Position numbers and translations under genes: made by a program
The notes under the pieces: generated by a model
What the model saw: the letters and a program-made list of their open reading frames with translations, nothing else
Told to the model about the DNA's origin: nothing
Databases searched by the model: none
DNA from: Kastovskya adunca ATA6-11-RM4
GTDB lineage: Bacteria; Cyanobacteriota; Cyanobacteriia; Cyanobacteriales; Coleofasciculaceae
Reading direction: 5' to 3'
DNA: 64,000 bases
Assembly (NCBI GenBank): GCA_019359445.1
Contig: JAHHHJ010000014.1
Span: 62,001 to 126,000, forward strand
Shown: piece by piece, positions 1 through 64,000 of the stretch
Numbering within the stretch: the stretch's first letter is position 1
How the letters are laid out: the number at the start of each line of letters is the position of its first letter

Positions 1-657
1 GCGGTTGATGTTGACCAAGGTCGATTCGTCGCTGTTGCGGCTCCCTTCGGAAGCAATCGTTACCAACTATTAATTATTGAGCAAGTATCAGACCAGCAAG
101 ACTGCTGGAGCGAAAATGGTTCCGAACCTGTGACAATCGAGCCGCTGCTGATGAACTTTGACTTTACGGGTATTTGTTCCCGTAGCACCGATAGCAATGG
201 CTATTCGATTCGCATGGCAGATGAAGATATGGGACTGCAATATATCCTGCGATTAGTACAGCGCAACGGAGAATTGAAGCTGATTGGCAGCCACCGGACA
301 AATCGCAAAGCGCCAGAAATTGAAATCGGTAGCACCCAAGGGTTAGCCGACGGCTTCCACAAAATCATCCTCAACCCAGAGTGGGCATTTGCCCGCCGCG
401 CCTACAACGGCAAAAACTTAGGTCATGTTTATCTCAGCAGTCAGGAAACGGCTCCGGCTCCTGTGGCAAATACTAGCCAACCCTTACTTCCCTCACGCTC
501 AGAACCGTTACCCCCACTTCCTACGGCTCCAGCAAGTGATAGGGAGCTAATCTTCACTCCCCAACCCAACACCCCACCTGCTGATTTAGAACCAATTCCC
601 GAAATAGCTCCACAACCCCTACCAGAAGTTCCTGTGTTTGTGTTGCCGGCTAATTAA
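1..657 (+). CDS. DUF3747 domain protein (5' end missing)
   Basis: The frame is open from the first base, so the start lies upstream of the window. The visible 218 residues open with a segment reading RFVAVAAPFGSNRYQLLIIE, then CWSE, then NFDFTGICSRSTDSNGYSIR, which I recognise as the cyanobacterial DUF3747 domain. That family is mostly exported or surface-associated and has no known biochemical role. After the domain (about residue 150 of the visible part) comes a Pro-rich, low-complexity tail ending in VPVFVLPAN. An internal ATG at 130 would cut the conserved domain and is not the start. The missing N-terminus probably carries a signal peptide, which cannot be checked here. Confidence 0.75.
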   Translation, partial: AVDVDQGRFVAVAAPFGSNRYQLLIIEQVSDQQDCWSENGSEPVTIEPLLMNFDFTGICSRSTDSNGYSIRMADEDMGLQYILRLVQRNGELKLIGSHRTNRKAPEIEIGSTQGLADGFHKIILNPEWAFARRAYNGKNLGHVYLSSQETAPAPVANTSQPLLPSRSEPLPPLPTAPASDRELIFTPQPNTPPADLEPIPEIAPQPLPEVPVFVLPAN

Positions 658-817
658 TTGATCCTAAATTTGCACGGGCTAACTTTGCCAGCGTTGCTAT
701 TAGGTTTAGGTAAGGGGTCAGGATACATGGCACCTGTAACCCTCTTCAAACCTTCTTATCCCTCTCTCTTCCAAAAGCTACTGTGTTGTGTCTGACAAGA
801 TGGCTTTGCCTCATGAA

Positions 818-857
818 GATCCCCCTAATAACCTTTTTTAAGGGGGTTAGGGGGATC
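818..857. repeat. Palindromic repeat GATCCCCCTAA...TTAGGGGGATC
   Basis: An 11-bp perfect inverted repeat (GATCCCCCTAA / TTAGGGGGATC) with a T- and G-rich centre. It lies in the 290-bp gap between the convergent DUF3747 gene and amylase gene. Palindromes of this type are scattered in intergenic DNA of many filamentous cyanobacteria (recalled). It could also stop transcription from either side, but there is no clean U-run. Confidence 0.6.
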
Positions 858-947
858 AGACTTTTACATCCTGGTAAGAGATGTGCGTACAGGGTAGGGG
901 GAGTAAGAAAAGTATCTGTAGCAAGCATTAGAGAATTGATGTAACAA

Positions 948-2411
948 CTACCTGGAAGCGCCGATGATGCAGCCACTACGGGCAGGCAGTTTCAGGGATA
1001 GGTTACGAGAGTCTGAACTACCCCACGATGCCTCAGCACTGCCATACAACACCTGGGTGGGCTGAGAGAGTAAGTCTGTTGCCTCAACGCTGATCTGTGC
1101 GGATTCCGTGTCTGCATTGATGGCAACGATAATTTCTTCTGCTCCCAATCGCCGTACAAAGACATACACCAGTCCCTCGGCAAACAAGACATTGTAGGAA
1201 CCTGTCCGCAAGGCTGTGTAAGTGTGACGCAGGGCGATTAGATGGCGATGATACTCAAGAATGTCTCGGTTCCAGGCTTGTTCTAAGGGGAAGCTACGCC
1301 GGGAGTCAGGATCAACAGCACCGGGCAAACCGACTTCATCGCCGTAGTAGATGCTAGGCGCACCGGGAAAGGTGAGCAATAACAAGGTTGCCAACTCTAC
1401 GCTGGCGTGGTCTTCTCCGGCAATGCTCAGTAATCGGGCTGTGTCATGACTGGCGAGTAAGTTGAGCTGAGTGAGTTGAATTTCCCAAGGGTACAGTTGC
1501 AGCAAGTACTGAATTTTGGCGGCATATCCGGCAGCATCGAGGGCAGGATAGGGTTCGTAGGAGGAGTGCTGTACGTATTCCATGACAACGCGATCGCCAG
1601 CGGTAAAGGCAATGGTGGGAGCGGTAAATAGGTAATTCATCACGCCGTCAAATTGCGTGCCATCTAGCCACTGACGAGAGTCTCGCCACACTTCCCCGAC
1701 GATATAAGCTTCCGGGTTGATTCCTTTGACGCGATCGCGAAATTCTTGCCAAAACCCTGGTGTCTTCACCTCAAACGGCACATCCAAGCGCCAGCCATCG
1801 ATACCGAGTTTGACCCAGTACTCGGCAATCTGCATAATGTATTCCCGCACGTCTGGATTGTCGTGGTTAAACTCCGGTAACGCCCGGTTACCGTCCCAAC
1901 TGCCATAGTTAGCAGGTTTGCTGCCATCGTAGGCAGATAGGGGCCAACCTTCAATCTTGAACCAATCCACCCAAGGCGAGTGGGGGCCATTTTCTAGCAC
2001 ATCATGGAAAAAGAAAAAGCCGCGACTGGAGTGGTTAAATACGCCATCCAGGACGACTTTGATGTCCCGCTCGTGCGCCGCCTCCAGCAGCTCCATAAAG
2101 GCCACATTCCCCCCTAGGAGAGGATCTATCTGGTAGTAGTCGTGGGTATGATAGCGATGATTGCTGGCAGATTGGAAAATGGGGGTAAAGTAAATTGCGT
2201 TGATTCCCAGGTTTTGCAAGTAATCCAGTTGCTCGATTGTGCCCCACAAGTCGCCTCCTTTGTAGCCTTGGAGAGTCGGGAGGGCATCCCAGGGTTCTAA
2301 GGGCATTCCTTTGGAAAAGTGCGATCGCGGTTGTTTGCTACGAGCAAAACGGTCTGGAAAGATTTGATAAAAAACAGCGTGTTTAACCCAATCCGGTGTC
2401 TGAATCTGCAT
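948..2411 (-). CDS. GH13 alpha-amylase family glycosidase
   Basis: A 487-residue glycoside hydrolase family 13 enzyme of the cyclomaltodextrinase/neopullulanase type, acting on alpha-glucans. It begins WVKHAVFYQIFPDRF, typical of the (beta/alpha)8 barrel without the extra N-terminal domain of CDase/NPase enzymes. Visible catalytic elements are DGVFNH (122-127), the nucleophile in GWRLDVP (D210), the acid/base in IVGEVW (E240) and the stabiliser in ASHD (D323). A small beta-sandwich C-terminal domain follows from about 410. No signal peptide is seen, so it is probably cytoplasmic and may take part in glycogen or maltodextrin turnover (inferred). It stands alone, convergent with the upstream gene. 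Exact substrate cannot be told from sequence. Confidence 0.9.
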   Translation of the reverse strand: MQIQTPDWVKHAVFYQIFPDRFARSKQPRSHFSKGMPLEPWDALPTLQGYKGGDLWGTIEQLDYLQNLGINAIYFTPIFQSASNHRYHTHDYYQIDPLLGGNVAFMELLEAAHERDIKVVLDGVFNHSSRGFFFFHDVLENGPHSPWVDWFKIEGWPLSAYDGSKPANYGSWDGNRALPEFNHDNPDVREYIMQIAEYWVKLGIDGWRLDVPFEVKTPGFWQEFRDRVKGINPEAYIVGEVWRDSRQWLDGTQFDGVMNYLFTAPTIAFTAGDRVVMEYVQHSSYEPYPALDAAGYAAKIQYLLQLYPWEIQLTQLNLLASHDTARLLSIAGEDHASVELATLLLLTFPGAPSIYYGDEVGLPGAVDPDSRRSFPLEQAWNRDILEYHRHLIALRHTYTALRTGSYNVLFAEGLVYVFVRRLGAEEIIVAINADTESAQISVEATDLLSQPTQVLYGSAEASWGSSDSRNLSLKLPARSGCIIGASR

Positions 2412-3080
2412 AGATAACTGCCTAGCTTTTTCATGGCTACCTTACAGACATTCAGTCCTTTCTGGGTCTTACTTCTGATAGATAAATTTCTTAAAAGCGC
2501 GATCGCTTGAGGCAAAAATCTTTAAAGAGGGCTAAAAGGCGATCGCTCCCTAACATTCCCAAAATTTGCCTTAATTAATTGTCCTTCCTACCCGGTTAGG
2601 AAAAATAAAAAAACTACCTTCCTTTCCGGCTCTCTAAATGTTCAGTAATTACACGGTTATCCTCTACCGTCAAGCCAGTAATACAGTAATTACACTGACA
2701 CTCTCTCTGCTAAAACCCGAAACTTTTACAATTCTCAAAATACCAGGAACACTTTTTCTCTCGCTTTATCAAGGCGCTGGAATGATGGCAAAGAGTTGAT
2801 TTACTGCTCATGTAGCGATCCTGCAACTCTATATCCGAAGTGCGATCGCCTCGATCCTCTCTTCCTTCCCCAACGAGGGGAACTCAAATCTTTGATATCT
2901 AAAAATCACTCCTTTTTCCATCGGCTTTAGAAAAATTTTATATTCTTTAAGTTTTATAAATAAATTACTTGCGTCTATTAATAGTGTTTTATTTGTTGAT
3001 TCATTCGCACGGTAGAGGGCTTTCAATAACAAAGCACCCTAGACTATGATTGTTAGTTAATCGATTTAAGTTGTTCCCTC
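2412..3080. other. Intergenic region, 669 bp, no gene seen
   Basis: This gap separates the divergent amylase and receiver genes and should hold both promoters. It contains several GCGATC/HIP1-type sites and two imperfect copies of CAGTAATTACAC (about 2643-2697). A 67-codon frame on the minus strand has no family resemblance and I do not call it. Confidence 0.5.
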
Positions 3081-3479
3081 ATGTTGTCCTATCAGCCCCC
3101 TGTTCTACGCGTCCTCGTCGTTGATGACCACGAACTGACTCGTTTTAGTCTCAAATTAGCTCTCTCTAGCCAACGAAACATTGAATTGGTAGGTTTAGCT
3201 AGTAATGGTAAAGAAGCTATTGAAATGGTCGAGCGTTATCGACCGGACGTGATTATCCTCGACTTGCAGATGCCAGTGATGGATGGTCTGAGTGCCTCTA
3301 CTCACATCAAAAGCATTGAACCCAATATTCAAATCATCGCCTACTCGTCAGTCGATGATCCGCAAATTGAAGTCATGAGCCAAACAGCTCGAGTTGACGC
3401 CTTTTGCAAAAAAGACACAGCCACCAAAGATCTGATTGCATTAGTTAGACAATTGGGCTTGCGAGCCGCTAGTTGCTAA
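3081..3479 (+). CDS. Receiver-only response regulator (NarL-type receiver)
   Basis: A 132-residue single-domain response regulator. The acidic pair is D15/D16 (VVDDHE), the phospho-accepting aspartate is D61 in VIILDLQMP, the switch residue is Ser in AYSS (89-90), and the conserved lysine is K110 or K111 in CKKD. The receiver resembles those of NarL/FixJ regulators, but it stops about 15 residues after alpha5 and has no HTH output domain. It must therefore act by protein-protein contact or as a phosphate relay. No histidine kinase is nearby, so the partner is unknown. A hairpin lies 32 bp past the stop. The family assignment is firm; the pathway is not known. Confidence 0.9.
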   Translation: MLSYQPPVLRVLVVDDHELTRFSLKLALSSQRNIELVGLASNGKEAIEMVERYRPDVIILDLQMPVMDGLSASTHIKSIEPNIQIIAYSSVDDPQIEVMSQTARVDAFCKKDTATKDLIALVRQLGLRAASC

Positions 3480-3510
3480 AAATCCCTTCAAATCCTTTGG
3501 TAGCTCTGAA

Positions 3511-3525
3511 GGGAGCAATGCTCCC
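3511..3525. terminator. Small hairpin between convergent genes
   Basis: GGGAGCAATGCTCCC forms a 6-bp GC-rich stem with a 3-base loop, placed between the stop codons of the receiver gene (+) and the 61-residue gene (-). There is no U-run on either strand. It may be a weak bidirectional terminator or one of the 'tagggagcaatgctccctac' palindromes common in cyanobacteria. Confidence 0.4.
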
Positions 3526-3536
3526 TACCTAATTCA

Positions 3537-3722
3537 TTAATTCTCGTTGGCTTTTCCCGAAAAAGTCCGCTGGAATTCCTCAATCAAGTCATCTAACTCT
3601 TCAAGAGCTTGATTGACATCAATTCTTAGCGTACCCAAGTCTGGTTGCTCTAAGAGCCGCACTAGATATTCTCGCTTGCTTTCTACGATGGCAATCCGTT
3701 CTCGAATCATTTTTTCGTCCAT
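3537..3722 (-). CDS. Conserved small helical protein
   Basis: A 61-residue, highly charged, fully helical protein. It carries heptad-like spacing (RIAIVESKREYLVRLLEQ, then QALEELDDLIEEF), which suggests a short coiled coil. An excellent ribosome-binding site (AGGAGG, 7-8 nt before ATG) supports translation. It follows the 86-residue gene on the same strand after 43 bp, so the two are likely co-transcribed. I do not recognise a named domain. No TM segment or signal is present, so it is cytoplasmic. Confidence 0.6.
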   Translation of the reverse strand: MDEKMIRERIAIVESKREYLVRLLEQPDLGTLRIDVNQALEELDDLIEEFQRTFSGKANEN

Positions 3723-3765
3723 TGTCTGCCTCCTGTGCCGACTCTCTTACTGATATAAATCAAGA

Positions 3766-4026
3766 CTAACGCAGGAACGGTGGACGCTTAGGATCAGTAG
3801 GCTTATTTTTAATCACCTCAGAAATAAAGCGCTTGAGTGCCTTCTCACGGTTCTTCATAAAGGCAGACCAGAAGCCCGGTTGAAATTCGTCCATTGTTTT
3901 TGCCAACGCCCAAACATCTACAGCCAAGATGTTGTAGAGCGTTTCATCTTCACGCTTCAACGTGTTGAGTTGATCGAGGATAACCCGGCTTTTCTTCGGA
4001 GCTTCCTGTTTTTCTTCTTTAATCAT
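3766..4026 (-). CDS. Conserved small cytoplasmic protein
   Basis: An 86-residue protein with a Lys/Glu-rich N-terminus, a central hydrophobic helix (ETLYNILAVDVWALAKTMDE), the segment FQPGFWSAFMKNREKAL, and a basic Pro-rich end (KPTDPKRPPFLR). The composition and codon use look like a real gene, and it is the first gene of a probable two-gene unit with the 61-residue ORF downstream. No known domain is recognised and no membrane segment is present. Function is unknown. Confidence 0.6.
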   Translation of the reverse strand: MIKEEKQEAPKKSRVILDQLNTLKREDETLYNILAVDVWALAKTMDEFQPGFWSAFMKNREKALKRFISEVIKNKPTDPKRPPFLR

Positions 4027-4342
4027 GGTGAGAACTCGGCTACTAATCTAGTGACGGATGGCAGACTACAACGACCTGTTTTAATCATACGGGGTGTCTC
4101 GGTAACTGCCCTTAGTGTGAATTACTGAAGTTTAGAAAATTCGCTCTAGTGTAAGCCGTACAATCTTCACCCCAATTTCGAGGTCAAATTTTTGCCAAAA
4201 TCGACAAAAACGGCTGCTGACCGGGCTTTTGTATAAGTAAAGCCGCCCTCTCCTAGATAGGCGTTGTCCAGCATCTACCCCTAAGATTACCCACTGGCAA
4301 CGATAATTAAAGCTAAAGTGACTGCTAGTTGGATAGTAACTT

Positions 4343-4909
4343 GTGAAACTATTACCTCAAACTTCTCTAGGAACATTAGGTCTAATTGTCGGTGGGCTAT
4401 TGGCATTAATGGGCTTCGTTGCCTATGGCACCGGAAACGCTACCTTAAACTTGGTGGGATTCTTCTACGGTATTCCTATCCTCTTAGGAGGACTCGCCCT
4501 CAAAGCCTCCGAACTCAAGCCTGTCCCCTTCAGCCAGCCGACAACTCCGGAGATGCTGGAACTGCGCGAGCAACAATCCACTTCTACCCAAAAGCAAATT
4601 CGCGAAGATGTCATGCGCTATCGCTACGGACAAGAAGCTCATCTCGATAGCTCCTTAGAGCTTCTAGGTCTATCCCCCACCGATGAGGAAAGACCAGTAC
4701 TGACAGGCTTGCGAGAAACTGAAGTAGATGGAGGTTACGCGTTAATTTTGGAATTCAACTCACCCTTGATTCCCTTAGAGACTTGGCAGCAAAAGCAGGA
4801 AAAGCTCGAAAAATTTTTTGGGCCGGGTATCCGAGTTGACTTAATGCAACCAGAGGAAGACCGTGTTGATGTAGCGTTGATTGCTACACCTAAAGTCGCC
4901 GCCGCCTAA
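4343..4909 (+). CDS. DUF2854 membrane protein
   Basis: 188 residues, start GTG. Two hydrophobic segments (LGTLGLIVGGLLALMGFVAY at about 8-27 and LNLVGFFYGIPILLGGLAL at about 34-52) are followed by a soluble domain of about 130 residues. The pattern, including AYGTGNATLNL and FYGIPILLGGLALKASEL, matches DUF2854, a family found in cyanobacteria and plant chloroplasts, so a thylakoid or plasma-membrane role is plausible (inferred). No clear Shine-Dalgarno precedes the GTG. The gene is convergent with CRR7 and separated from it by a decayed CRR7 fragment. Confidence 0.8.
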   Translation: MKLLPQTSLGTLGLIVGGLLALMGFVAYGTGNATLNLVGFFYGIPILLGGLALKASELKPVPFSQPTTPEMLELREQQSTSTQKQIREDVMRYRYGQEAHLDSSLELLGLSPTDEERPVLTGLRETEVDGGYALILEFNSPLIPLETWQQKQEKLEKFFGPGIRVDLMQPEEDRVDVALIATPKVAAA

Positions 4910-4913
4910 TCAT

Positions 4914-4969
4914 TGTCTAAGCACACGGCGTACCCTTAAAGATAGCGGTCTAGACCAACATTCAGTTCA
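4914..4969 (-). pseudogene. Decayed duplicate of the 3' end of the CRR7 gene
   Basis: These 56 bases align without gaps to 4993-5048, the last 18 or so codons of the neighbouring CRR7 gene, with about ten mismatches (hand count). Read in the same frame, the copy gives ELNVGLDRYL, a stop in place of Gln, then GYAVCLD, against ELDVGPDHYLQWYAVRLE in the intact gene. Only the 3' end is present. It is best read as a partial tandem duplication, or the remains of a gene-conversion event, now drifting. Confidence 0.7.
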
Positions 4970-4987
4970 GTAGCCACCGCCTGATGA

Positions 4988-5245
4988 TTACTTTTCTAAG
5001 CGCACGGCGTACCATTGGAGATAGTGGTCTGGGCCAACATCCAGCTCACAAGATGTGTTGAGCAAGTAGCGAGCTTGTTCCTCCACAGCACTAATTTTCT
5101 GCAAATCTCGTGGCAAATCATCCTGCCGAGTCGCTAAGACGGCTTGTAATTTTTCCAGTAACTCTGCCTGAGTGAGAAACTGCTCCGGTTGGTCGGATTC
5201 CAGCAGGACGTAGGCATCTTCCTGGTACATGATGGAGTCTGGCAT
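4988..5245 (-). CDS. Chlororespiratory reduction 7 (CRR7) family protein
   Basis: An 85-residue soluble protein. The segments MYQEDAYVLLESDQPEQFLT, LLEKLQAVL, LPRDLQKISAVEEQARYLL and CELDVGPDHYLQWYAVRLEK match my recall of the CRR7 family. In plants CRR7 is needed to assemble the chloroplast NDH complex, so a role with cyanobacterial NDH-1 is likely but not shown. The length is normal for the cyanobacterial form, which lacks a transit peptide. A decayed copy of the 3' end lies immediately downstream (4914-4969). Confidence 0.75.
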   Translation of the reverse strand: MPDSIMYQEDAYVLLESDQPEQFLTQAELLEKLQAVLATRQDDLPRDLQKISAVEEQARYLLNTSCELDVGPDHYLQWYAVRLEK

Positions 5246-5282
5246 GGTGATTTCCTAGCTGGGAAGCGTCTGGCTCAAGTGT

Positions 5283-5436
5283 AACGCTATTGATTTTAAG
5301 GCTGAAGTGTAAAGGATGAAGTCAAAAAATTGCTTCCAACCTTCTGACTTCACGCTTCAGATTTGACATCTTTTTCCAAACGCATAAAAATTTTTTCATC
5401 CTTGGCTTCGCCCGCTTCATACTTCATCCTTCAGAC
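5283..5436. repeat. STRR-type degenerate heptamer repeats
   Basis: The gap before selO carries degenerate heptamers of the GAAGGAT/GAAGTAT kind and their complements (AAGGATGAAGTC, GACTTCACGCTTCAG, GCTTCATACTTCATCCTTCAG). Because both orientations occur, the transcript could fold. The same motif set recurs at 25256, 37226, 46140, 47027 and 52404. Confidence 0.55.
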
Positions 5437-5448
5437 TTTTTAAAAAAT

Positions 5449-6879
5449 ATGTTTCTCTCTCTCGAATATGAACCCGCTTTAGAGTCATTGGGTTATGACT
5501 ACTTCGATGAAGTAACCGCAGCGGAATTTCCTAGTCATATCCTGCGGTTTCGTAATGACCGATTGCTCCCGCTCCTGGGCTTAAATCCTCAAGAAGTCAC
5601 GGACGCTGATTTTATCCAAGCCTTTGGTAAATTTCAGGGCGTACGACCATTTTTGGCACTGCGCTACCACGGCTATCAGTTTGGGGAGTATAATCCCCGG
5701 CTAGGAGATGGCAGAGGCTTTCTCTACGGTCAAGTTCGTGGCGTTGATGGCGAACTCTACGATTTCGGTACTAAAGGCTCTGGAACAACTCCCTACTCTC
5801 GCAGTGCCGATGGCAGGTTGACGCTCAAAGGTGGCGTCCGGGAAGTGCTGGCGGCGGAAGCATTGCATAGTCTGGGTGTCCGCACTTCCCGCTGTCTGAG
5901 CATGATTGAAACGGGTGAGGGGCTGTGGCGGGGAGATGAGCCGTCGCCTACCCGCTCTTCTGTGATGATCCGTCTGAACCGCTCCCACATTCGCTTTGGT
6001 ACTTTTGAGCGATTGCACTTCTTTAAGCGGAAGGATTTAATCGAGAAGCTTTTAGACCATGTAATTGAGGAATACTATTCCCATATTCTTGCTCAAGCAG
6101 GAGAAAAACAGCAGCAGTACGCGGAGTTTTACGCGGAGTTAGTGCAACGCACTGCCAAACTCGCGGCTCAATGGATGGCAGCAGGCTTTTGTCATGCCGT
6201 TTTGAATACGGATAATATGTCGATTACAGGGGAAAGCTTTGATTATGGCCCCTACGCTTTTATCCCCACCTACAATCCCGAATTTACCGCTGCCTATTTT
6301 GACTATTACGGGCGCTACAGTTACGGCAATCAACCTGCCATTTGTCGATTAAATCTAGAAATGCTTGGCTCTGCTTTGGGCGCTGTGATTCCAGAAGCTG
6401 ATTTGGAAGCTGGTTTGGCAAGGTTCGAGGAGCATTACTACCTCACCTATCGAGAGCTAATGCTGAATAAATTGGGATTTGAGCAAGTTAGCGAACCGCA
6501 AGCCGATCAGTTATTGACGCTGACTATTCAATTTTTGCAAGCTAGTCAGGTGGGTTATCACGCTTTCTTTGGGGAACTCAGTCAACAGTTTGAGGCAAGT
6601 TGGCGAGATGATAGTGAGCAAATTTTAAACCCCAATTCCTCTTCTGTCATAACTGAGGAAACATCGTTACTACTTACAAAATGGCGAGAGCCTTACCATC
6701 ACCTTTTGCAGAGTTTATCAGCGGCTGAACTGGAAAGTATAGCGATCCGGCTCAAGGATAAAAATCCTCAAACGGCGTTATTGCGTCCGTTGATTGAGTC
6801 GGTTTGGGCAGCGATTACTCAAGAGGATAATTGGCAGCCGTTCTATGAGTTGGTGCAGCGACTACAAAATAAGCAGTGA
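5449..6879 (+). CDS. selO: SelO family protein AMPylase (YdiU/UPF0061)
   Basis: 476 residues, the same length as bacterial SelO. The family is a pseudokinase-fold enzyme that transfers AMP from ATP to Ser/Thr/Tyr of proteins and is linked to redox stress (known for the family). Visible hallmarks are [10 protein letters not shown] (81-90), [19 protein letters not shown] (105-123, nucleotide loop), [15 protein letters not shown] (126-140) and the metal/base region [19 protein letters not shown] (about 252-270). The bacterial C-terminal CxxU/CxxC-type redox motif is not visible; this protein ends in LVQRLQNKQ. The gene stands alone, with heptamer repeats in its upstream region. Confidence 0.92.
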
Positions 6880-6983
6880 GCTGAGATGTCGTTGAGGATC
6901 AATGCACTGAGGGGATTTATAGGGGCGTGAATCGCCTAAAATCACTGTAAAATCAAGCTCAACTATTACCCAAAGGTGAGCTT

Positions 6984-8249
6984 GTGCGTGAAGAATTTAT
7001 TAAACCACGGCAACCCAGCTTACCGATTCCACCGCCCTTGGTTTCCTCAAAGCTGGGTTCGTTTGCTCACGCAACTGTCACTCAGCGCCTTCCGGCGATC
7101 GCTAAACGAGTGATTGAACTTAACTCCTTTCCCCCAAGCATTGATGAAAAGCTGGAACTTCTGAGGCGGGAACTGTTGCAGGGGGTTGTGCGTTTTTTGC
7201 ACGATGAGGCGGCACCGGATGCAGCCGTGTGGCGGGAGTATCTAGAACCCTACTTAGGACAAAGCTGGCTGGATATTCCTTGGTACTTTGCCGAGGTCTA
7301 CTTTTACCGCCGCATTCTAGAAGCGACAGGTTACTTTCTGCCTGGGGAATGGCAGGGTTTCGATCCCTTTACGGTGCAAAAACATCAAGGTTTAGTCACC
7401 GCGATCGCTTCTATTCAAACCTTAAGCCAACAAGTCAATGTCGTCATTGAAAATCTCCAACAGAACGATTGTCAATGGGACAAAGCTGAGGTGATTAACC
7501 TGCTGTATGTTGCCCTGTGGGGGAATCGGGCGGACTTAAGCCTCTGGGTGGAAGGAGAACACGACCGCCGCCTCACAGAAGCTCCCCCAGAACAAACCCA
7601 CGTCTTAGTCGATCGAACGGCTCAAATTGCAGACAAGCTGGCTAGTTTTGAGCAGGTACGTCTGGATGTAATTGTTGATAATTCGGGATTTGAGCTATTT
7701 TGCGATTTGTGCCTAGTGGATTTTTTGCTGGCAACTCAGGTGGCTCAAACGATCTACCTGCATCTCAAAGGGCAACCCCTTTTTGTATCTGATGCCCTGA
7801 TTAAGGATGTTCACTACACCTTAGAGGTATTGGCGGCGGATCATTCGCCAGCCGTGGGAGCGGTGACTCGACGCCTGCAAGACTATATTGCTAGCGATCG
7901 CTTGCGGATGCGCGAACATGCGTTTTGGGCGGCACCCCAGAGTTTTTGGGAAATGCCAGAGGATTTGCGTCAAGAACTCGCCCAATCCCAGTTAGTGTTT
8001 GTTAAAGGGGATGCCAACTATCGACGATTATTAGGCGATCGCCACTGGGAATTTACCACCAATTTTGAGGATATTGTTGATTATTTTCCTGCTCCCTTCC
8101 TAGTTGCCCTCCGCACATTGAAGTCGGAAGTAGCAGCAGGATTGCAGCCAGAACAGGTAGAGGCATTGAATCAGGAAGATCCCCAGTGGTTAGTTAATGG
8201 AAAGTGGGGGTTAATTCAGCGGGCTGGGGATGGGGAGAGTTCTCAGTAA
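6984..8249 (+). CDS. ARMT1-like (DUF89) metal-dependent phosphatase family protein
   Basis: 421 residues with a GTG start preceded by AAAGGTGAG. The C-terminal half has the DUF89/ARMT1-like signature: DVIVDNSGFELFCDLCLVDF (about 226-245), then FVKGDANYRRLLGDRHWEF and APFLVALRTLKSEVAAGL near the end. These segments supply the Asp/Asn metal and phosphate ligands in damage-control phosphatases, which hydrolyse toxic sugar phosphates and related metabolites. The bacterial substrate is not inferable. The N-terminal helical half (including WLDIPWYFAEVYFYRRILE) is typical of the family. It lies 104 bp after selO on the same strand and could share its transcript. Confidence 0.88.
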   Translation: MREEFIKPRQPSLPIPPPLVSSKLGSFAHATVTQRLPAIAKRVIELNSFPPSIDEKLELLRRELLQGVVRFLHDEAAPDAAVWREYLEPYLGQSWLDIPWYFAEVYFYRRILEATGYFLPGEWQGFDPFTVQKHQGLVTAIASIQTLSQQVNVVIENLQQNDCQWDKAEVINLLYVALWGNRADLSLWVEGEHDRRLTEAPPEQTHVLVDRTAQIADKLASFEQVRLDVIVDNSGFELFCDLCLVDFLLATQVAQTIYLHLKGQPLFVSDALIKDVHYTLEVLAADHSPAVGAVTRRLQDYIASDRLRMREHAFWAAPQSFWEMPEDLRQELAQSQLVFVKGDANYRRLLGDRHWEFTTNFEDIVDYFPAPFLVALRTLKSEVAAGLQPEQVEALNQEDPQWLVNGKWGLIQRAGDGESSQ

Positions 8250-8288
8250 GATGTAATTGCCCAAGCACTCTACCCCAGCCCTCTCACC

Positions 8289-9107
8289 TTATCGAGACCC
8301 TACCTCTCCAAAATTCTGATAACGCCTGTGCCTATCCTTGGGTAGGGGAGCCGCCATCAGTAAAATCTTCTCCAGTAGCCAAGGTGCAATACGGTTGCAC
8401 CACACCGCTAAATGACTTTGCCATCCGACGATGATTTCTGGCAAATCCTTCTGCAATCCGGCGACGAGTGCTTGGGCGACTTTCTGCGTCGTCGTCGGTA
8501 CTATCCAGCGAAACCACTGCAAGTCTCGCACCATATCCGTATCCGTCAAGGTGGGCAACAACGCCAGCACTCGCACATTGTGGGCGGCTAGTTCGCCCCG
8601 CAAGGCTTGGGTAAAGCCCAATATGGCAAACTTGGTGGCGGAGTAAGTTGCCATCGTTGGTGCGGCTACCTTACCCATCAAGCTCGAAACATTGACGATT
8701 GTCCCTTCGCGTTGCACTACCATGCGTCGGGCAATCAGACGAGTCATGGTGTACATGCCGATTAAGTTGATCCCCAGTTCTTCCTGCACTTGCGGCAGTC
8801 GAGACTCTAAGAACGGTGCTTGGTGGGCAACGCCTGCACAGTTAACGAGGAGATGAATGGGGCCACAATCGCGCCACGCTTTGGCGATCGCAATATTCAC
8901 CTCTACCAACTGCGACAAATCCAGCGCCAAAATTACGGCTTGTGCGCCCAGTGCTTCGATTTCTGCGGCGACTTCTGCTAGTCGAGTTTCATCGCGGGCT
9001 ACTAGTAACAAGCGTTTGGCTCCTTGTTTGGCTAGTTCTAGGGCGATCGCTCGCCCAATTCCACGAGAAGCTCCGGTAATCAGAGCCGTCTTTCCTTGAA
9101 TATTCAT
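8289..9107 (-). CDS. Short-chain dehydrogenase/reductase (SDR)
   Basis: A 272-residue classical SDR. It has the cofactor loop TGASRGIG (12-19), DLS at the adenine site, NCAG (about 89-92), the catalytic Ser in VNVSSLMG and the YSATK motif supplying Tyr and Lys. ARDE after the second strand suggests NADP(H) preference (inferred). A C-terminal stretch of about 25 hydrophobic residues (WCNRIAPWLLEKILLMAAPL) may contact the membrane, as in many SDRs that act on lipids or long-chain substrates. The ribosome-binding site is GGAGGTTTT. Its substrate is unknown. Confidence 0.88.
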   Translation of the reverse strand: MNIQGKTALITGASRGIGRAIALELAKQGAKRLLLVARDETRLAEVAAEIEALGAQAVILALDLSQLVEVNIAIAKAWRDCGPIHLLVNCAGVAHQAPFLESRLPQVQEELGINLIGMYTMTRLIARRMVVQREGTIVNVSSLMGKVAAPTMATYSATKFAILGFTQALRGELAAHNVRVLALLPTLTDTDMVRDLQWFRWIVPTTTQKVAQALVAGLQKDLPEIIVGWQSHLAVWCNRIAPWLLEKILLMAAPLPKDRHRRYQNFGEVGSR

Positions 9108-9888
9108 AGATAAAACCTCCAGAGTTGGAGTCTCACCACCGATTTAACCAGTGCAAAATAGGATGTTTTTGTTGCTTAAGTATCCTAATCTGCACCCAGT
9201 GAGACAAATGTTGACTCGTAACTGAGGGATGAATTGATGCTTCCAAAGCAAGATAGTTAACGGAAATCTTGCTGCTAAGACCTCATTTTTGTAGAGCCTG
9301 AAACGTATCTTTGGTAGAAACCTCAGTAATGTTTGAGTTGAAGGGGCAAGGAGGCAATGGTGTGTAGATTCCTAAGCCAGCTCAAACAAATTCAAGATAT
9401 CTCTTGGCTGACTGCATGGGGTGCGTTTAGCACAGTCAGGGATATATCTTTGAGGCAATTCGGGAATTAGTTCCCAGAACAGCCAAGGGTGAGGTAGAGC
9501 ATAAATGGTACGTCTCCTAGATACGAATAGCTACTTGAAGTAAGCTTACATGCATACTGTATCAATCAAATCAAGCAGTAGCAACATTTTTTTATAAACT
9601 TTCCGTAACATTTGTTTACAAAGTTGTTTATTCCTTGCCTGAAAAAGGTTTGAGCGATCGCAGTTTTGTATTAGGTGCGGCTTATTTGTGTAAAAGGCGT
9701 AATAAAACTCAGTAGCGATCGCTTTTATTTACAGCAAAAAGTTGAGGAAGCGTCTTCAGCTACCACTCAACTAAGCAGGCTTAATTTATTAGAGCCTGCC
9801 GAAAAATTTGTCTTGTTACAGTTCTTGACGATGAGGCTGAGTGACAGTTCCTGAATGAAGCTGAGTTGTCAGCGATCCCCACCGCAGA
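9108..9888. other. Intergenic region, 781 bp, no gene seen
   Basis: This is the longest gene-free stretch in the window. It holds HIP1 sites near 9653 and 9715, an AT-rich segment around 9580-9630, and a hairpin (GCAGGCT...AGCCTGC, 9775-9799) about 90 bp past the helicase stop. No conserved ORF, tRNA or recognisable ncRNA was found. The promoter of the SDR gene lies at the left edge. A small RNA cannot be excluded by reading alone. Confidence 0.5.
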
Positions 9889-12237
9889 TTAAGACTGCAC
9901 CCGTTGCAAAGTGGTTCGTTTGGGATCGAGAATTTTTTGCCCCACACTGGAGAACTTAACCGCAATAGACACCTTAGTTCCTGAACCGAAAACGTGAGTC
10001 ACTTGACCTGTACCGAAAAGCTCGTGAATGATTAGTTCACCGACTTTCCAACTTTGTGACTGATCTGAGGAAAGCTTAGTGGTTTGCGACTTCCGTTGTG
10101 AGGACGTGGAAGCATTCCCGTTAGTTTTGACCTTTACTAAGGTGCTGCAAAGGAGTTCTTTGGGGATTTCTCCTAAGAATTGCGAGACAACAGCGGGTTC
10201 CCGATTTCCGTAGAGGCGGCGCTCCCGTGCATGGGAGAGATAGAGTTGTTCCTCAGCCCTGGTAATCCCTACATAACAGAGGCGACGTTCTTCTTCCAAG
10301 GCTACGGGATCGTCCATCGAGCGGAAGTTGGGGAAAAGCCCCTGTTCTAACCCGACTAAAAAGACGAGGGGGAATTCTAATCCCTTCGCCGCGTGTAATG
10401 TCATTAGTGAGACTGCGTTTTGTCCCTCTTTTAAGTTATCTAGGTCAGAGGCGAGGGAGGCATTAGCCAGAAAATTTTCTAGGTTGGAGTCGTCATTTTC
10501 TTCCTCAAACTGCAACACCGCATTGTAGAGTTCTTGAACGTTAGCGATTCTATCTTGGGCTTCATCCGTTCCTTGGTTTTTTAACTCTTGAATGTAAGCA
10601 GAATCATCCATAATGCCCTGAAGAATCTGGGAAGCAGGTAATATCTCAATCTGCGATCGCCAATTGCTAATCGTTTCTACAAACTTCAGAATCGGCTTAG
10701 CCGTGCGTCCGGCGAGGGTATTTACCGATGTTTCATCGCTGATAATTTCCCACAATGGCACGCCCAATTCCACCGCCGCCCCTTCTAAGCGATCCATCGT
10801 CGCTTTACCGATCCCGCGTCGAGGAATGTTAATAATCCGCTTCAAGCTGACGCTATCGGCAGGATTTACCAAAATCCGCAGGTAAGCCAGGCAGTCTTTA
10901 ACTTCTTTGCGGTCGTAAAATTTCAAACCACCAACAACGTGATAAGGAATACTGGCGCGAACTAAAATGTCTTCAAAGGGTCGAGACTGGGCATTAGTGC
11001 GGTAGAGAATCGCAAAATCGCCCCAGTTCCACTCTGGGTGCTGACGTTCGTAGGTACGAATGCGCTCGATGACAAATTCTGCTTCGTCACGCTCATCTTC
11101 GGCGCGGTGGTAATAAATCGGCAGCCCCGCTTCACGGGTAGGGCGCAAAATTTTCTCAATCCGCTGAGTGTTCTTCTCAATTAGGTGATTAGCCGCTTGC
11201 AGAATGTTTTCTCTAGAGCGGTAGTTTTCCTCTAGCTTCACCAATGTGCGGCTGTCTTCATGAGGTAACCCATCACCAAAGTCTTCCTGAAATTCCAGCA
11301 AAATTTTGTAATCGGCTCCCCGGAAGGCGTAAATGCTTTGGTCAACATCCCCAACCGCGAAAATAGAGCGATTTTGCCACTCCCACTCGGTTTTTTGCGT
11401 CTCTCCATTCGTAGTTAGCAGGCGGATGAGTTCGTACTGGATGCGGTTGGTGTCTTGATACTCATCTACCAGAATGTGCCGAAATTGCCGATGCCAATAA
11501 CCCAGTACCTGCTCGTTTTGGCGGAAGAGTTGCACGGGGACGAGAATCAGGTCGTCAAAGTCGAGGGAGTTGTTTTCGGCGAGGGCTTTCTGATAACGGC
11601 TGTAAACTTCAGCGATCGCTCGTCCTCGATAGTTGGATTGGCTTTGTTCAAATTCACTGGGGGTCAAGCCTTGGTTTTTTGCCGCACTGATGGTGTAGCG
11701 GACAGCACGCGGGTTAAATTTCTTTTCATCTAGGTTTAGCTGCTTGATGACGATCTCTTTAACTAGGCTTTGGGCGTCGTTTTCGTCAAAGATGGAAAAG
11801 CTGCGCGTCCATGTATGACCTTTTTCATCTTGGTATTTATTGATGTCGTAGCGCAAGATTCTGGCACAAAGGGCGTGGAAGGTGCCGATCCACAAGTCTT
11901 TGACAATGGTTTTATAAATGCGCGATCGCAGCCTGGTCTGTTCTTCCGGTGTCAGTGCTGACCACGGCTTACCATACTCAGATTCGGCTTTTTGTTCGGC
12001 AAATAGCTTCTCAATCCGTTCTTTCATCTCCCGCGCCGCTTTATTTGTGAAGGTAACGGCAAGGATATTGTCGGGAGCAACACGGTGCTTCAAAATCAGA
12101 TTCGCAATGCGGTAGATTAGCACCCTGGTTTTACCAGCACCAGCACCAGCAGCAACCAGCAAGGGCCCGCAGAAGTGTTCAACGGCTTGGCGTTGGCTGG
12201 GATTTAGGTGGCGGAGAAAGTCAGTGGTTGACGGCAT
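9889..12237 (-). CDS. pcrA: PcrA/UvrD-type ATP-dependent DNA helicase
   Basis: A 782-residue superfamily 1A 3'-5' helicase for repair and replication-fork maintenance. The Q motif is LNPSQRQAV (11-19) and Walker A is AAGAGAGKT (29-37). Motif Ia is AVTFTNKAAREM, motif II is LVDEYQDTN, motif III is VGDVDQSIYAFRGAD, motif IV is EENYRS, motif V is TLHAAKGLEFPLVF and motif VI is CYVGITRAEEQLYL. A C-terminal Tudor-like extension (about 725-782: WKVGELIIHELFGTGQV) matches PcrA of Gram-positives and cyanobacteria, known there as an RNA polymerase contact. The gene is monocistronic between two long gaps. Confidence 0.96.
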   Translation of the reverse strand: MPSTTDFLRHLNPSQRQAVEHFCGPLLVAAGAGAGKTRVLIYRIANLILKHRVAPDNILAVTFTNKAAREMKERIEKLFAEQKAESEYGKPWSALTPEEQTRLRSRIYKTIVKDLWIGTFHALCARILRYDINKYQDEKGHTWTRSFSIFDENDAQSLVKEIVIKQLNLDEKKFNPRAVRYTISAAKNQGLTPSEFEQSQSNYRGRAIAEVYSRYQKALAENNSLDFDDLILVPVQLFRQNEQVLGYWHRQFRHILVDEYQDTNRIQYELIRLLTTNGETQKTEWEWQNRSIFAVGDVDQSIYAFRGADYKILLEFQEDFGDGLPHEDSRTLVKLEENYRSRENILQAANHLIEKNTQRIEKILRPTREAGLPIYYHRAEDERDEAEFVIERIRTYERQHPEWNWGDFAILYRTNAQSRPFEDILVRASIPYHVVGGLKFYDRKEVKDCLAYLRILVNPADSVSLKRIINIPRRGIGKATMDRLEGAAVELGVPLWEIISDETSVNTLAGRTAKPILKFVETISNWRSQIEILPASQILQGIMDDSAYIQELKNQGTDEAQDRIANVQELYNAVLQFEEENDDSNLENFLANASLASDLDNLKEGQNAVSLMTLHAAKGLEFPLVFLVGLEQGLFPNFRSMDDPVALEEERRLCYVGITRAEEQLYLSHARERRLYGNREPAVVSQFLGEIPKELLCSTLVKVKTNGNASTSSQRKSQTTKLSSDQSQSWKVGELIIHELFGTGQVTHVFGSGTKVSIAVKFSSVGQKILDPKRTTLQRVQS

Positions 12238-12574
12238 GGCTGGACGGAGGGACGCGAAAGTTATCAGTAAGGTTATCCTAGCCTGCTCTGCTTTACTAAG
12301 GATTTTTGTTGAGGGGGTAGGTATAAAGGAACGAATTATAGAATCTGTGGGTTGATCAGGGCTGATTAACTGCCCGTGTGATTGATTGATGTTTCATTTT
12401 GCCCCTTTAGCTTATATTTAATCCGGAATCAATCAGGTAGCGTTTGTTATGGTATCGGGGAGTAGGGTGAACAAGGCGATTAAGAGCCTAATTAAATGAA
12501 AGTGCGATCGCTACTGCCACACGAATAACGGCAGTTAATTTTTGGCAATAAATCTGTAGGAGACACTGAAGGCA
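12238..12574. other. Intergenic region, 337 bp, divergent promoters
   Basis: The gap lies between the divergent helicase and response-regulator genes. It has one HIP1-like GCGATCGC near 12506 and an SD-like GTAGGAGAC before the regulator ATG. No gene is seen. Confidence 0.5.
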
Positions 12575-13324
12575 ATGGAGGAAAAATCCAAGCAATCTAG
12601 AACCGCTGAGACGGCTCAAACTCCCAAAAAGATTCTTATTGTTGATGATGATGCTGCTATCCGGAAGTTAATCTACCGCTTTTTAGGTCAAAAGAACTAT
12701 CAAGTGGAGGCGGCTGAAGACGGCAGGACTGCCCTAAAACGATTTGAAGAATTTAGCCCTGACCTGGTAATTCTCGATGTGATTTTGCCTGACATTATCG
12801 GCTATGAAGTTTGCCAGGAAATGAAGCAGCGCTGGGGGGGTACTCTGGTCATGCTGCTGACTAGCTTGACCGATGTAGAGCACCACGTTACAGGACTAGA
12901 GTGGGCTGATGCCTATCTGACGAAGCCCTTCCATCTCCGAGTTCTGGAAAAGCAAGTGCAAGCGCTGTTGCGACTTCTCCCGTCTCCCTCCACTGCGGCG
13001 GAACGGGAACCTCTCCACTTTGGTAAATTAATGATTGATCCGATGCGCCGTGAGGTCAGCTTCGACAATCGGCTAATTAGCTTAACGGCGTTGGAATTTG
13101 ATCTGCTGCATTTTTTTGCACAGCACCCAGGGCGAGTTTGTTCGCGCCAGCAATTGATTAGAGAGGTGTGGGATCACGAATTTGTTGGAGATGGGCGAGT
13201 TGTTGACGTTCACATCGGTCAAATTCGCCGCAAGATTGAGCCGGATTCGACTCAGCCGATATATATTCGCACGAGTCGGGGCGTCGGCTATCTATTTGAT
13301 CCTCCTGAACCTTCAAAACAGTGA
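12575..13324 (+). CDS. OmpR/PhoB-family response regulator (copy 1 of a paralogous pair)
   Basis: 249 residues: a polar 17-residue leader, a receiver (18-133) and an OmpR-type winged helix (about 146-243). Receiver residues seen are the acidic triad near D24-D26, phospho-site D68 (LVILDV), switch T96 (LLTS) and K117 (LTKPF). The alpha4 loop reads GLEWADAYLTKPF, one residue shorter than the usual GLExGADDYxTKPF. The DNA-binding half has ALEFDLLHFFAQHPGRV, VVDVHIGQIRRKIE and RGVGYLF. It is strikingly similar to the regulator at 36268 across both domains, so the two are paralogues. No histidine kinase is adjacent. RBS is GTAGGAGAC. Confidence 0.93.
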   Translation: MEEKSKQSRTAETAQTPKKILIVDDDAAIRKLIYRFLGQKNYQVEAAEDGRTALKRFEEFSPDLVILDVILPDIIGYEVCQEMKQRWGGTLVMLLTSLTDVEHHVTGLEWADAYLTKPFHLRVLEKQVQALLRLLPSPSTAAEREPLHFGKLMIDPMRREVSFDNRLISLTALEFDLLHFFAQHPGRVCSRQQLIREVWDHEFVGDGRVVDVHIGQIRRKIEPDSTQPIYIRTSRGVGYLFDPPEPSKQ

Positions 13325-13445
13325 CGATTAATCAACAAGAGAGTTGAGCCGGATTTTTAGTTGCCAAAACTGTAACTTGTCAACGCTCCAAAAGAGTTAA
13401 TGCCAGATTGGGAACACCTATCAATTGTGTTCCCTTTATTTTGTT

Positions 13446-14195
13446 ATGACTCGTCTTTGTTTCTATTCCCACCTGAATAATTGGGATCGAATTAGAACGT
13501 TATGTCTAGTCGTGAGTTTGCTGGGTTTAACTGCCTGCCAAGCTGCTCCGGCTCAACAAGTAGAAATACCCAGAACTCTGACTGTCTCCGGTAAAGGCTC
13601 TGTGAATATCCCCACCAGCCTGACTCAGGTACGTTTGGGGGTTGAGGTGCAGGGTAAAACAGCTCAGGACGTGCAGCAGGAAGTAGCGCAGCGATCGCAA
13701 GCTGTAATCGACCAGCTCAAGTCCCGCCAGGTAGAAAAATTGGAAACTACAGGGATCAGCCTCAACCCCAACTACAACTACAACGGCGGGAAACAAACGA
13801 TTATTGGTTATACTGGCACGAATATCGTCAGCTTTCGGATTGAAACCAAGAATTCCGGGACACTGCTAGATGATGCCATCAAAGCGGGTGCAACTCGGAT
13901 CGATGGCATTAGTTTTGTGGCTACCGATGAAGCGATCGCCCAAGCCCAACAGCAAGCGATCCAAAAAGCCTCAGACGATGCCAAAAAACAAGCGAATGCG
14001 GCTCTAAGTGCCTTGGATCTTAGCCAAAAAGAAGTGATCGGCATTCAAGTCAATGGTGCGAGTCCTCCGTACCCCCCCGTACCTTTTGCTGTGGGAGCGA
14101 TCGCCAGTCAACCCGCCCAAGAAAATGCCCAAACTCCCGTAATCGGTGGCGAACAGAAAATCGAGCAAGCTGTGACGCTGCAAGTTCGTTACTAA
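13446..14195 (+). CDS. SIMPL domain (DUF541) lipoprotein
   Basis: 249 residues from the ATG at 13446; a TTG seven codons upstream would add MCSLYFV and is less likely. A signal ends in a lipobox-like LLGLTAC (Cys about residue 32), so it is probably a membrane-anchored lipoprotein facing the periplasm. The body is a SIMPL/DUF541 domain, recognised from RTLTVSGKGSVNIPTSLTQV, a helix AQDVQQEVAQRSQAVIDQL, and ATDEAIAQAQQQAIQKASDD. The family is related to periplasmic BP26/YggE proteins, tied to oxidative stress in other bacteria; no enzymatic function is known. It sits 121 bp after the regulator. Confidence 0.85.
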   Translation: MTRLCFYSHLNNWDRIRTLCLVVSLLGLTACQAAPAQQVEIPRTLTVSGKGSVNIPTSLTQVRLGVEVQGKTAQDVQQEVAQRSQAVIDQLKSRQVEKLETTGISLNPNYNYNGGKQTIIGYTGTNIVSFRIETKNSGTLLDDAIKAGATRIDGISFVATDEAIAQAQQQAIQKASDDAKKQANAALSALDLSQKEVIGIQVNGASPPYPPVPFAVGAIASQPAQENAQTPVIGGEQKIEQAVTLQVRY

Positions 14196-14252
14196 TCGAC
14201 TACTCCTCTCGGCTCGAATTTTGTTACATCCGTTTTTCGCCCATAGGCGTGT

Positions 14253-14284
14253 AGGTAGGGACGCAAAGCTTTGTGTCCCTACCT
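14253..14284. repeat. 32-bp palindrome after the SIMPL gene
   Basis: AGGTAGGGACGCAAAG is followed directly by its reverse complement with a single mismatch, then TTTGA. It belongs to the 'gtagggacgcaaag' palindromes scattered in filamentous cyanobacterial genomes (recalled). It lies 58 bp past the SIMPL stop and could also act as a terminator. Confidence 0.6.
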
Positions 14285-14430
14285 TTGATCTATTCAGCAA
14301 ATGTCGATAATCGTCTAAAGTAAATAGCAATCTTTCAAGAAAACCAGTCTTGAGGTCAGTATTTTGAAGAGCAAGCAGGGGAACTAACGACTCTCTGCTG
14401 GCGACACTGTCAAAAATACGAGGTGAGGAG

Positions 14431-15318
14431 ATGAGAAAATTTGCTGTCCCCAGATTGGTGATTCTGGGTTCAATCGGGTTTATTTCACTCAGAGTTATAG
14501 GAGGGGCGATCGCCTTTCCTTTCCCTCAGCCAGCTGCCAATGCTCCCACATCAATCGCCGCCTCAAATACGTCTGGCTTAATCTGGCCCACTCAAGGCTT
14601 CATTTCTCAAGGCTTTCATACCTATCACGAAGGAATCGACATTTCAGGATCGATCGGGGTTCCTGTTGTTGCTGCGGCTACAGGTGAAGTGATCAAGGCA
14701 GGTTGGGATGATTGGGGATTAGGCAATGCCATAGAAATCAAGCATCCCGATGGTAGTCAAACGGTCTATGGTCACAATCATCGTCTATTCGTAAGCAAGG
14801 GTGATGTTGTGCGCCAGGGTGAAGTTATTGCCGAGATGGGCAGTAGTGGTAATAGCACAGGCCCTCACTTGCATTTTGAAGTTTATCCCAATGGTCGCGA
14901 TCCCATTAACCCCTTGGCGTCTTTACCGTCTCTAGTGGCAGGTAAGATTCCATCACAGCAATCCATTGCCGTTGCTCCAGGAAGACCTGCATCTGTTGCT
15001 CCTGAACTTACTACTCCTGTACCTTTTACAGCAACTGCTGTTAGGGCTACCGGAATATGTAGCAATGAAACTCTAGTTACAGGTGAGACGGCAAAGTTTC
15101 GTGTGAATATTTGTCGGGAAAATGGTCAGTTATTTTACGTTGGGCAATCGAAGCAGAATCCTAACGATTCCATGCGGATACCTGCTCGCAACATTGGTGG
15201 CGGTCGGTATCGTGCAGATAACGGTAGTTATTCCTACTACGTTACCCAGAATCGCCTAGAGGTGTTGCGGTATGGTCGTCGGATTCGTGTGGAAAATTTG
15301 TCCAATCGAGGTAGCTAA
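14431..15318 (+). CDS. M23-family peptidoglycan metallopeptidase
   Basis: 295 residues with an N-terminal signal or anchor (about 8-29). The M23 (lysostaphin-type) zinc peptidase domain spans about 50-165. Zinc ligands are H66 and D70 in HEGID and H148 in GPHLHFE, with H146 and H115 (YGHNH) as catalytic histidines. The enzyme should cut peptide cross-links in periplasmic peptidoglycan. From about 205 there is an extra beta-rich domain with two cysteines (TGICSNE, RVNICRENG) that I cannot name. The ribosome-binding site is GAGGTGAGG. A perfect inverted repeat follows the gene. The upstream 235 bp were checked for a c-di-AMP riboswitch without finding its core. Confidence 0.9.
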   Translation: MRKFAVPRLVILGSIGFISLRVIGGAIAFPFPQPAANAPTSIAASNTSGLIWPTQGFISQGFHTYHEGIDISGSIGVPVVAAATGEVIKAGWDDWGLGNAIEIKHPDGSQTVYGHNHRLFVSKGDVVRQGEVIAEMGSSGNSTGPHLHFEVYPNGRDPINPLASLPSLVAGKIPSQQSIAVAPGRPASVAPELTTPVPFTATAVRATGICSNETLVTGETAKFRVNICRENGQLFYVGQSKQNPNDSMRIPARNIGGGRYRADNGSYSYYVTQNRLEVLRYGRRIRVENLSNRGS

Positions 15319-15626
15319 TTCTCTTGGGCAGTAAACAAGATTGGCAACCCGTGGAAGTACTTACTATTTTGGGGTTATTTAGCTCAAAATTTTGAGTTAT
15401 GTAACACCCTAAGGGCTTAACTGATGCTCTAGAGCGATCGCACTTGTTGCCTTTTCTGTGAAGGCTAGCTTCTGCGATCGCTCTTTTGTTTCTAATTCTC
15501 TAGACAAAACCTAATAATCTACAACATTAAGTTTAGATAAACAACCCCAAATTTACTCAAAATCGAGGTTAATTTTGAGGTGAGTCCATCTGTGTTATCA
15601 CTTACTTCAAAAATAGGTAAATAATC
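15319..15626. other. Intergenic region, 308 bp, between two cell-wall genes
   Basis: It holds the HIP1-containing inverted repeat at 15431-15484 and an AT-rich stretch (15520-15625) that probably carries the promoter of the next gene. No ORF is seen. Confidence 0.5.
15431..15484 (+). terminator. HIP1-based inverted repeat, possible terminator
   Basis: AGAGCGATCGCA and TGCGATCGCTCT are a perfect 12-bp inverted repeat around a 30-base loop, followed by TTTTGTTT. The arms each contain a HIP1 octamer. Its place 113 bp downstream of the M23 gene and the T-run suggest a terminator, but the loop is long for one. Confidence 0.4.
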
Positions 15627-16205
15627 ATGGAAATACTTGCTTACGCGCACTCCTATGCTGCTTATGAAGAGGCAGCAGGTATCGAGTACGATCTTCCGAA
15701 ATTAAATCTAAATTGGGCTAAACTTCCAAGTTCAGCTTGGCTGAGTTTACTCGGCGTCGCTGTTCTGTTCGGCAGTATGAATATGGTGGCTCCAGCTTCA
15801 GCCGCCCAATATTTTGTGAATACCAGGGGCAGTTGCTTAAATGCCCGCACTGGCCCCGGCACAGTCTATCCCTCCGCTATCTGCGTCCGCAATGGAGCAG
15901 CCCTCAAGAATGTCGTTCGTTTTGAAAACGGTTGGGCGCAACTTTCCAGCGGGCGTTGGGTTGCAGCTCAATTCATCAGCACGGCTCCTGGTAGTGGTAG
16001 TACTCCTGGAAACGTGGGTGGCCCACTTCTGCGTCCAGGTGCTCGGAATCAGGCAGTTAGGGATGTTCAAATCGCTTTGAGACTCCCCGTCGATGGAGTT
16101 TACGGCCCCAATACCGCAGCAGCCGTCCGACGGTTCCAGGCAAATAATGGCTTACTTGTAGATGGAATTGTTGGGCCACAAACTCGTAGAGCTTTGTTCC
16201 GTTGA
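15627..16205 (+). CDS. SH3-like plus peptidoglycan-binding domain protein
   Basis: 192 residues. A 35-residue polar leader (MEILAYAHSYAAYEEAAG) precedes SSAW and a hydrophobic segment (38-56) ending in an AxA-type site (ASAAQ). Residues 62-118 form a bacterial SH3-like domain (SCLNARTGPG, GWAQLSSGRWV). Residues 135-192 are a PG_binding_1 domain (VRDVQIALRLPVDGVYG, RRFQANNGL, DGIVGPQTRRAL). It should bind peptidoglycan in the periplasm; no catalytic domain is present. The leader resembles that of the triple-repeat protein at 55713. RBS is weak (AATAGGTAA). Confidence 0.85.
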   Translation: MEILAYAHSYAAYEEAAGIEYDLPKLNLNWAKLPSSAWLSLLGVAVLFGSMNMVAPASAAQYFVNTRGSCLNARTGPGTVYPSAICVRNGAALKNVVRFENGWAQLSSGRWVAAQFISTAPGSGSTPGNVGGPLLRPGARNQAVRDVQIALRLPVDGVYGPNTAAAVRRFQANNGLLVDGIVGPQTRRALFR

Positions 16206-16334
16206 TAGGAAGATTCAGAAAAGAAGCGAGTTCTTACGCTTGGGAACTACCCAAGTTAACCTTACTAACTCAGCAGTTCTCTGGTTTTGAGACTTCTTCC
16301 TCAATTACTTCTTCCTTTGACTATTCATCTTTAC

Positions 16335-16383
16335 CCCCGGTGTGTTTGGAAAAAGCAACATACATACCAGGGGATTTTTTTTA
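16335..16383 (+). terminator. Rho-independent terminator candidate
   Basis: CCCCGGTGTGT pairs imperfectly with ACATACCAGGGG, one bulged base breaking the stem, and is followed by a run of eight or nine T. It lies 130 bp after the SH3/PG-binding gene. Confidence 0.55.
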
Positions 16384-16530
16384 GTAAAAGCTCTATAGTC
16401 AACTGACTTCTAAAAAATGGTATCTTTTGCACCCCATTGCATCACTAATGAGGGAAATTCTGGCTCAAAAACACCGAGTAAGGAAGCACCAAGGATATCT
16501 TAATAGGAGCGGGATGAGGGATGAAAGGGA

Positions 16531-16560
16531 AAGGGTGAGCCATTAATGACCCACCCTTTT
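16531..16560. terminator. Bidirectional hairpin between convergent genes
   Basis: AAAGGGTGAGCCATT and AATGACCCACCCTTTT form a stem with two G-U/mismatch positions and A and T runs on its flanks, so it can end transcripts from either strand. The glycine-zipper gene (-) ends 50 bp to the right. Confidence 0.5.
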
Positions 16561-16609
16561 CTTTTCTCATATTTGAGAGTGCAACCTGATTGAAGCTTGC
16601 ACCCAGATA

Positions 16610-17233
16610 TTACATTGAGCGATGGGGCTTAATCACCGTGTTATCTTGAGCATCAACGCCTAAGGTTTCGCGACGCATTTGCTCTGCCGCGTCAACGGTA
16701 TCTTGTTTGACATGCATTTCAACTCGTGGCTCTTCCGAGAGGTTTTTTACCTGAGCATCTTGAGAATGAGAAGCTTGAGCACTTTCAACAGCGTGCTTGA
16801 CGTCACCAGTTGCTTCTTCTACAGATAGCTTGGTGTGGTCAGCCGCACCTTTGACTTTGTTCATTGCCTGTTCTAAATGGGGTTTAGCCCGATCAGCCGC
16901 CTCTTTGGCTTGCCCTTGCGCCTCATCTAGGCGGGATTTGACATTTTTAGCCGCATCTTTGACTTTACCTTTGACTTGATCAGCGGCATCTTCCGGTGCA
17001 TTCTGAGCAGTCAAACCACCAGCAACTGCACCGACGACTGCACCAAGGACGGCTCCAGTGCGACCCGCGATTTTCCCACCCAAAACGGTACCAACAGCGG
17101 CTCCTGCGACACCTGCGCCAACAGTACCCATTGTTTTGTTGTCTGCTTTATCGGTTGTAGGAGCTTCAGGTGGCGTAGTGGTCAGTTCAGAATTGTTAGG
17201 GAACGGTTCTAAATTGGGATTGTGAGTAGTCAT
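16610..17233 (-). CDS. Glycine-zipper and LEA-like helical protein
   Basis: 207 residues in three parts. A disordered Pro/Thr-rich head (1-34) is followed by a glycine-zipper region (35-78: GTVGAGVAGAAVGTVLGG, GAVLGAVVGAVAGGL), and then by 11-mer-like amphipathic helices rich in K, D, A (VKGKVKDAAKNVKSRLDEA, AKEAADRAKPHLEQAMNKV). The last part resembles group 3 LEA/apolipoprotein-like proteins linked to desiccation or osmotic stress. The tail contains VEMHVKQDTVDAAEQMRRE. The glycine zipper could insert in or bind membranes. Function is inferred from composition only. Confidence 0.65.
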   Translation of the reverse strand: MTTHNPNLEPFPNNSELTTTPPEAPTTDKADNKTMGTVGAGVAGAAVGTVLGGKIAGRTGAVLGAVVGAVAGGLTAQNAPEDAADQVKGKVKDAAKNVKSRLDEAQGQAKEAADRAKPHLEQAMNKVKGAADHTKLSVEEATGDVKHAVESAQASHSQDAQVKNLSEEPRVEMHVKQDTVDAAEQMRRETLGVDAQDNTVIKPHRSM

Positions 17234-17510
17234 ATTCTTTTATAATCTCTTTAACATTAAAACGATAAAACTTCATTTGGAAAAAGTTTTATGTCTACCT
17301 TCTATTTAAGAAGTACTCAGAAGAATTAACCTGAGGCTAAAGAGATAAATTGCCTTGGCGCTAGTCTGTCGTTGGGAATAATTCTTAGGTTTAATTAAGA
17401 AAGATACTAAGAACTATTTTTGTTAAGATATGCTACCGAATATTTTTACTACTTTACTAGTAAGACGGGCAATGTACCTATTCACTTCTCCTAGTATTAG
17501 GGCTGAGAAA

Positions 17511-17930
17511 TTATGATTTTTTGTGATGCGCTTCCACAACAGTGTGAACATTGCCGCGTGGAGTAAAGTCACCTTTAACGGCAATTTCTAACGGATCACA
17601 GACGGCAATTAAGTCATCAAGAATTTGGTTAATACTTTCTTCGTGAGAAATGTAGCGATCGCGGTAGCTATTGATATACAGTTTCAGTGCCTTTAGTTCC
17701 ACCACTTTTTCATCAGGAACGTAATCGACATGAATAGTCGCAAAGTCTGGATACCCAGAAAACGGACATTTGCAAGTAAATTCTGGCAACGTAATTTGAA
17801 TGTTGTAGCGACGCCCAATGCGCGGGTTTGGGAAGGTAATTAGCTGTCCTTCCGCAATGGCACGTTCGCCATAGGTCATTGGCTCGGTCGGGGCTTCAGG
17901 AGAAGGCGGCTGGGCTGAGAATTGAGTCAT
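17511..17930 (-). CDS. queF: NADPH-dependent 7-cyano-7-deazaguanine reductase QueF
   Basis: 139 residues, the unimodular QueF form. It reduces preQ0 to preQ1 in queuosine biosynthesis for tRNA. The catalytic Cys lies in FTCKCPFSGYPDF (about 51-63), with the Asp of YPDF as proton donor. The QueF NADPH motif ELKALKLYINSYRD and the following SHEES are intact. No preQ1 riboswitch core was recognised in the 168 bp upstream. The gene stands alone here, without other que genes. Confidence 0.95.
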   Translation of the reverse strand: MTQFSAQPPSPEAPTEPMTYGERAIAEGQLITFPNPRIGRRYNIQITLPEFTCKCPFSGYPDFATIHVDYVPDEKVVELKALKLYINSYRDRYISHEESINQILDDLIAVCDPLEIAVKGDFTPRGNVHTVVEAHHKKS

Positions 17931-18098
17931 AGTATATGTTGTTGTAGTCCGTAGTTATTCGCCCTGAGGATTTTGAGCAATAGCATCGGTTAGCTGTATA
18001 AATTTTACAAGTGAACAATTTACAGCTAGTTATTTTTTCACCTTTTAGTGGCTAGGCAAGTTTAGCCAACCTATCTCACTTTCCAGCTTTAGCTGTTA

Positions 18099-18518
18099 TT
18101 AGAAAGTTTTGTGAGATTTTGAGGCGTCTGTGTCGAAGGATTCCCAATCGGGGCATTGCTCGGTATCCCATCCATAGGGGTGCATCCCACAAACCAGCAA
18201 GTTTCCTTCATAAACTTGACCGTGGTAATTGCAGCAACCAATGCAAGCGGGGTTCTTCTGTGCAGTTGGTTCTTCCGGATAGACGAAATAATAATCCGGT
18301 TCTCCGGCTATCTGCTCAAGCTCTGAGTAGATCTCAGAAATGGGTTCAAGCATCTCTTGGAGATATTGGTCAAATTCAGCACCGAAAGCATTTTCCACTT
18401 CATCGGCAACCGCATCAACAACTTCAGCAACTCCCTGGAAGAATTGCTCAACTTCAGAAGCTACTGCTTCAGCGATTTCCAAAAAACTTTTAGGCCACTC
18501 TTCCATTTTGGGCACCAA
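18099..18518 (-). CDS. Conserved protein with Cys-rich C-terminal motif
   Basis: 139 residues in two parts. The N-terminal 75 residues form acidic amphipathic helices (AVASEVEQFFQGVAEVVDAV). The C-terminal part has CIGCCNYHGQVY, then LLVCGMHPYGW and EQCPDWE, giving five cysteines and two histidines spaced as in a small metal-binding or Fe-S module. I remember similar C-termini in other cyanobacterial hypothetical proteins, but no named family. Soluble, with no signal peptide. The gene runs in the same direction as queF, 168 bp upstream of it. Confidence 0.65.
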   Translation of the reverse strand: MVPKMEEWPKSFLEIAEAVASEVEQFFQGVAEVVDAVADEVENAFGAEFDQYLQEMLEPISEIYSELEQIAGEPDYYFVYPEEPTAQKNPACIGCCNYHGQVYEGNLLVCGMHPYGWDTEQCPDWESFDTDASKSHKTF

Positions 18519-18598
18519 CTATACACAATAATAACGGCAACTGAGGTATAGGAGCGATCGCGCCCGGACTTCCACACCTGTTGTTGCCTCGTACTTTT

Positions 18599-18976
18599 CT
18601 ATTGACGATTTAGCCGACGCAGTTCTTCTTGCATTGCTTGCACCTGTTGGCGCAAAACTTCGACATTTTCGTCATCTGTATCAGTCGTCTCGTCCTCATC
18701 AGAGAGGATCTCAATCCGGCGCGGCTCATTTTTATTTTTAGAGGCATCCGAAGCTTGCTCAACCGGAGGTTGTTGCGCTTGCTTCATCATGTCATCTACA
18801 AAGCGACGGGCTTCGTCGGCTGTCATTTCGCCCTTGGATACCATTTCATCTGCCAGCTTTTGAGCCTGAGAACGTAACTCACCTAGAGTTACCCCGGCTC
18901 TTTCACTCGCAGAAGCAGCCAAACCTACTCCAAGGTAAAACGCTTTTTGTACAAGATTTCCAAAACCACCAGCCAT
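18599..18976 (-). CDS. Phasin-like / coiled-coil protein
   Basis: 125 residues. The N-terminus FGNLVQKAFYLGVGLAASA is a hydrophobic helix, followed by LRSQAQKLADEMVSKGEMTADEARRFVDDMM. That combination is typical of proteins annotated as phasin family or polyhydroxyalkanoate granule associated in cyanobacteria. An acidic linker (EILSDEDETTDTDDEN) leads to a C-terminal heptad coiled coil (VEVLRQQVQAMQEELRRL). It probably coats a granule or a membrane surface; this is inferred from architecture and I have moderate confidence in the family name. Confidence 0.6.
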   Translation of the reverse strand: MAGGFGNLVQKAFYLGVGLAASASERAGVTLGELRSQAQKLADEMVSKGEMTADEARRFVDDMMKQAQQPPVEQASDASKNKNEPRRIEILSDEDETTDTDDENVEVLRQQVQAMQEELRRLNRQ

Positions 18977-19235
18977 CGCAATTAAGGCTCCAACACTTAC
19001 GCCAGTATCATCTGCTTCCAGGATACGAGCGAAACCAGAAACTTGCCCACCCCACTCAAGGTAGACAAATCACTAGTTAATTATGACGGTAATCCAGCCC
19101 TAGCGCCAAGTCAAAATAGCGATCGCCTAATTATTTGTTACTTTCTACGGCTTTAGTTTCTTAGCGAACTGCTCATATCAGTCTAGCCAAACTAATGTGC
19201 GATCGCGCCCTCCCATCCTTCTCCAACCCCCGACC

Positions 19236-19511
19236 TTAATAAAGACCAGAGGACTCTAATGACCGTATTAAAGCTTCAATAAATCTTTTGCCCAACAGGC
19301 TTGATAATAACCCACATGACACAACCAGCAAGGCTGCAATCCCTATGTTAAGCAAGTTCAATTCTGTAGACGATAACAAGTAAGGGATGAGTACCATAAA
19401 AGTACCAAGTGCAGCTCCTCCCAGAAATCGGTAGACAACCTTAGCGGCAGAATGCTTTTTAAGATCAGTATCTTCCGAAGCCATATAAGGGTTCTTTAAC
19501 TCCTTAGTCAC
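19236..19511 (-). CDS. Small membrane protein, two TM segments
   Basis: 91 residues. A polar N-terminus is followed by two hydrophobic segments (GGAALGTFMVLIPYLL at about 31-46 and IGIAALLVVSCGLLSSLLG at about 57-75) and the amphipathic end FIEALIRSLESSGLY. No named domain is recognised, but similar two-TM proteins are widespread in cyanobacteria. It precedes the tautomerase gene's stop by 24 bp on the same strand (the tautomerase is upstream), so the two may be co-transcribed. Confidence 0.55.
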   Translation of the reverse strand: MTKELKNPYMASEDTDLKKHSAAKVVYRFLGGAALGTFMVLIPYLLSSTELNLLNIGIAALLVVSCGLLSSLLGKRFIEALIRSLESSGLY

Positions 19512-19535
19512 ATAATAGCCCGCTGCAACGAAGGG

Positions 19536-19757
19536 TTAGGTTTCAGTGCGTGACTGAGGGGCTTGCTGTTTCTTCCAGTCGTCGGTTAGTAGACCAGAAA
19601 AACCCCAGTCTTCGTCTGCAATTTCTTGAATGACAATATGCGTATGCTCTGGCTTCTTCCCAAGTATACGCACCAGTGAAGCGGTCACCTCTTTGACTAG
19701 TTGAGCCTTTTGGTCTCTCGTCGCACCTTTCGTAATCTGGATGTTCACGTATGGCAT
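19536..19757 (-). CDS. 4-oxalocrotonate tautomerase family enzyme
   Basis: The start is set at 19757 so that the protein begins MPYVNIQITKGATRDQK; removal of Met exposes Pro1, the catalytic base of the tautomerase superfamily. AAAGGAATT lies 6 nt before this ATG, whereas an upstream in-frame ATG would bury Pro1. The 73-residue protein includes LVKEVTASLVRILGKKPEHT and VIQEIADEDWGFSG, consistent with the family fold of beta-alpha-beta units that oligomerise. The in vivo substrate is unknown. Confidence 0.85.
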   Translation of the reverse strand: MPYVNIQITKGATRDQKAQLVKEVTASLVRILGKKPEHTHIVIQEIADEDWGFSGLLTDDWKKQQAPQSRTET

Positions 19758-19781
19758 GGTAATTCCTTTGTGGGTGTTCAA

Positions 19782-20087
19782 TTCGCGAAAGCTTGAACAG
19801 CTTAGGCAAGGGTTAAACTCATGAAACCTAAGGCAAAAGTCAGCGGTTGCAGCGCAATATTAGGCGGCTCTAAAGTTAGAGGTGATGCAACGTCCCTCGC
19901 CTATTACACTATGAGCGATCGCATCTCATGCAAAGTCACCCTATCATCGGGTGGAGTGGCAGTTTAAGTCATTTGGGGAAATGGCAGAGTATCAGAAAGC
20001 TATTGAGCGAAGTATTTTTCTTGATTAGCGGTGGAGGTCAGTGGTAACAGACTCGAAGATCATCAGTCCATCCGGAGTAATAAGGTA
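19782..20087. other. Intergenic region, about 306 bp, no gene seen
   Basis: It lies between the nuclease operon's end and the tautomerase start, both on the minus strand. It has one HIP1-like GCGATCGC near 19915. No hairpin with a T-run was found for the nuclease operon. Confidence 0.4.
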
Positions 20088-20762
20088 TTAGGTCGATGGT
20101 TCACTGGTGTTCAGTGAGTTCAATAACTGCTCTGTAACTTCAATCAGGTTTAGCACAATGTTTGGTGTGAGGTGGGTCGTTTTGAAACCATGAGCAATAG
20201 CATTACGCAACGAAAAAGCATTCATTAGCGATTGATATTCAGCTTTAGAAATCACCCCTTCAGTTGCCAACTGCTTCAACAAACGAAGCGGTTCGGATCG
20301 CTGCAAGTCAAGTCCTTCTTTATTAGCAAGAAGTCTTAGAGTTGCCTCAGCAAGAGACCAGGCATAAAGGATAGATGATTCTGGATGATGAACTGTAAGC
20401 TCTCTAGCTACTTGTAATTGTGACTTTATCTCATGTTCTTGAAGAGAACCTTCTACTTTTGCAGAGTATAGGGCATCCTCTGGGTTAGTCATTACCAATT
20501 CAACTCTCCAACCCGGATGATCTTCCACTGCTTGAGCTAACCCCCGTAGATATTGTGCAGAGGCAATTGAAGGACGTGACTTTACCTCAATAACAACTTT
20601 TTCCTCTCCTCGACGTACTATCATGTCAGGACGGTAGCTCCGCAGGAAATCAGGCAACTCTTCAGGTTTGGGAGAGAGTAGCACCTCGTAACCTTTCTGA
20701 CGATATTCCGTCACTAGTTCGAGTAATCGCGATCTTTCCAATTGCTCAGTTCGGGCATCCAT
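20088..20762 (-). CDS. AHJR-like restriction nuclease domain fused to HEPN-type domain
   Basis: 224 residues. The N-terminal domain (about 1-100) has a PD-(D/E)xK arrangement: YRPDMIV with D46, then VVIEVKSRPS with E59 and K61, as in REase AHJR-like nucleases. The C-terminal domain (about 115-220) is helical, with YAWSLAEATLRLLANKEG and SLRNAIAHG. The latter holds R186 and H191, an Rx4H motif as in HEPN RNases. The ATG overlaps the stop of the RusA-like gene as TAATG, and GGAGGTGA sits just upstream, so translation is coupled. Two nuclease-type modules in one protein plus a RusA partner suggest a defence or repair function, which is inferred. Confidence 0.75.
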   Translation of the reverse strand: MDARTEQLERSRLLELVTEYRQKGYEVLLSPKPEELPDFLRSYRPDMIVRRGEEKVVIEVKSRPSIASAQYLRGLAQAVEDHPGWRVELVMTNPEDALYSAKVEGSLQEHEIKSQLQVARELTVHHPESSILYAWSLAEATLRLLANKEGLDLQRSEPLRLLKQLATEGVISKAEYQSLMNAFSLRNAIAHGFKTTHLTPNIVLNLIEVTEQLLNSLNTSEPST

Positions 20763-21184
20763 TAAACAATCACCTCCTGGTCAGGGGCATCAGTTACCAC
20801 AATGTGTAAGAATTCATTACCTCTAGCAAAGCCTTCTGCTAGGGTCGGAGTTATATTTTCTACTTTAAAGTTGCCTGACAAATCTCTTTTTCTTACCAAG
20901 ACATCAGTTATTTGGTTGTCATCAACATATGCCAGACCAATGATGGCGTCTTGAATTGGCTTAACTATGTTGTCTACATCCATTGCAACCGAATCATAGA
21001 AGTACGTCACCTTAAGCATAACTAGCCCAATAGCTGGCGGCTGAGCTGAAGACCAGTATTTTTCTGCTTCTTGTCTAACCGTAGCTTTCCAAGCTCTAAG
21101 CCTTTCACGCCTACGAGCTTGTTGCGATACTGGGGGACCATCCACTATGAACTCAAATGTCGTCAATGGGAGAAGCCCTAACAT
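20762..21184 (-). CDS. RusA-family Holliday junction resolvase-like protein
   Basis: 140 residues from the ATG at 21184; a TTG six codons upstream is possible. The RusA signature is visible: basic helix QQARRRERLRAWKATVRQEA, then DSVAMDVDNIVKPIQDAI (D69, D71, K75) and AYVDDNQITDVLVRK (D88/D89). These match the catalytic carboxylates and Lys of E. coli RusA. The E. coli protein is prophage-encoded, but here no phage genes are nearby. The partner gene overlaps its stop codon by one base, so the two proteins probably work together. Confidence 0.8.
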   Translation of the reverse strand: MLGLLPLTTFEFIVDGPPVSQQARRRERLRAWKATVRQEAEKYWSSAQPPAIGLVMLKVTYFYDSVAMDVDNIVKPIQDAIIGLAYVDDNQITDVLVRKRDLSGNFKVENITPTLAEGFARGNEFLHIVVTDAPDQEVIV

Positions 21185-21422
21185 GCTTGACAAAAGCAGC
21201 AATCTATGTATCTAAAATGGGGCGAAGGCGATCGCATCTTTCCAATCAAACTCTACTAGGAAAGAGCGATCGCGATTCTAACTAGGCGATAGAGGGAATA
21301 AAGAAGACAACATGCCAAAATCATAGCCCCAAGAACAGGACTGGAGAGCTTCGACGAGATTGTCGCTCAGTTTGTGGAAGCCTAGATTTGGGTCAAAGGC
21401 GATGTACACCTACAAAAAAAAT

Positions 21423-21516
21423 GACCCGGAGTCCACGCCTGTCACAAGCATCCCGTATTGCTGCTACCTTCCGGTTCTGACAAGATTTGGGCGTTGTGAC
21501 CGCGTAGGTCCAGGTC
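21423..21516 (-). ncRNA. ffs: Signal recognition particle RNA (small bacterial SRP RNA)
   Basis: On the minus strand the sequence contains GTCAGAACCGGAAGGTAGCA followed by GCAATACGGG, the conserved helix 8 with a GGAAG-type tetraloop and the asymmetric internal loop that binds Ffh. The ends pair (GACCTGGA at 21516-21509 with TCCGGGTC at 21430-21423), as do CGCGGTCACAA and TTGTGACAGGCG inside, giving the expected single hairpin of about 94 nt. A run of eight T follows at 21413-21420 as terminator. Bacterial SRP RNA with Ffh targets membrane proteins. Ends are estimated from pairing. Confidence 0.93.
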
Positions 21517-21580
21517 TCTTACAGCATAACATTAACGAAGGGGAGTTAACGGGTTAGCCGGATACTTTTTCCCCTCGTGC

Positions 21581-21847
21581 TCACTCTACAATCACGCGCC
21601 ATTCATAAAGCTGATAATTGACGCAGCCGTTTTTCACTAGTGGGTCTTGCTCGACAATGGCTTGAGCTTCGTCTAATGACTCAGCTCGGAAGATCATCAT
21701 GCCGCCACCGCGCTTTGCCCAGTAGCCACTTTTAGCGCCGTGTCCCTTAGCGATCAAGTCCTTAACATAGGCATGGTGGGCAGGGACATGCTGGTCAAAG
21801 GTCGGTTTATCGACGATTCCTTCTTCAATCTTTACAAATAGAGGCAT
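21581..21847 (-). CDS. YciI family protein
   Basis: An 88-residue ferredoxin-like fold protein of the YciI/DGPF type. Segments seen are MPLFVKIEEG, the His-rich helix RPTFDQH-type region (TFDQHVPAHHAYVKDLIAKG), MMIFRAESLDEAQAIVEQDP and YQLYEWRVIVE. The conserved His and Asp at the putative active site are retained (FDQH, EQDP). The function of the family is not established; a role as a small lyase or dehydrochlorinase-like enzyme has been shown only for distant relatives. It lies next to the SRP RNA gene on the same strand. Confidence 0.85.
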   Translation of the reverse strand: MPLFVKIEEGIVDKPTFDQHVPAHHAYVKDLIAKGHGAKSGYWAKRGGGMMIFRAESLDEAQAIVEQDPLVKNGCVNYQLYEWRVIVE

Positions 21848-21895
21848 TTGACTCGCTAGTTATATCGTTTTCAGTGGCAAAGGTAATGGCTCAAT

Positions 21896-22483
21896 ATGGA
21901 TAAATCAAAGCAGCGCTTTTTCATTGCACTCCTACCACCGCAGGATATAAGAGAGGATGTCAATGAAATCAAGCAGTATTTTGGCGATCGCTACGCCAGC
22001 CGCAAGGCTCAGAACTCTCCCCCTCACATTACCCTGCAACCACCTTTTGATTGGCAAGTGGATGAAGTACAGCAACTAGAGCGCTGTTTGAAAGCGTTTG
22101 CTGATACCTATAATTCAGTGCCAATTACCCTGAGGGGGTTTGGTGCGTTTGTACCGCGTGTGATTTACATCAATGTTGTAAAAACAGCGGAACTCCTGGC
22201 ATTACAGCAAGACTTGATGGCTGAGGTAGAAGAGTCGTTGGGGATTGTAGACCGGGTGTCTAAAAGTCGCCCCTTTGCCCCTCATATGACCGTTGCCTTC
22301 CGCGATTTGACCAAGCAAAATTTCCGAGCCGCGTGGCAAGAATTTCAGCAGCGGCAGCTAGAGGTTGAATTTACTGCCTCTGGGCTAACGCTGCTGATTC
22401 ACAACGGACAGCGCTGGATTATTAGTGCCGAATTTCCGTTTCAATCATCAGGGCGGGGAGAACGTATGCAGGATCAAGGGTGA
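21896..22483 (+). CDS. 2'-5' RNA ligase / 2H phosphoesterase family protein
   Basis: 195 residues with the two HxT motifs of the 2H phosphoesterase superfamily: SPPHITLQPPF (about 41-51) and FAPHMTVAFRD (about 127-137). The N-terminus QRFFIALLPP is typical of the LigT/ThpR group, which ligates or hydrolyses 2'-5' or cyclic phosphodiester bonds in RNA. Which activity this one has cannot be told. It is divergent from the YciI gene, with 48 bp between them. Confidence 0.88.
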   Translation: MDKSKQRFFIALLPPQDIREDVNEIKQYFGDRYASRKAQNSPPHITLQPPFDWQVDEVQQLERCLKAFADTYNSVPITLRGFGAFVPRVIYINVVKTAELLALQQDLMAEVEESLGIVDRVSKSRPFAPHMTVAFRDLTKQNFRAAWQEFQQRQLEVEFTASGLTLLIHNGQRWIISAEFPFQSSGRGERMQDQG

Positions 22484-22505
22484 ATGCCTCAATCCCTAAT
22501 CCCCA

Positions 22506-23927
22506 TTAATCCGGTCGTTGGATAATCGTCTCAATAACCCGTCGTTTGGCTTTAGCGTCGATACCAATCAGGCGTACGTAGTCGCCGTCATGTTCGTTGA
22601 TGCATTCGGCTACAGCGGCAAGTACCTCGTCTTTGCGCTTAGTATCAAGCGTACCGCCACTCTTCCAGGAACCAGTGCGGAAGCGCCGCTTGTCGGCATA
22701 CTCCATCCCGATGCGGTAACCACCGTTTATGAGTTCCTGCACCTGCTGCTGGACTTCTGAACTGAGTTGATTGTTTTTTGCCGCCTGACCATTACCCTTG
22801 TCTGGAGCGCGATCGCCATAACTCCGGTAGTACTGGTCATTAGATGAGGGTGGGTTGGCAATGTCGATGCGGTCTGTAGTTTTACGGCTTTCTTCGTACA
22901 AAAAGCGTTCGTGGAGGGCGTCTTCTGTAGCTTGATGAGGGCGGCGAGGGCTATGATCGATATTGCTTCCCTGAGTTTGGGCGCGATCGCCTGAACGTTT
23001 TTCCGGCTCGCGTTGCGGCGGCGGGGAATCATCTCTATCGGTGTGCCGCAGGTTTTGGTTATATTGCCGACCTAGGCGCATTGTCTCAACGCGCTCCTGT
23101 TCGCCACGCATCACCTTGCCAAACTCTATTAAATGGCGCAGGCTGAAATCCGGTTTCTGGAAATTGGGGGGTGTTTCGTTACTATTGACCACACGACCAG
23201 AGATCTTTTCAAAACCCGTTTGGTGAATAAATTTGCGAACTTGTTCATCGTAGAGACGCGATCGCAAAGCACTAAAAAAGTCAATGGATTGATTGGGGAA
23301 GGTGTCAACCAATTCTTCAATGGCACTCCGGGACAACCCATCTGCAGCAAAAATGCCGCCGACGATGCCAATTCTATCTTCTCGGTCTGGTGCCCAATAA
23401 AACTTATCCATGCGACCATCCCGAATCAAGGGCGCATAGAGGGTGGAAAAGTCATTCCCCGTCACAATAATTGGTACGCGAGGCAAAGGCGTGGAGTCAT
23501 AACTGCCAGGAAGTTGCACATTAGTGGGGTTATCGGCAATATTCATCAATGTGCCGTTAACCAACTGTGTATTGACCGTGTACTGCGTACCTTGGTCGAA
23601 ACGCCCTGCTCCCGCATCCAAGTCGTTGATCATCAAGACACACATCTTACCGCGCACCTTAATCAGATCTGCGGCTTCTCGATAGCGCAGGCGAATCAGA
23701 CGCCCTGGATCTCCCGCATCCGGGCTTTCCATTTCTCCAGCAGACATATGAACCGCTTCTACGCCCATGCGCTCGAAGACAAGCTCGCATTGAAATGACT
23801 TACCTTCTCCTTTATGCCCATGAATTCCCAGAATTAGAGGAACTCGTACCTGAGGTAAGTTAAGGAAATTTTTTGTAATATGAACGGCAAGTTTATCTAA
23901 AAAGCGAGGAGAAATATAGTAACTCAT
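22506..23927 (-). CDS. rca: Rubisco activase with SSUL (RbcS-like) C-terminal domain
   Basis: 473 residues. The AAA+ core (1-295) begins SYYISPRFLDKLAVHITKNF, with Walker A at 37-44 (GHKGEGKS), Walker B near 97-102 (VLMIND), and a sensor region with GRMDKFYWAPDREDR. A Pro/Arg/Asp/Gln-rich linker (about 300-378) follows. The last 95 residues are a small-subunit-like (SSUL) module (LINGGYRIGMEYADKRRFRT, VRLIGIDAKAKRRVIETIIQ) as in CcmM. Such activases strip inhibitory sugar phosphates from Rubisco and can be recruited to Rubisco or the carboxysome by SSUL. The gene follows rbcS on the same strand after 518 bp containing a terminator. Confidence 0.95.
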   Translation of the reverse strand: MSYYISPRFLDKLAVHITKNFLNLPQVRVPLILGIHGHKGEGKSFQCELVFERMGVEAVHMSAGEMESPDAGDPGRLIRLRYREAADLIKVRGKMCVLMINDLDAGAGRFDQGTQYTVNTQLVNGTLMNIADNPTNVQLPGSYDSTPLPRVPIIVTGNDFSTLYAPLIRDGRMDKFYWAPDREDRIGIVGGIFAADGLSRSAIEELVDTFPNQSIDFFSALRSRLYDEQVRKFIHQTGFEKISGRVVNSNETPPNFQKPDFSLRHLIEFGKVMRGEQERVETMRLGRQYNQNLRHTDRDDSPPPQREPEKRSGDRAQTQGSNIDHSPRRPHQATEDALHERFLYEESRKTTDRIDIANPPSSNDQYYRSYGDRAPDKGNGQAAKNNQLSSEVQQQVQELINGGYRIGMEYADKRRFRTGSWKSGGTLDTKRKDEVLAAVAECINEHDGDYVRLIGIDAKAKRRVIETIIQRPD

Positions 23928-24445
23928 CAGTTCCCTTATGTGTCGATTGCTTCAGCCGGATATGTCAGAATTTTATGACAAATTATAAACAGGAGGAGAG
24001 CCAGGTCAAACGTACAGCCCTGCTAGGTGTTGCCCAAACTAGGAATGACAATGACACCCGCAGCGGCGAAACGGAAACCAATCGGCACGACTACAGGTGC
24101 CACCATCACCTGTAAAACCCCTAGAGTAGCGTTAGAGTAAAACTGCGTTTCCGTTCACAGCACCCCAAATTAGGTCGTCTTGATTAAAAACAACTTTATC
24201 GTTACTGTGGCAAGCGATCTGCCCATCAACAAGTTCAGGAATTGGTAACACAGGTAGTTCTCAAGTAGGGGAAACGGCATGCGGTGCCTAAAAACTTTGC
24301 CTACCTGGGCGTAAACCTCTGTTTTCCTTGGCGTTTCCCAAAAACTTGCCACGGATTGAGAATAAAATGCGGCTTTTCCTGAAGGCTTAGATTCTGGAAA
24401 AGCCGCACCTAACCTACACTTTAATCATTACCTGAAACTTCAGGT
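23928..24445. other. rbcS-rca intergenic region, 518 bp
   Basis: It contains the strong rbcS terminator (24368-24407), so rca probably has its own promoter within the remaining 430 bp. A 60-codon minus-strand frame (24170-24352) has no recognisable family, and I do not call it. Confidence 0.5.
24368..24407 (-). terminator. Strong Rho-independent terminator of the rbcL-rbcX-rbcS operon
   Basis: A perfect 12-bp inverted repeat (TGCGGCTTTTCC / GGAAAAGCCGCA) around a 16-base loop. On the minus strand it is followed by TTTTATT. It lies 39 bp after the rbcS stop, as expected for the end of the operon. Confidence 0.85.
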
Positions 24446-24781
24446 CTAGAAGCCTCTACTGTTGGGCTTGTGAATGATGAAGCTGAGAACTTGGCACTGC
24501 TTCACGTTGTCGAAGCCAACAATCCGCACGAAGCAGTCGCGGTAGTCAGAACGGCAAGCATTAACTTCGTCCATCACTTCCCGGACACTTTTGGCATTGA
24601 ATAAAGGCAACTTCCACATAGTCCAGTAGTGCTGTTCGGGTTCAGAAACTTCGCTGAACTCAACAGCAGGAAAGTAGCCTTGATCCAAAATGTACTGAAT
24701 TTGTCTACCCATCTGAGCATCGCTCAGGGGAGGTAGGTAAGAAAGAGTCTCGTAACGGCGTTCTTTGGGTAAAGTTTGCAT
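24446..24781 (-). CDS. rbcS: Ribulose bisphosphate carboxylase small subunit
   Basis: 111 residues, the usual cyanobacterial form IB length. Segments [52 protein letters not shown] and [10 protein letters not shown] are diagnostic. It assembles with RbcL as L8S8 in the carboxysome. The gene is third in rbcL-rbcX-rbcS, 51 bp after rbcX, and ends at a strong terminator. Confidence 0.98.
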
Positions 24782-24832
24782 TGCTTGTTGGTGTACTGGG
24801 TATGAATGGTTAACGTTGGCAGGCTAACTGGA

Positions 24833-25234
24833 TTAATCATCCAAATTAGACTCTGAATCGGCTGCAGGTTCGCTGGTTGGGGCGGGGTCAGAAACACTGA
24901 GTTGTGTAATTCGCTCTAAATGCTGACGCCGATGTTCGATATTTGCCTTTTGAATGCCTGTACGAACCATTTCTGGCAAAAAATCTAAGACTTCTTCGGC
25001 AATATGCTGCCGCACAGTCATAATCCGCAACGCTAGGTCTTGTCTCTCCTTAAGTAATTCCAGGAGATAAGCTTCTCCATCTTGGATACTGTTCCGCGAG
25101 GAAAAGCTATGTAGCCATAACGCCTGGGGAGGGTCTGTCTCGCCCAGTTGAGCCAGGACAGTCCGCAGGGCTTGATAGGTCAAATAGCTACTCAGTATCT
25201 TAGCCGTGTCTTTGGTAACTTGTTTAAGATCCAT
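24833..25234 (-). CDS. rbcX: Rubisco assembly chaperone RbcX
   Basis: 133 residues. The four-helix bundle core is recognised from KQVTKDTAKILSSYLTYQAL, LRTVLAQLGETDPP and LLKERQDLALRIMTVRQHIA. It is followed by an acidic, Pro/Ser-rich disordered tail (APTSEPAADSESNLDD) common in RbcX. The dimer holds the C-terminal peptide of RbcL during assembly (known). The place between rbcL and rbcS is the classic arrangement of filamentous cyanobacteria. The 78-bp rbcL-rbcX gap carries heptamer repeats. Confidence 0.96.
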   Translation of the reverse strand: MDLKQVTKDTAKILSSYLTYQALRTVLAQLGETDPPQALWLHSFSSRNSIQDGEAYLLELLKERQDLALRIMTVRQHIAEEVLDFLPEMVRTGIQKANIEHRRQHLERITQLSVSDPAPTSEPAADSESNLDD

Positions 25235-25255
25235 GCTTTGACCCCAGCCTCTAAA

Positions 25256-25307
25256 AGATGAAGTATGAAGGATGAAGTAATTTTACTTTCACCCTTCACC
25301 CTTCAGC
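25256..25307. repeat. Heptamer repeats, with both orientations, between rbcX and rbcL
   Basis: GATGAAG, TATGAAG, GATGAAG, then a short spacer and the complementary TTCACCC, TTCACCC, TTC. The two halves can pair imperfectly in the rbcL-rbcX mRNA. Short tandem heptamers in the rbcL-rbcX spacer are known from filamentous cyanobacteria (recalled), so this may modulate processing or partial termination. Confidence 0.55.
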
Positions 25308-25312
25308 TCTTC

Positions 25313-26743
25313 TTATACGGTATCCATTGCCTCGAACTCGAACTTGATTTCCTTCCACAGTTCGCAAGCAACAGCCAACTCAGGACTCCACTTACAAGCT
25401 TCGCGGATTACGTCGCCGCCTTCGCGCATCAAGTTGCGACCTTCGTTACGAGCTTGGACACAAGCCTCAAGAGCGACACGGTTGGCAGTTGCACCAGGTG
25501 CATTACCCCAAGGGTGGCCCAGGGTTCCACCACCGAACTGCAAGCAGGAGTCATCACCGAAGATTTCTACCAGAGCAGGCATGTGCCAAATGTGGATACC
25601 ACCGGAAGCCACAGGCATGACACCAGGCATGGATGCCCAGTCTTGGGTGAAGTAAATACCACGGGCGCGGTCTTGTTCGATGTGATCTTCGCGCATCAAA
25701 TCGACGAAGCCCATGGTGATGCCTTTTTCACCTTCGAGCTTACCAACGACGGTACCGGAGTGAAGGTGGTCACCACCAGACATCCGCAAGCACTTGGCTA
25801 GGACGCGGAAGTGGATACCGTGGTTCTTTTGACGGTCGATTACGGCGTGCATCGCGCGGTGGATGTGCAGCAACAGACCGTTACGGCGGCACCACTTCGC
25901 CAATGTGGTGTTAGCGGTGAAACCACCTGTCAGGTAGTCGTGCATGATGATCGGGGTGCCGATTTCTTTGGCGAACTCAGCCCGCTCCATCATTTCTTCG
26001 CAGGTGGGGGCGGTGACGTTGAGGTAGTGACCTTTGATTTCACCAGTCTCAGCCTGGGATTTTTCGATGGCTTCTTGAACGAATAAGAAGCGATCGCGCC
26101 AGCGCATGAAGGGCTGGGAGTTGATGTTTTCGTCGTCTTTGGTGAAGTCTAGACCGCCGCGCAGACACTCGTAAACGGCACGACCGTAGTTCTTAGCAGA
26201 CAGACCGAGTTTGGGCTTAATCGTACAACCCAAGAGAGGACGACCGTACTTGTTTAGTTTGTCGCGCTCAACGGTAATTCCGTGGGGAGGCCCTTGGAAT
26301 GTCTTCATGTAGGCAATCGGAATCCGTAGGTCTTCTAAGCGCAGGGCACGCAAAGCTTTGAAACCAAACACGTTGCCCACGAGGGAGGTGAGCAAGTTGG
26401 TAACAGATCCTTCTTCAAACAGATCCAATGGGTAGGCAACAAAGCAGATGAACTGGTTGTCTTCACCAGGAACTGGCTCGATATCGTAGCAACGACCTTT
26501 GTAACGGTCGAGGTCGGTGAGGAGGTCTGTCCACACGGTTGTCCAGGTACCTGTGGAAGATTCTGCTGCTACCGCCGCGCCTGCTTCTTCGGGGGGAACG
26601 CCAGGCTGAGGGGTGACGCGGAATGCCGCCAGAATATCTGTATCTTTTGGAGTGTAGTCGGGGGTGTAATAAGTTAACTTATAATCTTTTACCCCGGCTT
26701 CATACCCAGCCTTTGACTGAGTTTTTGTTTGAGAGTAGCTCAT
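25313..26743 (-). CDS. rbcL: Ribulose bisphosphate carboxylase large subunit (form IB)
   Basis: 476 residues, normal for form IB. Recognisable pieces are [20 protein letters not shown], the catalytic loop [17 protein letters not shown], carbamylated Lys in [27 protein letters not shown], loop 6 [12 protein letters not shown] and the C-terminal region [14 protein letters not shown]. It catalyses CO2 fixation on ribulose 1,5-bisphosphate inside carboxysomes. The ribosome-binding site is AAGGAAGGAAG. It leads the rbcL-rbcX-rbcS transcript; a 592-bp region upstream is shared with divergent ureD. Confidence 0.99.
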
Positions 26744-27335
26744 GTCTTCCTTCCTTGGGAACTGCTGAATGTTACTGCTGGTTTAGCAGACTGAAATTGT
26801 TGCGAGTATTAGTGCAAATTTTAACTTGCTTTATAAAGTCAAAATTCTTTACACAATAGGAGTAATAGCCTTTAACGGTATAACAATACGCGCAACGATT
26901 CCATGGTGTAGCTGAGAAATGAAATTACCCAACCACTGCTAATTGTACAAACTCAACTTGTGGAAGTTTCGTTGAACAGGGAAGCGGTAGAGGCAACACA
27001 TAATTTCTTAAGTGTTTTGAATATACCAAGAATACTGATATTGAAACTTCAAATCTCTTTTATTAATGTATAAGTTTTTTTTATTAATATAACAAATGTA
27101 TTTTTTTGTGAAGTTTCATTGCCGTAAAAGTATAAGTGTTTGTTGATATGTATTGGCTTGTTGGTAAATTATTGACAACCAGCAAACAATATGATTATTT
27201 TTGGCGATCGCTCTTTAGATTCGGCTCAACCAAGTAGAACATAGCGGTACTAGCATCTCGGGGGAAGCCCCTGACTGTGGCGGATCACGATTAGGTAATT
27301 CCTACTAAAAATTAAATTAATTAATCTCCAATTCT
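26744..27335. promoter_or_regulatory. Divergent regulatory region rbcL / ureD
   Basis: 592 bp between divergent starts. The rbcL side has an A/T-rich leader with a TTGTGT...TATAAA pair on the minus strand (about 26835-26861, spacing 15) as a weak promoter candidate. The middle (27040-27120) is very AT-rich with long T runs and could bend DNA. No full NtcA site (GTAN8TAC) was found in front of ureD. The long leader fits the light- and carbon-controlled rbcL of other cyanobacteria, but the sites themselves are not proven. Confidence 0.45.
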
Positions 27336-28202
27336 GTGAAGCAAAATACTCAAACTGTGATACCAAAACAAACACATCAAGGATGGCAGGGCAGTCTTGA
27401 TTTAGTCTATGCCCGTCACCACAACAAAACCCAGGTGATTCACTCTCAGATGCAAGCCCCGCTGAAGGTGCAGCGTCCGTTTTACCCAGAGAAGGAAGCT
27501 GTTTGTCATAGTGTGGTGTTGCATACAGCGGGGGGAATTGTCGGGGGAGATAGGCTTTCCCAAAACATCCATCTGAAACCGAACGCCCAAGCTTTAATTA
27601 CAACGGCGGCGGCGGGAAAGGTATATCGCACTCAGGGACTAGAGGCGAGACAAAATATCCAGATTCAAGTAGAGGCGGGGGCTTGTTTGGAGTGGTTGCC
27701 GCAAGAAACTATTGTGTTTAATGGTGCCGTTTATCGGCAGGAATTGCGGGTAGAATTAGCGCCAGGAGCGAGTTGGTTGGGTTGGGAAATTACGCGGTTT
27801 GGGCGAAGTGCGAGGGGGGAGAAGTTCTTGCAGGGGGAATGGCGATCGCATACCGAAATTTGGCAGCAAGCACGCCCGTTGTGGATCGATAGACAATGGT
27901 TACCCGGTGGAGAAGAAAGCGTCTATAGTCCCCACGCTTTAGCTGGACAACCCATTGTTGGTACTCTCGCCTGGGTAGGACAACCCGTGTCACTAGAACT
28001 GATCGAGAAAGCCAGACAGTTGTGGAGTGACAAAGAACGCCAAGGAAGATCAGGCGTTACGCCCTTAATGTCAGGATTATTGTGCCGCTATCGCGGTTCA
28101 TCAACCGCAGAGGTGCGAAACTGGTTTACAGATGTTTGGCAGTTACTACGCTTTTCCTGTCTAGGGCGTTCTGTCGTCAAGCCGCGAGTCTGGCAAATCT
28201 AA
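27336..28202 (+). CDS. ureD: Urease accessory protein UreD
   Basis: 288 residues, GTG start. The UreD fold is recognised from [51 protein letters not shown] and [13 protein letters not shown]. UreD (UreH) binds apo-urease with UreF and UreG during nickel insertion. It leads a ureD-ureA-(cupin, opposite strand)-ureB set, 16 bp before ureA. ureE, ureF and ureG are not in this window. Confidence 0.95.
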
Positions 28203-28218
28203 ACTCCTAAATCTCAAC

Positions 28219-28521
28219 ATGCAACTTACCCCGCAAGAAAAAGACAAACTGCTTATTTTTACCGCCGCTTTAGTCGCAGAACGCCGTAAAGACAAGGGAC
28301 TGAAGCTAAATTATCCAGAAGCCGTTGCCTACATTTCTGCTGCCATTTTAGAAGGGGCTAGAGAAGGAAGGACAGTGGCTGAATTGATGAGTTATGGGGC
28401 TACCTTGCTAACTCAAGATGACGTCATGGAAGGTGTGCCAGAAATGGTGCAGGAAGTGCAGGTAGAAGCAACCTTTCCCGATGGGACAAAGTTGGTGACG
28501 GTTCACGATCCGATTCGGTAG
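28219..28521 (+). CDS. ureA: Urease gamma subunit
   Basis: 100 residues, typical for bacterial UreA. It starts [20 protein letters not shown] and includes [20 protein letters not shown] and [20 protein letters not shown]. It forms part of the (alpha-beta-gamma)3 urease that hydrolyses urea to ammonia and carbamate. It follows ureD by 16 bp, so they share a transcript. Downstream on the same strand, ureB is 464 bp away, with a cupin gene on the other strand in between. Confidence 0.97.
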
Positions 28522-28538
28522 GGAATCAGCACGGCTTC

Positions 28539-28880
28539 CTAACCCTGGACGATATAGCGATCGCCATGACTGGGAGGCTGCGAGGTGACGATGAACTCCA
28601 GATCTTCTTCAGAATCATTTTGCATTTGATGGGGCACTCCTGGCGGCACCTCCACGCCTTCATGGGTACAGAGAATTTGGCGATCGCCAGCAATTTCTAA
28701 CGTGGCTATACCGGAGAGGATAAAGAAAAACTGCCACGCAAAAACATGAAAATGTCTGACTTCTGAGCATCCCGGTGGCATTCGTTCCTGAATAATGCTT
28801 AATTGCGGCTGCTTTACTAAGTGCCAGCCATCGCAGCGATCGCCCCAGAGGTAATGTTCCGCAGTATCCTTGCTAATCAT
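28539..28880 (-). CDS. Cupin domain protein
   Basis: 113 residues with a single beta-barrel cupin. Motif 1 reads VRHFHVFAWQFFFILSG: the two metal His are kept, but the usual Glu is Gln. Motif 2 is complete (EVPPGVPHQMQN). It could therefore bind a metal through three His plus Gln, or act only as a binding protein. It lies on the opposite strand between ureA and ureB, so an urease link is doubtful. The N-terminus SKDTAEHYLWGDRCDGWHLV is often seen in cyanobacterial single cupins. Substrate is unknown. Confidence 0.85.
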   Translation of the reverse strand: MISKDTAEHYLWGDRCDGWHLVKQPQLSIIQERMPPGCSEVRHFHVFAWQFFFILSGIATLEIAGDRQILCTHEGVEVPPGVPHQMQNDSEEDLEFIVTSQPPSHGDRYIVQG

Positions 28881-28985
28881 TGGCAGTATTTACTCAGTCC
28901 CTCATCGGGGATAACCCATGTTTTGAGGGGTTAGTATAGCAGCGCCATTTAATTAAATAGATACCCAAAGTCTTTAGAGGTCAAG

Positions 28986-29297
28986 ATGATTCCAGGGGAA
29001 ATGATTGTTCAAGACGGCGAAATCGAGCTGAATGCAGGGCGTCCAACCGTGCAGTTACAGGTCGCAAATACAGGCGATCGCCCCATTCAAGTGGGTTCGC
29101 ATTTCCACTTCTTTGAAGTCAATGAAGCCCTGGATTTTGACCGCGAACAGGCGCATGGGATGCGCCTCGATATCCCTGCGGGTACAGCGGTGCGTTTTGA
29201 ACCTGGAGATGAACGGGAAGTGACGTTAGTGCCGTTTGCAGGTAGCCGTCAGGTTTACGGCTTTAACGCCAAAATCAATGGTTCACTCGATACGTAA
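28986..29297 (+). CDS. ureB: Urease beta subunit
   Basis: 103 residues, standard Ure[75 protein letters not shown]. It completes the small-subunit set of a three-chain urease. GAGGTCAAG precedes the ATG. The catalytic alpha subunit UreC, which usually follows ureB, is not downstream; the next gene is ubiD on the opposite strand. ureC must be elsewhere or be missing. Confidence 0.97.
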
Positions 29298-29410
29298 TCA
29301 GGATCAGCCCCGATCATCAATAAACTTTGACGCTTTTAAGTTTCCTGTTAGGGCGATTAGGGAGATGGGGAAGAATCTCCCGATAAATCTAATCAAGGTG
29401 GTGAAACTTG

Positions 29411-30919
29411 TCAACTCATGTCGTAGCCAAACAAATTGGGGTCAACTTCACCTAGCTGCAAATCTGCTAACCCATACTCTGCCCAGCGTCGCTCTACCAT
29501 CGCCGCCACATCGGGATCGGACTCCAACGGTTCGCCCCATTCATGTTCCGTTTCCGGGGGAATCTTGGTCGTCGCATCAATTCCCATACGTCCGCCTAAG
29601 CCAACCTTTTCGCTGGCGAAGTCCAACGTATCAAAGGGCGTATTCGGCAGAATAAATACGTCCCGCACGGGGTCAACTTTAGAAGAAATTGCCCACACCA
29701 CCTGACGCGGATCGCGGATATTGATGTCTTTATCTACCACAATTACAAACTTGGTGTAAGTAAACTGCGGCAACGCACTCCAAAAGGCGAGGGCAGCACG
29801 ACGGGCTTGTCCGGGATAGGCTTTGTCAATGGAGATAATTGCCGCTTTGTAGCTGAGGGCTTCCATGGGCAGGAAGAAGTCTACAATTTCTGGGACTTGT
29901 TGCCGCAGGATGGGGGTATAGATGCGGTTAAGGGCGATCGCCATCATCGCTTCTTCTTTCGGTGGGCGTCCGCTAAAGGTGGTGAGATAAAGCGGATCAT
30001 TGCGATGCGTCATACACCCGAAGCGAATCAAGGGCGAATCTTCCACCCCGCCGTAGTAGCCCATATGATCGCCAAAAGGGCCATCCGGCAGCACTTCCCC
30101 TGGCGTAATCGTCCCTTCCAAAACAAACTCGGAGTCCGCTGGTACTTCCAAATCTACGGTTTTGCACTTCGCCAGCTTTACCCCGGAACCGCCATAAAGT
30201 CCGGCAAATAGCCATTCAGAAAGGTCTAACGGAATTGGCGTCGCCGCTGCCATGATAATCAACGGATCGACACCAAGGGCGATCGCTACCTCTAATTTTT
30301 TGCCATTTTCCGCCGCCTTCCTTAAATGCCTTGCCCCACCCCGCACCGATAACCAATGCACCGTCATCGTATTTTTTGATTGCAGTTGCAGCCGATACAC
30401 CCCAACATTCGGCGTCCCCGTCTCGCAATCTTTTGTAATCACCAACCCCAACGTGATAATCTTCCCCGCATCCCCCACATAGGGACGAATCAACGGCAGC
30501 TTGTTGAAATCCAACTCATCCCCTTCCAGCACTACCTGCTGACAAGCGGGGAAAAAGTCGCGCCCTGGCTTAGCTTTCACCACATCAAACAAAATTTTGC
30601 CAAACTCCACCGCCTGAGAAATCTTCTTCGGTGGCTTCGGCTGTTGCAGCATCCCCAGCTTTTTCCCCAGTTCTTCCAACTCCTGCGGGTGCTGCATATT
30701 CATTGCCCAGCAAACCCGTTCCTCAGTTCCCAGCAGATTCACCGCCACCGGAAAGGATGCTCCTTTGACATTTTCAAATAGTAGCGCCGGCCCCCCCGCT
30801 TGCAGCATCCGGTTAGCAATTTCCGCAATTTCTAAATCTGGGTCAACCAGGGCGTTAATTCTCCGTAATTGCCCTCGTTCTTCCAGTAGCTTAATGAATC
30901 CCCGCAAGTCTCTTGACAT
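29411..30919 (-). CDS. ubiD: UbiD-family prenylated-FMN decarboxylase
   Basis: 502 residues. It starts MSRDLRGFIKLLEERGQL and shows GPALLFENVKGASFPVAVNL, FGDHMGYYGGVEDSP, RPPKEEAMMAIALNRIYTPI, GQARRAALAFWSALPQFTYT and GRMGIDATTKIPPETEHEWG, all UbiD hallmarks including the E-R-E network of the active site. In cyanobacteria a UbiD-like enzyme removes the carboxyl of the 4-hydroxybenzoate-derived ring during plastoquinone synthesis (inferred from family). The prFMN synthase UbiX is not in the window. The gene is monocistronic. Confidence 0.93.
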   Translation of the reverse strand: MSRDLRGFIKLLEERGQLRRINALVDPDLEIAEIANRMLQAGGPALLFENVKGASFPVAVNLLGTEERVCWAMNMQHPQELEELGKKLGMLQQPKPPKKISQAVEFGKILFDVVKAKPGRDFFPACQQVVLEGDELDFNKLPLIRPYVGDAGKIITLGLVITKDCETGTPNVGVYRLQLQSKNTMTVHWLSVRGGARHLRKAAENGKKLEVAIALGVDPLIIMAAATPIPLDLSEWLFAGLYGGSGVKLAKCKTVDLEVPADSEFVLEGTITPGEVLPDGPFGDHMGYYGGVEDSPLIRFGCMTHRNDPLYLTTFSGRPPKEEAMMAIALNRIYTPILRQQVPEIVDFFLPMEALSYKAAIISIDKAYPGQARRAALAFWSALPQFTYTKFVIVVDKDINIRDPRQVVWAISSKVDPVRDVFILPNTPFDTLDFASEKVGLGGRMGIDATTKIPPETEHEWGEPLESDPDVAAMVERRWAEYGLADLQLGEVDPNLFGYDMS

Positions 30920-31010
30920 GATTAAGAAGTATGAACTGCCATCCTTTCTTTTATTATGGGGGGAATTTTAGACCGTAGGAGCACCTCTTCGTCCCTCAGC
31001 CCCTGTCACT

Positions 31011-32387
31011 ATGCCAAACAATGCCAGTATGACACTAGAGAATCATCCTGCCCTGATCGATAAAATTAGTCTCTGCATTCATCAAGCGATTTTGAACGTT
31101 CAGCAGCAGCATCCAGAATTTCTTAAAGAAAAATATAAAACTGTTGCTTGGAACAATAGCAAACAGAAATCTTCGTTGCTGGAAAAGCTTAAACAAGAAT
31201 TTAGTAAAACCAAAGACCGGGAATCAATAAATTTAAACTTGCAGAGAATTCTTCAACTTCTGTTTGTGCCTGAATATTTTGATTCTTCGTATTTTACCGA
31301 TATAAGAAAGCAGCTTACTTCCATACTGACCGCATCCTTAGCAGCAAATACTCCTGAAGATTCAACTTCCCTATCGGCAGGAATTGCTATCCTACTGCTC
31401 GACGCGGAAAACTTACAACTCGATACTAAAACAGAAAAGTTTCTTGCTAGTCTCTGTACCTATCCCATCCAAATTAAGATTGCCTTTGCCAACTGGCGTA
31501 GTATGGGCAAGCAAGATGTTGACTATCACGGACGCGGCTACGAACTCATTCACGTTCCGGCGGGTAAAGATAGCGCCGATGTGAAAATGGCAACAGTCGG
31601 TTCGTCAATTTTTGTTCATTACCCCAATGCCAAAGAGGTTTTAGTCTGCTCCTCCGATGGCGTCTTGACCCATCTTTGTAACACGCTTCAAACTCACGGA
31701 TTAACAGTGTATTTAGTCCGTAAACAAGGCGACAACATAACTGTTTTAAACAACAAGACTAGTGAAACTCAGACTCATTCGCTGAAAGCGTTACCGGAAG
31801 TTCCACCGCTAGAGCAGGCGATCGCGCAGTTAAAAGAGATAATCAAAGCTGAACAAGCACTTACAAATAATCACTGGATAAAGCTATCTAAAATATCCAG
31901 CTTATATCACGAGAAATATAAACTAACCATCAGCCAAGTTGTATCCGTTCACCTACCTGGCAAAAGAGCCAGAGATGTTTTTATTGAAAATCCGCAGGAC
32001 TTTGTTGTTCATCAAGTTTCAGATAAAACAGAAATTTATATTAGCTTGTTTAAGCTATCTGTTTCTGATATCATAAGTTCTAATTTAAGTCAACAAGCAA
32101 ATCCTCAAACTTCTCCAAACAATGCAACCAAAGTTAAGTCAAAAGTAGAATTGGAACAAGCAATAAGAAAAATTATTAATGTTTCGACTGCTCAATCTCC
32201 AGGAAGCTATATCCCTCTGAATACCTTAGGAATTAAATTTAGGCAGCAATACGGTCAGTCTGCCACCACAATTATTAAACAGCTAAAGCTAAGTACCAGT
32301 TTTATAAAATTTCTACAGTCTTGCAATGTGTTTGAGTTAAAGAAAATTGATGAAGATTGGAATATAGCGATCAAAGATACGAAATAA
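31011..32387 (+). CDS. NYN-domain (PIN-like) RNase candidate with two LOTUS/OST-HTH-like domains
   Basis: 458 residues. An N-terminal helical region (1-120) leads to a NYN/PIN-like nuclease domain (about 124-238). Acidic sites are D131 (LLLDAEN), D187/D190 (AGKDSADVKMATVG) and D216 (VLVCSSDG), as in LabA/NYN RNases. Two winged-helix-like segments follow (about 265-345, WIKLSKISSLYHEKYK; and about 376-455, YIPLNTLGIKFRQQYG). They resemble OST-HTH/LOTUS domains, which bind RNA. Their similarity is inferred from pattern. The 3' half is more AT-rich than its neighbours. The protein probably cuts or tethers RNA; the target is unknown. Soluble. Confidence 0.72.
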   Translation: MPNNASMTLENHPALIDKISLCIHQAILNVQQQHPEFLKEKYKTVAWNNSKQKSSLLEKLKQEFSKTKDRESINLNLQRILQLLFVPEYFDSSYFTDIRKQLTSILTASLAANTPEDSTSLSAGIAILLLDAENLQLDTKTEKFLASLCTYPIQIKIAFANWRSMGKQDVDYHGRGYELIHVPAGKDSADVKMATVGSSIFVHYPNAKEVLVCSSDGVLTHLCNTLQTHGLTVYLVRKQGDNITVLNNKTSETQTHSLKALPEVPPLEQAIAQLKEIIKAEQALTNNHWIKLSKISSLYHEKYKLTISQVVSVHLPGKRARDVFIENPQDFVVHQVSDKTEIYISLFKLSVSDIISSNLSQQANPQTSPNNATKVKSKVELEQAIRKIINVSTAQSPGSYIPLNTLGIKFRQQYGQSATTIIKQLKLSTSFIKFLQSCNVFELKKIDEDWNIAIKDTK

Positions 32388-32515
32388 AACTAATTTATCA
32401 GCAAATATTTGGTATGAATCGACTATTGCCCAAGCCAACCCTTGAAACCAATTACAGCAGCGATAGTCAAAGAAAGTTGCACTCCCGATGTGTCTGCCTT
32501 TAAGCTCTAACTTCT

Positions 32516-32926
32516 ATGCGCTTCAAATCTCAACAACGGCGATCGCAAATGCCAGAAGTCAATCTCGTGCCGATGATTGACGTCATGATGAGCGTAATTG
32601 CCTTTTTCGTGATTCTCTCGATGACCTTAACGATACAGCAGCAGTCGGTTGACATATCGCTGCCGAGTACCGAGGAAGGAGGTAAGCAACAGGTAACGCC
32701 AGACCCTCTGATTGTTAGCATCGATCGCCAAGGGCAGGTGTTTATCGGCAATCAATCCCTTCAGGCATCGGAGTTGAAGCAACCGGTACAAGCCTATTTA
32801 CAAGGCAATCCTAAGGGAACGGTTGTCTTAAAAGCGGATAAAAAATTGCCCTATGAAGACGTTGTGCGACTTTTAGGAACCCTACAGGATATCGGCGGCG
32901 ATCGCGTTTCTCTAGCCATCAACTAA
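32516..32926 (+). CDS. exbD: ExbD/TolR biopolymer transport protein
   Basis: 136 residues with one N-terminal TM helix (about 18-42) carrying the channel Asp in VPMIDVMMSVIAFFVIL. The periplasmic domain has ISLPSTEEGG and DPLIVSIDRQGQVFIGN, then VLKADKKLPYEDVVRLLGTL. It should act with an ExbB in proton-driven TonB-type energisation, but no exbB is adjacent. A TonB-like gene lies 11 kb away at 43408. Confidence 0.9.
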   Translation: MRFKSQQRRSQMPEVNLVPMIDVMMSVIAFFVILSMTLTIQQQSVDISLPSTEEGGKQQVTPDPLIVSIDRQGQVFIGNQSLQASELKQPVQAYLQGNPKGTVVLKADKKLPYEDVVRLLGTLQDIGGDRVSLAIN

Positions 32927-33255
32927 AAAGGGTCAAAACGCACCTAGTAAGGGAATGACAATGTGGCTTGCCCCTAGGAGAGAATCAACGTTCTCACGTC
33001 TTGTGCGTAAGTCCTGATGGCGCTGAGGAGGTGAAGGGGGATTTGCAGAATAAAGTTATGGTTATCGGTGTAACTAGGGGCATTAGCTTCGCTGGCGTTC
33101 CCTAGTGAGCCGCAGGCGTTACCCAGGAAAATCAACATTGAATCGGAAAGTCACTAAACTTTTATGATATGGAACGATCTTCCTTGAGAATGACCTTTAG
33201 CGTTTGAAAAAGCGGCAAAATGACACCGCAGGTAAGCTCACAGGGGTGATAGTCC
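32927..33255. other. Intergenic region, 329 bp, with repeat-like DNA
   Basis: It contains CTAGGGGCATTAGCTTCGCT followed by GGCGTTCCCTAG, an imperfect palindrome of the 'gcttcgctggcgttccc' type that recurs in cyanobacterial intergenic DNA (about 33074-33104). No ORF is seen. The right end holds the promoter for the HPPD gene. Confidence 0.45.
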
Positions 33256-34320
33256 ATGAAAATCGATCGCATTCACTTCTACGTAGAAGACGCCAGAGCC
33301 TCCCAAGACTGGTTTATCAACTGTATGGGTTTTCAAGCTCATGCCTCTGGTGCCAGCTACCATACCCAAACTAGGGTGGTAAAAAGTGGCTCAGTCTACA
33401 TTGTTTTATCGTCTCCTCTGACGGCGGCAAGCCCTGTGGCTCAATTTTTACGTCGGTATCCTCCTGGTGTTGCGGATGTAGCGTTTCTCGTTGCCGATTT
33501 AGACTCTGTTCTAAAAAAGGCAATTACGAAGGGGGCAAAAGTCTTGCAGCCTGTTGAGCAACGACAGTTTGCTGACGGGAGCATGAAGTGGGTGAAAATC
33601 GCGGCTTGGGGTTCTCTGACTCATACCTTGGTTGAGCGTTGCGGCGTGGCTCCCCTGCTCCCCGACATCAATCTAGCCCCAGAGGATAACGCCGAGATTG
33701 CTGATACTTACAACGGTATCGATCATGTGGTGCTGAATGTCGCTGCTGGGGACTTAGAACGGGCGTTGTCTTGGTATGAAGGGACGTTAGGGTTTGAACG
33801 TCAACAATCCTTTGCGATTGAGACGGAGCAGTCGGGGTTACGCTCTCAGGTGCTGGTGCATCCTCGGAGTGGGATGCAGTTTCCCATTAATGAACCCACG
33901 TCAATAAATTCTCAAATTCAAGAGTTTCTCGATTTTAATCATGGCCCAGGAATCCAGCATATTGCGTTGCAGACGCCGCAAATTGTGCAGGCGATCGCGC
34001 GACTGCGGCAAGGTGGTCTATGCTTTCTGCCGATTCCCCAAACCTACTACACGCAATTGCAAGATCGGCATCGGGGGCTGTGTTTATCGCCAGAGGAATT
34101 AGAAGCGATCGCTATCCAAGAAATCTTAGTGGACTGGCAAGAGGATGCCTCAGATTCCCTACTGCTGCAAATCTTTACACAGCCAATTTTTGAGCAACCC
34201 ACCTTTTTCTTTGAATTGATCGAGCGTCGCGCCCAAGCTCAGGGATTTGGAGAAGGTAATTTCCGCGCCCTATTTGAAGCAATTGAACGGGAACAACATA
34301 AGCGGGGAAGTTTGAAGTAG
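33256..34320 (+). CDS. hppD: 4-hydroxyphenylpyruvate dioxygenase
   Basis: 354 residues, two vicinal-oxygen-chelate repeats. The N-terminal one begins IDRIHFYVEDARASQDWF; the C-terminal catalytic one has GIDHVVLNV (first Fe-binding His), GIQHIALQT (second His) and FFFELIER (Glu). The enzyme converts 4-hydroxyphenylpyruvate to homogentisate, the precursor of tocopherol. The residue set LLLQIFTQP before FFELIER is typical of HPPD. Ribosome-binding site GGGGTGATAG is moderate. The next gene, a HAD phosphatase, starts 135 bp downstream. Confidence 0.93.
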   Translation: MKIDRIHFYVEDARASQDWFINCMGFQAHASGASYHTQTRVVKSGSVYIVLSSPLTAASPVAQFLRRYPPGVADVAFLVADLDSVLKKAITKGAKVLQPVEQRQFADGSMKWVKIAAWGSLTHTLVERCGVAPLLPDINLAPEDNAEIADTYNGIDHVVLNVAAGDLERALSWYEGTLGFERQQSFAIETEQSGLRSQVLVHPRSGMQFPINEPTSINSQIQEFLDFNHGPGIQHIALQTPQIVQAIARLRQGGLCFLPIPQTYYTQLQDRHRGLCLSPEELEAIAIQEILVDWQEDASDSLLLQIFTQPIFEQPTFFFELIERRAQAQGFGEGNFRALFEAIEREQHKRGSLK

Positions 34321-34455
34321 TAAATACCAGGGAGTAACAGCAGCGAGGAGAGTCCCTTCCTGAACTGGCAATTATCCCTGCATATAGGCAGGTGAGAATA
34401 AATTCAGTAAAGTGTTAAATAAACTTAATACTCGCAACCATTTTCGCCCTAAATA

Positions 34456-35172
34456 ATGTTAAGAATTATCACAGATTTCGATGGCCCTATCTTAGACGTT
34501 TCGGAGCGCTACTACCGTGTCTATGAGTTTTGTCTAGAAAAAATACAACACCCAAACCAGCCTCTGACAAAGCTCTCGAAAGAGGAGTTTTGGCGAATGA
34601 AGCGTGCCTGCATTCCCGAATCCAAAATTGGGATGAAGTCAGGTTTGGATCAGGCACAAGGGCAAGAATTTGCCCAATTACGGCGTAAAACCATCCATAC
34701 GCAGCCTTATCTGGTCTACGACCAACTGGCACCGGGAGTGTCGGAGGCATTAGAAAAAGTGCATCAAAACCCTAATCTAGACTTGGTGGTCTTGACGATG
34801 CGCCGGGTGTGGCAACTTTACTCTGCCTTTAACAGCTACAACTTAGAGCGCTTTTTCCCCAATGACCGCTGCTACTGCCTAGAAAACGACTATGTCAAAA
34901 CCCGCGACATCGACGATAAGACAAGGTTGATGGAACGAGCGATCGCGGAATTACCTCCCGCCTCCGATATCTGGATGGTCGGAGATACCGAAGCGGATAT
35001 GATTGCCGCCAAAAACCATGGGATTAAGGCAATTGGTGTGCTGTCTGGAATTCGCGATCGCGCCCATCTCAGCCGCTACGAACCTGAGGCAATCGTCAAC
35101 AACCTCAGCGAAGCGATTGACCTTATCCTCTCTCCCAGCCTGTCTCACGTTGGAGAGGAATGCCTGCGCTAG
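34456..35172 (+). CDS. HAD-family hydrolase
   Basis: 238 residues. Motif I is TDFDGPILD (D7, D9), motif II LVVLTMR, motif III Lys in DDKTRLM, and motif IV IWMVGDTEADMIAAKNHG. The cap between about 15 and 95 is helical (ERYYRVYEFCLEKIQ), a C1-type cap. It is a phosphoglycolate-phosphatase-like small-molecule phosphatase, substrate not inferable. The gene probably follows hppD transcription but has its own gap of 135 bp. Confidence 0.88.
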   Translation: MLRIITDFDGPILDVSERYYRVYEFCLEKIQHPNQPLTKLSKEEFWRMKRACIPESKIGMKSGLDQAQGQEFAQLRRKTIHTQPYLVYDQLAPGVSEALEKVHQNPNLDLVVLTMRRVWQLYSAFNSYNLERFFPNDRCYCLENDYVKTRDIDDKTRLMERAIAELPPASDIWMVGDTEADMIAAKNHGIKAIGVLSGIRDRAHLSRYEPEAIVNNLSEAIDLILSPSLSHVGEECLR

Positions 35173-35236
35173 GCGTTACTGGTGGGGCGGTATGGCGAGT
35201 GCCAGCGGCGAGCCTTGCTCCTTATCCCTACAAACT

Positions 35237-35863
35237 TCAGCGCAGAAAACTACTAATTAGCCAGAGAATCACAAATGTCACCAGGCTGGCAAACGTCTCC
35301 ACCGTTAAATTGAAATTAGTAAGCTGTGTCTGCAACGCGCCGCCTAAAACGCTTCCGATTCCTATACCCACTACCAATCCAGCCAACGTCAGCAAAAGAG
35401 CGCGACCAAATTGCCGTTCTTTGCGATTGAGAAAGTAAATATTAAACCCAAAGCCTAAAGCGATCGCCAACGGCAAAATGGCTTCATCAGGGGCAGGATA
35501 AAAAATAGCTAAAGCGCTCAAAAGTAAGAACGCACCAGCCGACCAGAGGATGTCTTCCAAGGACGGAGTATCGACAAACCGTCGCAGCCAAGCTGGAGAC
35601 TGGTTAGCCGCTGTCTGAGGAACACTCGGTGGTGTTTGAGACAACCGTTCGGGAAAACGAATCCGTTCTGGAACTTTAATTTTGCCTTCTTGCCGCATCC
35701 GCAGGCGCTCCATAATGATTGCATCATAAGCAGCTTCCACGGATTCCATAAGCTTTTGGTCGTCACGATGCTGTTGCATCAAACGTTTGCGAGCATCCTG
35801 AATTTCATCAAAGGAAGCATCTTCCGTAACTCCAAGCTTTTCGTAGTGATTTTGGTCACTCAT
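35237..35863 (-). CDS. CPP1-like (DUF3353) J-like membrane protein
   Basis: 208 residues. An N-terminal J-domain-like region (7-60, HYEKLGVTEDASFDEIQDAR) is followed by a linker and three or four TM segments (about 105-205: ILWSAGAFLLLSALAIFYPA, GRALLLTLAGLVVGIGIGSV). The J-domain HPD tripeptide is HRD, so canonical Hsp70 stimulation is unlikely. Plant CPP1 stabilises protochlorophyllide oxidoreductase and is part of protein import; the cyanobacterial homologue's role is less clear. It is divergent from the second OmpR-type regulator. Confidence 0.85.
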   Translation of the reverse strand: MSDQNHYEKLGVTEDASFDEIQDARKRLMQQHRDDQKLMESVEAAYDAIIMERLRMRQEGKIKVPERIRFPERLSQTPPSVPQTAANQSPAWLRRFVDTPSLEDILWSAGAFLLLSALAIFYPAPDEAILPLAIALGFGFNIYFLNRKERQFGRALLLTLAGLVVGIGIGSVLGGALQTQLTNFNLTVETFASLVTFVILWLISSFLR

Positions 35864-36267
35864 CCCAAACCTCCTTTGACCTGCCTTCTTTTCACTGGTA
35901 CTACAGCGGCTCTACACTGGTGGTGTGACATCTAGTGGTAACGTCCCTTACGATGCTGATATCGGCAGTAAAGTAAATAGAACAGTCGTTACCGATTGAC
36001 ATTACGACTCTCCTGCAAGCTAGTTTAGCTTGATCCTTAAACACACCGCTCTCCTGAATTAAACACTTTCACGCTCAAACTCTCTTTCATAGGGTTATAA
36101 AGGGTTATCTTCATAAAAAATTTACGAACGAGATCTCACCTGAGTATGATGTCAGTAGCTATTGGCATCGCTTAGTTCTTTGTCGATAATTGATTAGATG
36201 CTGATTACACCATTGGTGTCAACAATCTCCTCGTTCCATCAATGCTCCAGTTCTTCTTGAAAAGTTT
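35864..36267. other. Intergenic region, 404 bp, divergent promoters
   Basis: The gap lies between CPP1-like (-) and the regulator (+). It has AT-rich stretches (36085-36130) but no ORF and no clear repeat. It should hold the promoters of both genes. Confidence 0.45.
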
Positions 36268-36996
36268 ATGACCATGGCTCCTGCCAAAATTCTTGTTGTG
36301 GATGACGATCCGGCGATCCGTAATTTAATCTTTCGCTTTTTAAGCCAAAAGAGCTATCAAATGGAATCGGCTCAGGATGGAAAGACTGCTCTGGCAATGT
36401 TTGAGCAATTCAACCCCGATCTAGTCATTCTGGATGTAAATTTGCCGGACGCCACCGGCTATGCCCTTTGCGAAGAGATGCAGAGCCGCACTGACGTGTT
36501 TGTGCTCATGCTCACCAGCCGAGCTGATGCTGCTGACAAAATAAAGGGATTTTCTCAAGGAGCGGATGACTACATTACTAAACCGTTCGATTTACAAGAA
36601 CTGGAATATCGAGTAGGAGCGATTTTAAAGCGTCAGCGGATTGTCACTACCGCCGAACAACAGCGGATAGTCTTCAATCAACTAGTCATCGATCCAGGGC
36701 GTCGGGAAGTTACCCTCAACAACGAACTTGTGTTGTTGACAGCTTTAGAATTTGACTTGCTGCATTTTCTTGCCAGTCATCCCGGTCGAGTTTTGCGTCG
36801 CTCTGAGTTGATTCAACAGGTTTGGGAATACGACTATGTGGGAGATCAGCGGGTGGTTGATGTCCACATCGGGCAAATTCGCAAAAAGATTGAACTCGAT
36901 TCCAGTCAGCCTTCCTTAATTCAAACGGTGCGGGGTGTTGGCTACAAGTTTGAGGCTCCCCAAGTTAAGCAGCCCAGCAATAAGTCTGAATCCTAA
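36268..36996 (+). CDS. OmpR/PhoB-family response regulator (copy 2 of a paralogous pair)
   Basis: 242 residues: receiver (7-122) and winged helix (about 137-233). D56 is the phospho-acceptor (VILDVNLP); T84 or nearby (LMLTSRAD) and K106-region (YITKPFD) complete the site. The alpha4 loop is normal (GFSQGADDYITKPF), unlike copy 1. Shared motifs with copy 1 are FRFLSQKSYQ / YRFLGQKNYQ, ALEFDLLHFLASHPGRV and VVDVHIGQIRKKIE. No kinase is adjacent, so it is an orphan regulator. A hairpin at 37008 may end its transcript. Confidence 0.93.
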   Translation: MTMAPAKILVVDDDPAIRNLIFRFLSQKSYQMESAQDGKTALAMFEQFNPDLVILDVNLPDATGYALCEEMQSRTDVFVLMLTSRADAADKIKGFSQGADDYITKPFDLQELEYRVGAILKRQRIVTTAEQQRIVFNQLVIDPGRREVTLNNELVLLTALEFDLLHFLASHPGRVLRRSELIQQVWEYDYVGDQRVVDVHIGQIRKKIELDSSQPSLIQTVRGVGYKFEAPQVKQPSNKSES

Positions 36997-37007
36997 ATCG
37001 CCAAAGT

Positions 37008-37041
37008 AACCCTCAGCCTAATAGGAACTAGGCTCAGGGTT
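37008..37041 (+). terminator. Hairpin after the second regulator
   Basis: AACCCTCAGCCTA pairs with TAGGCTCAGGGTT (one central mismatch) around an 8-base loop, followed by GTTTGATTGG. It lies 12 bp past the stop and is a likely terminator, though the T run is short. Confidence 0.6.
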
Positions 37042-37225
37042 GTTTGATTGGCTTCTTCTTAGGAAAATAGCAAGGGACTGGGGAGCAGGGGCGCAGGGGC
37101 GCAGGGGCGCAGGCTTCGACGTGAGACTTCGGCGTGAGGCTTCGACGGTGAGCTCAGCCGAACCGCGCTCAGTCGAACGCTCAGCCGAACGGGCGCAGGG
37201 GAGAGGAAGAGAACCAATAACCTCT

Positions 37226-37281
37226 TTCATCCTTCATACTTCACCCTTCATACTTCATCCTTCATACTTCACCCTTCATCC
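37226..37281. repeat. Eight tandem STRR heptamers
   Basis: TTCATCC, TTCATAC, TTCACCC, TTCATAC, TTCATCC, TTCATAC, TTCACCC, TTCATCC in perfect 7-bp register. The same heptamers occur in the opposite orientation at 25256, 47027 and 52404. Confidence 0.75.
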
Positions 37282-37326
37282 TCCACCCTTCACCCCTGAT
37301 TACAAAATCTTCCTAGTTGCCAATTC

Positions 37327-37614
37327 CTAGCCTTGTCCAGAAGAAGTCGCTGTGTGATTGTTGGAATCAGCGGTTGTCGGCTCCGATGTGGCAGTATCTG
37401 ACGCTTGGGGTAAGGAATTTGCCTGAACGCTTTGTTTTATCTGTTCAGCTTCTCGCTGAAACTCGTTCTCAAAATCCTTAGACGCGTCCTGAAATCCTTT
37501 GATTGCCTTACCAAGACTGCGACCAACTTCCGGCAGCTTTTTCGGGCCAAACACCAGTAGAGCAATGACTAAAATCAGTGCCATCTCTGGCAGACCAATC
37601 CCAAAAACGTTCAT
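37327..37614 (-). CDS. tatA: Twin-arginine translocase subunit TatA/E
   Basis: 95 residues from the ATG at 37614; the longer frame beginning at a TTG is rejected because the TatA family starts at MNVFGIGLPEMALILVIALL. After the single TM comes the amphipathic helix (GPKKLPEVGRSLGKAIKGFQ) with the conserved FGPKKLP hinge, then a Ser/Thr/Gln-rich tail. It forms the Tat pore for folded proteins in thylakoid or plasma membrane. The tail is longer than the core family. tatC is not in the window. Confidence 0.92.
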   Translation of the reverse strand: MNVFGIGLPEMALILVIALLVFGPKKLPEVGRSLGKAIKGFQDASKDFENEFQREAEQIKQSVQANSLPQASDTATSEPTTADSNNHTATSSGQG

Positions 37615-37727
37615 GGGTTCCTCTTGCAAACGTACAAATTCAGTATAAGACCTACAAAAAAACCCAGGACTTGACTTGCCTGGGACATCTCGCTGTTTTT
37701 TCAAAGAATGATGATGGATGCGATCGC

Positions 37728-37931
37728 TTACTGACCTAAGCTCGTCCAATCGACATCAATACCCCGAAGCAGCAAAGAGGAATTGTAGAGCTGCAAGATA
37801 ATGAGAAGAAATACAAAAAATAGCAGCATGAAGACTGCCATCAGTGGGGTTGTACCCCAGCCCGGGGCAACTTTACCATACTCAGAATTGAGTGGTTTGA
37901 GGATCTCTCCCAGCCTAGTCCGTTGTGCCAT
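37728..37931 (-). CDS. psbH: Photosystem II protein PsbH
   Basis: 67 residues: [40 protein letters not shown], one TM helix and [17 protein letters not shown], fully matching PsbH. It is a PSII core subunit in the thylakoid that stabilises QB function. It is divergent from psbN, the classical cyanobacterial arrangement. psbB and psbT are not beside it. The upstream region has two TTAC elements 10 bp apart, a possible weak HLR1-type site. Confidence 0.96.
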
Positions 37932-38016
37932 GAGTCACCTATGATGAATCTAAATAGATTTTTTGTAATGTTCCGTAATATTATAGGGGGAACAGAACTC
38001 ATAATTGAGCTAAATC

Positions 38017-38148
38017 ATGGAACCCGCAACAGTTCTTAGCATTTGTATCGGCGCTTTCGTTGTCGCTATTACAGGCTTTTCGATCTATACCGCTTTTGGC
38101 CCCCCTTCTACGCAGCTGAGCGATCCGTTTGAAGATCACGAAGATTAA
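38017..38148 (+). CDS. psbN: PsbN (photosystem II assembly factor)
   Basis: A 43-residue gene below the usual ORF length cutoff. It reads MEPATVLSICIGAFVVAITG then FSIYTAFGPPSTQLSDPFED and ends HED: one TM helix and the conserved GPPS..LxDPFEDHED tail. PsbN assists PSII repair and heterodimeric centre assembly; it is not a stable PSII subunit. Transcribed divergently from psbH, 85 bp apart. It ends 32 bp before the radA stop (opposite strand). Confidence 0.95.
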   Translation: MEPATVLSICIGAFVVAITGFSIYTAFGPPSTQLSDPFEDHED

Positions 38149-38180
38149 TCTATCTCAAAAATCATCCGTTACTCCTTCAG

Positions 38181-39749
38181 TCATTCGTCTTCATCTTCAT
38201 CAAGTGACGTTTCTTCCTGGCTCAATCGTCCAGGAAGAGCGGCAATGATAGCATCCAATACTTTGGCAACGGGAATCACTTCTAAACCAACCTCCGGTAA
38301 GGTCTGACCTTTAGGGACAATTGCCCGCTTGAAGCCTAGTTTGGCGGCTTCTTTGAGGCGCAGTTCCATCTGAGAGACTAATCGGACTTGTCCGCCTAGA
38401 CCGACTTCCCCAATTAATACAGTGCGAGGATCGACAATGCGATCGCGAAAACTAGCAACCACAGCCACCGCAATCCCCAAATCGGCAGCGGGTTCCTCCA
38501 CACCCAAACCTCCAGCCGACGCCACATAAGCATCCAGCTTCGACAAGGGAATCCCCACCCGCTTTTCTAACACTGCTAAAATTTGCTGCAAGCGGCTGTA
38601 ATCAACACCAGTAGTGGCGCGGCGCGGGGCACCATAACTAGCCGGACTCACCAAGGCTTGCAGCTCCACCACAATCGGGCGCGTCCCTTCACACGCCACC
38701 ACCGTCGCCGTGCCGGGGTTCATTTCCTCCCGGCTGCCTAGGAATAGCTCTGAGGGATTTGACACCTCCTGCAAGCCCTTATCGACCATTTCAAAAATGC
38801 CGATTTCGTGGGTTGCCCCAAAGCGATTTTTTACCGAACGCAACAGGCGATGAGAGGCAAAGCGATCGCCTTCAAAATACAGTACTGTATCGACCAAATG
38901 TTCTAATACCCGTGGCCCCGCGATCGCCCCTTCTTTTGTAACGTGACCGACAATGAGCAAGGTAATATTCGCCCGCTTTGCCACCTGCATCAGGGCTGAG
39001 GTACATTCCCGCACCTGTGCCACCGAACCGGGAGCAGAAGTCAAAGCCGCAAAGTATAGCGTCTGAATACTATCAATCACAGCGACTTGGGGTTTGAGCG
39101 ACTCCAATTCCCGTAGGATCTCTTCTAAATCAGTTTCTGCCAGAACATAGAGATTAGAGTCAGGGTCTTGGCTGGCTGCTTCAGTTTGAGTGGCATTACC
39201 GTTTCCTTCCTTGCTTTTAGCCGCAGACTTTGCCTGCTTTTTCCCGTTCCCATTCGAGGTTTCCTCCTCAACTTGTTCCAGCCCCACTCCTAACCGAGCC
39301 GCTCGCAGTTTCACCTGCTGCCCCGATTCTTCAGCAGAGACATAGAGGATGCGGTGTTTGTAGGCAAGGAGATTGGCTACCTGTAGCAGCAGTGTAGACT
39401 TACCAATACCAGGATCGCCCCCAATCAGGACTAATGAGCCAGGAACAATTCCTCCTCCCAATACCCGGTCTAATTCTCCGTAACCTGACGGAAAACGGAT
39501 CTGACCCTTATTAGAGATTTCTGAAAACTTCAGGGAAGACCTCGGCTGGGCGGGGGAGTTGTGAGTTGGGGTGGAACTGCTGTGAGTATTGGATTGCCAA
39601 CCTCCCCGGCTGAGGCTCAAGGAATTAGTCGGAGCGGCGACCTGCTCTTCCAGGGTGTTCCAACTGTCACAGCCAGGACATTTACCTGACCATTGGGGGA
39701 ATTCTGATCCACACTCGGTACAAACGTATAAAGTTTTAGGCTTAGGCAT
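38181..39749 (-). CDS. radA: DNA repair protein RadA
   Basis: 522 residues. The N-terminal C4 zinc finger (CTECGSEFPQWSGKCPGC, 10-27), Walker A GGDPGIGKST (109-118), Walker B VAVIDSIQTLYF and the KNRFG motif are visible, and a C-terminal Lon-like domain follows. RadA is a RecA-like branch-migration helicase. Between about 157 and 205 there is a low-complexity insert (NGNGKKQAKSAAKSKEGNGN) common in cyanobacterial copies, and the C-terminus is very acidic (EETSLDEDEDE). No operon partner. Confidence 0.95.
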   Translation of the reverse strand: MPKPKTLYVCTECGSEFPQWSGKCPGCDSWNTLEEQVAAPTNSLSLSRGGWQSNTHSSSTPTHNSPAQPRSSLKFSEISNKGQIRFPSGYGELDRVLGGGIVPGSLVLIGGDPGIGKSTLLLQVANLLAYKHRILYVSAEESGQQVKLRAARLGVGLEQVEEETSNGNGKKQAKSAAKSKEGNGNATQTEAASQDPDSNLYVLAETDLEEILRELESLKPQVAVIDSIQTLYFAALTSAPGSVAQVRECTSALMQVAKRANITLLIVGHVTKEGAIAGPRVLEHLVDTVLYFEGDRFASHRLLRSVKNRFGATHEIGIFEMVDKGLQEVSNPSELFLGSREEMNPGTATVVACEGTRPIVVELQALVSPASYGAPRRATTGVDYSRLQQILAVLEKRVGIPLSKLDAYVASAGGLGVEEPAADLGIAVAVVASFRDRIVDPRTVLIGEVGLGGQVRLVSQMELRLKEAAKLGFKRAIVPKGQTLPEVGLEVIPVAKVLDAIIAALPGRLSQEETSLDEDEDE

Positions 39750-39935
39750 TCTGATAAAAATGTTAAAAAGTATTAATAATGGTCAACAATCAAACAAATA
39801 TTAAAAAAAAATGCAATTAAGCGTCGGATAGGAAGTTTCACCCTTCAAAAACCTTCGCACAGCGTAATATCTTATATAGATAAGCTACTGATAAATTAAT
39901 AATTTGCTATTTCAGTATTAGGAGTCTTGGGTCCG

Positions 39936-40664
39936 TTGGAAACTCATAAAGAAAAAATCCTCGTAGTCGATGATGAAGCCAGCATTCGCCGGATCTTGGA
40001 AACTCGCCTCTCCATGATTGGCTACGATGTCGTCACGGCTGCTGATGGTGAAGAAGCCCTTGATACCTTTCATCTCACTGAACCTGACTTGGTGGTTCTA
40101 GATGTGATGATGCCCAAGCTTGATGGCTATGGCGTCTGTCAGGAACTGCGGAAGGAGTCGGATGTGCCTATTATTATGCTAACGGCTCTAGGCGATGTTG
40201 CCGACCGGATTACAGGTCTAGAGTTAGGAGCTGATGACTATGTTGTCAAACCCTTTTCGCCGAAGGAGTTGGAAGCACGGATTCGCTCAGTATTGCGACG
40301 GGTTGACAAAGTCGGTGCATCAGGAATCCCCAGTTCTGGCGTCATCCATGTTAGCAGCATCAAGATTGATACCAACAAGCGTCAGGTTTATAAGGGAGAT
40401 GAACGTATCCGTCTCACCGGGATGGAATTTAGTCTCTTGGAGCTGCTAGTCAGCCGCTCTGGAGAACCTTTCTCCCGTTCAGAGATTTTGCAGGAAGTCT
40501 GGGGCTATACGCCAGAGCGTCACGTCGATACCCGCGTTGTAGATGTCCACATTTCGCGACTACGGGCAAAGTTGGAAGAAGATCCTAGCAACCCTGAGCT
40601 GATTCTTACAGCACGCGGTACGGGTTATCTGTTTCAGCGGATTATTGAGCCTGGAGAGGAATAA
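39936..40664 (+). CDS. rpaB: RpaB (Ycf27) response regulator
   Basis: 242 residues from the TTG at 39936, which gives METHKEKILVVDDEASIRRI as in RpaB of other cyanobacteria; the upstream TTG at 39927 is too close to the AGGAG at 39920. Phospho-site D56 is in VVLDVMMPKLDG, with T84-region LTALGDVADRI and K106-region DYVVKPFSPKE. The winged helix ends RGTGYLFQRII. RpaB is an essential regulator, controlled by the NblS kinase, that binds HLR1 sites of light-responsive genes. nblS is not in the window. Confidence 0.93.
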   Translation: METHKEKILVVDDEASIRRILETRLSMIGYDVVTAADGEEALDTFHLTEPDLVVLDVMMPKLDGYGVCQELRKESDVPIIMLTALGDVADRITGLELGADDYVVKPFSPKELEARIRSVLRRVDKVGASGIPSSGVIHVSSIKIDTNKRQVYKGDERIRLTGMEFSLLELLVSRSGEPFSRSEILQEVWGYTPERHVDTRVVDVHISRLRAKLEEDPSNPELILTARGTGYLFQRIIEPGEE

Positions 40665-40757
40665 ATTCGTTGTGAGCTGTGAATGATGAGTTGAAGAAAA
40701 CGTTCAGCTTTAGCGGGTTTCTTCCGACTCAGCACTTCATTACTCAGGATCAAGACA

Positions 40758-41426
40758 ATGAAGAAACCGGATCAAAATTATGTATTGCGGCAATTACCCT
40801 TTGTGGTGGGTGGGTTGGTAGGCGTACTGCTGCTAATCAATCGTTTGTTGACATCCCAACTCACAGAATCTCAGTCGCGTTCTGATGCGCTGGGGGTAAT
40901 TGCTAGCGCTGTGCTAATTTTGACGGGTTTGTTGTGGCAGCAGGTGCAGTCGCGATCGCCTGATGCTGTTATTCTCATCGGCGAAGAGGGCTTGGAGCTG
41001 GCACCAGATTTGCCGGATGAGGTAAAAACTGAACTCGCTTGGGCATCACACCTGTTGCTCACAAATACCGTAACGCGATCGCTCGTTGTTGTATATCAGG
41101 ACAAAGTACTATTGCGGCGCGGGATTTTGGGCAAAAATCCAGAAGTCAAACCGGGTGCAATCTTGAAACGGGTACTGGAAAAACAAAAGCCTGTTTACCT
41201 AGTGGACTTGAAGGTTTACCCCGGACGGATTGAATTTGATTACTTGCCAGAAAATACCCAAGGTGTTATTTGTCAACCCCTGGGGATGCAGGGAGCGATA
41301 GTTTTGGGAGCCAATGCCCCCCGCAGTTATACAAAACAAGACGAGAATTGGATTGAGGGAATTGCTGAGAAACTTGCAGATACCCTCAGTCGTTACAAAA
41401 CTGAAATTGCACCTGCGGAGATTTGA
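40758..41426 (+). CDS. CCB2/CCB4-type cytochrome b6 cofactor assembly protein
   Basis: 222 residues with two TM segments (LRQLPFVVGGLVGVLLLINR, and about 42-60) followed by a GAF-like soluble domain (VILIGEEGLELAPDLP ... GVICQPLGMQGAIVLGANAP). The family is known in chloroplasts and cyanobacteria as cofactor assembly of complex C subunit B, needed for covalent heme ci attachment to cytochrome b6. A cytochrome b6-like protein also lies in the window at 47302, but it lacks the Cys that carries heme ci. The stop TGA overlaps the DUF456 ATG (TGATG), so the genes are coupled. Confidence 0.75.
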   Translation: MKKPDQNYVLRQLPFVVGGLVGVLLLINRLLTSQLTESQSRSDALGVIASAVLILTGLLWQQVQSRSPDAVILIGEEGLELAPDLPDEVKTELAWASHLLLTNTVTRSLVVVYQDKVLLRRGILGKNPEVKPGAILKRVLEKQKPVYLVDLKVYPGRIEFDYLPENTQGVICQPLGMQGAIVLGANAPRSYTKQDENWIEGIAEKLADTLSRYKTEIAPAEI

Positions 41427-41965
41427 TGTCTTTAATAATTCTCTATTGGGTATTAGTTGCCGTCATGCTGTTCGGCGTTGTCGGAGCAGTCGTACCAGGA
41501 TTACCGGGTTCTGGTTTGATTTTGGCAGCAATCATCGTTTGGGGAGTCTTTAACGGGTTTTCCGGCGTTGAGGTGGCACTAGGCGTTACCCTTCTGGTAC
41601 TACTGCTGAGTGTCGGGGTTGATTTTTTAGCCGCTAGTTGGGGCGCACAACAGGCAGGTGCCAGTAAGTGGGGACAGATTGGGGCAATTGTTGGTTTATT
41701 TCTGGGTTTTTTCGGTCTTTTGCCCGCTTTGCCTTTTGGGGGGCCGTTATTAGGAATCTTTTTTGGACCGATTGTTGGCGCATTTATTGGCGAGTTCTTC
41801 TATCGGAAAGACTTAGAGCTTGAACCGCGAGTGAAGTTGGCAACTAAAGCAAGTATCGGCATTGTGGTGGGTTCCCTAATCGGGAATTTAATTCAAGGAG
41901 TATTAGCGATCGCGGCGGTAGTTGTCTTTATCTTTACCACTTGGCCCCTAGGCACTGTGAGTTAG
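41426..41965 (+). CDS. DUF456 membrane protein
   Basis: 179 residues from the ATG at 41426; a TTG three bases upstream is unlikely. Several Gly-rich hydrophobic segments (LIILYWVLVAVMLFGVVGAV, VPGLPGSGLILAAIIVW, WGAQQAGASKWGQIGAIVGL) are the repeated units of DUF456, a family of small membrane proteins with glycine zippers and no known transport activity. The gene overlaps the CCB-type gene by one base, which suggests a shared membrane function. Confidence 0.88.
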   Translation: MSLIILYWVLVAVMLFGVVGAVVPGLPGSGLILAAIIVWGVFNGFSGVEVALGVTLLVLLLSVGVDFLAASWGAQQAGASKWGQIGAIVGLFLGFFGLLPALPFGGPLLGIFFGPIVGAFIGEFFYRKDLELEPRVKLATKASIGIVVGSLIGNLIQGVLAIAAVVVFIFTTWPLGTVS

Positions 41966-41973
41966 CTAGATTT

Positions 41974-42006
41974 AGATCTCCGACTTCTTGAAGAAGTCAG
42001 GGATCT
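41974..42006. repeat. Palindrome AGATC(T/C)CC..ACTTCTT..GGGATCT
   Basis: AGATCTCCGACTTCTT is followed by GAAGAAGTCAGGGATCT, an imperfect palindrome 9 bp past the DUF456 stop. The same element occurs at 56601-56633 after the PG-binding gene. This family is frequent in cyanobacterial intergenic DNA (recalled) and may be co-opted as a terminator. Confidence 0.6.
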
Positions 42007-42052
42007 AAGCAGCAAGTTTTATGCCTACCCTACGTTTAATTAGATCCTGCGA

Positions 42053-43117
42053 CTAAGAAACGTAAACTTGGCGATAGTAAGTTTGATACTCCTCAGATAG
42101 CAGGGGTTCCCACCAATCGCGGTGAGTGAGATACCAGGCAACAGTTTTGCGTAACCCTTCTGCAATCGTGACAGAAGGAGTCCAACCTAGCTCCGTTTTG
42201 ATTTTAGTCGCATCAATTGCATAGCGGCGATCGTGTCCTGGTCGGTCTTTAACAAACGTAATTAATTTCTCACAAGGACGCACAGGTAAATCCGGGGCTA
42301 ACTCATCCATTAGCTGGCAAATCATCTGGACTAAATCAATATTTTTAACCTCATTGTTGCCGCCAATATTGTAAGTTTCGCCAGGTGCGCCATTGTGAAT
42401 CACCACATCTAAAGCACTGCAATGGTCGCCCACATAAAGCCAATCCCGCACATTCTGACCATCGCCATAAACAGGTAGTTGTTTGCCGATTAAAGCATTG
42501 ATGCACATCAGCGGAATCAGCTTTTCTGGAAACTGATAAGAGCCGTAATTATTAGAGCAATTAGTAATAATTGTCGGGAGTTTGTAGGTGTGGTGGTAGG
42601 CGCGGACTAAGTGGTCGCTACCTGCTTTTGATGCCGAGTAGGGGCTGTTGGGAGCGTAGGGTGTAGTTTCAGTAAAGGCAGGGTCATTGGGTGCGAGACT
42701 GCCGTAAACTTCATCCGTGGAGACGTGGAGGAACACTCCGGAAGAGTTGCAAGTTTCGTAGTGTTGGCGGAAGGCTTCTAAAAGTGCAAACGTGCCAACA
42801 ATATTGGTTTGAACAAAAGCCTCAGGGCCGAGAATCGAGCGGTCAACATGGGATTCAGCGGCAAAATGGGCGACTGTATCGATATGTTCTGATTGTAAGA
42901 GAGAGTCGATCAGGGCGCGATCGCATATATCTCCCTGCACAAACCGAAAATTCTCTCGTTCCTCCAACCCCACTAGATTGCGACGATTCCCCGCATAGGT
43001 GAGCGCATCCAACACCACCACCCAGTTATCCGGATAACGTTGGCACCAGTAATGAACAAAATTCGAGCCAATAAACCCTGCCCCACCCGTCACTAATAAT
43101 CGCCGACTTTCTCTCAT
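42053..43117 (-). CDS. rfbB: dTDP-glucose 4,6-dehydratase RfbB
   Basis: 354 residues, an extended SDR. The NAD loop is [13 protein letters not shown] (9-21), then [33 protein letters not shown] and [12 protein letters not shown] (catalytic Tyr/Lys). [18 protein letters not shown] and [11 protein letters not shown] confirm the RfbB subfamily. It makes dTDP-4-keto-6-deoxyglucose for rhamnose and other deoxysugars of the cell envelope. Other rfb genes are absent here, so it is a lone copy. Confidence 0.94.
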
Positions 43118-43407
43118 AAAACTCTCTTAACTCCGCGTTCTCTGTTCCTGGTGTGTTTTATTAACTCTACTCCTTGAATAATGCCTGTAAGTTTTAGGCA
43201 TAAACAAAGCGAGCAAAACATCAAGGCTTCATTATCTAGTTAGTGGTGTTTCCAGTAACAGTTTCTTAGTGAAAAAGGGATAGGGGAGCAGAGGAGAGTA
43301 GTACTTTGCCAAATGTCTCTTTAATTTCCCCTTGGCTTCCCCATTGTTCCTTGTTAAGACGAGAACACAAGGAACTGCGTTATGTCGTGTGCAGACAAAC
43401 CCTATCC

Positions 43408-45096
43408 TTATTCTTCAGTTGAATCCTCAGTCTTCGCTGAGTCTGGAGACTCAGGAGAGTTCTGTAGCTCAGGAGAGTTCTGCGGCTCAGGGGCATTTAT
43501 TGGTGCCGGAGCGTTCCGTGGTGCTGGAGAGTTCTGTGGTTCAGGAGCGTTTCTTGGTGCTGGAGAGTTCCTGGGTGCTGGAGAGTTCTGTGGTTCAGGA
43601 GCGTTTCTTGGTGCTGGAGAGTTCCTGGGTTCAGGAGAGTTCCTGGGTTCAGGAGAGTTCCTGGGTTCAGGAGCGTTCCTTGGTGCTGGAGCGTTCCTTG
43701 GTGCTGGAGCGTTCCTTGGTGCTGGAGCGTTCCTTGGTTCAGGAGAATTCCGTGGTGCCGGAGAGTTCCTTGGTTCAGGAGAATTCCGTGGTTCAGGAGA
43801 ATTCCTTGGTGCCGGAGAGTTCCGTGGCTCAGGAGAATTCCTTGGTGCCGGAGATTCAGGAGTGTCTTGTGCCTCACGGGTGTCTTCGGAAATGCTGATA
43901 GCAGGACAAACTTCCTTGTTGTACTTAAAATCAACACTTACCCGATAGGCTTGTGGCTCGCCCGTTTTATTGTCAAAACTACGAGAATTAATTTGCTGAC
44001 GAGCTTGGTCATTGAGAAGGGGATACTTTGAACTCCGGATTAAATCCACCTCACCAATCGGTTTCCCATTGGCACCCACCATCACACCATAGACAGCCGT
44101 ACCTTCTAACTTCTTGAGGCAGGCAGTTTTGGGGTAGTTGCCAACAAAACTTACAAATTCGGGTTTTGCTTGTTCTACTTTTACCGCCCAAGCTACATAA
44201 TTTCTCTGGGCTTCCTCTCGGCTGGTATTGCTGGTGTCTTCTCTAAGACCTTCTCTTAGCTGCCGTTGTTCTGCACGCAGTGCGTCTACCTTGGACTGCC
44301 GATACTGAGCAACCGTCATGGGAGTTTGAGACGGTGATGGTGATGGACTGGCGTTATCAGAGGGCGAGGGAGTTAGGGAACGACTAGCACTATCAGAGGG
44401 CGAGGGAGTTAAGAAAGGAATCGCATTATCAGAAGGCGGGGGAGCCAGGACAGGAGTCCGGCTAGGGAAAACGAAGGGAGTAACCGTCCCTTGGGAACCA
44501 CGCGAGAGGTTGGAAGGAGGAGACTGAGGGGGCGAAAAATCAGGAGGCAGGGACGGCAGTCTGCCAGGAGACACAGATGGCAACGAGTTAAAGGACAGTG
44601 GCGGTAAATTCCTTGATGATGACCGCGCTTGAGGTAGTCGGCTTGACTGACGAGGCAGACTAGAGAAACTTGGAGTCTGACGCCGAGCTAGGCTTTGGCG
44701 GGGAATGCGAGTGGAAGTGGAGGGTATGGAGAACTCGCTTCTGCGGGGTGGAGGGAGGATGGACAAGTCGTAGAGACCGGAGTCCTTCGGCAGTGGTGGC
44801 AAGGAGGCAGAAAAAGACGGCGGCAAGGACGGCAAAGTCGGATTCTGATTCGGTGTAGGAAGTGTCGGCAGTGCTAAGGGGGGAGGGGCTGCTTGCGGTA
44901 AGCGGCTTTGTTCTGTGGGGGATAACTCTAGCAGTTGCACTGTGCGCCGTGCTCCGGGGTCTTCTTTTGAAAAGAGAGGCAACGTGGGCAGTGCCAGTGC
45001 TAAAAGCCCATGGATGCCGACAGAAGCTATGGCAGCAATACCACTCGGCTCACGTAATTTTGCAGGAATGCTCTTGAAGAAGGAAGCGTAGGACAT
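43408..45096 (-). CDS. TonB-like energy-transducer protein with 18-bp-repeat tail
   Basis: 562 residues from MSYASFFKSIPAKLREPSGI (45096); the longer frame to 45141 adds 15 residues without support. One TM helix (about 22-44) is followed by a long Pro/Ser-rich spacer, then a TonB C-terminal-like domain near residues 330-400 (CLKKLEGTAVYGVMVGANGK, IGEVDLIRSSKYPLL). After that, where TonB normally ends, come about 22 copies of a hexapeptide P-[AE]-P-R/Q-N-[SA], encoded by an 18-bp repeat (43453-43848), and the acidic end AKTEDSTEE. It may pair with ExbD at 32516. Frames on the opposite strand of the repeat are artefacts. Confidence 0.8.
   Translation of the reverse strand: MSYASFFKSIPAKLREPSGIAAIASVGIHGLLALALPTLPLFSKEDPGARRTVQLLELSPTEQSRLPQAAPPPLALPTLPTPNQNPTLPSLPPSFSASLPPLPKDSGLYDLSILPPPRRSEFSIPSTSTRIPRQSLARRQTPSFSSLPRQSSRLPQARSSSRNLPPLSFNSLPSVSPGRLPSLPPDFSPPQSPPSNLSRGSQGTVTPFVFPSRTPVLAPPPSDNAIPFLTPSPSDSASRSLTPSPSDNASPSPSPSQTPMTVAQYRQSKVDALRAEQRQLREGLREDTSNTSREEAQRNYVAWAVKVEQAKPEFVSFVGNYPKTACLKKLEGTAVYGVMVGANGKPIGEVDLIRSSKYPLLNDQARQQINSRSFDNKTGEPQAYRVSVDFKYNKEVCPAISISEDTREAQDTPESPAPRNSPEPRNSPAPRNSPEPRNSPEPRNSPAPRNSPEPRNAPAPRNAPAPRNAPAPRNAPEPRNSPEPRNSPEPRNSPAPRNAPEPQNSPAPRNSPAPRNAPEPQNSPAPRNAPAPINAPEPQNSPELQNSPESPDSAKTEDSTEE
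43453..43848. repeat. 18-bp tandem repeat, about 22 units
   Basis: On the minus strand it encodes (A/E)P(R/Q)N(S/A)P units. On the plus strand the same DNA reads as GAGEFLGSGAFLGAGxF and ESSxVQERFLVLESS, both open because the unit length is a multiple of three. Unit-to-unit variation is mostly at E/A, S/A and R/Q positions, so slippage and drift are both recent and in frame. Confidence 0.9.
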
Positions 45097-45286
45097 AGCA
45101 GGTACGATAAGCTTTGTTGCTGGTAACCCGAAAAAAATCAAGTCAAGAGGTTTAATGCGATCGCGTTATGATGCATTTCAAACTTTTAATGATAGTCTCA
45201 GCCGTTCTAGAACGGACTGATATAGTTGCCAATTTTTTAGCTGGCTGGTGCTGAAATAACACTGATAGAAAAGCCGTTGAGCGATA

Positions 45287-46018
45287 TCAAGAAAAGTTAA
45301 GGACAAGCGTCTGAGTTACTTGCACAATCAACAGAGAAAAGTAGGGTAGTTTCAAGTGAGGGCGATCGCGTAAGTTGGAGTAGATGACCTGATTGGGTAA
45401 AGTCGCCCGCTCCACCACAAAGGCGGTTTCTAATAGCTGATGCTTCTGCAACACTTCCCACACCTGCTCGTAAACCGAACTTACCTTCATTAGTACCACT
45501 ACATCTGCCCAATCCAGAGCTGTTTCCAATTCTGCAACCGCATACAGTGCTGGCAGCACCACCAACCGCTGAGAACGCACCGTCAACGGCACCCCCAAAG
45601 CCGCTACGGCTGCCATTGGAGAACACACCCCCGGCACTGCTTGCACCACACACTCCGGATGCAACTCTTGCAGGGTCTGCGCCAAATAAGTAAATGTACT
45701 GTAAAAACTGACATCCCCTTCACAGGCAAACGCTACATCTTGCCCTTGCTGGAGATAGTGCCAAACTTCCTCAGCTGCCACCCGCCATGCCTGAGTCAGC
45801 AGCTCCTCATCCTGCACATAGGGAAACATTAACGGCAGTTGCTGCTGTTCCTCTCTCAGCCACGGCATAACAATACACTGCGCTACCCCTGGTTTCCCCT
45901 GAATACCCGCCGGGAAAGCCACAATCGGCACGCGCTGGAGCAAGCGCAAACCTTTGAGAGTAATTAACTCCGGGTCGCCCGGCCCCACACTAATTCCAAA
46001 TAAAGTTCCAATTTGCAC
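45287..46018 (-). CDS. cobI: Precorrin-2 C20-methyltransferase CobI/CbiL
   Basis: 243 residues of the SAM-dependent tetrapyrrole methylase fold. The first loop is GTLFGISVGPGDPELITLKG (3-22). Then come VAFACEGDVSFYSTF (about 93-107), VVQAVPGVCSPMAA and VVVLMKVSSVYEQVW. It methylates C20 of precorrin-2 (or cobalt-precorrin-2) in the cobalamin pathway. A second B12 gene, cbiB, is at 54388; they are not linked. No cobalamin riboswitch was recognised in front of either. Confidence 0.9.
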   Translation of the reverse strand: MQIGTLFGISVGPGDPELITLKGLRLLQRVPIVAFPAGIQGKPGVAQCIVMPWLREEQQQLPLMFPYVQDEELLTQAWRVAAEEVWHYLQQGQDVAFACEGDVSFYSTFTYLAQTLQELHPECVVQAVPGVCSPMAAVAALGVPLTVRSQRLVVLPALYAVAELETALDWADVVVLMKVSSVYEQVWEVLQKHQLLETAFVVERATLPNQVIYSNLRDRPHLKLPYFSLLIVQVTQTLVLNFS

Positions 46019-46301
46019 AACTTTGATTCAAATTCTCCCCAACGTAACCGAACAGACCGCAATCGGTAGTCTGACTCAAAAACAGAAATTAAATGCTAAG
46101 ACCTTTAATTTTAATTGGCACAAGTGCTTAGTTTAGAGAGATGAGGAGAAGCGATAACCCCTAACCTCTCATACTTCATCCTTTCTCCCCTACTCACCGA
46201 CTCAGCACTCACCGACTCAGGACTCCCTTCACTCTTCATTCCCCACTTGCGATCGCTAGGTCGGTGCGTAATGCTGGGTTTAAAACGCAACGTAGAAATC
46301 A
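46019..46301. repeat. Intergenic region, 283 bp, with STRR-type motifs
   Basis: Between cobI and the hydrolase gene. It contains TTCATCC, CTCACCGACTCAGCACTCAC and GGACTCCC motifs, a degenerate set of the same family as at 37226 and 52404 (about 46140-46240), and a HIP1-like site near 46250. No gene is seen. Confidence 0.5.
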
Positions 46302-46997
46302 ATGTTACCGATCGTCATCTTACCGGGCTACTTTGCCGGAGCGACTGAATATTTAGAGTTAGAAAAATCTCTGAGGGAGCGAGGCTTTCCCACCACCACA
46401 GTACCCCTACGACGTGGCGATTGGTTTCCTACGGTTGGCGGACGCTCAATGGTGCCGATTTTGCGGCAAATCGATCGCACTGTGCAACACATGCTTTCAT
46501 CTCACAACGCCTCGCAAGTGAACTTAATCGCCCACTCCGCAGGCGGTTGGATTGCCCGGATTTACCTAGGAGAAAAACCCTATGACATCCACGGCGACAT
46601 GTCTGAGGAGGGATTGTGGAATTCTCGTTCTCGCGTTGCCAAGCTAGTCACCTTGGGAACTCCCCATATAAGCCAGGAACGCTGGACAAAACGCAATCTC
46701 AATTTTGTCAATAATAACTATCCAGGGGCATTTTATCCCGACGTACAGTATGTCTGTGTTGCGGGTAAAGCGATTTTCGGAAAGCAACGTCCAGGTCACT
46801 GGTTAGCCTACAACAGTTACCGTTTAACCTGTGGCGTGGGTAACTGCTGGGGAGATGGCATCACGCCCATTGTAGCCGCCCATTTAGACGGAGCAATTAA
46901 TCTTACCTTAGATGATGTCTTACACTCTCCTAGACGCACTGGAATTTGGTACGGTTCGGATGCTCCTTTGCAGGAGTGGGTGTCTTATTTGGCATAA
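46302..46997 (+). CDS. Alpha/beta hydrolase (lipase-like)
   Basis: 231 residues. The beginning MLPIVILPGYFAGATEYLEL is a lipase-type oxyanion strand. The nucleophile elbow is LIAHSAGGW (Ser in AHSAG, about 76-84), and GDGITPIVAAHLDGA near residue 185 supplies the Asp and His. It resembles cyanobacterial PGAP1-like or lipase family proteins. No signal peptide or TM is present. Substrate unknown, likely a lipid or ester. Confidence 0.8.
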   Translation: MLPIVILPGYFAGATEYLELEKSLRERGFPTTTVPLRRGDWFPTVGGRSMVPILRQIDRTVQHMLSSHNASQVNLIAHSAGGWIARIYLGEKPYDIHGDMSEEGLWNSRSRVAKLVTLGTPHISQERWTKRNLNFVNNNYPGAFYPDVQYVCVAGKAIFGKQRPGHWLAYNSYRLTCGVGNCWGDGITPIVAAHLDGAINLTLDDVLHSPRRTGIWYGSDAPLQEWVSYLA

Positions 46998-47026
46998 AGG
47001 GTGAAGAGAGTCCTGAGTCGGCAAGA

Positions 47027-47200
47027 AAGTATGAAGGGTGAAGTATGAAGGGTGAAGTATGAAGGGTGAGGTATGAAGGGTGAGGTATGAAGGGTGAAGT
47101 ATGAAGGGTGAAATAGGCGATTGGAGTAATGGCTAATCGTCATCGATTTTTCTCTCCCTCGCACCCCTGCACCCCTGCACCCCTGCACCCCTGCTCCCCA
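47027..47200. repeat. STRR array: six 14-bp units plus GCACCCCT octamers
   Basis: 47027-47110 is six tandem copies of AAGTATGAAGGGTG (two with AGG instead of AAG), that is, alternating GAAGTAT and GAAGGGT heptamers. After a 50-bp spacer, 47161-47200 has four GCACCCCT units. The gap between the two flanking genes (46998-47301) holds nothing else. Confidence 0.8.
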
Positions 47201-47301
47201 TCACCTCTTCCTTAGTGAATAGGCTTTAAGAACCATGGTCTTTCTAGATACCTTCGTTAGCTTGTAAAGAGATGTAAACAAAACTTTACAAATCAAAGGC
47301 T

Positions 47302-47991
47302 ATGAATAGCGCACGCTACAGATTTATTCTGCAACGCCTGGCAACGATTCTATCAGTCTCGATTCTGGCTCTGAGTGTTACAGCAGGGGTGACTGGTATT
47401 CTGATTGCTTTTTTCTACGAGCCGACAGCAGGAGGGGCGTATGAGTCTCTGCGACGTATCAGTGAAGAAATTCCAAGTGGCGGGTTGATTCGGGATGTTC
47501 ACAACATCGCCGGAAATTGGGTAATTGGTATTGCTCTAATTCAGATGGTGGTGATGTTTTTGGGGCGTCAGTTCCGTACCAGTTGGTTAATTGCCTGGAT
47601 TAGCGGCATTGTACTCATCTTGAATGCGATCGCATTAGGTTGGACAGCCATGCTTCTGAGCTGGACTCAGGAAGGCTACTGGCGCTTAAAAATTGAGTTG
47701 GGCACCATCGAAGAACTACCTGTGATTGGGAATCAGCTTCGAGACATCCTTACAGGTGGAGGTGGTGTCGGGACAACCAGCGTAGAACACTTCTACACGC
47801 TGCATAGTTACATTTTGTCAGTCGGCGCGATCGCCCTCGCCATCATCCATTTAGGAGGACTCGTCTTGCAAGAAACCGCAGCCAAACGGCTTCAGAGCAA
47901 CCTAGCAGCAATCCTTGCAGCTTCAGAGTCATTAGATCAACAAAATGCCACCAGTACAGACCGCAATTTTACAGGTAGTAAAACTCACTAA
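47302..47991 (+). CDS. Cytochrome b6-like protein with altered heme ligands
   Basis: 229 residues, four TM segments. It aligns by eye with cytochrome b6: FFYEPTAGGAYESLRRI corresponds to FYYKPTVTEAYASVQYI, GLIRDVHNIAGNWVIG to LIRSVHRWS, GYWRLKIELGTIEELPVIGN to [20 protein letters not shown], and EHFYTLHSYILSVGAIALAI ending in IH to FYSLH...LMH. The His of RDVH (first bp ligand), TLHS and IIH are present, but the position 14 residues after the first His is Gln, where b6 has His. The Cys that binds heme ci is also absent. It is therefore not a normal b6f subunit. It has a C-terminal 30-residue tail instead of fusion to subunit IV. Function unknown. Confidence 0.8.
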   Translation: MNSARYRFILQRLATILSVSILALSVTAGVTGILIAFFYEPTAGGAYESLRRISEEIPSGGLIRDVHNIAGNWVIGIALIQMVVMFLGRQFRTSWLIAWISGIVLILNAIALGWTAMLLSWTQEGYWRLKIELGTIEELPVIGNQLRDILTGGGGVGTTSVEHFYTLHSYILSVGAIALAIIHLGGLVLQETAAKRLQSNLAAILAASESLDQQNATSTDRNFTGSKTH

Positions 47992-48032
47992 CATCATTGC
48001 CCCAGGTTTCAACCCTGTGGGCAAAGAGTTGT

Positions 48033-49958
48033 TCAAGAGACAATTTCCTCAATTGCTGCATCAGAGATAGGACAAGAAATCGGAACTTCTTCCACTTCCG
48101 GCAACTTTTCTAAGGCAAGGCGCGATGAGGTATTTCCTCCAGATAAGCGTTTTAACAACTTTGGTCTGGGATCGTGAAGCAGGTAAATAATTTGATCCCC
48201 TATCTGCCAATCTTCAGTTGCAGGGACTACTTGAAATCGTGAGTCCCGTTCCACCAGCAAGGGTAGAAGTTCTCCTGAACGAATCAAGGCGCGTAAATGG
48301 GCTTGTTGGAAGGCAAATCCTGGCTCTCTAAGCGATGTTGTACCCAGTTTTACTTGCCCATCAGAAAGATATTGGTTCCAGGCTTTAATTGGCAGTTGGG
48401 GAATGAAAGCTTGACCGACTTTTGTCTTATTTAGGGCAGGACTGGCTTGGCGATCGCGAGGAAATACTGCCAGCACTCGCGGCGTCTGAAACTCCTCAGC
48501 CGCCCGTTGCGCTAACACAAGATTCACCTCACCATTATTAGTCATTGCCAGGAAAGTCCCCATCGACTCCAATCCGGCTTCTTCCAACACATCAATATCT
48601 AATCCGCTACTTTGAAAAACCCGTAGATTTTCCTTTTCGGCTTGCTTACAAGCTTCCGGATCGGTGTCGATGAGTACAGCTGTCTCGCCTCGTTCTTGGA
48701 ATAAGCGAGCAATCAGACGGCTCAAGGGATTACACCCAATAATCACCGCCCCGCTTGCTTTTTCCTCTGGATTGAGTTGCAACCATTTCGCCACCCAACG
48801 CGCTGTTAATCCTTGGATAAATACCGTCATCATAATGGTGAGGAAGACCAACGCTTTAATCGAATCACCACCATTGATACCCCGGTCAGTCAGGATAATA
48901 GCAAACAGGGACGCCACAGAAGCACTGACAATTCCTTTGGGAGCCACCCAAGACAAAAACAGCTTTTGCCGTAAATTCATCCCACTATTCCACGTACACA
49001 AACTGATGCTGATGGGTCGCACCACAAACATCAGCGTGAATACGGTGAACACACTGCCGCGACCCAATGCGAAAATACTCGCAATAGATAAATCCGCCGA
49101 CAGCAAAATGAACAGAACCGAGACACCGAGAACAGTCAACTGACCTTTAAATCGACGCAGTAAACGCTCTTCGGGAATCGCAGAGCCTCTCAGGACAATA
49201 CCCGCCACCACCGTCGCCATCAGCCCAGATTCACTGCGAATCATCTGAGCTAACCCAAACAACCCCCACAACCCTGCCAGAACCACTAAATTTTTCAGGT
49301 CTTCTGACAAAAATTTGGCACGCTTGAGAAAGAAACCCAATAACCAGCCACCACTGATACCGATTCCTACTCCCAGCCCCAGTCGGATCAGCAGACCACT
49401 AGCCGCCACGATCGGCCCAGCGTCGCTGTTGACAATCGTGTCCAGCACAACGACGGCTAGAATCGCTCCTACCGGATCGATTAAGACGCCTTCTCCCTCT
49501 AAAAGGGTGGCAACTTGGCTATCGACCTTCACTTGTTTGAGCAAGGGACTAATGACGGTGGGGCCCGTGACAACCACCAAAGAGGCGTAGAGAAAGGCAA
49601 TTGACCAGGGAAATTCTCCCAACCAGTGGGCTGCCATTCCTCCGCCCAGTAGGGTGATCAGCGTTCCTATGGTCACGAGATTGCGGAGGCTGCCGGAAAC
49701 CTTACCCAACGCTCGCAGTTCTAGGTTAAGTCCACCCTCAAACAAAATTACTGCCACAGCAAGAGCAACAATTACCTCCAAGCCTGTTCCTAAGAGTTGG
49801 GGGTGTAAAATACCGAGTCCATCGGGCCCTAACAAAACGCCAAATAGCAATAAAAAGACGATGCTAGGCACTTGTAGGTATTCGGCGATGACTTGGGCAC
49901 TGATGCCTGCAAGAACGGCGATTACTATCTGCAAGGTCAGTTCAAACGATCCTTCCAT
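48033..49958 (-). CDS. CPA1-type Na+/H+ or K+/H+ antiporter with TrkA-N-like tail
   Basis: 641 residues. About 12 TM segments occupy 1-395, with ILFEGGLNLELRALG, LVVVTGPTVISPLLKQ, EGEGVLIDPVGAILAVVVLD and WVAPKGIVSASVASL matching the CPA1/NhaP transporter core (D in IDPVG as likely ion-binding site). The soluble end has a Rossmann-like RCK/TrkA-N module (about 405-515, VIIGCNPLSRLIARLFQERG, VLIDTDPEA) and a TrkA-C-like part, so it is likely regulated by nucleotide. It probably controls salt and pH homeostasis. Lone gene. Confidence 0.9.
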   Translation of the reverse strand: MEGSFELTLQIVIAVLAGISAQVIAEYLQVPSIVFLLLFGVLLGPDGLGILHPQLLGTGLEVIVALAVAVILFEGGLNLELRALGKVSGSLRNLVTIGTLITLLGGGMAAHWLGEFPWSIAFLYASLVVVTGPTVISPLLKQVKVDSQVATLLEGEGVLIDPVGAILAVVVLDTIVNSDAGPIVAASGLLIRLGLGVGIGISGGWLLGFFLKRAKFLSEDLKNLVVLAGLWGLFGLAQMIRSESGLMATVVAGIVLRGSAIPEERLLRRFKGQLTVLGVSVLFILLSADLSIASIFALGRGSVFTVFTLMFVVRPISISLCTWNSGMNLRQKLFLSWVAPKGIVSASVASLFAIILTDRGINGGDSIKALVFLTIMMTVFIQGLTARWVAKWLQLNPEEKASGAVIIGCNPLSRLIARLFQERGETAVLIDTDPEACKQAEKENLRVFQSSGLDIDVLEEAGLESMGTFLAMTNNGEVNLVLAQRAAEEFQTPRVLAVFPRDRQASPALNKTKVGQAFIPQLPIKAWNQYLSDGQVKLGTTSLREPGFAFQQAHLRALIRSGELLPLLVERDSRFQVVPATEDWQIGDQIIYLLHDPRPKLLKRLSGGNTSSRLALEKLPEVEEVPISCPISDAAIEEIVS

Positions 49959-50189
49959 ATGCGTTATGGTCGCAAGTGAGCAAGTCCAATCTCATACCTC
50001 AACTTTTTTGCCCAGAGGCAAGGTTTGTTAAGTAAACGGTACAGATGAGGTGGATGATTTGACATTAAAAAGGCGTTATGCCTGTCTCCTAAATAGGGTA
50101 CAACGTTCAACCAGTTTAGGCATTCATACTAGCCTTATCAGAATAGGCGAAGAACAATCTCTCGATATACTTTTATCTAACTTGTTTAA

Positions 50190-50456
50190 TTAACTGTTAT
50201 CAGAACCTCTCTCCATCCGCTTCAATGTGAAGGCTAATTCAAGCGCCGACAAAATTGTTTGAGGTTCATTTGTGTCAAATTTTTCATAAGCCTGAGTTAA
50301 TTTGCTGAATGCCGAGTGATAATTAGCCTGAGGAAGATTTTTTTGATATTGAAGCGGCAGGCGTTGGCGATCGCTCTCCAAGGGCAGCAAGTTGCTTGAG
50401 TTTATTCCGGGTATTCTAGCACTTGCTTTTTTGAGGAACAGTCCACTGCACAACAA
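50190..50456 (-). CDS. Small hypothetical protein (uncertain)
   Basis: 88 codons from a TTG start. The C-terminal 50 residues (NYHSAFSKLTQAYEKFDTNE, ILSALELAFTLKRMERG) look like amphipathic helices with good codon periodicity, but the N-terminus has an odd composition and no strong RBS. The real start may be an internal TTG. No family is recognised; it may be a remnant of a larger gene. Confidence 0.35.
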   Translation of the reverse strand: MLCSGLFLKKASARIPGINSSNLLPLESDRQRLPLQYQKNLPQANYHSAFSKLTQAYEKFDTNEPQTILSALELAFTLKRMERGSDNS

Positions 50457-50749
50457 TTGCTAGTTAGGCTCCCTGCACTACAATCGCGTCAGCGCCAGCA
50501 TTACCGCAGGCTATATTGGTTGAAAATGTTTGGTGTGAAACTGACTCCAAATCTCGGACTACTTTTCACTTCACCGCATCACTTTTTATTAAAACAAATC
50601 CCGTCCAAGCTACGATGACGCTACAAGGTGAGGGAATTTCTCCTTCATAATTGGTTAATGGCAGCGAGCAACTGCTAGTCGGGTGAGTTGAAGACTAAGC
50701 TAAGCCGCCCTTGACAGCAAGTAGCATTCTGGATTGTTGGTAAAGATGG

Positions 50750-52369
50750 ATGAATCGTCAAACATTTGCATGGGGTCGCGCTGGAAATCAAATTCGTCAA
50801 ACGGAACGTTGGATTGATGGGCTGTGGATTGGCGGATTATTCCTAGCGGCGTTGCTGCTAATGGGAATTAATCTGGGGACTCCACCACTGGGAGATTGGC
50901 AAGAAGCAACAGTGGCGTTAGTCGCTCGTGAAATCTGGCGGACTCCAGACCTATCTTGGCAGTGGCTTTACCTCACTCTTAATGGTGTTCCCTATTTTGA
51001 ACACCCGCCACTGTTGCACTGGCTAATTGCTTGGAGTTATGAGATTGGCGGTGTCAATGAGTGGACAACACGCTTGCCAGGGGCGCTCCTCAGTGCGATT
51101 TCGGTGCCATTGCTTTATAAGGTTGGGCGAGAAATTTTCCCCTCCCGTCTGAGCGCCATTTTTTCGGGCTTGGTTTATCTGACGTTGTTGTCTTTTGTTC
51201 GTTATGGCAGGATGGCAATGCCAGAGGGCGCGATGCTGTGCTTTGGGTTGTTGACGGTTTGGTGTGTGTTGCGATCGCGTCGTGACTTACGCTTTTGCCT
51301 AGGGGCAGGATTCGGCTTGGCACTCCTGAGCCTGAGTAAAGGAATTGTCGCGTTGTTCTGGCTGGCGATGGTGCTGGGTTTTCTGGCTTGGGATACCCCG
51401 CGACTGCTCACCTCTGGCTTTTTTTGGAGTGGCTTGATTTTGGGAGGTATGCCAGCGATCGCGTGGTACGCTGCCCAATGGTTCCAATACGGTCAGGAAT
51501 TTTTCAAAGAAGCGGTCGTTAACCACTCTCTGCGGCGCATTTGGGATTCTGTAGAGGATCGCCGCGCTCTGCCCTGGTATTACCTAGGAGAAATCCTTCT
51601 GTATGCAGCCCCTTGGTTGATCTTTTTCCCCTATGGATTACGGCTGGCGTGGGAGGAGCGCAATTGGAGCTGGGGAAAGCTAGTCCTTGTCTGGGCGGTG
51701 AGTTTCTTTGTTGCGATCTCGTTGATGGTAACTAAACTACCCTGGTATATCCTGCCCGTTTATCCTCCCTTGGCACTTGCGGCTGGTGCCAAACTTGCAG
51801 AAACCTGGAATCTGCCGAGTTATCAAACTTATCCTCGCGTCTGGCGCACGGGTTTAATGCTGCTAGCCCTGTGTGGTGTTGCCGGAAGCGTTTATTTTGG
51901 CGTCTTGGACTCAGCAGATCGGTCTTTATCGCTAATTTTTGGCTGCACTGCCTTAACAATGCTCACTGCCGCCTTTTTGGTTGCCCGTCGGGACTCGCAA
52001 TTTATTTTGGTCTTGTTTTGGGGCATGTACGTCTCGTTGCTGCTGTTTATGACCTCTCCCCACTGGCTGTGGAAATCTCAGCAGTCTTACCCTGTTAAAC
52101 AGGTGGCGGGACTGGTTTTGCAAGGTACACCTACGGGAGCGACTGTTTATACGTCTTTTGCCTATGAGCGTCCTTCCCTGAATTTTTATAGCGATCGCAC
52201 AGTCACTCCCGCCTCCAATTCCGAACTGAAACAGTACTGGCAAGACACAGAACCTTACTTCCTCCTGAATATCACCTCTCTTGAACAACTGCACCTAGAA
52301 TCAGTCAGACGAGTTGGTACTGCCTCAGACTGGGTATTAGTGACAAAAGAGACTCAGCCAGGAAGCTAA
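50750..52369 (+). CDS. Glycosyltransferase family 39 (ArnT/PMT-like) membrane protein
   Basis: 539 residues with about 11 TM segments. The first lumenal loop has PPLGDWQEATVALVAREIWR, where other GT-C enzymes carry the DE/EA catalytic pair, then PYFEHPPLLHWLIAWSYEIG and EWTTRLPGALLSAISVPLLY, the hallmark of ArnT-like (PF13231) proteins. These transfer sugars from lipid-phosphate donors to envelope targets. The C-terminal soluble domain (about 440-539) is periplasmic. The target is unknown. It follows a 293-bp gap without features. Confidence 0.9.
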   Translation: MNRQTFAWGRAGNQIRQTERWIDGLWIGGLFLAALLLMGINLGTPPLGDWQEATVALVAREIWRTPDLSWQWLYLTLNGVPYFEHPPLLHWLIAWSYEIGGVNEWTTRLPGALLSAISVPLLYKVGREIFPSRLSAIFSGLVYLTLLSFVRYGRMAMPEGAMLCFGLLTVWCVLRSRRDLRFCLGAGFGLALLSLSKGIVALFWLAMVLGFLAWDTPRLLTSGFFWSGLILGGMPAIAWYAAQWFQYGQEFFKEAVVNHSLRRIWDSVEDRRALPWYYLGEILLYAAPWLIFFPYGLRLAWEERNWSWGKLVLVWAVSFFVAISLMVTKLPWYILPVYPPLALAAGAKLAETWNLPSYQTYPRVWRTGLMLLALCGVAGSVYFGVLDSADRSLSLIFGCTALTMLTAAFLVARRDSQFILVLFWGMYVSLLLFMTSPHWLWKSQQSYPVKQVAGLVLQGTPTGATVYTSFAYERPSLNFYSDRTVTPASNSELKQYWQDTEPYFLLNITSLEQLHLESVRRVGTASDWVLVTKETQPGS

Positions 52370-52886
52370 AGCGTCACAGTGGGAGTTGGGGGGATGAGGG
52401 GAAGGATGAAGGATGAAGGATGAAGTATGAAAAAAGTCCTGAGTCCTGAGTCCTGAGTCCTGAGTCCTGAGTCGGGGAGAAAGTATGAAGTATGTTCGGC
52501 GAAGCCGTTGCCGGAGGCTAGGGTGAAGTATGAAGTTAGGGGTTATCGATTCTCCCCTGCTCCCCTGCTCCCCTGCTCCCCTGCTCCTCGCCAACTCAGC
52601 ACTATTCCCAATACAACCAGCAAAATAACGCAGATGATTTTGAGCATCATCCGCGTTTATCTAACTGGTTTTGTAGTTTTCAAAGCCAACTAATAGATAA
52701 CGATAAGCAGGAAGTTGGGAGACTACAGAGCCTTAGCATCTAAATGGTTTTCACCGACTTATTTCAGGGGGCTAAGTGAGCAGCAATTAAGCGATTCATT
52801 AGCTGACACCGTTGCTAGTCTTCTCTCCCTCACTCCATACACCGCTGCGTTGATTGGATAGTTTGTCTTTTGACAAAGGGCGTGAA
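52370..52886. other. Intergenic region, 517 bp, composite repeat DNA
   Basis: The left 230 bp is a composite repeat (52404-52590, listed separately). The right part (52600-52886) has no repeat and no ORF; it lies between convergent genes. Confidence 0.6.
52404..52590. repeat. Composite tandem repeats: GGATGAA, AGTCCTG and TCCCCTGC units
   Basis: Three GGATGAA heptamers plus one GTATGAA (52404-52431), five AGTCCTG heptamers (52435-52469), a GTATGAAG stretch (52481-52532) including the 'gttcggcgaagccgttgccggaggc'-type repeat, and four TCCCCTGC octamers (52553-52584). The order resembles the arrays at 37081 and 47027. Confidence 0.8.
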
Positions 52887-53288
52887 TCAGACTTCCGCTA
52901 AAACTTCGCCTTTTTCATCCAGTTGCTTAAGATGAATGTGCTTTCTTCCTAGGGTGATTTCAAACTCATCCCCCGGATTTAAGCCCATCTGTTTAGTGTA
53001 AGCCGAGCCAATAAGCAGATTACCGTTGGATTGCACGCTAATTCGATAACTGGCGCTGCGCCCTCCACGTCCGTTGCCGTTAATTTTGCTATCTAACTCA
53101 ATTCCCTCAGCATCAATTAAGGCATTGAGGAATTTCATCATATTAACGCGGTCTACTCCGTTTTTAGTGACGGTGTAGTAGCCGCAAGCTCTGGCTTTTT
53201 CCTCTTTACTGAGGTTTTCCAGCTCTTTGACTTTCTTGATCAGTGCTTCACCCTCTAACGGGTCCATTTTTTTCTTTTTAGCCATCAA
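52887..53288 (-). CDS. Cyanobacterial AbrB-type regulator (cyAbrB2-like)
   Basis: 133 residues. The central helix-rich part (EEKARACGYYTVTKNGVDRV, NMMKFLNALIDAEGIELD) is followed by the AbrB-like swapped-hairpin domain near the C-terminus (ASYRISVQSNGNLLIGSAYT, MGLNPGDEFEITLGRKHIHL). The GRGGRSASYR motif fits cyAbrB2 more than cyAbrB1 (recalled). These proteins bind DNA broadly and regulate nitrogen and carbon genes. Start is double Met; MAKKKKMDP is the likelier N-terminus (ATG at 53285). Confidence 0.9.
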   Translation of the reverse strand: MMAKKKKMDPLEGEALIKKVKELENLSKEEKARACGYYTVTKNGVDRVNMMKFLNALIDAEGIELDSKINGNGRGGRSASYRISVQSNGNLLIGSAYTKQMGLNPGDEFEITLGRKHIHLKQLDEKGEVLAEV

Positions 53289-53745
53289 CTTGAATCGAAA
53301 ATTAGAGAATTATATGTGGCAAGCGCGTTTGTCTTTGGCTGATAGAAGCAAAGATCACAAAATCGATGTTTAATATCAGCACATAGAACTATACAACTAT
53401 ATTATACAAAGAGCGTCAACTCGATTTATTTAAGTAAAGTTTCTAATATGCGCTCAACTTCTATGGACTCACAACAGATGATATTACTGATTTGCTGCAT
53501 CACTGTCAGAAAAAAGTGATATAGACTTCTGCTGACACATTGAGTTAGCGTTATATTCAGACGACAGATAAATATAAGTCATTGAGATTGACACGATTAC
53601 CAACCTTCTTTAAGGAAAATTACGGTAAGCCTTCAACACTTCTCCGGGAAAAGTACCAGTAAAGCCAATGTTGCTTATTTATATAGACTGTAGTTATACC
53701 AACCCTAGCTAAACAATCACTGAGAACAGCAATTTACTCAACAGG
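53289..53745. other. Intergenic region, 457 bp, divergent regulator promoters
   Basis: Between cyAbrB (-) and Rrf2 (+). It is AT-rich with no ORF or repeat of note. A small RNA or long leader cannot be excluded. Confidence 0.45.
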
Positions 53746-54189
53746 ATGAAGCTTACAACTCGCGGACACTACAGCGTCAAAGCCTTGCTAGATCTAAGCC
53801 TTCAACCAAAGTTTGGGCCAACATCTGTAAATGCGATCGCTACTCGACAAGATTTACCTGCACCTTACTTAGAAAAGCTACTGATTGAGATGCGTCGGGC
53901 GGGTTTAGTACGCTCAGTACGTGGTGCCAGTGGTGGTTATCAATTAGCGCGATCGCCTGTACAAATTTCCCTCGGACAAATATTAGAAGCCGTCGGGGAA
54001 ACCATTGAACCGCTCCCTCGACACACTCCAGATGCGGCTCAAGCTGAAGATTGGGTAACCTTTACTCTCTGGCATCGGTTGCACCAAAAACTGAAAGAAG
54101 CGTTGTACAGTATTACCCTTGCCGACCTCTACTACGATGCTCGGAGTTGGCAAGCTGCCCAAGGGGAAGAAACAAGCTTTGTTGTTTAG
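53746..54189 (+). CDS. Rrf2-family regulator without Fe-S cysteines
   Basis: 147 residues. The Rrf2 winged helix is clear: MKLTTRGHYSVKALLDLSLQ, ATRQDLPAPYLEKLLIEMRR, GLVRSVRGASGGYQLARSP and ISLGQILEAVGE. IscR/NsrR bind an Fe-S cluster with three Cys between about 90 and 110; here that loop (LPRHTPDAAQAEDWVTFTLW) has none. The cyanobacterial member (Slr0846-like, recalled) is therefore a Cys-free variant. Its regulon and signal are unknown. Downstream, cbiB starts 198 bp away. Confidence 0.88.
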   Translation: MKLTTRGHYSVKALLDLSLQPKFGPTSVNAIATRQDLPAPYLEKLLIEMRRAGLVRSVRGASGGYQLARSPVQISLGQILEAVGETIEPLPRHTPDAAQAEDWVTFTLWHRLHQKLKEALYSITLADLYYDARSWQAAQGEETSFVV

Positions 54190-54387
54190 TTAGTTGTTAT
54201 ACCATTTCTGGATGTGATGGTTGATGGCGGCTTGTTAATTGCCAGGACTGCCATTAGCTCAGGATTAAAGCAAGTCCCTTTTTTAAGGAATATTTAGGGG
54301 ATCTAAACAGGGGTTTATCCGTTTGCAGTACGTCAGTCCTAAGTCATTAGCCAACCCAATCATTTTTCCGGCGTCAAAGGAAATTTT

Positions 54388-55353
54388 GTGAGCGCCATTA
54401 CTGTTTTAGCGATCGCGGCGGGCTTAGATTACATCATTGGCGATCCCTGGGGATGGTTGCATCCGGTGCAGGTGATGGGTGGAATAATTTCTCGCTACAC
54501 AGCGTTTAGCCTCAATCACTGGCAAGGGCGCTACAGACGCCGAGTAGCAGGGATTGTATTAGGTGTCGGCTTAATCAGCGGGAGTGGGGTAGTAGGCTGG
54601 TTAATCGTGCAAGCAGCAAGCTGGATTCACCCGCTATTTGGCATGGCGATCGCAACTATCTTACTAGCCAGTTGTTTTGCGGGGCGGAGTCTAAGATTTG
54701 CCGCTATGGAGGTACTGCAACCATTGACAGCAGGACAAATTTCTGAAGCCCGCTCCATCCTCAGTCGCTATGTCGGTCGAGATACCGAAAACTTATCAGC
54801 CTCAGAAATCCTCCGGGCAGTCTTAGAAACAGTAACAGAAAACGCCACTGATGGCGTGATGGCACCGCTGTTTTATGCCATTGTCGGAGCCTTTGTCCCC
54901 CCAATTGGTAGCGTTCCCCTTGCCCTCGCCTACAAAGCAGCAAGCACCTTAGATTCAATGGTGGGCTACCGCCAGGAACCTTACACCGATTTAGGCTGGT
55001 TTAGTGCCAAGTTTGAAGATGTTCTCACCTGGTTACCTTGCCGCCTAACCGTCCTCACCTTAGCCCTGTTTTCAGGAAACCCCATCCAAGTTTGGCGTCT
55101 GTGCTGCCGAGATGCCCCGAAAGACCCCAGCCCAAATTCTGGTTGGAGCGAGTGCGCCTATGTAGCTGTCTTGGGAGTGCAGGTAGGGGGAATGAACTGG
55201 TATAACGGGGTCGCCAAAGAAAAACCCCTCCTAGGAGATGATCAGTCGGCAATTACTCCCCTGAAAATTTACCAAGCCTTGCGGCTAACGCGGTATTGTT
55301 TTTTACTTTGGCTGGGAGTAGCGTTAGCGATCGCCCTTTTAGGCTTTCTGTAA
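54388..55353 (+). CDS. cbiB: Adenosylcobinamide-phosphate synthase CbiB/CobD
   Basis: 321 residues, GTG start with AAAGGAAATTT in front. Four or five TM segments and the signatures GLDYIIGDPWGWLHPVQVMG, SRYVGRDTENLS, ENATDGVMAPLFYAIVGA, YKAASTLDSMVGYRQEPY and RDAPKDPSPNSGWSECAYVA are diagnostic. The enzyme attaches aminopropanol phosphate to adenosylcobyric acid in B12 synthesis. Other late B12 genes are not adjacent. Confidence 0.93.
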   Translation: MSAITVLAIAAGLDYIIGDPWGWLHPVQVMGGIISRYTAFSLNHWQGRYRRRVAGIVLGVGLISGSGVVGWLIVQAASWIHPLFGMAIATILLASCFAGRSLRFAAMEVLQPLTAGQISEARSILSRYVGRDTENLSASEILRAVLETVTENATDGVMAPLFYAIVGAFVPPIGSVPLALAYKAASTLDSMVGYRQEPYTDLGWFSAKFEDVLTWLPCRLTVLTLALFSGNPIQVWRLCCRDAPKDPSPNSGWSECAYVAVLGVQVGGMNWYNGVAKEKPLLGDDQSAITPLKIYQALRLTRYCFLLWLGVALAIALLGFL

Positions 55354-55712
55354 TTTCTACCTAGTAGTATTTCGGAGTACCTTTCCATCCCCCTATAACC
55401 CAAATGGGTGAATTCATTGGGTGATGTTGTTTACCTTTGTCAAAGGATATAAATGAAAAGTAGCTCCAGCGTTTTCATAGTTTTCCTTACGGAATATACG
55501 GAAGAAAATTTCTTCAGTTTGCGGAATTCATTGAGAACGTTTTGAAGCTAACTTTCACAATCAAGCAACGCCTCAGAGCTTTAGCTTCTTGACCAAATGC
55601 CAACAGCTACAGTCTCCACAGCCGCACTTCTAGAGTATTTGATCTTCTTAAACGTCATCTCGTTTCTTTAGATGACAAACAATCTTTCCAACAATTTTTA
55701 GGACGAAAACCC
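55354..55712. other. Intergenic region, 359 bp, leader of the PG-binding gene
   Basis: It has no ORF or known riboswitch core that I can recognise. AT-rich promoter-like DNA lies in 55480-55560. The c-di-AMP riboswitch was looked for because it often precedes cell-wall genes in cyanobacteria, and was not found. Confidence 0.45.
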
Positions 55713-56573
55713 ATGGACACTCTCGGCTACCTTCATCTTTCTTCCGCTTACGAAAATTCCGAAACTATTAACGTTCCTGCCCAAAATCTAAAACTATTTA
55801 CCAACCTGAGCCGGAAAAATCTTTCTAGCTCTGCCTGGATTCGTGTCATGTCAGTGGCTCTTGCCCTCAGTATCATGAGTGTAACCAGTAATGCACTGGC
55901 GATTCAAAGAGGCGACAAGGGAACCTCGGTCACAAACTTGCAACAGAATCTGATCACAGCAGGTTACTACAACGGCCCTGTCACAGGCTTCTATGGCTCC
56001 CTCACCCAATCTGCCGTAGTGAAATTCCAACGCGCTAATGGACTCACGCCCGATGGCATTGCAGGTAGCAGAACCCTGGCAGCTTTAGAAAATCGTGGTG
56101 GAGCCACACCCATACCGAGTAATCCTGCTCAGGGTTCCCTGCGGCGTGGTAGTAACAGTCAAGCCGTGGCGAATCTGCAAAGAAGCTTGAAAGCATCAGG
56201 CTACTATAACGGGCCTGTCACAGGCTTCTATGGCAGCCTAACCGAGGCAGCCGTAAGAAATTTCCAGGCATCGCAAGGACTACGGGTAGATGGTATTGCT
56301 GGAGCTAGCACCCTTACCGCTCTCCGAGATCTTCCCAGCGGTGGCGGTAGCGGCGGTGTCGGTGGAACTTTCCCCGGCAGCCTGCGACGCGGTAGCAGCG
56401 GGCCCGATGTCGTCAATATCCAAAATCGGATGCGTACCCTCGGAATTTATGATGGACCTGTCACAGGCTTCTATGGCAGCCAAACCGAAGCAGCGGTGAG
56501 AAATTTGCAACTCAGAAATGGTTTACCTGTTGATGGCATCGTTGGACGCAACACATTTAACTTACTCTACTAA
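55713..56573 (+). CDS. Protein with three peptidoglycan-binding (PG_binding_1) repeats
   Basis: 286 residues. The leader (MDTLGYLHLSSAYENS) and SSAW preceding a hydrophobic segment (43-63) match the protein at 15627. Three PG_binding_1 domains follow at about 64-125, 142-205 and 223-286. Each contains [LI]Q, G-x-YY/YD-NGPVTGFYGS and DGI[AV]G. No catalytic domain. The linkers are Gly/Ser-rich. It probably anchors to periplasmic peptidoglycan. A palindrome lies 28 bp after the stop. Confidence 0.88.
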   Translation: MDTLGYLHLSSAYENSETINVPAQNLKLFTNLSRKNLSSSAWIRVMSVALALSIMSVTSNALAIQRGDKGTSVTNLQQNLITAGYYNGPVTGFYGSLTQSAVVKFQRANGLTPDGIAGSRTLAALENRGGATPIPSNPAQGSLRRGSNSQAVANLQRSLKASGYYNGPVTGFYGSLTEAAVRNFQASQGLRVDGIAGASTLTALRDLPSGGGSGGVGGTFPGSLRRGSSGPDVVNIQNRMRTLGIYDGPVTGFYGSQTEAAVRNLQLRNGLPVDGIVGRNTFNLLY

Positions 56574-56600
56574 TTTGACTGAGTTGTAAGTTAGTACTTT

Positions 56601-56633
56601 AGATCCCTGACTTCTTCAAAAAGTTGGGGATCT
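56601..56633. repeat. Palindrome AGATCCCTGACTT...AAGTTGGGGATCT
   Basis: It can form a 13-bp stem with two G-U pairs and a short A/T-rich loop, followed by TGCTTTAT. It is the second copy of the element seen at 41974-42006; both follow gene ends, so a terminator role is plausible. Confidence 0.6.
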
Positions 56634-56725
56634 TGCTTTATAAGTGGGCGAGTAATCACTTCCTTCTCAAGAGCTAATTCGACAAGATATAGACTAGACA
56701 GATCTATAGCTGACATATTGCCTCC

Positions 56726-57277
56726 ATGCCTGCCAACGTCGTTGAAATTCTCTCAGCAGAAGAACTCCGCCGCACCATCACCCGTCTTGCTTCTCAGATT
56801 GTTGAACAATCGGGCAATCTTTCAAAGCTAGTACTGTTGGGCATTTACACCAGAGGTGTACCCCTAGCACAGTTACTAGGGCGACAAATTGAAGTCTTAG
56901 AGCAAGTACAAGTCCCAGTGGGGGCGCTAGACATTACCTTTTATCGCGACGATTTAGATCAAATTAGTATTCGGACGCCCGCGAAAACCGAGATTCCCTT
57001 CGACCTCTCTGGGAAAACGGTTGTGTTAGTAGACGATGTGATTTTTAAAGGACGAACTATCCGCGCGGCGTTAAATGCCGTGACAGAATATGGCAGACCA
57101 GAGGTGATTCGGTTAGCCGTTTTGGTGGATAGAGGACATCGCGAGTTACCCATTCGTCCAGACTTTACAGGTAAGAAGTTACCCACCGCCAAGGAAGAGC
57201 AGGTGAAGGTTTATCTGCAAGATGTGGATGGACGAGATGCGGTGGAGTTGACCAAAGAGCTGAGTTTAGAGTTGTGA
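56726..57277 (+). CDS. pyrR: PyrR bifunctional regulator / uracil phosphoribosyltransferase
   Basis: 183 residues. It begins [20 protein letters not shown]; the PRPP loop is [20 protein letters not shown] (about 92-112), and [20 protein letters not shown] is the PyrR-specific segment. PyrR binds pyr mRNA in Firmicutes; in cyanobacteria its regulatory role is less clear and no pyr genes are adjacent here. Length and motifs are normal. Confidence 0.95.
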
Positions 57278-57368
57278 GTAACGTGATTAGGAAACGATTT
57301 GCCACTCTATTAGGAGACGTTCTCAAGGGTGGGACAATCAAGATTGTCAAGTTAACCTGCGAGAGCTA

Positions 57369-58397
57369 ATGAGAGAAACCCAGACGCGGAAGGCAGACCA
57401 CCTGAGGATTTGTCTGGATGAAGATGTACAATTTCACGCCAATACAAATGGATTGGAGCGTTACCGATTTACCCACTGTTGTTTGCCAGAACTGAACCGC
57501 AGTGAGATTAACCTCACAACAACGTTCTTAGGGAAAAAATTAGGCGCACCGCTATTAATTTCCTCGATGACTGGCGGTACGGAACAAGCGCAGATGATCA
57601 ACTATCGCCTAGGGGAGGTGGCGCAACGCTATCAGCTAGCAATGGGGGTGGGTTCTCAGCGGGTAGTGGTGGAAAATCCCCAAGTGGCGGAAACTTTTGC
57701 TGTGCGATCGCTTGCCCCTGATATCCTCTTATTTGCTAATCTCGGTGCGGTGCAACTCAACTACCAATACGGCATTGATGAGTGTTTGCGCGTTGTCGAT
57801 CTTCTGGAAGCGGATGCTTTGATTTTGCACCTCAACCCTTTACAAGAGTGCATTCAACCTCAAGGTGATACAAACTTCCGAGGTTTGCTAAATAAGATCG
57901 CTCACTTATGCCAGCAGTTACCCGTACCCGTGATTGCGAAGGAAGTGGGCAACGGTATTTCCGCACCGATGGCACAAAAGCTGATCGAGGCTGGAGTCAC
58001 AGCAATTGATGTGGCGGGTGCGGGAGGCACTTCTTGGGCAAAGGTGGAAAGCGAACGGGCATTAAATGTCCAGCAGCGCCGATTGGGGCTAACCTTTGCC
58101 GACTGGGGTTTACCGACAGCCGAGTGCATTACTAGTATTCGTGCGATCGCTCCTACAGTTCCCTTGATTGCGTCGGGCGGCTTACGGAACGGCATGGATG
58201 TGGCAAAGGCGATCGCGTTAGGATCTGATTTAGCTGGGCTAGCTTTACCGTTCCTTCAAGCCGCCTCTGAATCGACAAATGCCGTTGACGCGCTAGTACA
58301 GCTCCTGATCGCTGAAATTACTACCGTTCTCTTCTGCACAGGCAACGCTACTCTGTCGCAGCTTAAACATAGCAAAGCTCTCCAGCGACTAGGATAA
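57369..58397 (+). CDS. fni: Type 2 isopentenyl-diphosphate delta-isomerase
   Basis: 342 residues. The IDI-2 flavoenzyme signature is [17 protein letters not shown] start ([17 protein letters not shown]), [77 protein letters not shown] and [20 protein letters not shown]. It interconverts IPP and DMAPP with FMN and NADPH, feeding carotenoid and chlorophyll synthesis. Lone gene. Confidence 0.95.
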
Positions 58398-58546
58398 AAG
58401 TACCGGGTTTTAAGAAATCAACTTTCTTTCCGTAGCCATCACAGGGTTTGGTGAAGCGATGGAGATAGTGAAGGTTCTGATTGTTGAGACCAATTCACTA
58501 AATCTCTCTTCCCAATCCCTAATCCCTACTCCCTAATCCCCCTCCC

Positions 58547-60364
58547 ATGCGTCAATTCCTCAAACAAACCTTTGCTAGCCTGGTTGGTAGTCTTGCGGGT
58601 CTAATATTATTCTTCGGTTTAGGAACCAGTGGATTAATTTTTTTAATCATCGCGGTGGCGTCTCGTGATGATGGCCCGCAGGTGAAAGACAAGTCAGTGC
58701 TGGTTTTCGATTTAGCCATGACGATCACTGACACCGACCCCACTCTCAGTACTACAGAGGCGATTGGGGAGGTTCTCGGCGGGAGCAATGAAAGCCGTAT
58801 CGCCTTACTTACCCTTCTAGACACCATCGATAAGGCAACAAAAGACCCGCGCATTACTGCTCTCTATCTGGATGGTACTCAGACCTCCACAGGCCCGACG
58901 GCAGGTTTGGCAACGTTGAAGGAAGTGCGGGGAGCCTTGGCACGTTTCCAAGCCGCAGGCAAACAAATTATTGCCTACGATGTCGATTTGGGAGAACAGG
59001 AATACTATCTCACCTCCCTGGCAGATAAAGTCATTCTCAACCCCGCCGGAGCAATAGAATTCAATGGATTTAGCTCCCAACCTCTATTTTTCGCTGGGGC
59101 TTTAGAAAAGTTTGGCATTGGGGTACAAATCATCCGCGTTGGGCAGTACAAGGCGGCGGTTGAACCCTTCACTCTCAAACAAATGAGTCCCGAAAATCGG
59201 CAGCAGATGGAGAAGCTGTTGGGGAGTCTTTGGTATGAGTTTATTGCTACCGTTGGCAAGAGTCGTGAATTAACCCCAACTCAACTACAGGAAATTACCA
59301 ATAATCAAGGGTTATTATTGGCAGACGAAGCTCTTGAGAAAGGTCTAGTAGACCAGCTTTCCTACCAAGACGAGGTAGTGACAGAACTCAAAGCGCTCTC
59401 CGGTCGTCAGGAGGAAAACGAGTCCTTCCGGCAAATTAGTTTAGCTTCTTATTCCAGAGTTTCTAGTCAGCAAAGCGAGATTGGCGTTTCTGACAACAAA
59501 ATAGCTGTTGTTTACGCCGAAGGTGAAATTGTCAGCGGTAAAGGCGGCGTCAACCAAGTAGGGGGCGAGAGCCTTGCCAGACAACTGCGGAAGCTACGGC
59601 AGGATAAAGCGGTGAAGGCGGTGGTGCTGCGCGTCAATAGCCCTGGTGGAAGCGCCACGGCATCAGAGGTGATTGAGCGGGAAGTACGGCTAACTCAAAA
59701 AGAGAAGCCAGTGATTGTTTCCATGGGGGATTTCGCGGCTTCTGGAGGCTATTGGATTGTGACGGGGGCAGATTATGTATTTGCCGAACCCAACACGGTT
59801 ACAGGTTCAATTGGTGTTTTTGGTCTGCTGCCCAATGTACAGGAACTGGCGAATAATAACGGCATTACCTGGGATGTAGTGAAAACTGGACGCTACGCCG
59901 ATAGTCAAACTGTATCGCGCCCGAAGACGCCCCAAGAATTAGCGATCGCTCAAAAAGCCGTCAACAAAATTTATGACCAGTTCCTAGAAAAGGTGGCAAA
60001 TGCCCGGAAGCTACCGAAACAACAGGTTGCCCAAATCGCTCAAGGACGAGTTTGGTCGGGTCGAGATGCCCAGAAAATCGGCTTGGTCGATGAACTGGGG
60101 GGATTTGAGCAAGCCGTGCAGTACGCAGCAAAACAAGCCAAGTTGGGCGATGACTGGGAACTGCAAAAATCTTCAAAATCTGGCGGTTTTGAATCACGGT
60201 TTTTAAAACGGTTGGCGGGTGAGGAAAGTACGCAAGCGAAGCCAGAGATTGACCCCATAACCGCAGAATTTGAGAAATTCAAGGCAGATTTAGCCGTTTT
60301 ACAAACGATGAATGACCCCAGAGGGGTTTATGCTCGTTTACCTTTCAATTGGCGTATGGAGTAG
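58547..60364 (+). CDS. sppA: Signal peptide peptidase SppA (67K type)
   Basis: 605 residues. A single N-terminal TM anchor (about 12-38) is followed by two crotonase-like repeats of an S49 peptidase. The catalytic Lys sits in IRVGQYKAAVEPFTL (about 200), and the nucleophile Ser in GDFAASGGYWIV (about 402); RVNSPGGSATASE precedes it. This doubled form is the 67K SppA. It is probably thylakoid or plasma membrane-bound; cyanobacterial SppA has been linked to light acclimation and antenna remodelling (recalled). Monocistronic. Confidence 0.94.
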   Translation: MRQFLKQTFASLVGSLAGLILFFGLGTSGLIFLIIAVASRDDGPQVKDKSVLVFDLAMTITDTDPTLSTTEAIGEVLGGSNESRIALLTLLDTIDKATKDPRITALYLDGTQTSTGPTAGLATLKEVRGALARFQAAGKQIIAYDVDLGEQEYYLTSLADKVILNPAGAIEFNGFSSQPLFFAGALEKFGIGVQIIRVGQYKAAVEPFTLKQMSPENRQQMEKLLGSLWYEFIATVGKSRELTPTQLQEITNNQGLLLADEALEKGLVDQLSYQDEVVTELKALSGRQEENESFRQISLASYSRVSSQQSEIGVSDNKIAVVYAEGEIVSGKGGVNQVGGESLARQLRKLRQDKAVKAVVLRVNSPGGSATASEVIEREVRLTQKEKPVIVSMGDFAASGGYWIVTGADYVFAEPNTVTGSIGVFGLLPNVQELANNNGITWDVVKTGRYADSQTVSRPKTPQELAIAQKAVNKIYDQFLEKVANARKLPKQQVAQIAQGRVWSGRDAQKIGLVDELGGFEQAVQYAAKQAKLGDDWELQKSSKSGGFESRFLKRLAGEESTQAKPEIDPITAEFEKFKADLAVLQTMNDPRGVYARLPFNWRME

Positions 60365-60629
60365 GAGAAAGGCGTTGGAGGTATGGCATAAGGAGCCGGG
60401 AACCGAGAGTTTTAGGCTTCGTCAGCTAGGAAAATCAAATTTACTTCTAGCTACCCAAACCTCCGCCGCTCAATACGGCTTAGGAATCGAGTTTGCCAGA
60501 GTTATAGAAACTTTTCTGGTAAAAACGACTTTTTGAGCAAAAGTTTTTTCAAAAACTGTGACTTTTTATCTCAATATGGGTAGTCTAGATAAAAGCCTTG
60601 CTCAAACCTACAAAAGTTGTCATCTACCT

Positions 60630-60869
60630 ATGGTTAGAAAAAGCAACCGTCTTATCGTCCTGATTACCGCCTGTAGTGCTGCTGGCGCTATTATTGGAGG
60701 CACCTCTAACTGGATAGACAGCCATACATGTCTGCAAGCTGCCCAGGTTACTACGAAGTGTCTAACTCAAGATCCGTTAGTTAGCACGATTCAAGGGATG
60801 AGTATTGGCTTGGTTGCTGGCGCTGGGGCGGCAGTTGGTGCTAGCCGTCAGGTGAAGCAGAGAGACTAG
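60630..60869 (+). CDS. Small membrane protein (hypothetical)
   Basis: 79 residues from the ATG at 60630; two upstream ATG (60558, 60576) are less likely. It has two hydrophobic Gly/Ala-rich segments (LIVLITACSAAGAIIGG, and IQGMSIGLVAGAGAAVGAS) and a middle with two Cys (HTCLQAAQVTTKCLTQ) that could form a periplasmic disulfide. No family is recognised. Support is moderate, from composition and periodicity only. Confidence 0.45.
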   Translation: MVRKSNRLIVLITACSAAGAIIGGTSNWIDSHTCLQAAQVTTKCLTQDPLVSTIQGMSIGLVAGAGAAVGASRQVKQRD

Positions 60870-61038
60870 CCTAGCGGTTGGTTTTGAGTGGTTAGAAGCA
60901 TTTCTCGACGGATTGGTAGCTCCCGTTTCAATGATATTGCAGGAATCTCTCACAACCAACAACATTTGATTAGGATTGAGTGAGAAACCCGTATCTTTGC
61001 TAAACTTCAGCTTACGGGCTGGTATTTCCTGGAACGTC

Positions 61039-62340
61039 ATGACTACTCCTATTGCTACCCTTCCGCTGAGAGCGATCGCACAACGCACTCGCACCCATGC
61101 ACGGCAATTAGCTGTGCTATCTACGGCTGAAAAAAACCAGGCGATTGAAGCGATCGCCCAAGCGTTAGAAATTTCGGCACCAGATATCCTGGCAGCCAAT
61201 GCCGCCGATTGCGAAGTCGCGGCAGCAGAGGGAATTCCCAAGCCACTGCAAGCAAGGCTGAAGCTAGATGAGACCAAACTAAAAAGCGCGATCGCCGGGG
61301 TTCGCAATGTCGGCAAACTTGACGATCCTGTTGGCAAGATACAAATTCACCGAGAACTGGATGAAGGGCTGATCCTCAAGCGGATTAGCTGTCCTTTAGG
61401 AGTCCTCGGTGTAATTTTTGAAGCCCGCCCCGACGCGTTAATTCAAATTACTTCTCTGGCGATCAAATCGGGCAACGGCGTGATTCTCAAAGGTGGGAAA
61501 GAAGCGGCACGCTCTTGTGACGCCTTAGTCCGTGCCATTCATGCAGGACTCAAAGAAACCGCCGTCGATCCAGCCGTCGTGCAACTGCTGACCACCAGAG
61601 AAGAAACCCTGGAGTTGCTGAAGCTAGATGAATCGGTGGATTTAATTATCCCCAGAGGTTCCAACTCCTTTGTCCGCTTTGTACAGGAAAATACTCGCAT
61701 CCCAGTACTCGGTCATGCAGATGGAATTTGTCATCTTTACGTTGACGCTGCGGCTGATCTGCAAAAGGCAACAGACATTACTGTAGATGCCAAAACTCAG
61801 TATCCCGCCGCCTGTAATGCGATTGAAACCTTACTTGTCCACGAAGCCATTGCCCCAGCCTTTCTCCCTCTAGTTGCTACCGCCTTACAAAAGCGCGACG
61901 TGGAATTGCGAGGGGATCAGGCAAGCGTAAAAATTCTTAATATCGCGGCGGCTACCGATGCTGACTGGTCTACCGAGTACAGCGATTTGATTCTTGCTAT
62001 CAAAGTTGTGGACTCCCTAGACACTGCCATTGACCACATCAACACCTATGGTTCCCGGCATACGGAGGCGATTGTCACCGAAGACCCAGCCGTTGCTGAC
62101 ACCTATTTGTCTCAAGTTGATGCCGCGAATGTCTTCCACAACTGTTCCACTCGCTTTGCCGATGGTTTTCGCTATGGCTTTGGTGCAGAAGTGGGTATCA
62201 GTACCCAAAAAATGCCGCCCCGTGGCCCGGTTGGGCTAGAAGGTCTGATCACCTATAAGTATCAACTGCAAGGGAATGCTCATATTGCCGCTACCTACAC
62301 GGGCGAGCAGGCAAAACCCTTTACTCATCGAGATCTGTAG
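61039..62340 (+). CDS. proA: Gamma-glutamyl phosphate reductase ProA
   Basis: 433 residues from the ATG at 61039; an in-frame start 21 codons upstream extends into non-family sequence. The aldehyde-dehydrogenase fold shows [60 protein letters not shown], and the active-site Cys in [17 protein letters not shown]. It reduces gamma-glutamyl phosphate to the semialdehyde in proline synthesis. Ends FTHRDL. proB is not here. Confidence 0.95.
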
Positions 62341-62477
62341 TTTAAATCCTATCCCTTTTTATTACTTAAGAACCAGTCAGGCTTAGGTGTCTGACTAATA
62401 CCATCCTTAAGAATTGGGGAGTAAGGAAAAAAGCGATCGCTACCCTTACAGGCAAAGAGAGTCAAGTACATTTAGCT

Positions 62478-62502
62478 GTAGGGAGGGCATTGCCCACCCT
62501 AC
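62478..62502. repeat. Hairpin GTAGGGAGGGCA/TTGCCCACCCTAC
   Basis: A palindrome (GTAGGG, GGGCA, TGCCC, CCCTAC) between the convergent proA and RRM-protein genes. It resembles 'gtagggtgggcattgcccaccctac' elements spread through cyanobacterial genomes (recalled). It may stop both transcripts. Confidence 0.6.
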
Positions 62503-62547
62503 TCCCTCGGACGTCAGTCTCTATTCAACTGCCAAGAGCGATAAAGC

Positions 62548-62844
62548 TTAATAGCGGCTAGAGAAGTTATTATTACTCCGTCCACCACCACCAGCGCGAT
62601 CTTCACGCGGCTTGGCTTTATTAACTCTCATCTTGCGTCCCATCCATTCTGCGCCGTCTAGTGCATCAATGGCAGCCGTTTCTTCATCATCGCTGCTCAT
62701 TTCCACAAAACCGAATCCACGCATACGTCCGGTTTCCCGGTCAGTTGGTAGTTGTACGCGTTTTACAGAGCCGTATTCTGCAAAAACTGCGCTCAACTCT
62801 TCTTGGGTGACGTCGTAAGAGAGGTTCCCTACATAAATTGACAT
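62548..62844 (-). CDS. RRM-type RNA-binding protein (Rbp family)
   Basis: 98 residues from the ATG at 62844; the longer frame starting at 62943 is unlikely. One RRM is visible: RNP2 IYVGNLSYDV (3-12), RNP1 RMRGFGFVEM (about 42-51), then IDALDGAEWMGRKMRVNKA. A glycine/Asn-rich tail (GGGGRSNNNFSSRY) makes it an Rbp with C-terminal glycine-rich region. Such proteins are cold-induced and bind thylakoid-associated mRNA in cyanobacteria. The 379-bp region upstream fits a long 5' leader, as usual for rbp genes. Confidence 0.92.
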   Translation of the reverse strand: MSIYVGNLSYDVTQEELSAVFAEYGSVKRVQLPTDRETGRMRGFGFVEMSSDDEETAAIDALDGAEWMGRKMRVNKAKPREDRAGGGGRSNNNFSSRY

Positions 62845-63223
62845 AGATAGACTGTCTCCAAAATCAGAGGCACGTAGTAATTGAGATTTCGGAGAGAAGC
62901 CTGCCAATACTAAGAGGGGGAATCCTTTTAATACTAGGCACAAACACTACCACCGAATCTGTTCTTTCGTTAAATTAACACAGCATTTAATTTCCCAATC
63001 CAGGGTAAAAAAATTGTTATAAAAATTAACATAGAGTCAAAAACAGACATCTTTGACCCCAAAAAAGTCACTTTTACTGATGATTTGAAAAGAGCGATCG
63101 CCCTCTTCTAGAGCCTCGATGTAATGGAAGCCAACACACCCTAAAATAAGGGAAGCCGACGACAGACTAACTTTTCCAGAAAAATCTGTTTTTAGCAAAC
63201 ATATCGTTAACAAATAATCTAGA
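62845..63223. other. Intergenic region, 379 bp, divergent promoters and leader
   Basis: Between rbp (-) and the pentapeptide gene (+). It has AT-rich DNA (62970-63060), one GCGATCGC near 63096, and no ORF. The AATTAACACAG / GTTATAAAAATTAACATAG pair (62975-63032) repeats ATTAACA. Confidence 0.45.
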
Positions 63224-63724
63224 ATGAGGCATTTTCAACGACTAGCGGCAATCCTATTGTTGGTACTACTGCTGGTGAGCGTTCCCTTATCAGCACAAGC
63301 GGCAAGTTCTTCTTCCATTTCTCGTTCAGCAGACAGCAACCAACTCAGCGCCAAGGATTTTTCTAATCAAGACTTAGAAAAAACAGAGTTTACCAATGCC
63401 AGTTTGGAGATGACAGACTTCAGTAACGCTAACTTGCGGGGTGCCGTATTTAACAGTACTACCCTCAATCAGGCAAACCTGCACGGAGCAGACTTTACCT
63501 ACGGAATCGCTTATTTAGTGGACTTCACGGGAGCCGACTTAAGCGATGCAGTCTTTGAAGAAGCAATGCTGCTACGTTCTCGTTTTGATAATGTAAACAT
63601 CACCGGAACTGACTTTAGCAATGCAGTTTTAGATGGGTTGCAAGTGAAAAAACTCTGTTCCCAAGCAACGGGAGTCAATTTGAAAACCGGAGTGTCAACG
63701 AGGGAGTCATTGGGTTGTCGGTAA
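63224..63724 (+). CDS. Exported pentapeptide-repeat protein
   Basis: 166 residues with a Sec signal peptide (about 1-27, cleaved after AQA). About 11 pentapeptide units A(D/N)LXX follow ([40 protein letters not shown]), forming a right-handed quadrilateral beta-helix in the periplasm or thylakoid lumen. Two Cys near the C-terminus ([15 protein letters not shown]) are probably disulfide-linked. Similar lumenal pentapeptide proteins are common in cyanobacteria; the role is unknown. It overlaps folB (TAATG). Confidence 0.88.
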
Positions 63725-64000
63725 TGGATTTTATTCAACTTACAGGAATTCGCAGCTACGGCTATACAGGCTACCTGCAGGAAGAACAAGTCTTGGGACA
63801 GTGGTTTGAAGTGGATCTTACCCTGTGGTTGGATTTATCACATCCTGGTCAAAGTGACAATATTGAAGATACTCTTGACTATCGCAGGGCGATAGAAATA
63901 GTCAAGCATTTGGTTAAGACCTCAAAATTTGCCCTCGTTGAAAAATTAGCCAGTACGATCGCCGAAGCAATTTTGAAATTAGACAAAGTGCAGCAAGTCC
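63724..64000 (+). CDS. folB: Dihydroneopterin aldolase FolB (3' end missing)
   Basis: The first 92 codons are present: [77 protein letters not shown]. The folB fold is recognised from IRSYGYTGYLQEEQ (catalytic Tyr), the LDYRRAI segment and Glu in LVEKLA. It makes 6-hydroxymethyl-dihydropterin in folate synthesis. The start overlaps the pentapeptide stop, so the genes are translationally coupled. The window ends within the gene. Confidence 0.92.
   Translation, partial: MDFIQLTGIRSYGYTGYLQEEQVLGQWFEVDLTLWLDLSHPGQSDNIEDTLDYRRAIEIVKHLVKTSKFALVEKLASTIAEAILKLDKVQQV

What the first reader, a model, noticed from the sequence alone, without database searches (positions are those of the whole stretch)
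20088..21184. Coupled RusA-like resolvase and REase-HEPN fusion: a candidate two-gene nuclease system
Seen: a RusA-type ORF (D69, D71, K75, D88/D89) whose stop overlaps, as TAATG, the ATG of a protein with an N-terminal D46...E59-V-K61 restriction-like core and a C-terminal R186-x4-H191 in a helical context. Known: RusA resolves Holliday junctions, AHJR-like REases cut DNA, HEPN domains with Rx4-6H often act as RNases in toxin and defence systems. Inference: the proteins act together, perhaps in phage defence or in repair, and the HEPN part may be a conditional effector. No phage genes, transposase or methyltransferase surround it, and it sits next to the SRP RNA gene.
Basis: partly seen in the sequence, partly recalled or inferred. 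Interest (0 to 1): 0.62.

Follow-up and report, generated by a model that had tools for sequence, protein, structure and literature searches.

The report
RusA paired with Hjc-like–HEPN nuclease
Two overlapping bacterial genes, one for a DNA-junction-cutting enzyme and one for a protein that joins a second junction-cutter-like domain to a likely RNA-cutting domain, travel together across distant bacteria, which points to an undescribed two-part system that may link damaged or invading DNA to RNA cutting.

Summary
P0002 (20762-21184, -) is a RusA-family nuclease: Pfam E 3.6e-9, E. coli RusA fold Z 10.7, catalytic residues in 47-48 of 48 relatives. P0001 (20088-20762, -) is an AHJR-like (Hjc-type) REase fused to a HepT-like HEPN domain. 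R186 and H191 are kept in 46 of 47 relatives; the REase D46/E59/K61 less strictly. In 386 cyanobacterial genomes, 33 of 41 P0001 relatives have RusA directly upstream. Two independent plasmid searches hit the same six records, all alphaproteobacterial. Pairs also occur in Poribacteria and Latescibacterota, but not in 50,697 phage records. The window's pair sits in a ~2.3-kb insert that family relatives lack. AHJR-HEPN fusions were reported in 2013; I found no report of the RusA pairing in the papers held. Phage defence is not supported by neighbours, mostly housekeeping genes. RusA is not a classical antitoxin: AHJR-HEPN persists without it in at least six genomes. Best guess: a branched-DNA-processing complex whose paired HEPN domains act as a conditional RNase; the DNA-RNA link is inferred, not shown.

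The parts
20762..21184 (-). RusA-family endonuclease gene (140 aa from ATG; probable conserved start is the in-frame TTG at 21166, giving 134 aa)
   Evidence: Pfam RusA E 3.6e-9, PHROG RusA 1.7e-12, AlphaFold model pLDDT 88 matching E. coli RusA 1q8r at Z 10.7, next unrelated 5.4
20088..20762 (-). AHJR-like REase-HEPN fusion gene (224 aa)
   Evidence: Pfam AHJR-like E 2e-48; AlphaFold model pLDDT 86.6, pTM 0.52
20463..20756 (-). N-terminal AHJR/Hjc-like PD-(D/E)xK domain, aa 3-100; D46, E59, K61
   Evidence: alpha-beta core in the model; VRR_NUC 4qbn Z 9.1, archaeal Hjc 1gef Z 7.5; sequence profile hits to Hjc 2eo0, 1hh1 are weak
20097..20450 (-). C-terminal HEPN helical bundle, aa 105-222; R186-x4-H191 at the end of the long helix 173-190
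   Evidence: 2hsb HEPN Z 12.7, HepT 6m6w Z 12.7, Csm6 Z 12.0; R186 and H191 each 46/47
20760..20764 (-). TAATG stop/start overlap joining the two reading frames
   Evidence: read in the sequence; overlapping frames in most HEPN-bearing relatives
19084..21418 (.). segment absent from family relatives: ~2.3-kb accessory insert at the 3' side of the SRP RNA gene, carrying the pair, a tautomerase gene and a 91-aa ORF
   Evidence: in relatives the flanks 17.5-19.1 kb and 21.4-22.4 kb align with a separation of about 10-210 nt
21420..21516 (-). SRP RNA gene (ffs), neighbour only
   Evidence: Rfam RF00169, 59 bits; no SRP RNA near the pair in 12 relatives

Best explanation
RusA and the AHJR-HEPN protein form one branched-DNA-processing complex. 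Shown here: they are encoded in overlapping frames, inherited together, and each domain is under purifying selection. Strongly indicated by residues and fold: RusA is an active junction-cutting nuclease. Inferred: the Hjc-like domain binds branched DNA (four-way or fork structures) as a dimer, cutting it only in lineages with an intact E-x-K. Inferred: this brings two HEPN domains together, and because HEPN RNases work as dimers, RNA cleavage is switched on or relieved when such DNA accumulates during damage or foreign-DNA replication. The module is an accessory, horizontally moving stress or genome-protection unit, not the cell's main resolvase: the host also has RuvC.
For: Two folds of the Holliday-junction resolvase kind sit in one unit. 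RusA catalytic site nearly invariant: D69 47/48, D71, N72, K75, P76 48/48, D89 47/48. HEPN R186/H191 46/47 and W135, E139 47/47. REase E59 kept in only 34/47 and K61 in 39/47, which suits a binding role in many lineages. Linkage: 33 of 41 AHJR places have RusA upstream on the same strand; 31 genomes hold both, out of 38 and 33, hypergeometric P 1e-36. Identical six plasmid records in independent searches. Median dN/dS 0.19 REase, 0.21 HEPN, 0.13 RusA; distance correlations with RusA 0.91 (REase) and 0.96 (HEPN). Matched segments lie 60 nt or less apart in 29 of 29 HEPN-bearing pairs but in none of four pairs whose AHJR protein lacks HEPN, so close co-expression tracks the HEPN domain. Host RuvC present.
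Against: No interaction, DNA-binding or RNase data exist. A complex prediction could not be run, and the AF2 model leaves the domain arrangement uncertain (pTM 0.52). AHJR-HEPN persists without RusA in at least six cyanobacterial genomes and two Latescibacterota copies, so RusA is not strictly needed. HEPN is absent in four cyanobacterial genomes that keep RusA and AHJR.
Confidence: 0.38

Rival explanations
1. A purely DNA-directed recombination or repair complex: RusA cuts junctions, the Hjc-like domain recruits it, and HEPN is only a dimerisation or regulatory bundle.
For: Housekeeping neighbourhoods and stable sites within genera and families; HEPN can be lost while RusA-AHJR stay; one Agrobacterium plasmid copy lies next to ligD and imuA/Y-family polymerase genes.
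Against: R-x4-H is kept in 46 of 47 relatives down to about 20% identity, more strictly than the REase site; patchy, horizontally moving and often decayed copies do not look like core repair.
Confidence: 0.3
2. An anti-phage (abortive infection) system: phage replication forks or junctions trigger RusA/AHJR, and HEPN then arrests the cell.
For: HEPN-REase fusions are proposed for this role (PMC3710099); accessory, mobile distribution in about 10% of cyanobacterial genomes; absent from phages; one rhizobial plasmid copy lies beside AbiEii and Mrr-type genes.
Against: No enrichment of defence genes among 128 neighbours of about 34 loci; no convincing PADLOC match for the proteins; conserved housekeeping sites within genera.
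Confidence: 0.22
3. A toxin-antitoxin pair in which RusA neutralises the HEPN toxin.
For: Small overlapping two-gene unit with a HepT-like C-terminus; tight coupling only where HEPN is present.
Against: AHJR-HEPN with an intact R-x4-H persists where RusA is absent or broken by a stop (G097); no MNT gene identified beside the pair; the AMP-acceptor Tyr of RX4HXY is Phe in the window and Tyr in only 2 of 47.
Confidence: 0.06

Closest known systems
AHJR-like REase fused to HEPN-M (Anantharaman et al. 2013, PMC3710099; Pfam PF18743)
   Same: Same domain families in one protein: an archaeal-Holliday-junction-resolvase-like REase fused to a DUF86/HepT-type HEPN domain.
   Different: RusA is not mentioned in that paper's held text (it was not among the papers holding both RusA and HEPN). 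Here the fusion is one half of a conserved unit with RusA.
E. coli RusA (1q8r)
   Same: Fold Z 10.7 over 107 residues and the four catalytic residues.
   Different: A separate subfamily: no match in 50,697 phage records; linked to an AHJR partner rather than carried by a prophage.
HepT/MntA type VII toxin-antitoxin (PMC7641770)
   Same: HepT-like HEPN bundle with R-x4-H.
   Different: Fused to a REase, no MNT partner identified, and the modified Tyr is usually absent.
Archaeal Hjc / VRR_NUC nucleases
   Same: N-terminal fold Z 7-9.
   Different: Catalytic E-x-K eroded in many members; combined with HEPN and RusA.

Membership tests
RusA endonuclease family | RusA fold | tested here: met
   Z 10.7 to 1q8r, next unrelated 5.4; Pfam over its cut-off
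RusA endonuclease family | catalytic Asp70, Asp72, Lys76, Asp91 | tested here: met
   D69/D71/K75/D89 align and are kept in 47-48 of 48
RusA endonuclease family | Holliday-junction cleavage | not testable with these tools
   needs biochemistry
AHJR-like REase (PF18743) | profile match over the curated cut-off | tested here: met
   163.5 bits against 26.1
AHJR-like REase (PF18743) | intact PD-(D/E)xK site | tested here: met
   D46, E59, K61 present in the window protein; in relatives E59 34/47, K61 39/47
HEPN superfamily | HEPN helical bundle | tested here: met
   Z 12.7 to 2hsb and 6m6w; the sequence profiles alone fall below Pfam cut-offs for P0001, over it for the Azospirillum relative
HEPN superfamily | R-x4-6-H motif | tested here: met
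   R186-x4-H191, 46/47 each
Type VII HepT/MntA toxin-antitoxin | RX4HXY with modifiable Tyr | tested here: not met
   Phe193 in the window; Tyr in 2 of 47; motif defined in PMC7641770
Type VII HepT/MntA toxin-antitoxin | adjacent MNT antitoxin gene | tested here: not met
   the gene directly beside it is RusA; no nucleotidyltransferase family shown in the neighbour tallies; AbiEii at one rhizobial locus only
known anti-phage defence systems (PADLOC-DB 2.0.0) | profile match | tested here: not met
   best hit RTasHEPN E 0.0047 over 23 residues; none for RusA

The most novel reading that the evidence does not exclude
Branched DNA as a direct switch for RNA cleavage: dimeric binding of the Hjc-like domains (with RusA) to a four-way junction or fork assembles the HEPN active site, making a junction-activated RNase that couples stalled or foreign DNA replication to growth arrest.
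Probability: 0.18. Interest if true: 0.82.

Novelty: new variant of a known kind. Interest (0 to 1): 0.52.

Why it matters
RusA is generally regarded as rare and prophage-borne (PMC1193525). Here a RusA subfamily is tied to a bacterial AHJR-HEPN protein across at least four phyla and is found in no phage record searched. If the complex exists, it would join two junction-nuclease folds and an RNase in one small, portable unit and make a clear question testable: can DNA structure gate RNA cleavage?

Tried and rejected
Link to the SRP RNA: rejected, not conserved, and the pair lies in an insert missing from relatives. Integrase or att-type insertion: no convincing direct repeats; imperfect 27-nt inverted arms near both ends of the insert contain the common GCGATCGC octamer. 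Viral origin: 14 IMG/VR RusA relatives carry no AHJR neighbour; no viral P0001 relative. Replacement of a missing RuvC: rejected, host has RuvC. A RelE-like C-terminal extension in one cyanobacterial family: not confirmed (Gp49 E 0.016; nothing useful in PDB or NCBIfam). Literature: no paper found joining RusA with AHJR, HEPN or HepT in the library held, which lacks most subscription journals. The structure search of the whole P0001 model is dominated by HEPN; the REase part was tested only through lower rows.

Full report
What is there. On the minus strand, 21184-20762 encodes a RusA-family protein and 20762-20088 an AHJR-like REase joined to a HEPN domain; the two frames share one base (TAATG). 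Pfam gives AHJR-like at E 2e-48 and RusA at 3.6e-9; the HEPN profiles are weak for this protein (HEPN_RiboL-PSP 3.9e-5, HepT-like 3.6e-4, both under cut-off), but HepT-like passes its cut-off for the Azospirillum relative. AlphaFold models (pLDDT 86.6 and 88.2) settle the folds: the C-terminal bundle matches HEPN proteins including HepT (Z 12.7), the N-terminus matches VRR_NUC (9.1) and Hjc (7-7.5), and the partner matches E. coli RusA (10.7, next unrelated 5.4). Z near 12 for a helical bundle is not decisive alone, but the top rows are nearly all HEPN proteins and the R-x4-H motif falls at the end of a long helix.

Is the pairing real? Searching the same 386 cyanobacterial genomes with each protein gave 38 genomes with AHJR-HEPN relatives and 33 with RusA relatives; 31 have both. 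Of 41 AHJR places, 33 have RusA upstream on the same strand within 1 kb. Apart from two weak hits, one RusA place is unpaired (G169:C7, L108, with an eroded DSERT in place of DxDN). In 72,556 plasmid records, each protein independently found the same six alphaproteobacterial records; in the three inspected, the genes are adjacent. Pairs also occur in Poribacteria and Latescibacterota. Neither protein has a relative in 50,697 phage records. Frame overlaps are mostly 1 or 4 nt, also 8 or 13.

What is conserved. Over 48 RusA relatives the catalytic residues are almost invariant; over 47 partner proteins R186 and H191 are kept in 46 each, while E59 and K61 are kept in 34 and 39. All three domains evolve under purifying selection, and pairwise distances agree closely, though shared ancestry alone also produces such agreement. 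Four genomes have AHJR without HEPN, and there the genes have moved apart (gaps of 62-725 nt between matched segments), whereas all 29 HEPN-bearing pairs lie within 60 nt. Close co-expression thus seems to matter when HEPN is present. This is a small sample and the four may be one lineage.

What argues against simple readings. AHJR-HEPN with an intact R-x4-H persists without RusA in G229, G191 (two copies), G153, G085, G280 and G344, none of which has a RusA match elsewhere. G153 and G085 hold it at a site where related species (of the same genus for G153, of the same family for G085) keep RusA. In G097 RusA carries an in-frame stop while the partner is open. RusA is therefore not an indispensable antitoxin. 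The AMP-acceptor tyrosine of HepT is replaced by Phe, and no MNT partner was identified. The host has RuvC.

Genomic setting. In the window genome the pair, a tautomerase gene and a 91-aa ORF lie in about 2.3 kb that relatives lack: there the SRP RNA gene is followed directly by the orthologue of the 18599-18976 gene. Among same-family genomes in a 39-genome set, only one other holds a clear copy (30% identical), plus one partial. So the window copy was gained horizontally, or lost by most of the family; its closest relatives found (72-74%) are in other families. Within some genera and families the pair keeps a fixed site among housekeeping genes, and PADLOC models hit few of 128 neighbours. 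Truncated and frameshifted copies occur. This is the pattern of an accessory unit, not a core repair gene, and gives no support for defence islands except on rhizobial plasmids.

Mechanism. Shown: domains, residues, linkage, selection. Inferred: RusA cuts junctions; the Hjc-like domain supplies branched-DNA binding, with cutting only where E-x-K survives; HEPN, which needs a dimer to be active (general knowledge of the family), is brought together by that binding. The DNA-to-RNA coupling is the least secure step. Known: AHJR-HEPN fusions were noted in 2013 (PMC3710099), together with a proposal that HEPN RNases linked to restriction systems are released when the DNA-targeting part is overwhelmed. 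New here, as far as the held literature shows: the RusA partner, its breadth, and the order of conservation, RusA and HEPN above REase.

Noticed in passing
L024, L025, L026, L027, L029, L113 (398-416 aa proteins of one cyanobacterial family): The AHJR-HEPN protein carries a further ~180-aa C-terminal extension whose end looks RelE-like by eye; only Gp49 at E 0.016 supports this.
   Followed up: partly
window 21166: In-frame TTG at codon 7 of RusA is the likely true start: most close relatives begin there and do not align upstream.
   Followed up: partly
window 19236-19781: A tautomerase gene and a 91-aa ORF of unknown family share the insert that relatives lack.
   Followed up: no
window 19100-19126 and 21266-21292: 27-nt imperfect inverted repeats (81%) near the two ends of the insert, containing the common cyanobacterial GCGATCGC octamer.
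   Followed up: partly
L087 6652-8586, L088 8247-10256: Rhizobial plasmid copies of the pair have a GHKL-type ATPase (HATPase_c_3) gene downstream on the opposite strand at both loci.
   Followed up: partly
L104, L105: Partner proteins with a shortened, eroded REase and a lost HEPN histidine still overlap or abut an intact RusA, next to a conserved 1169-aa ATPase-like gene.
   Followed up: no
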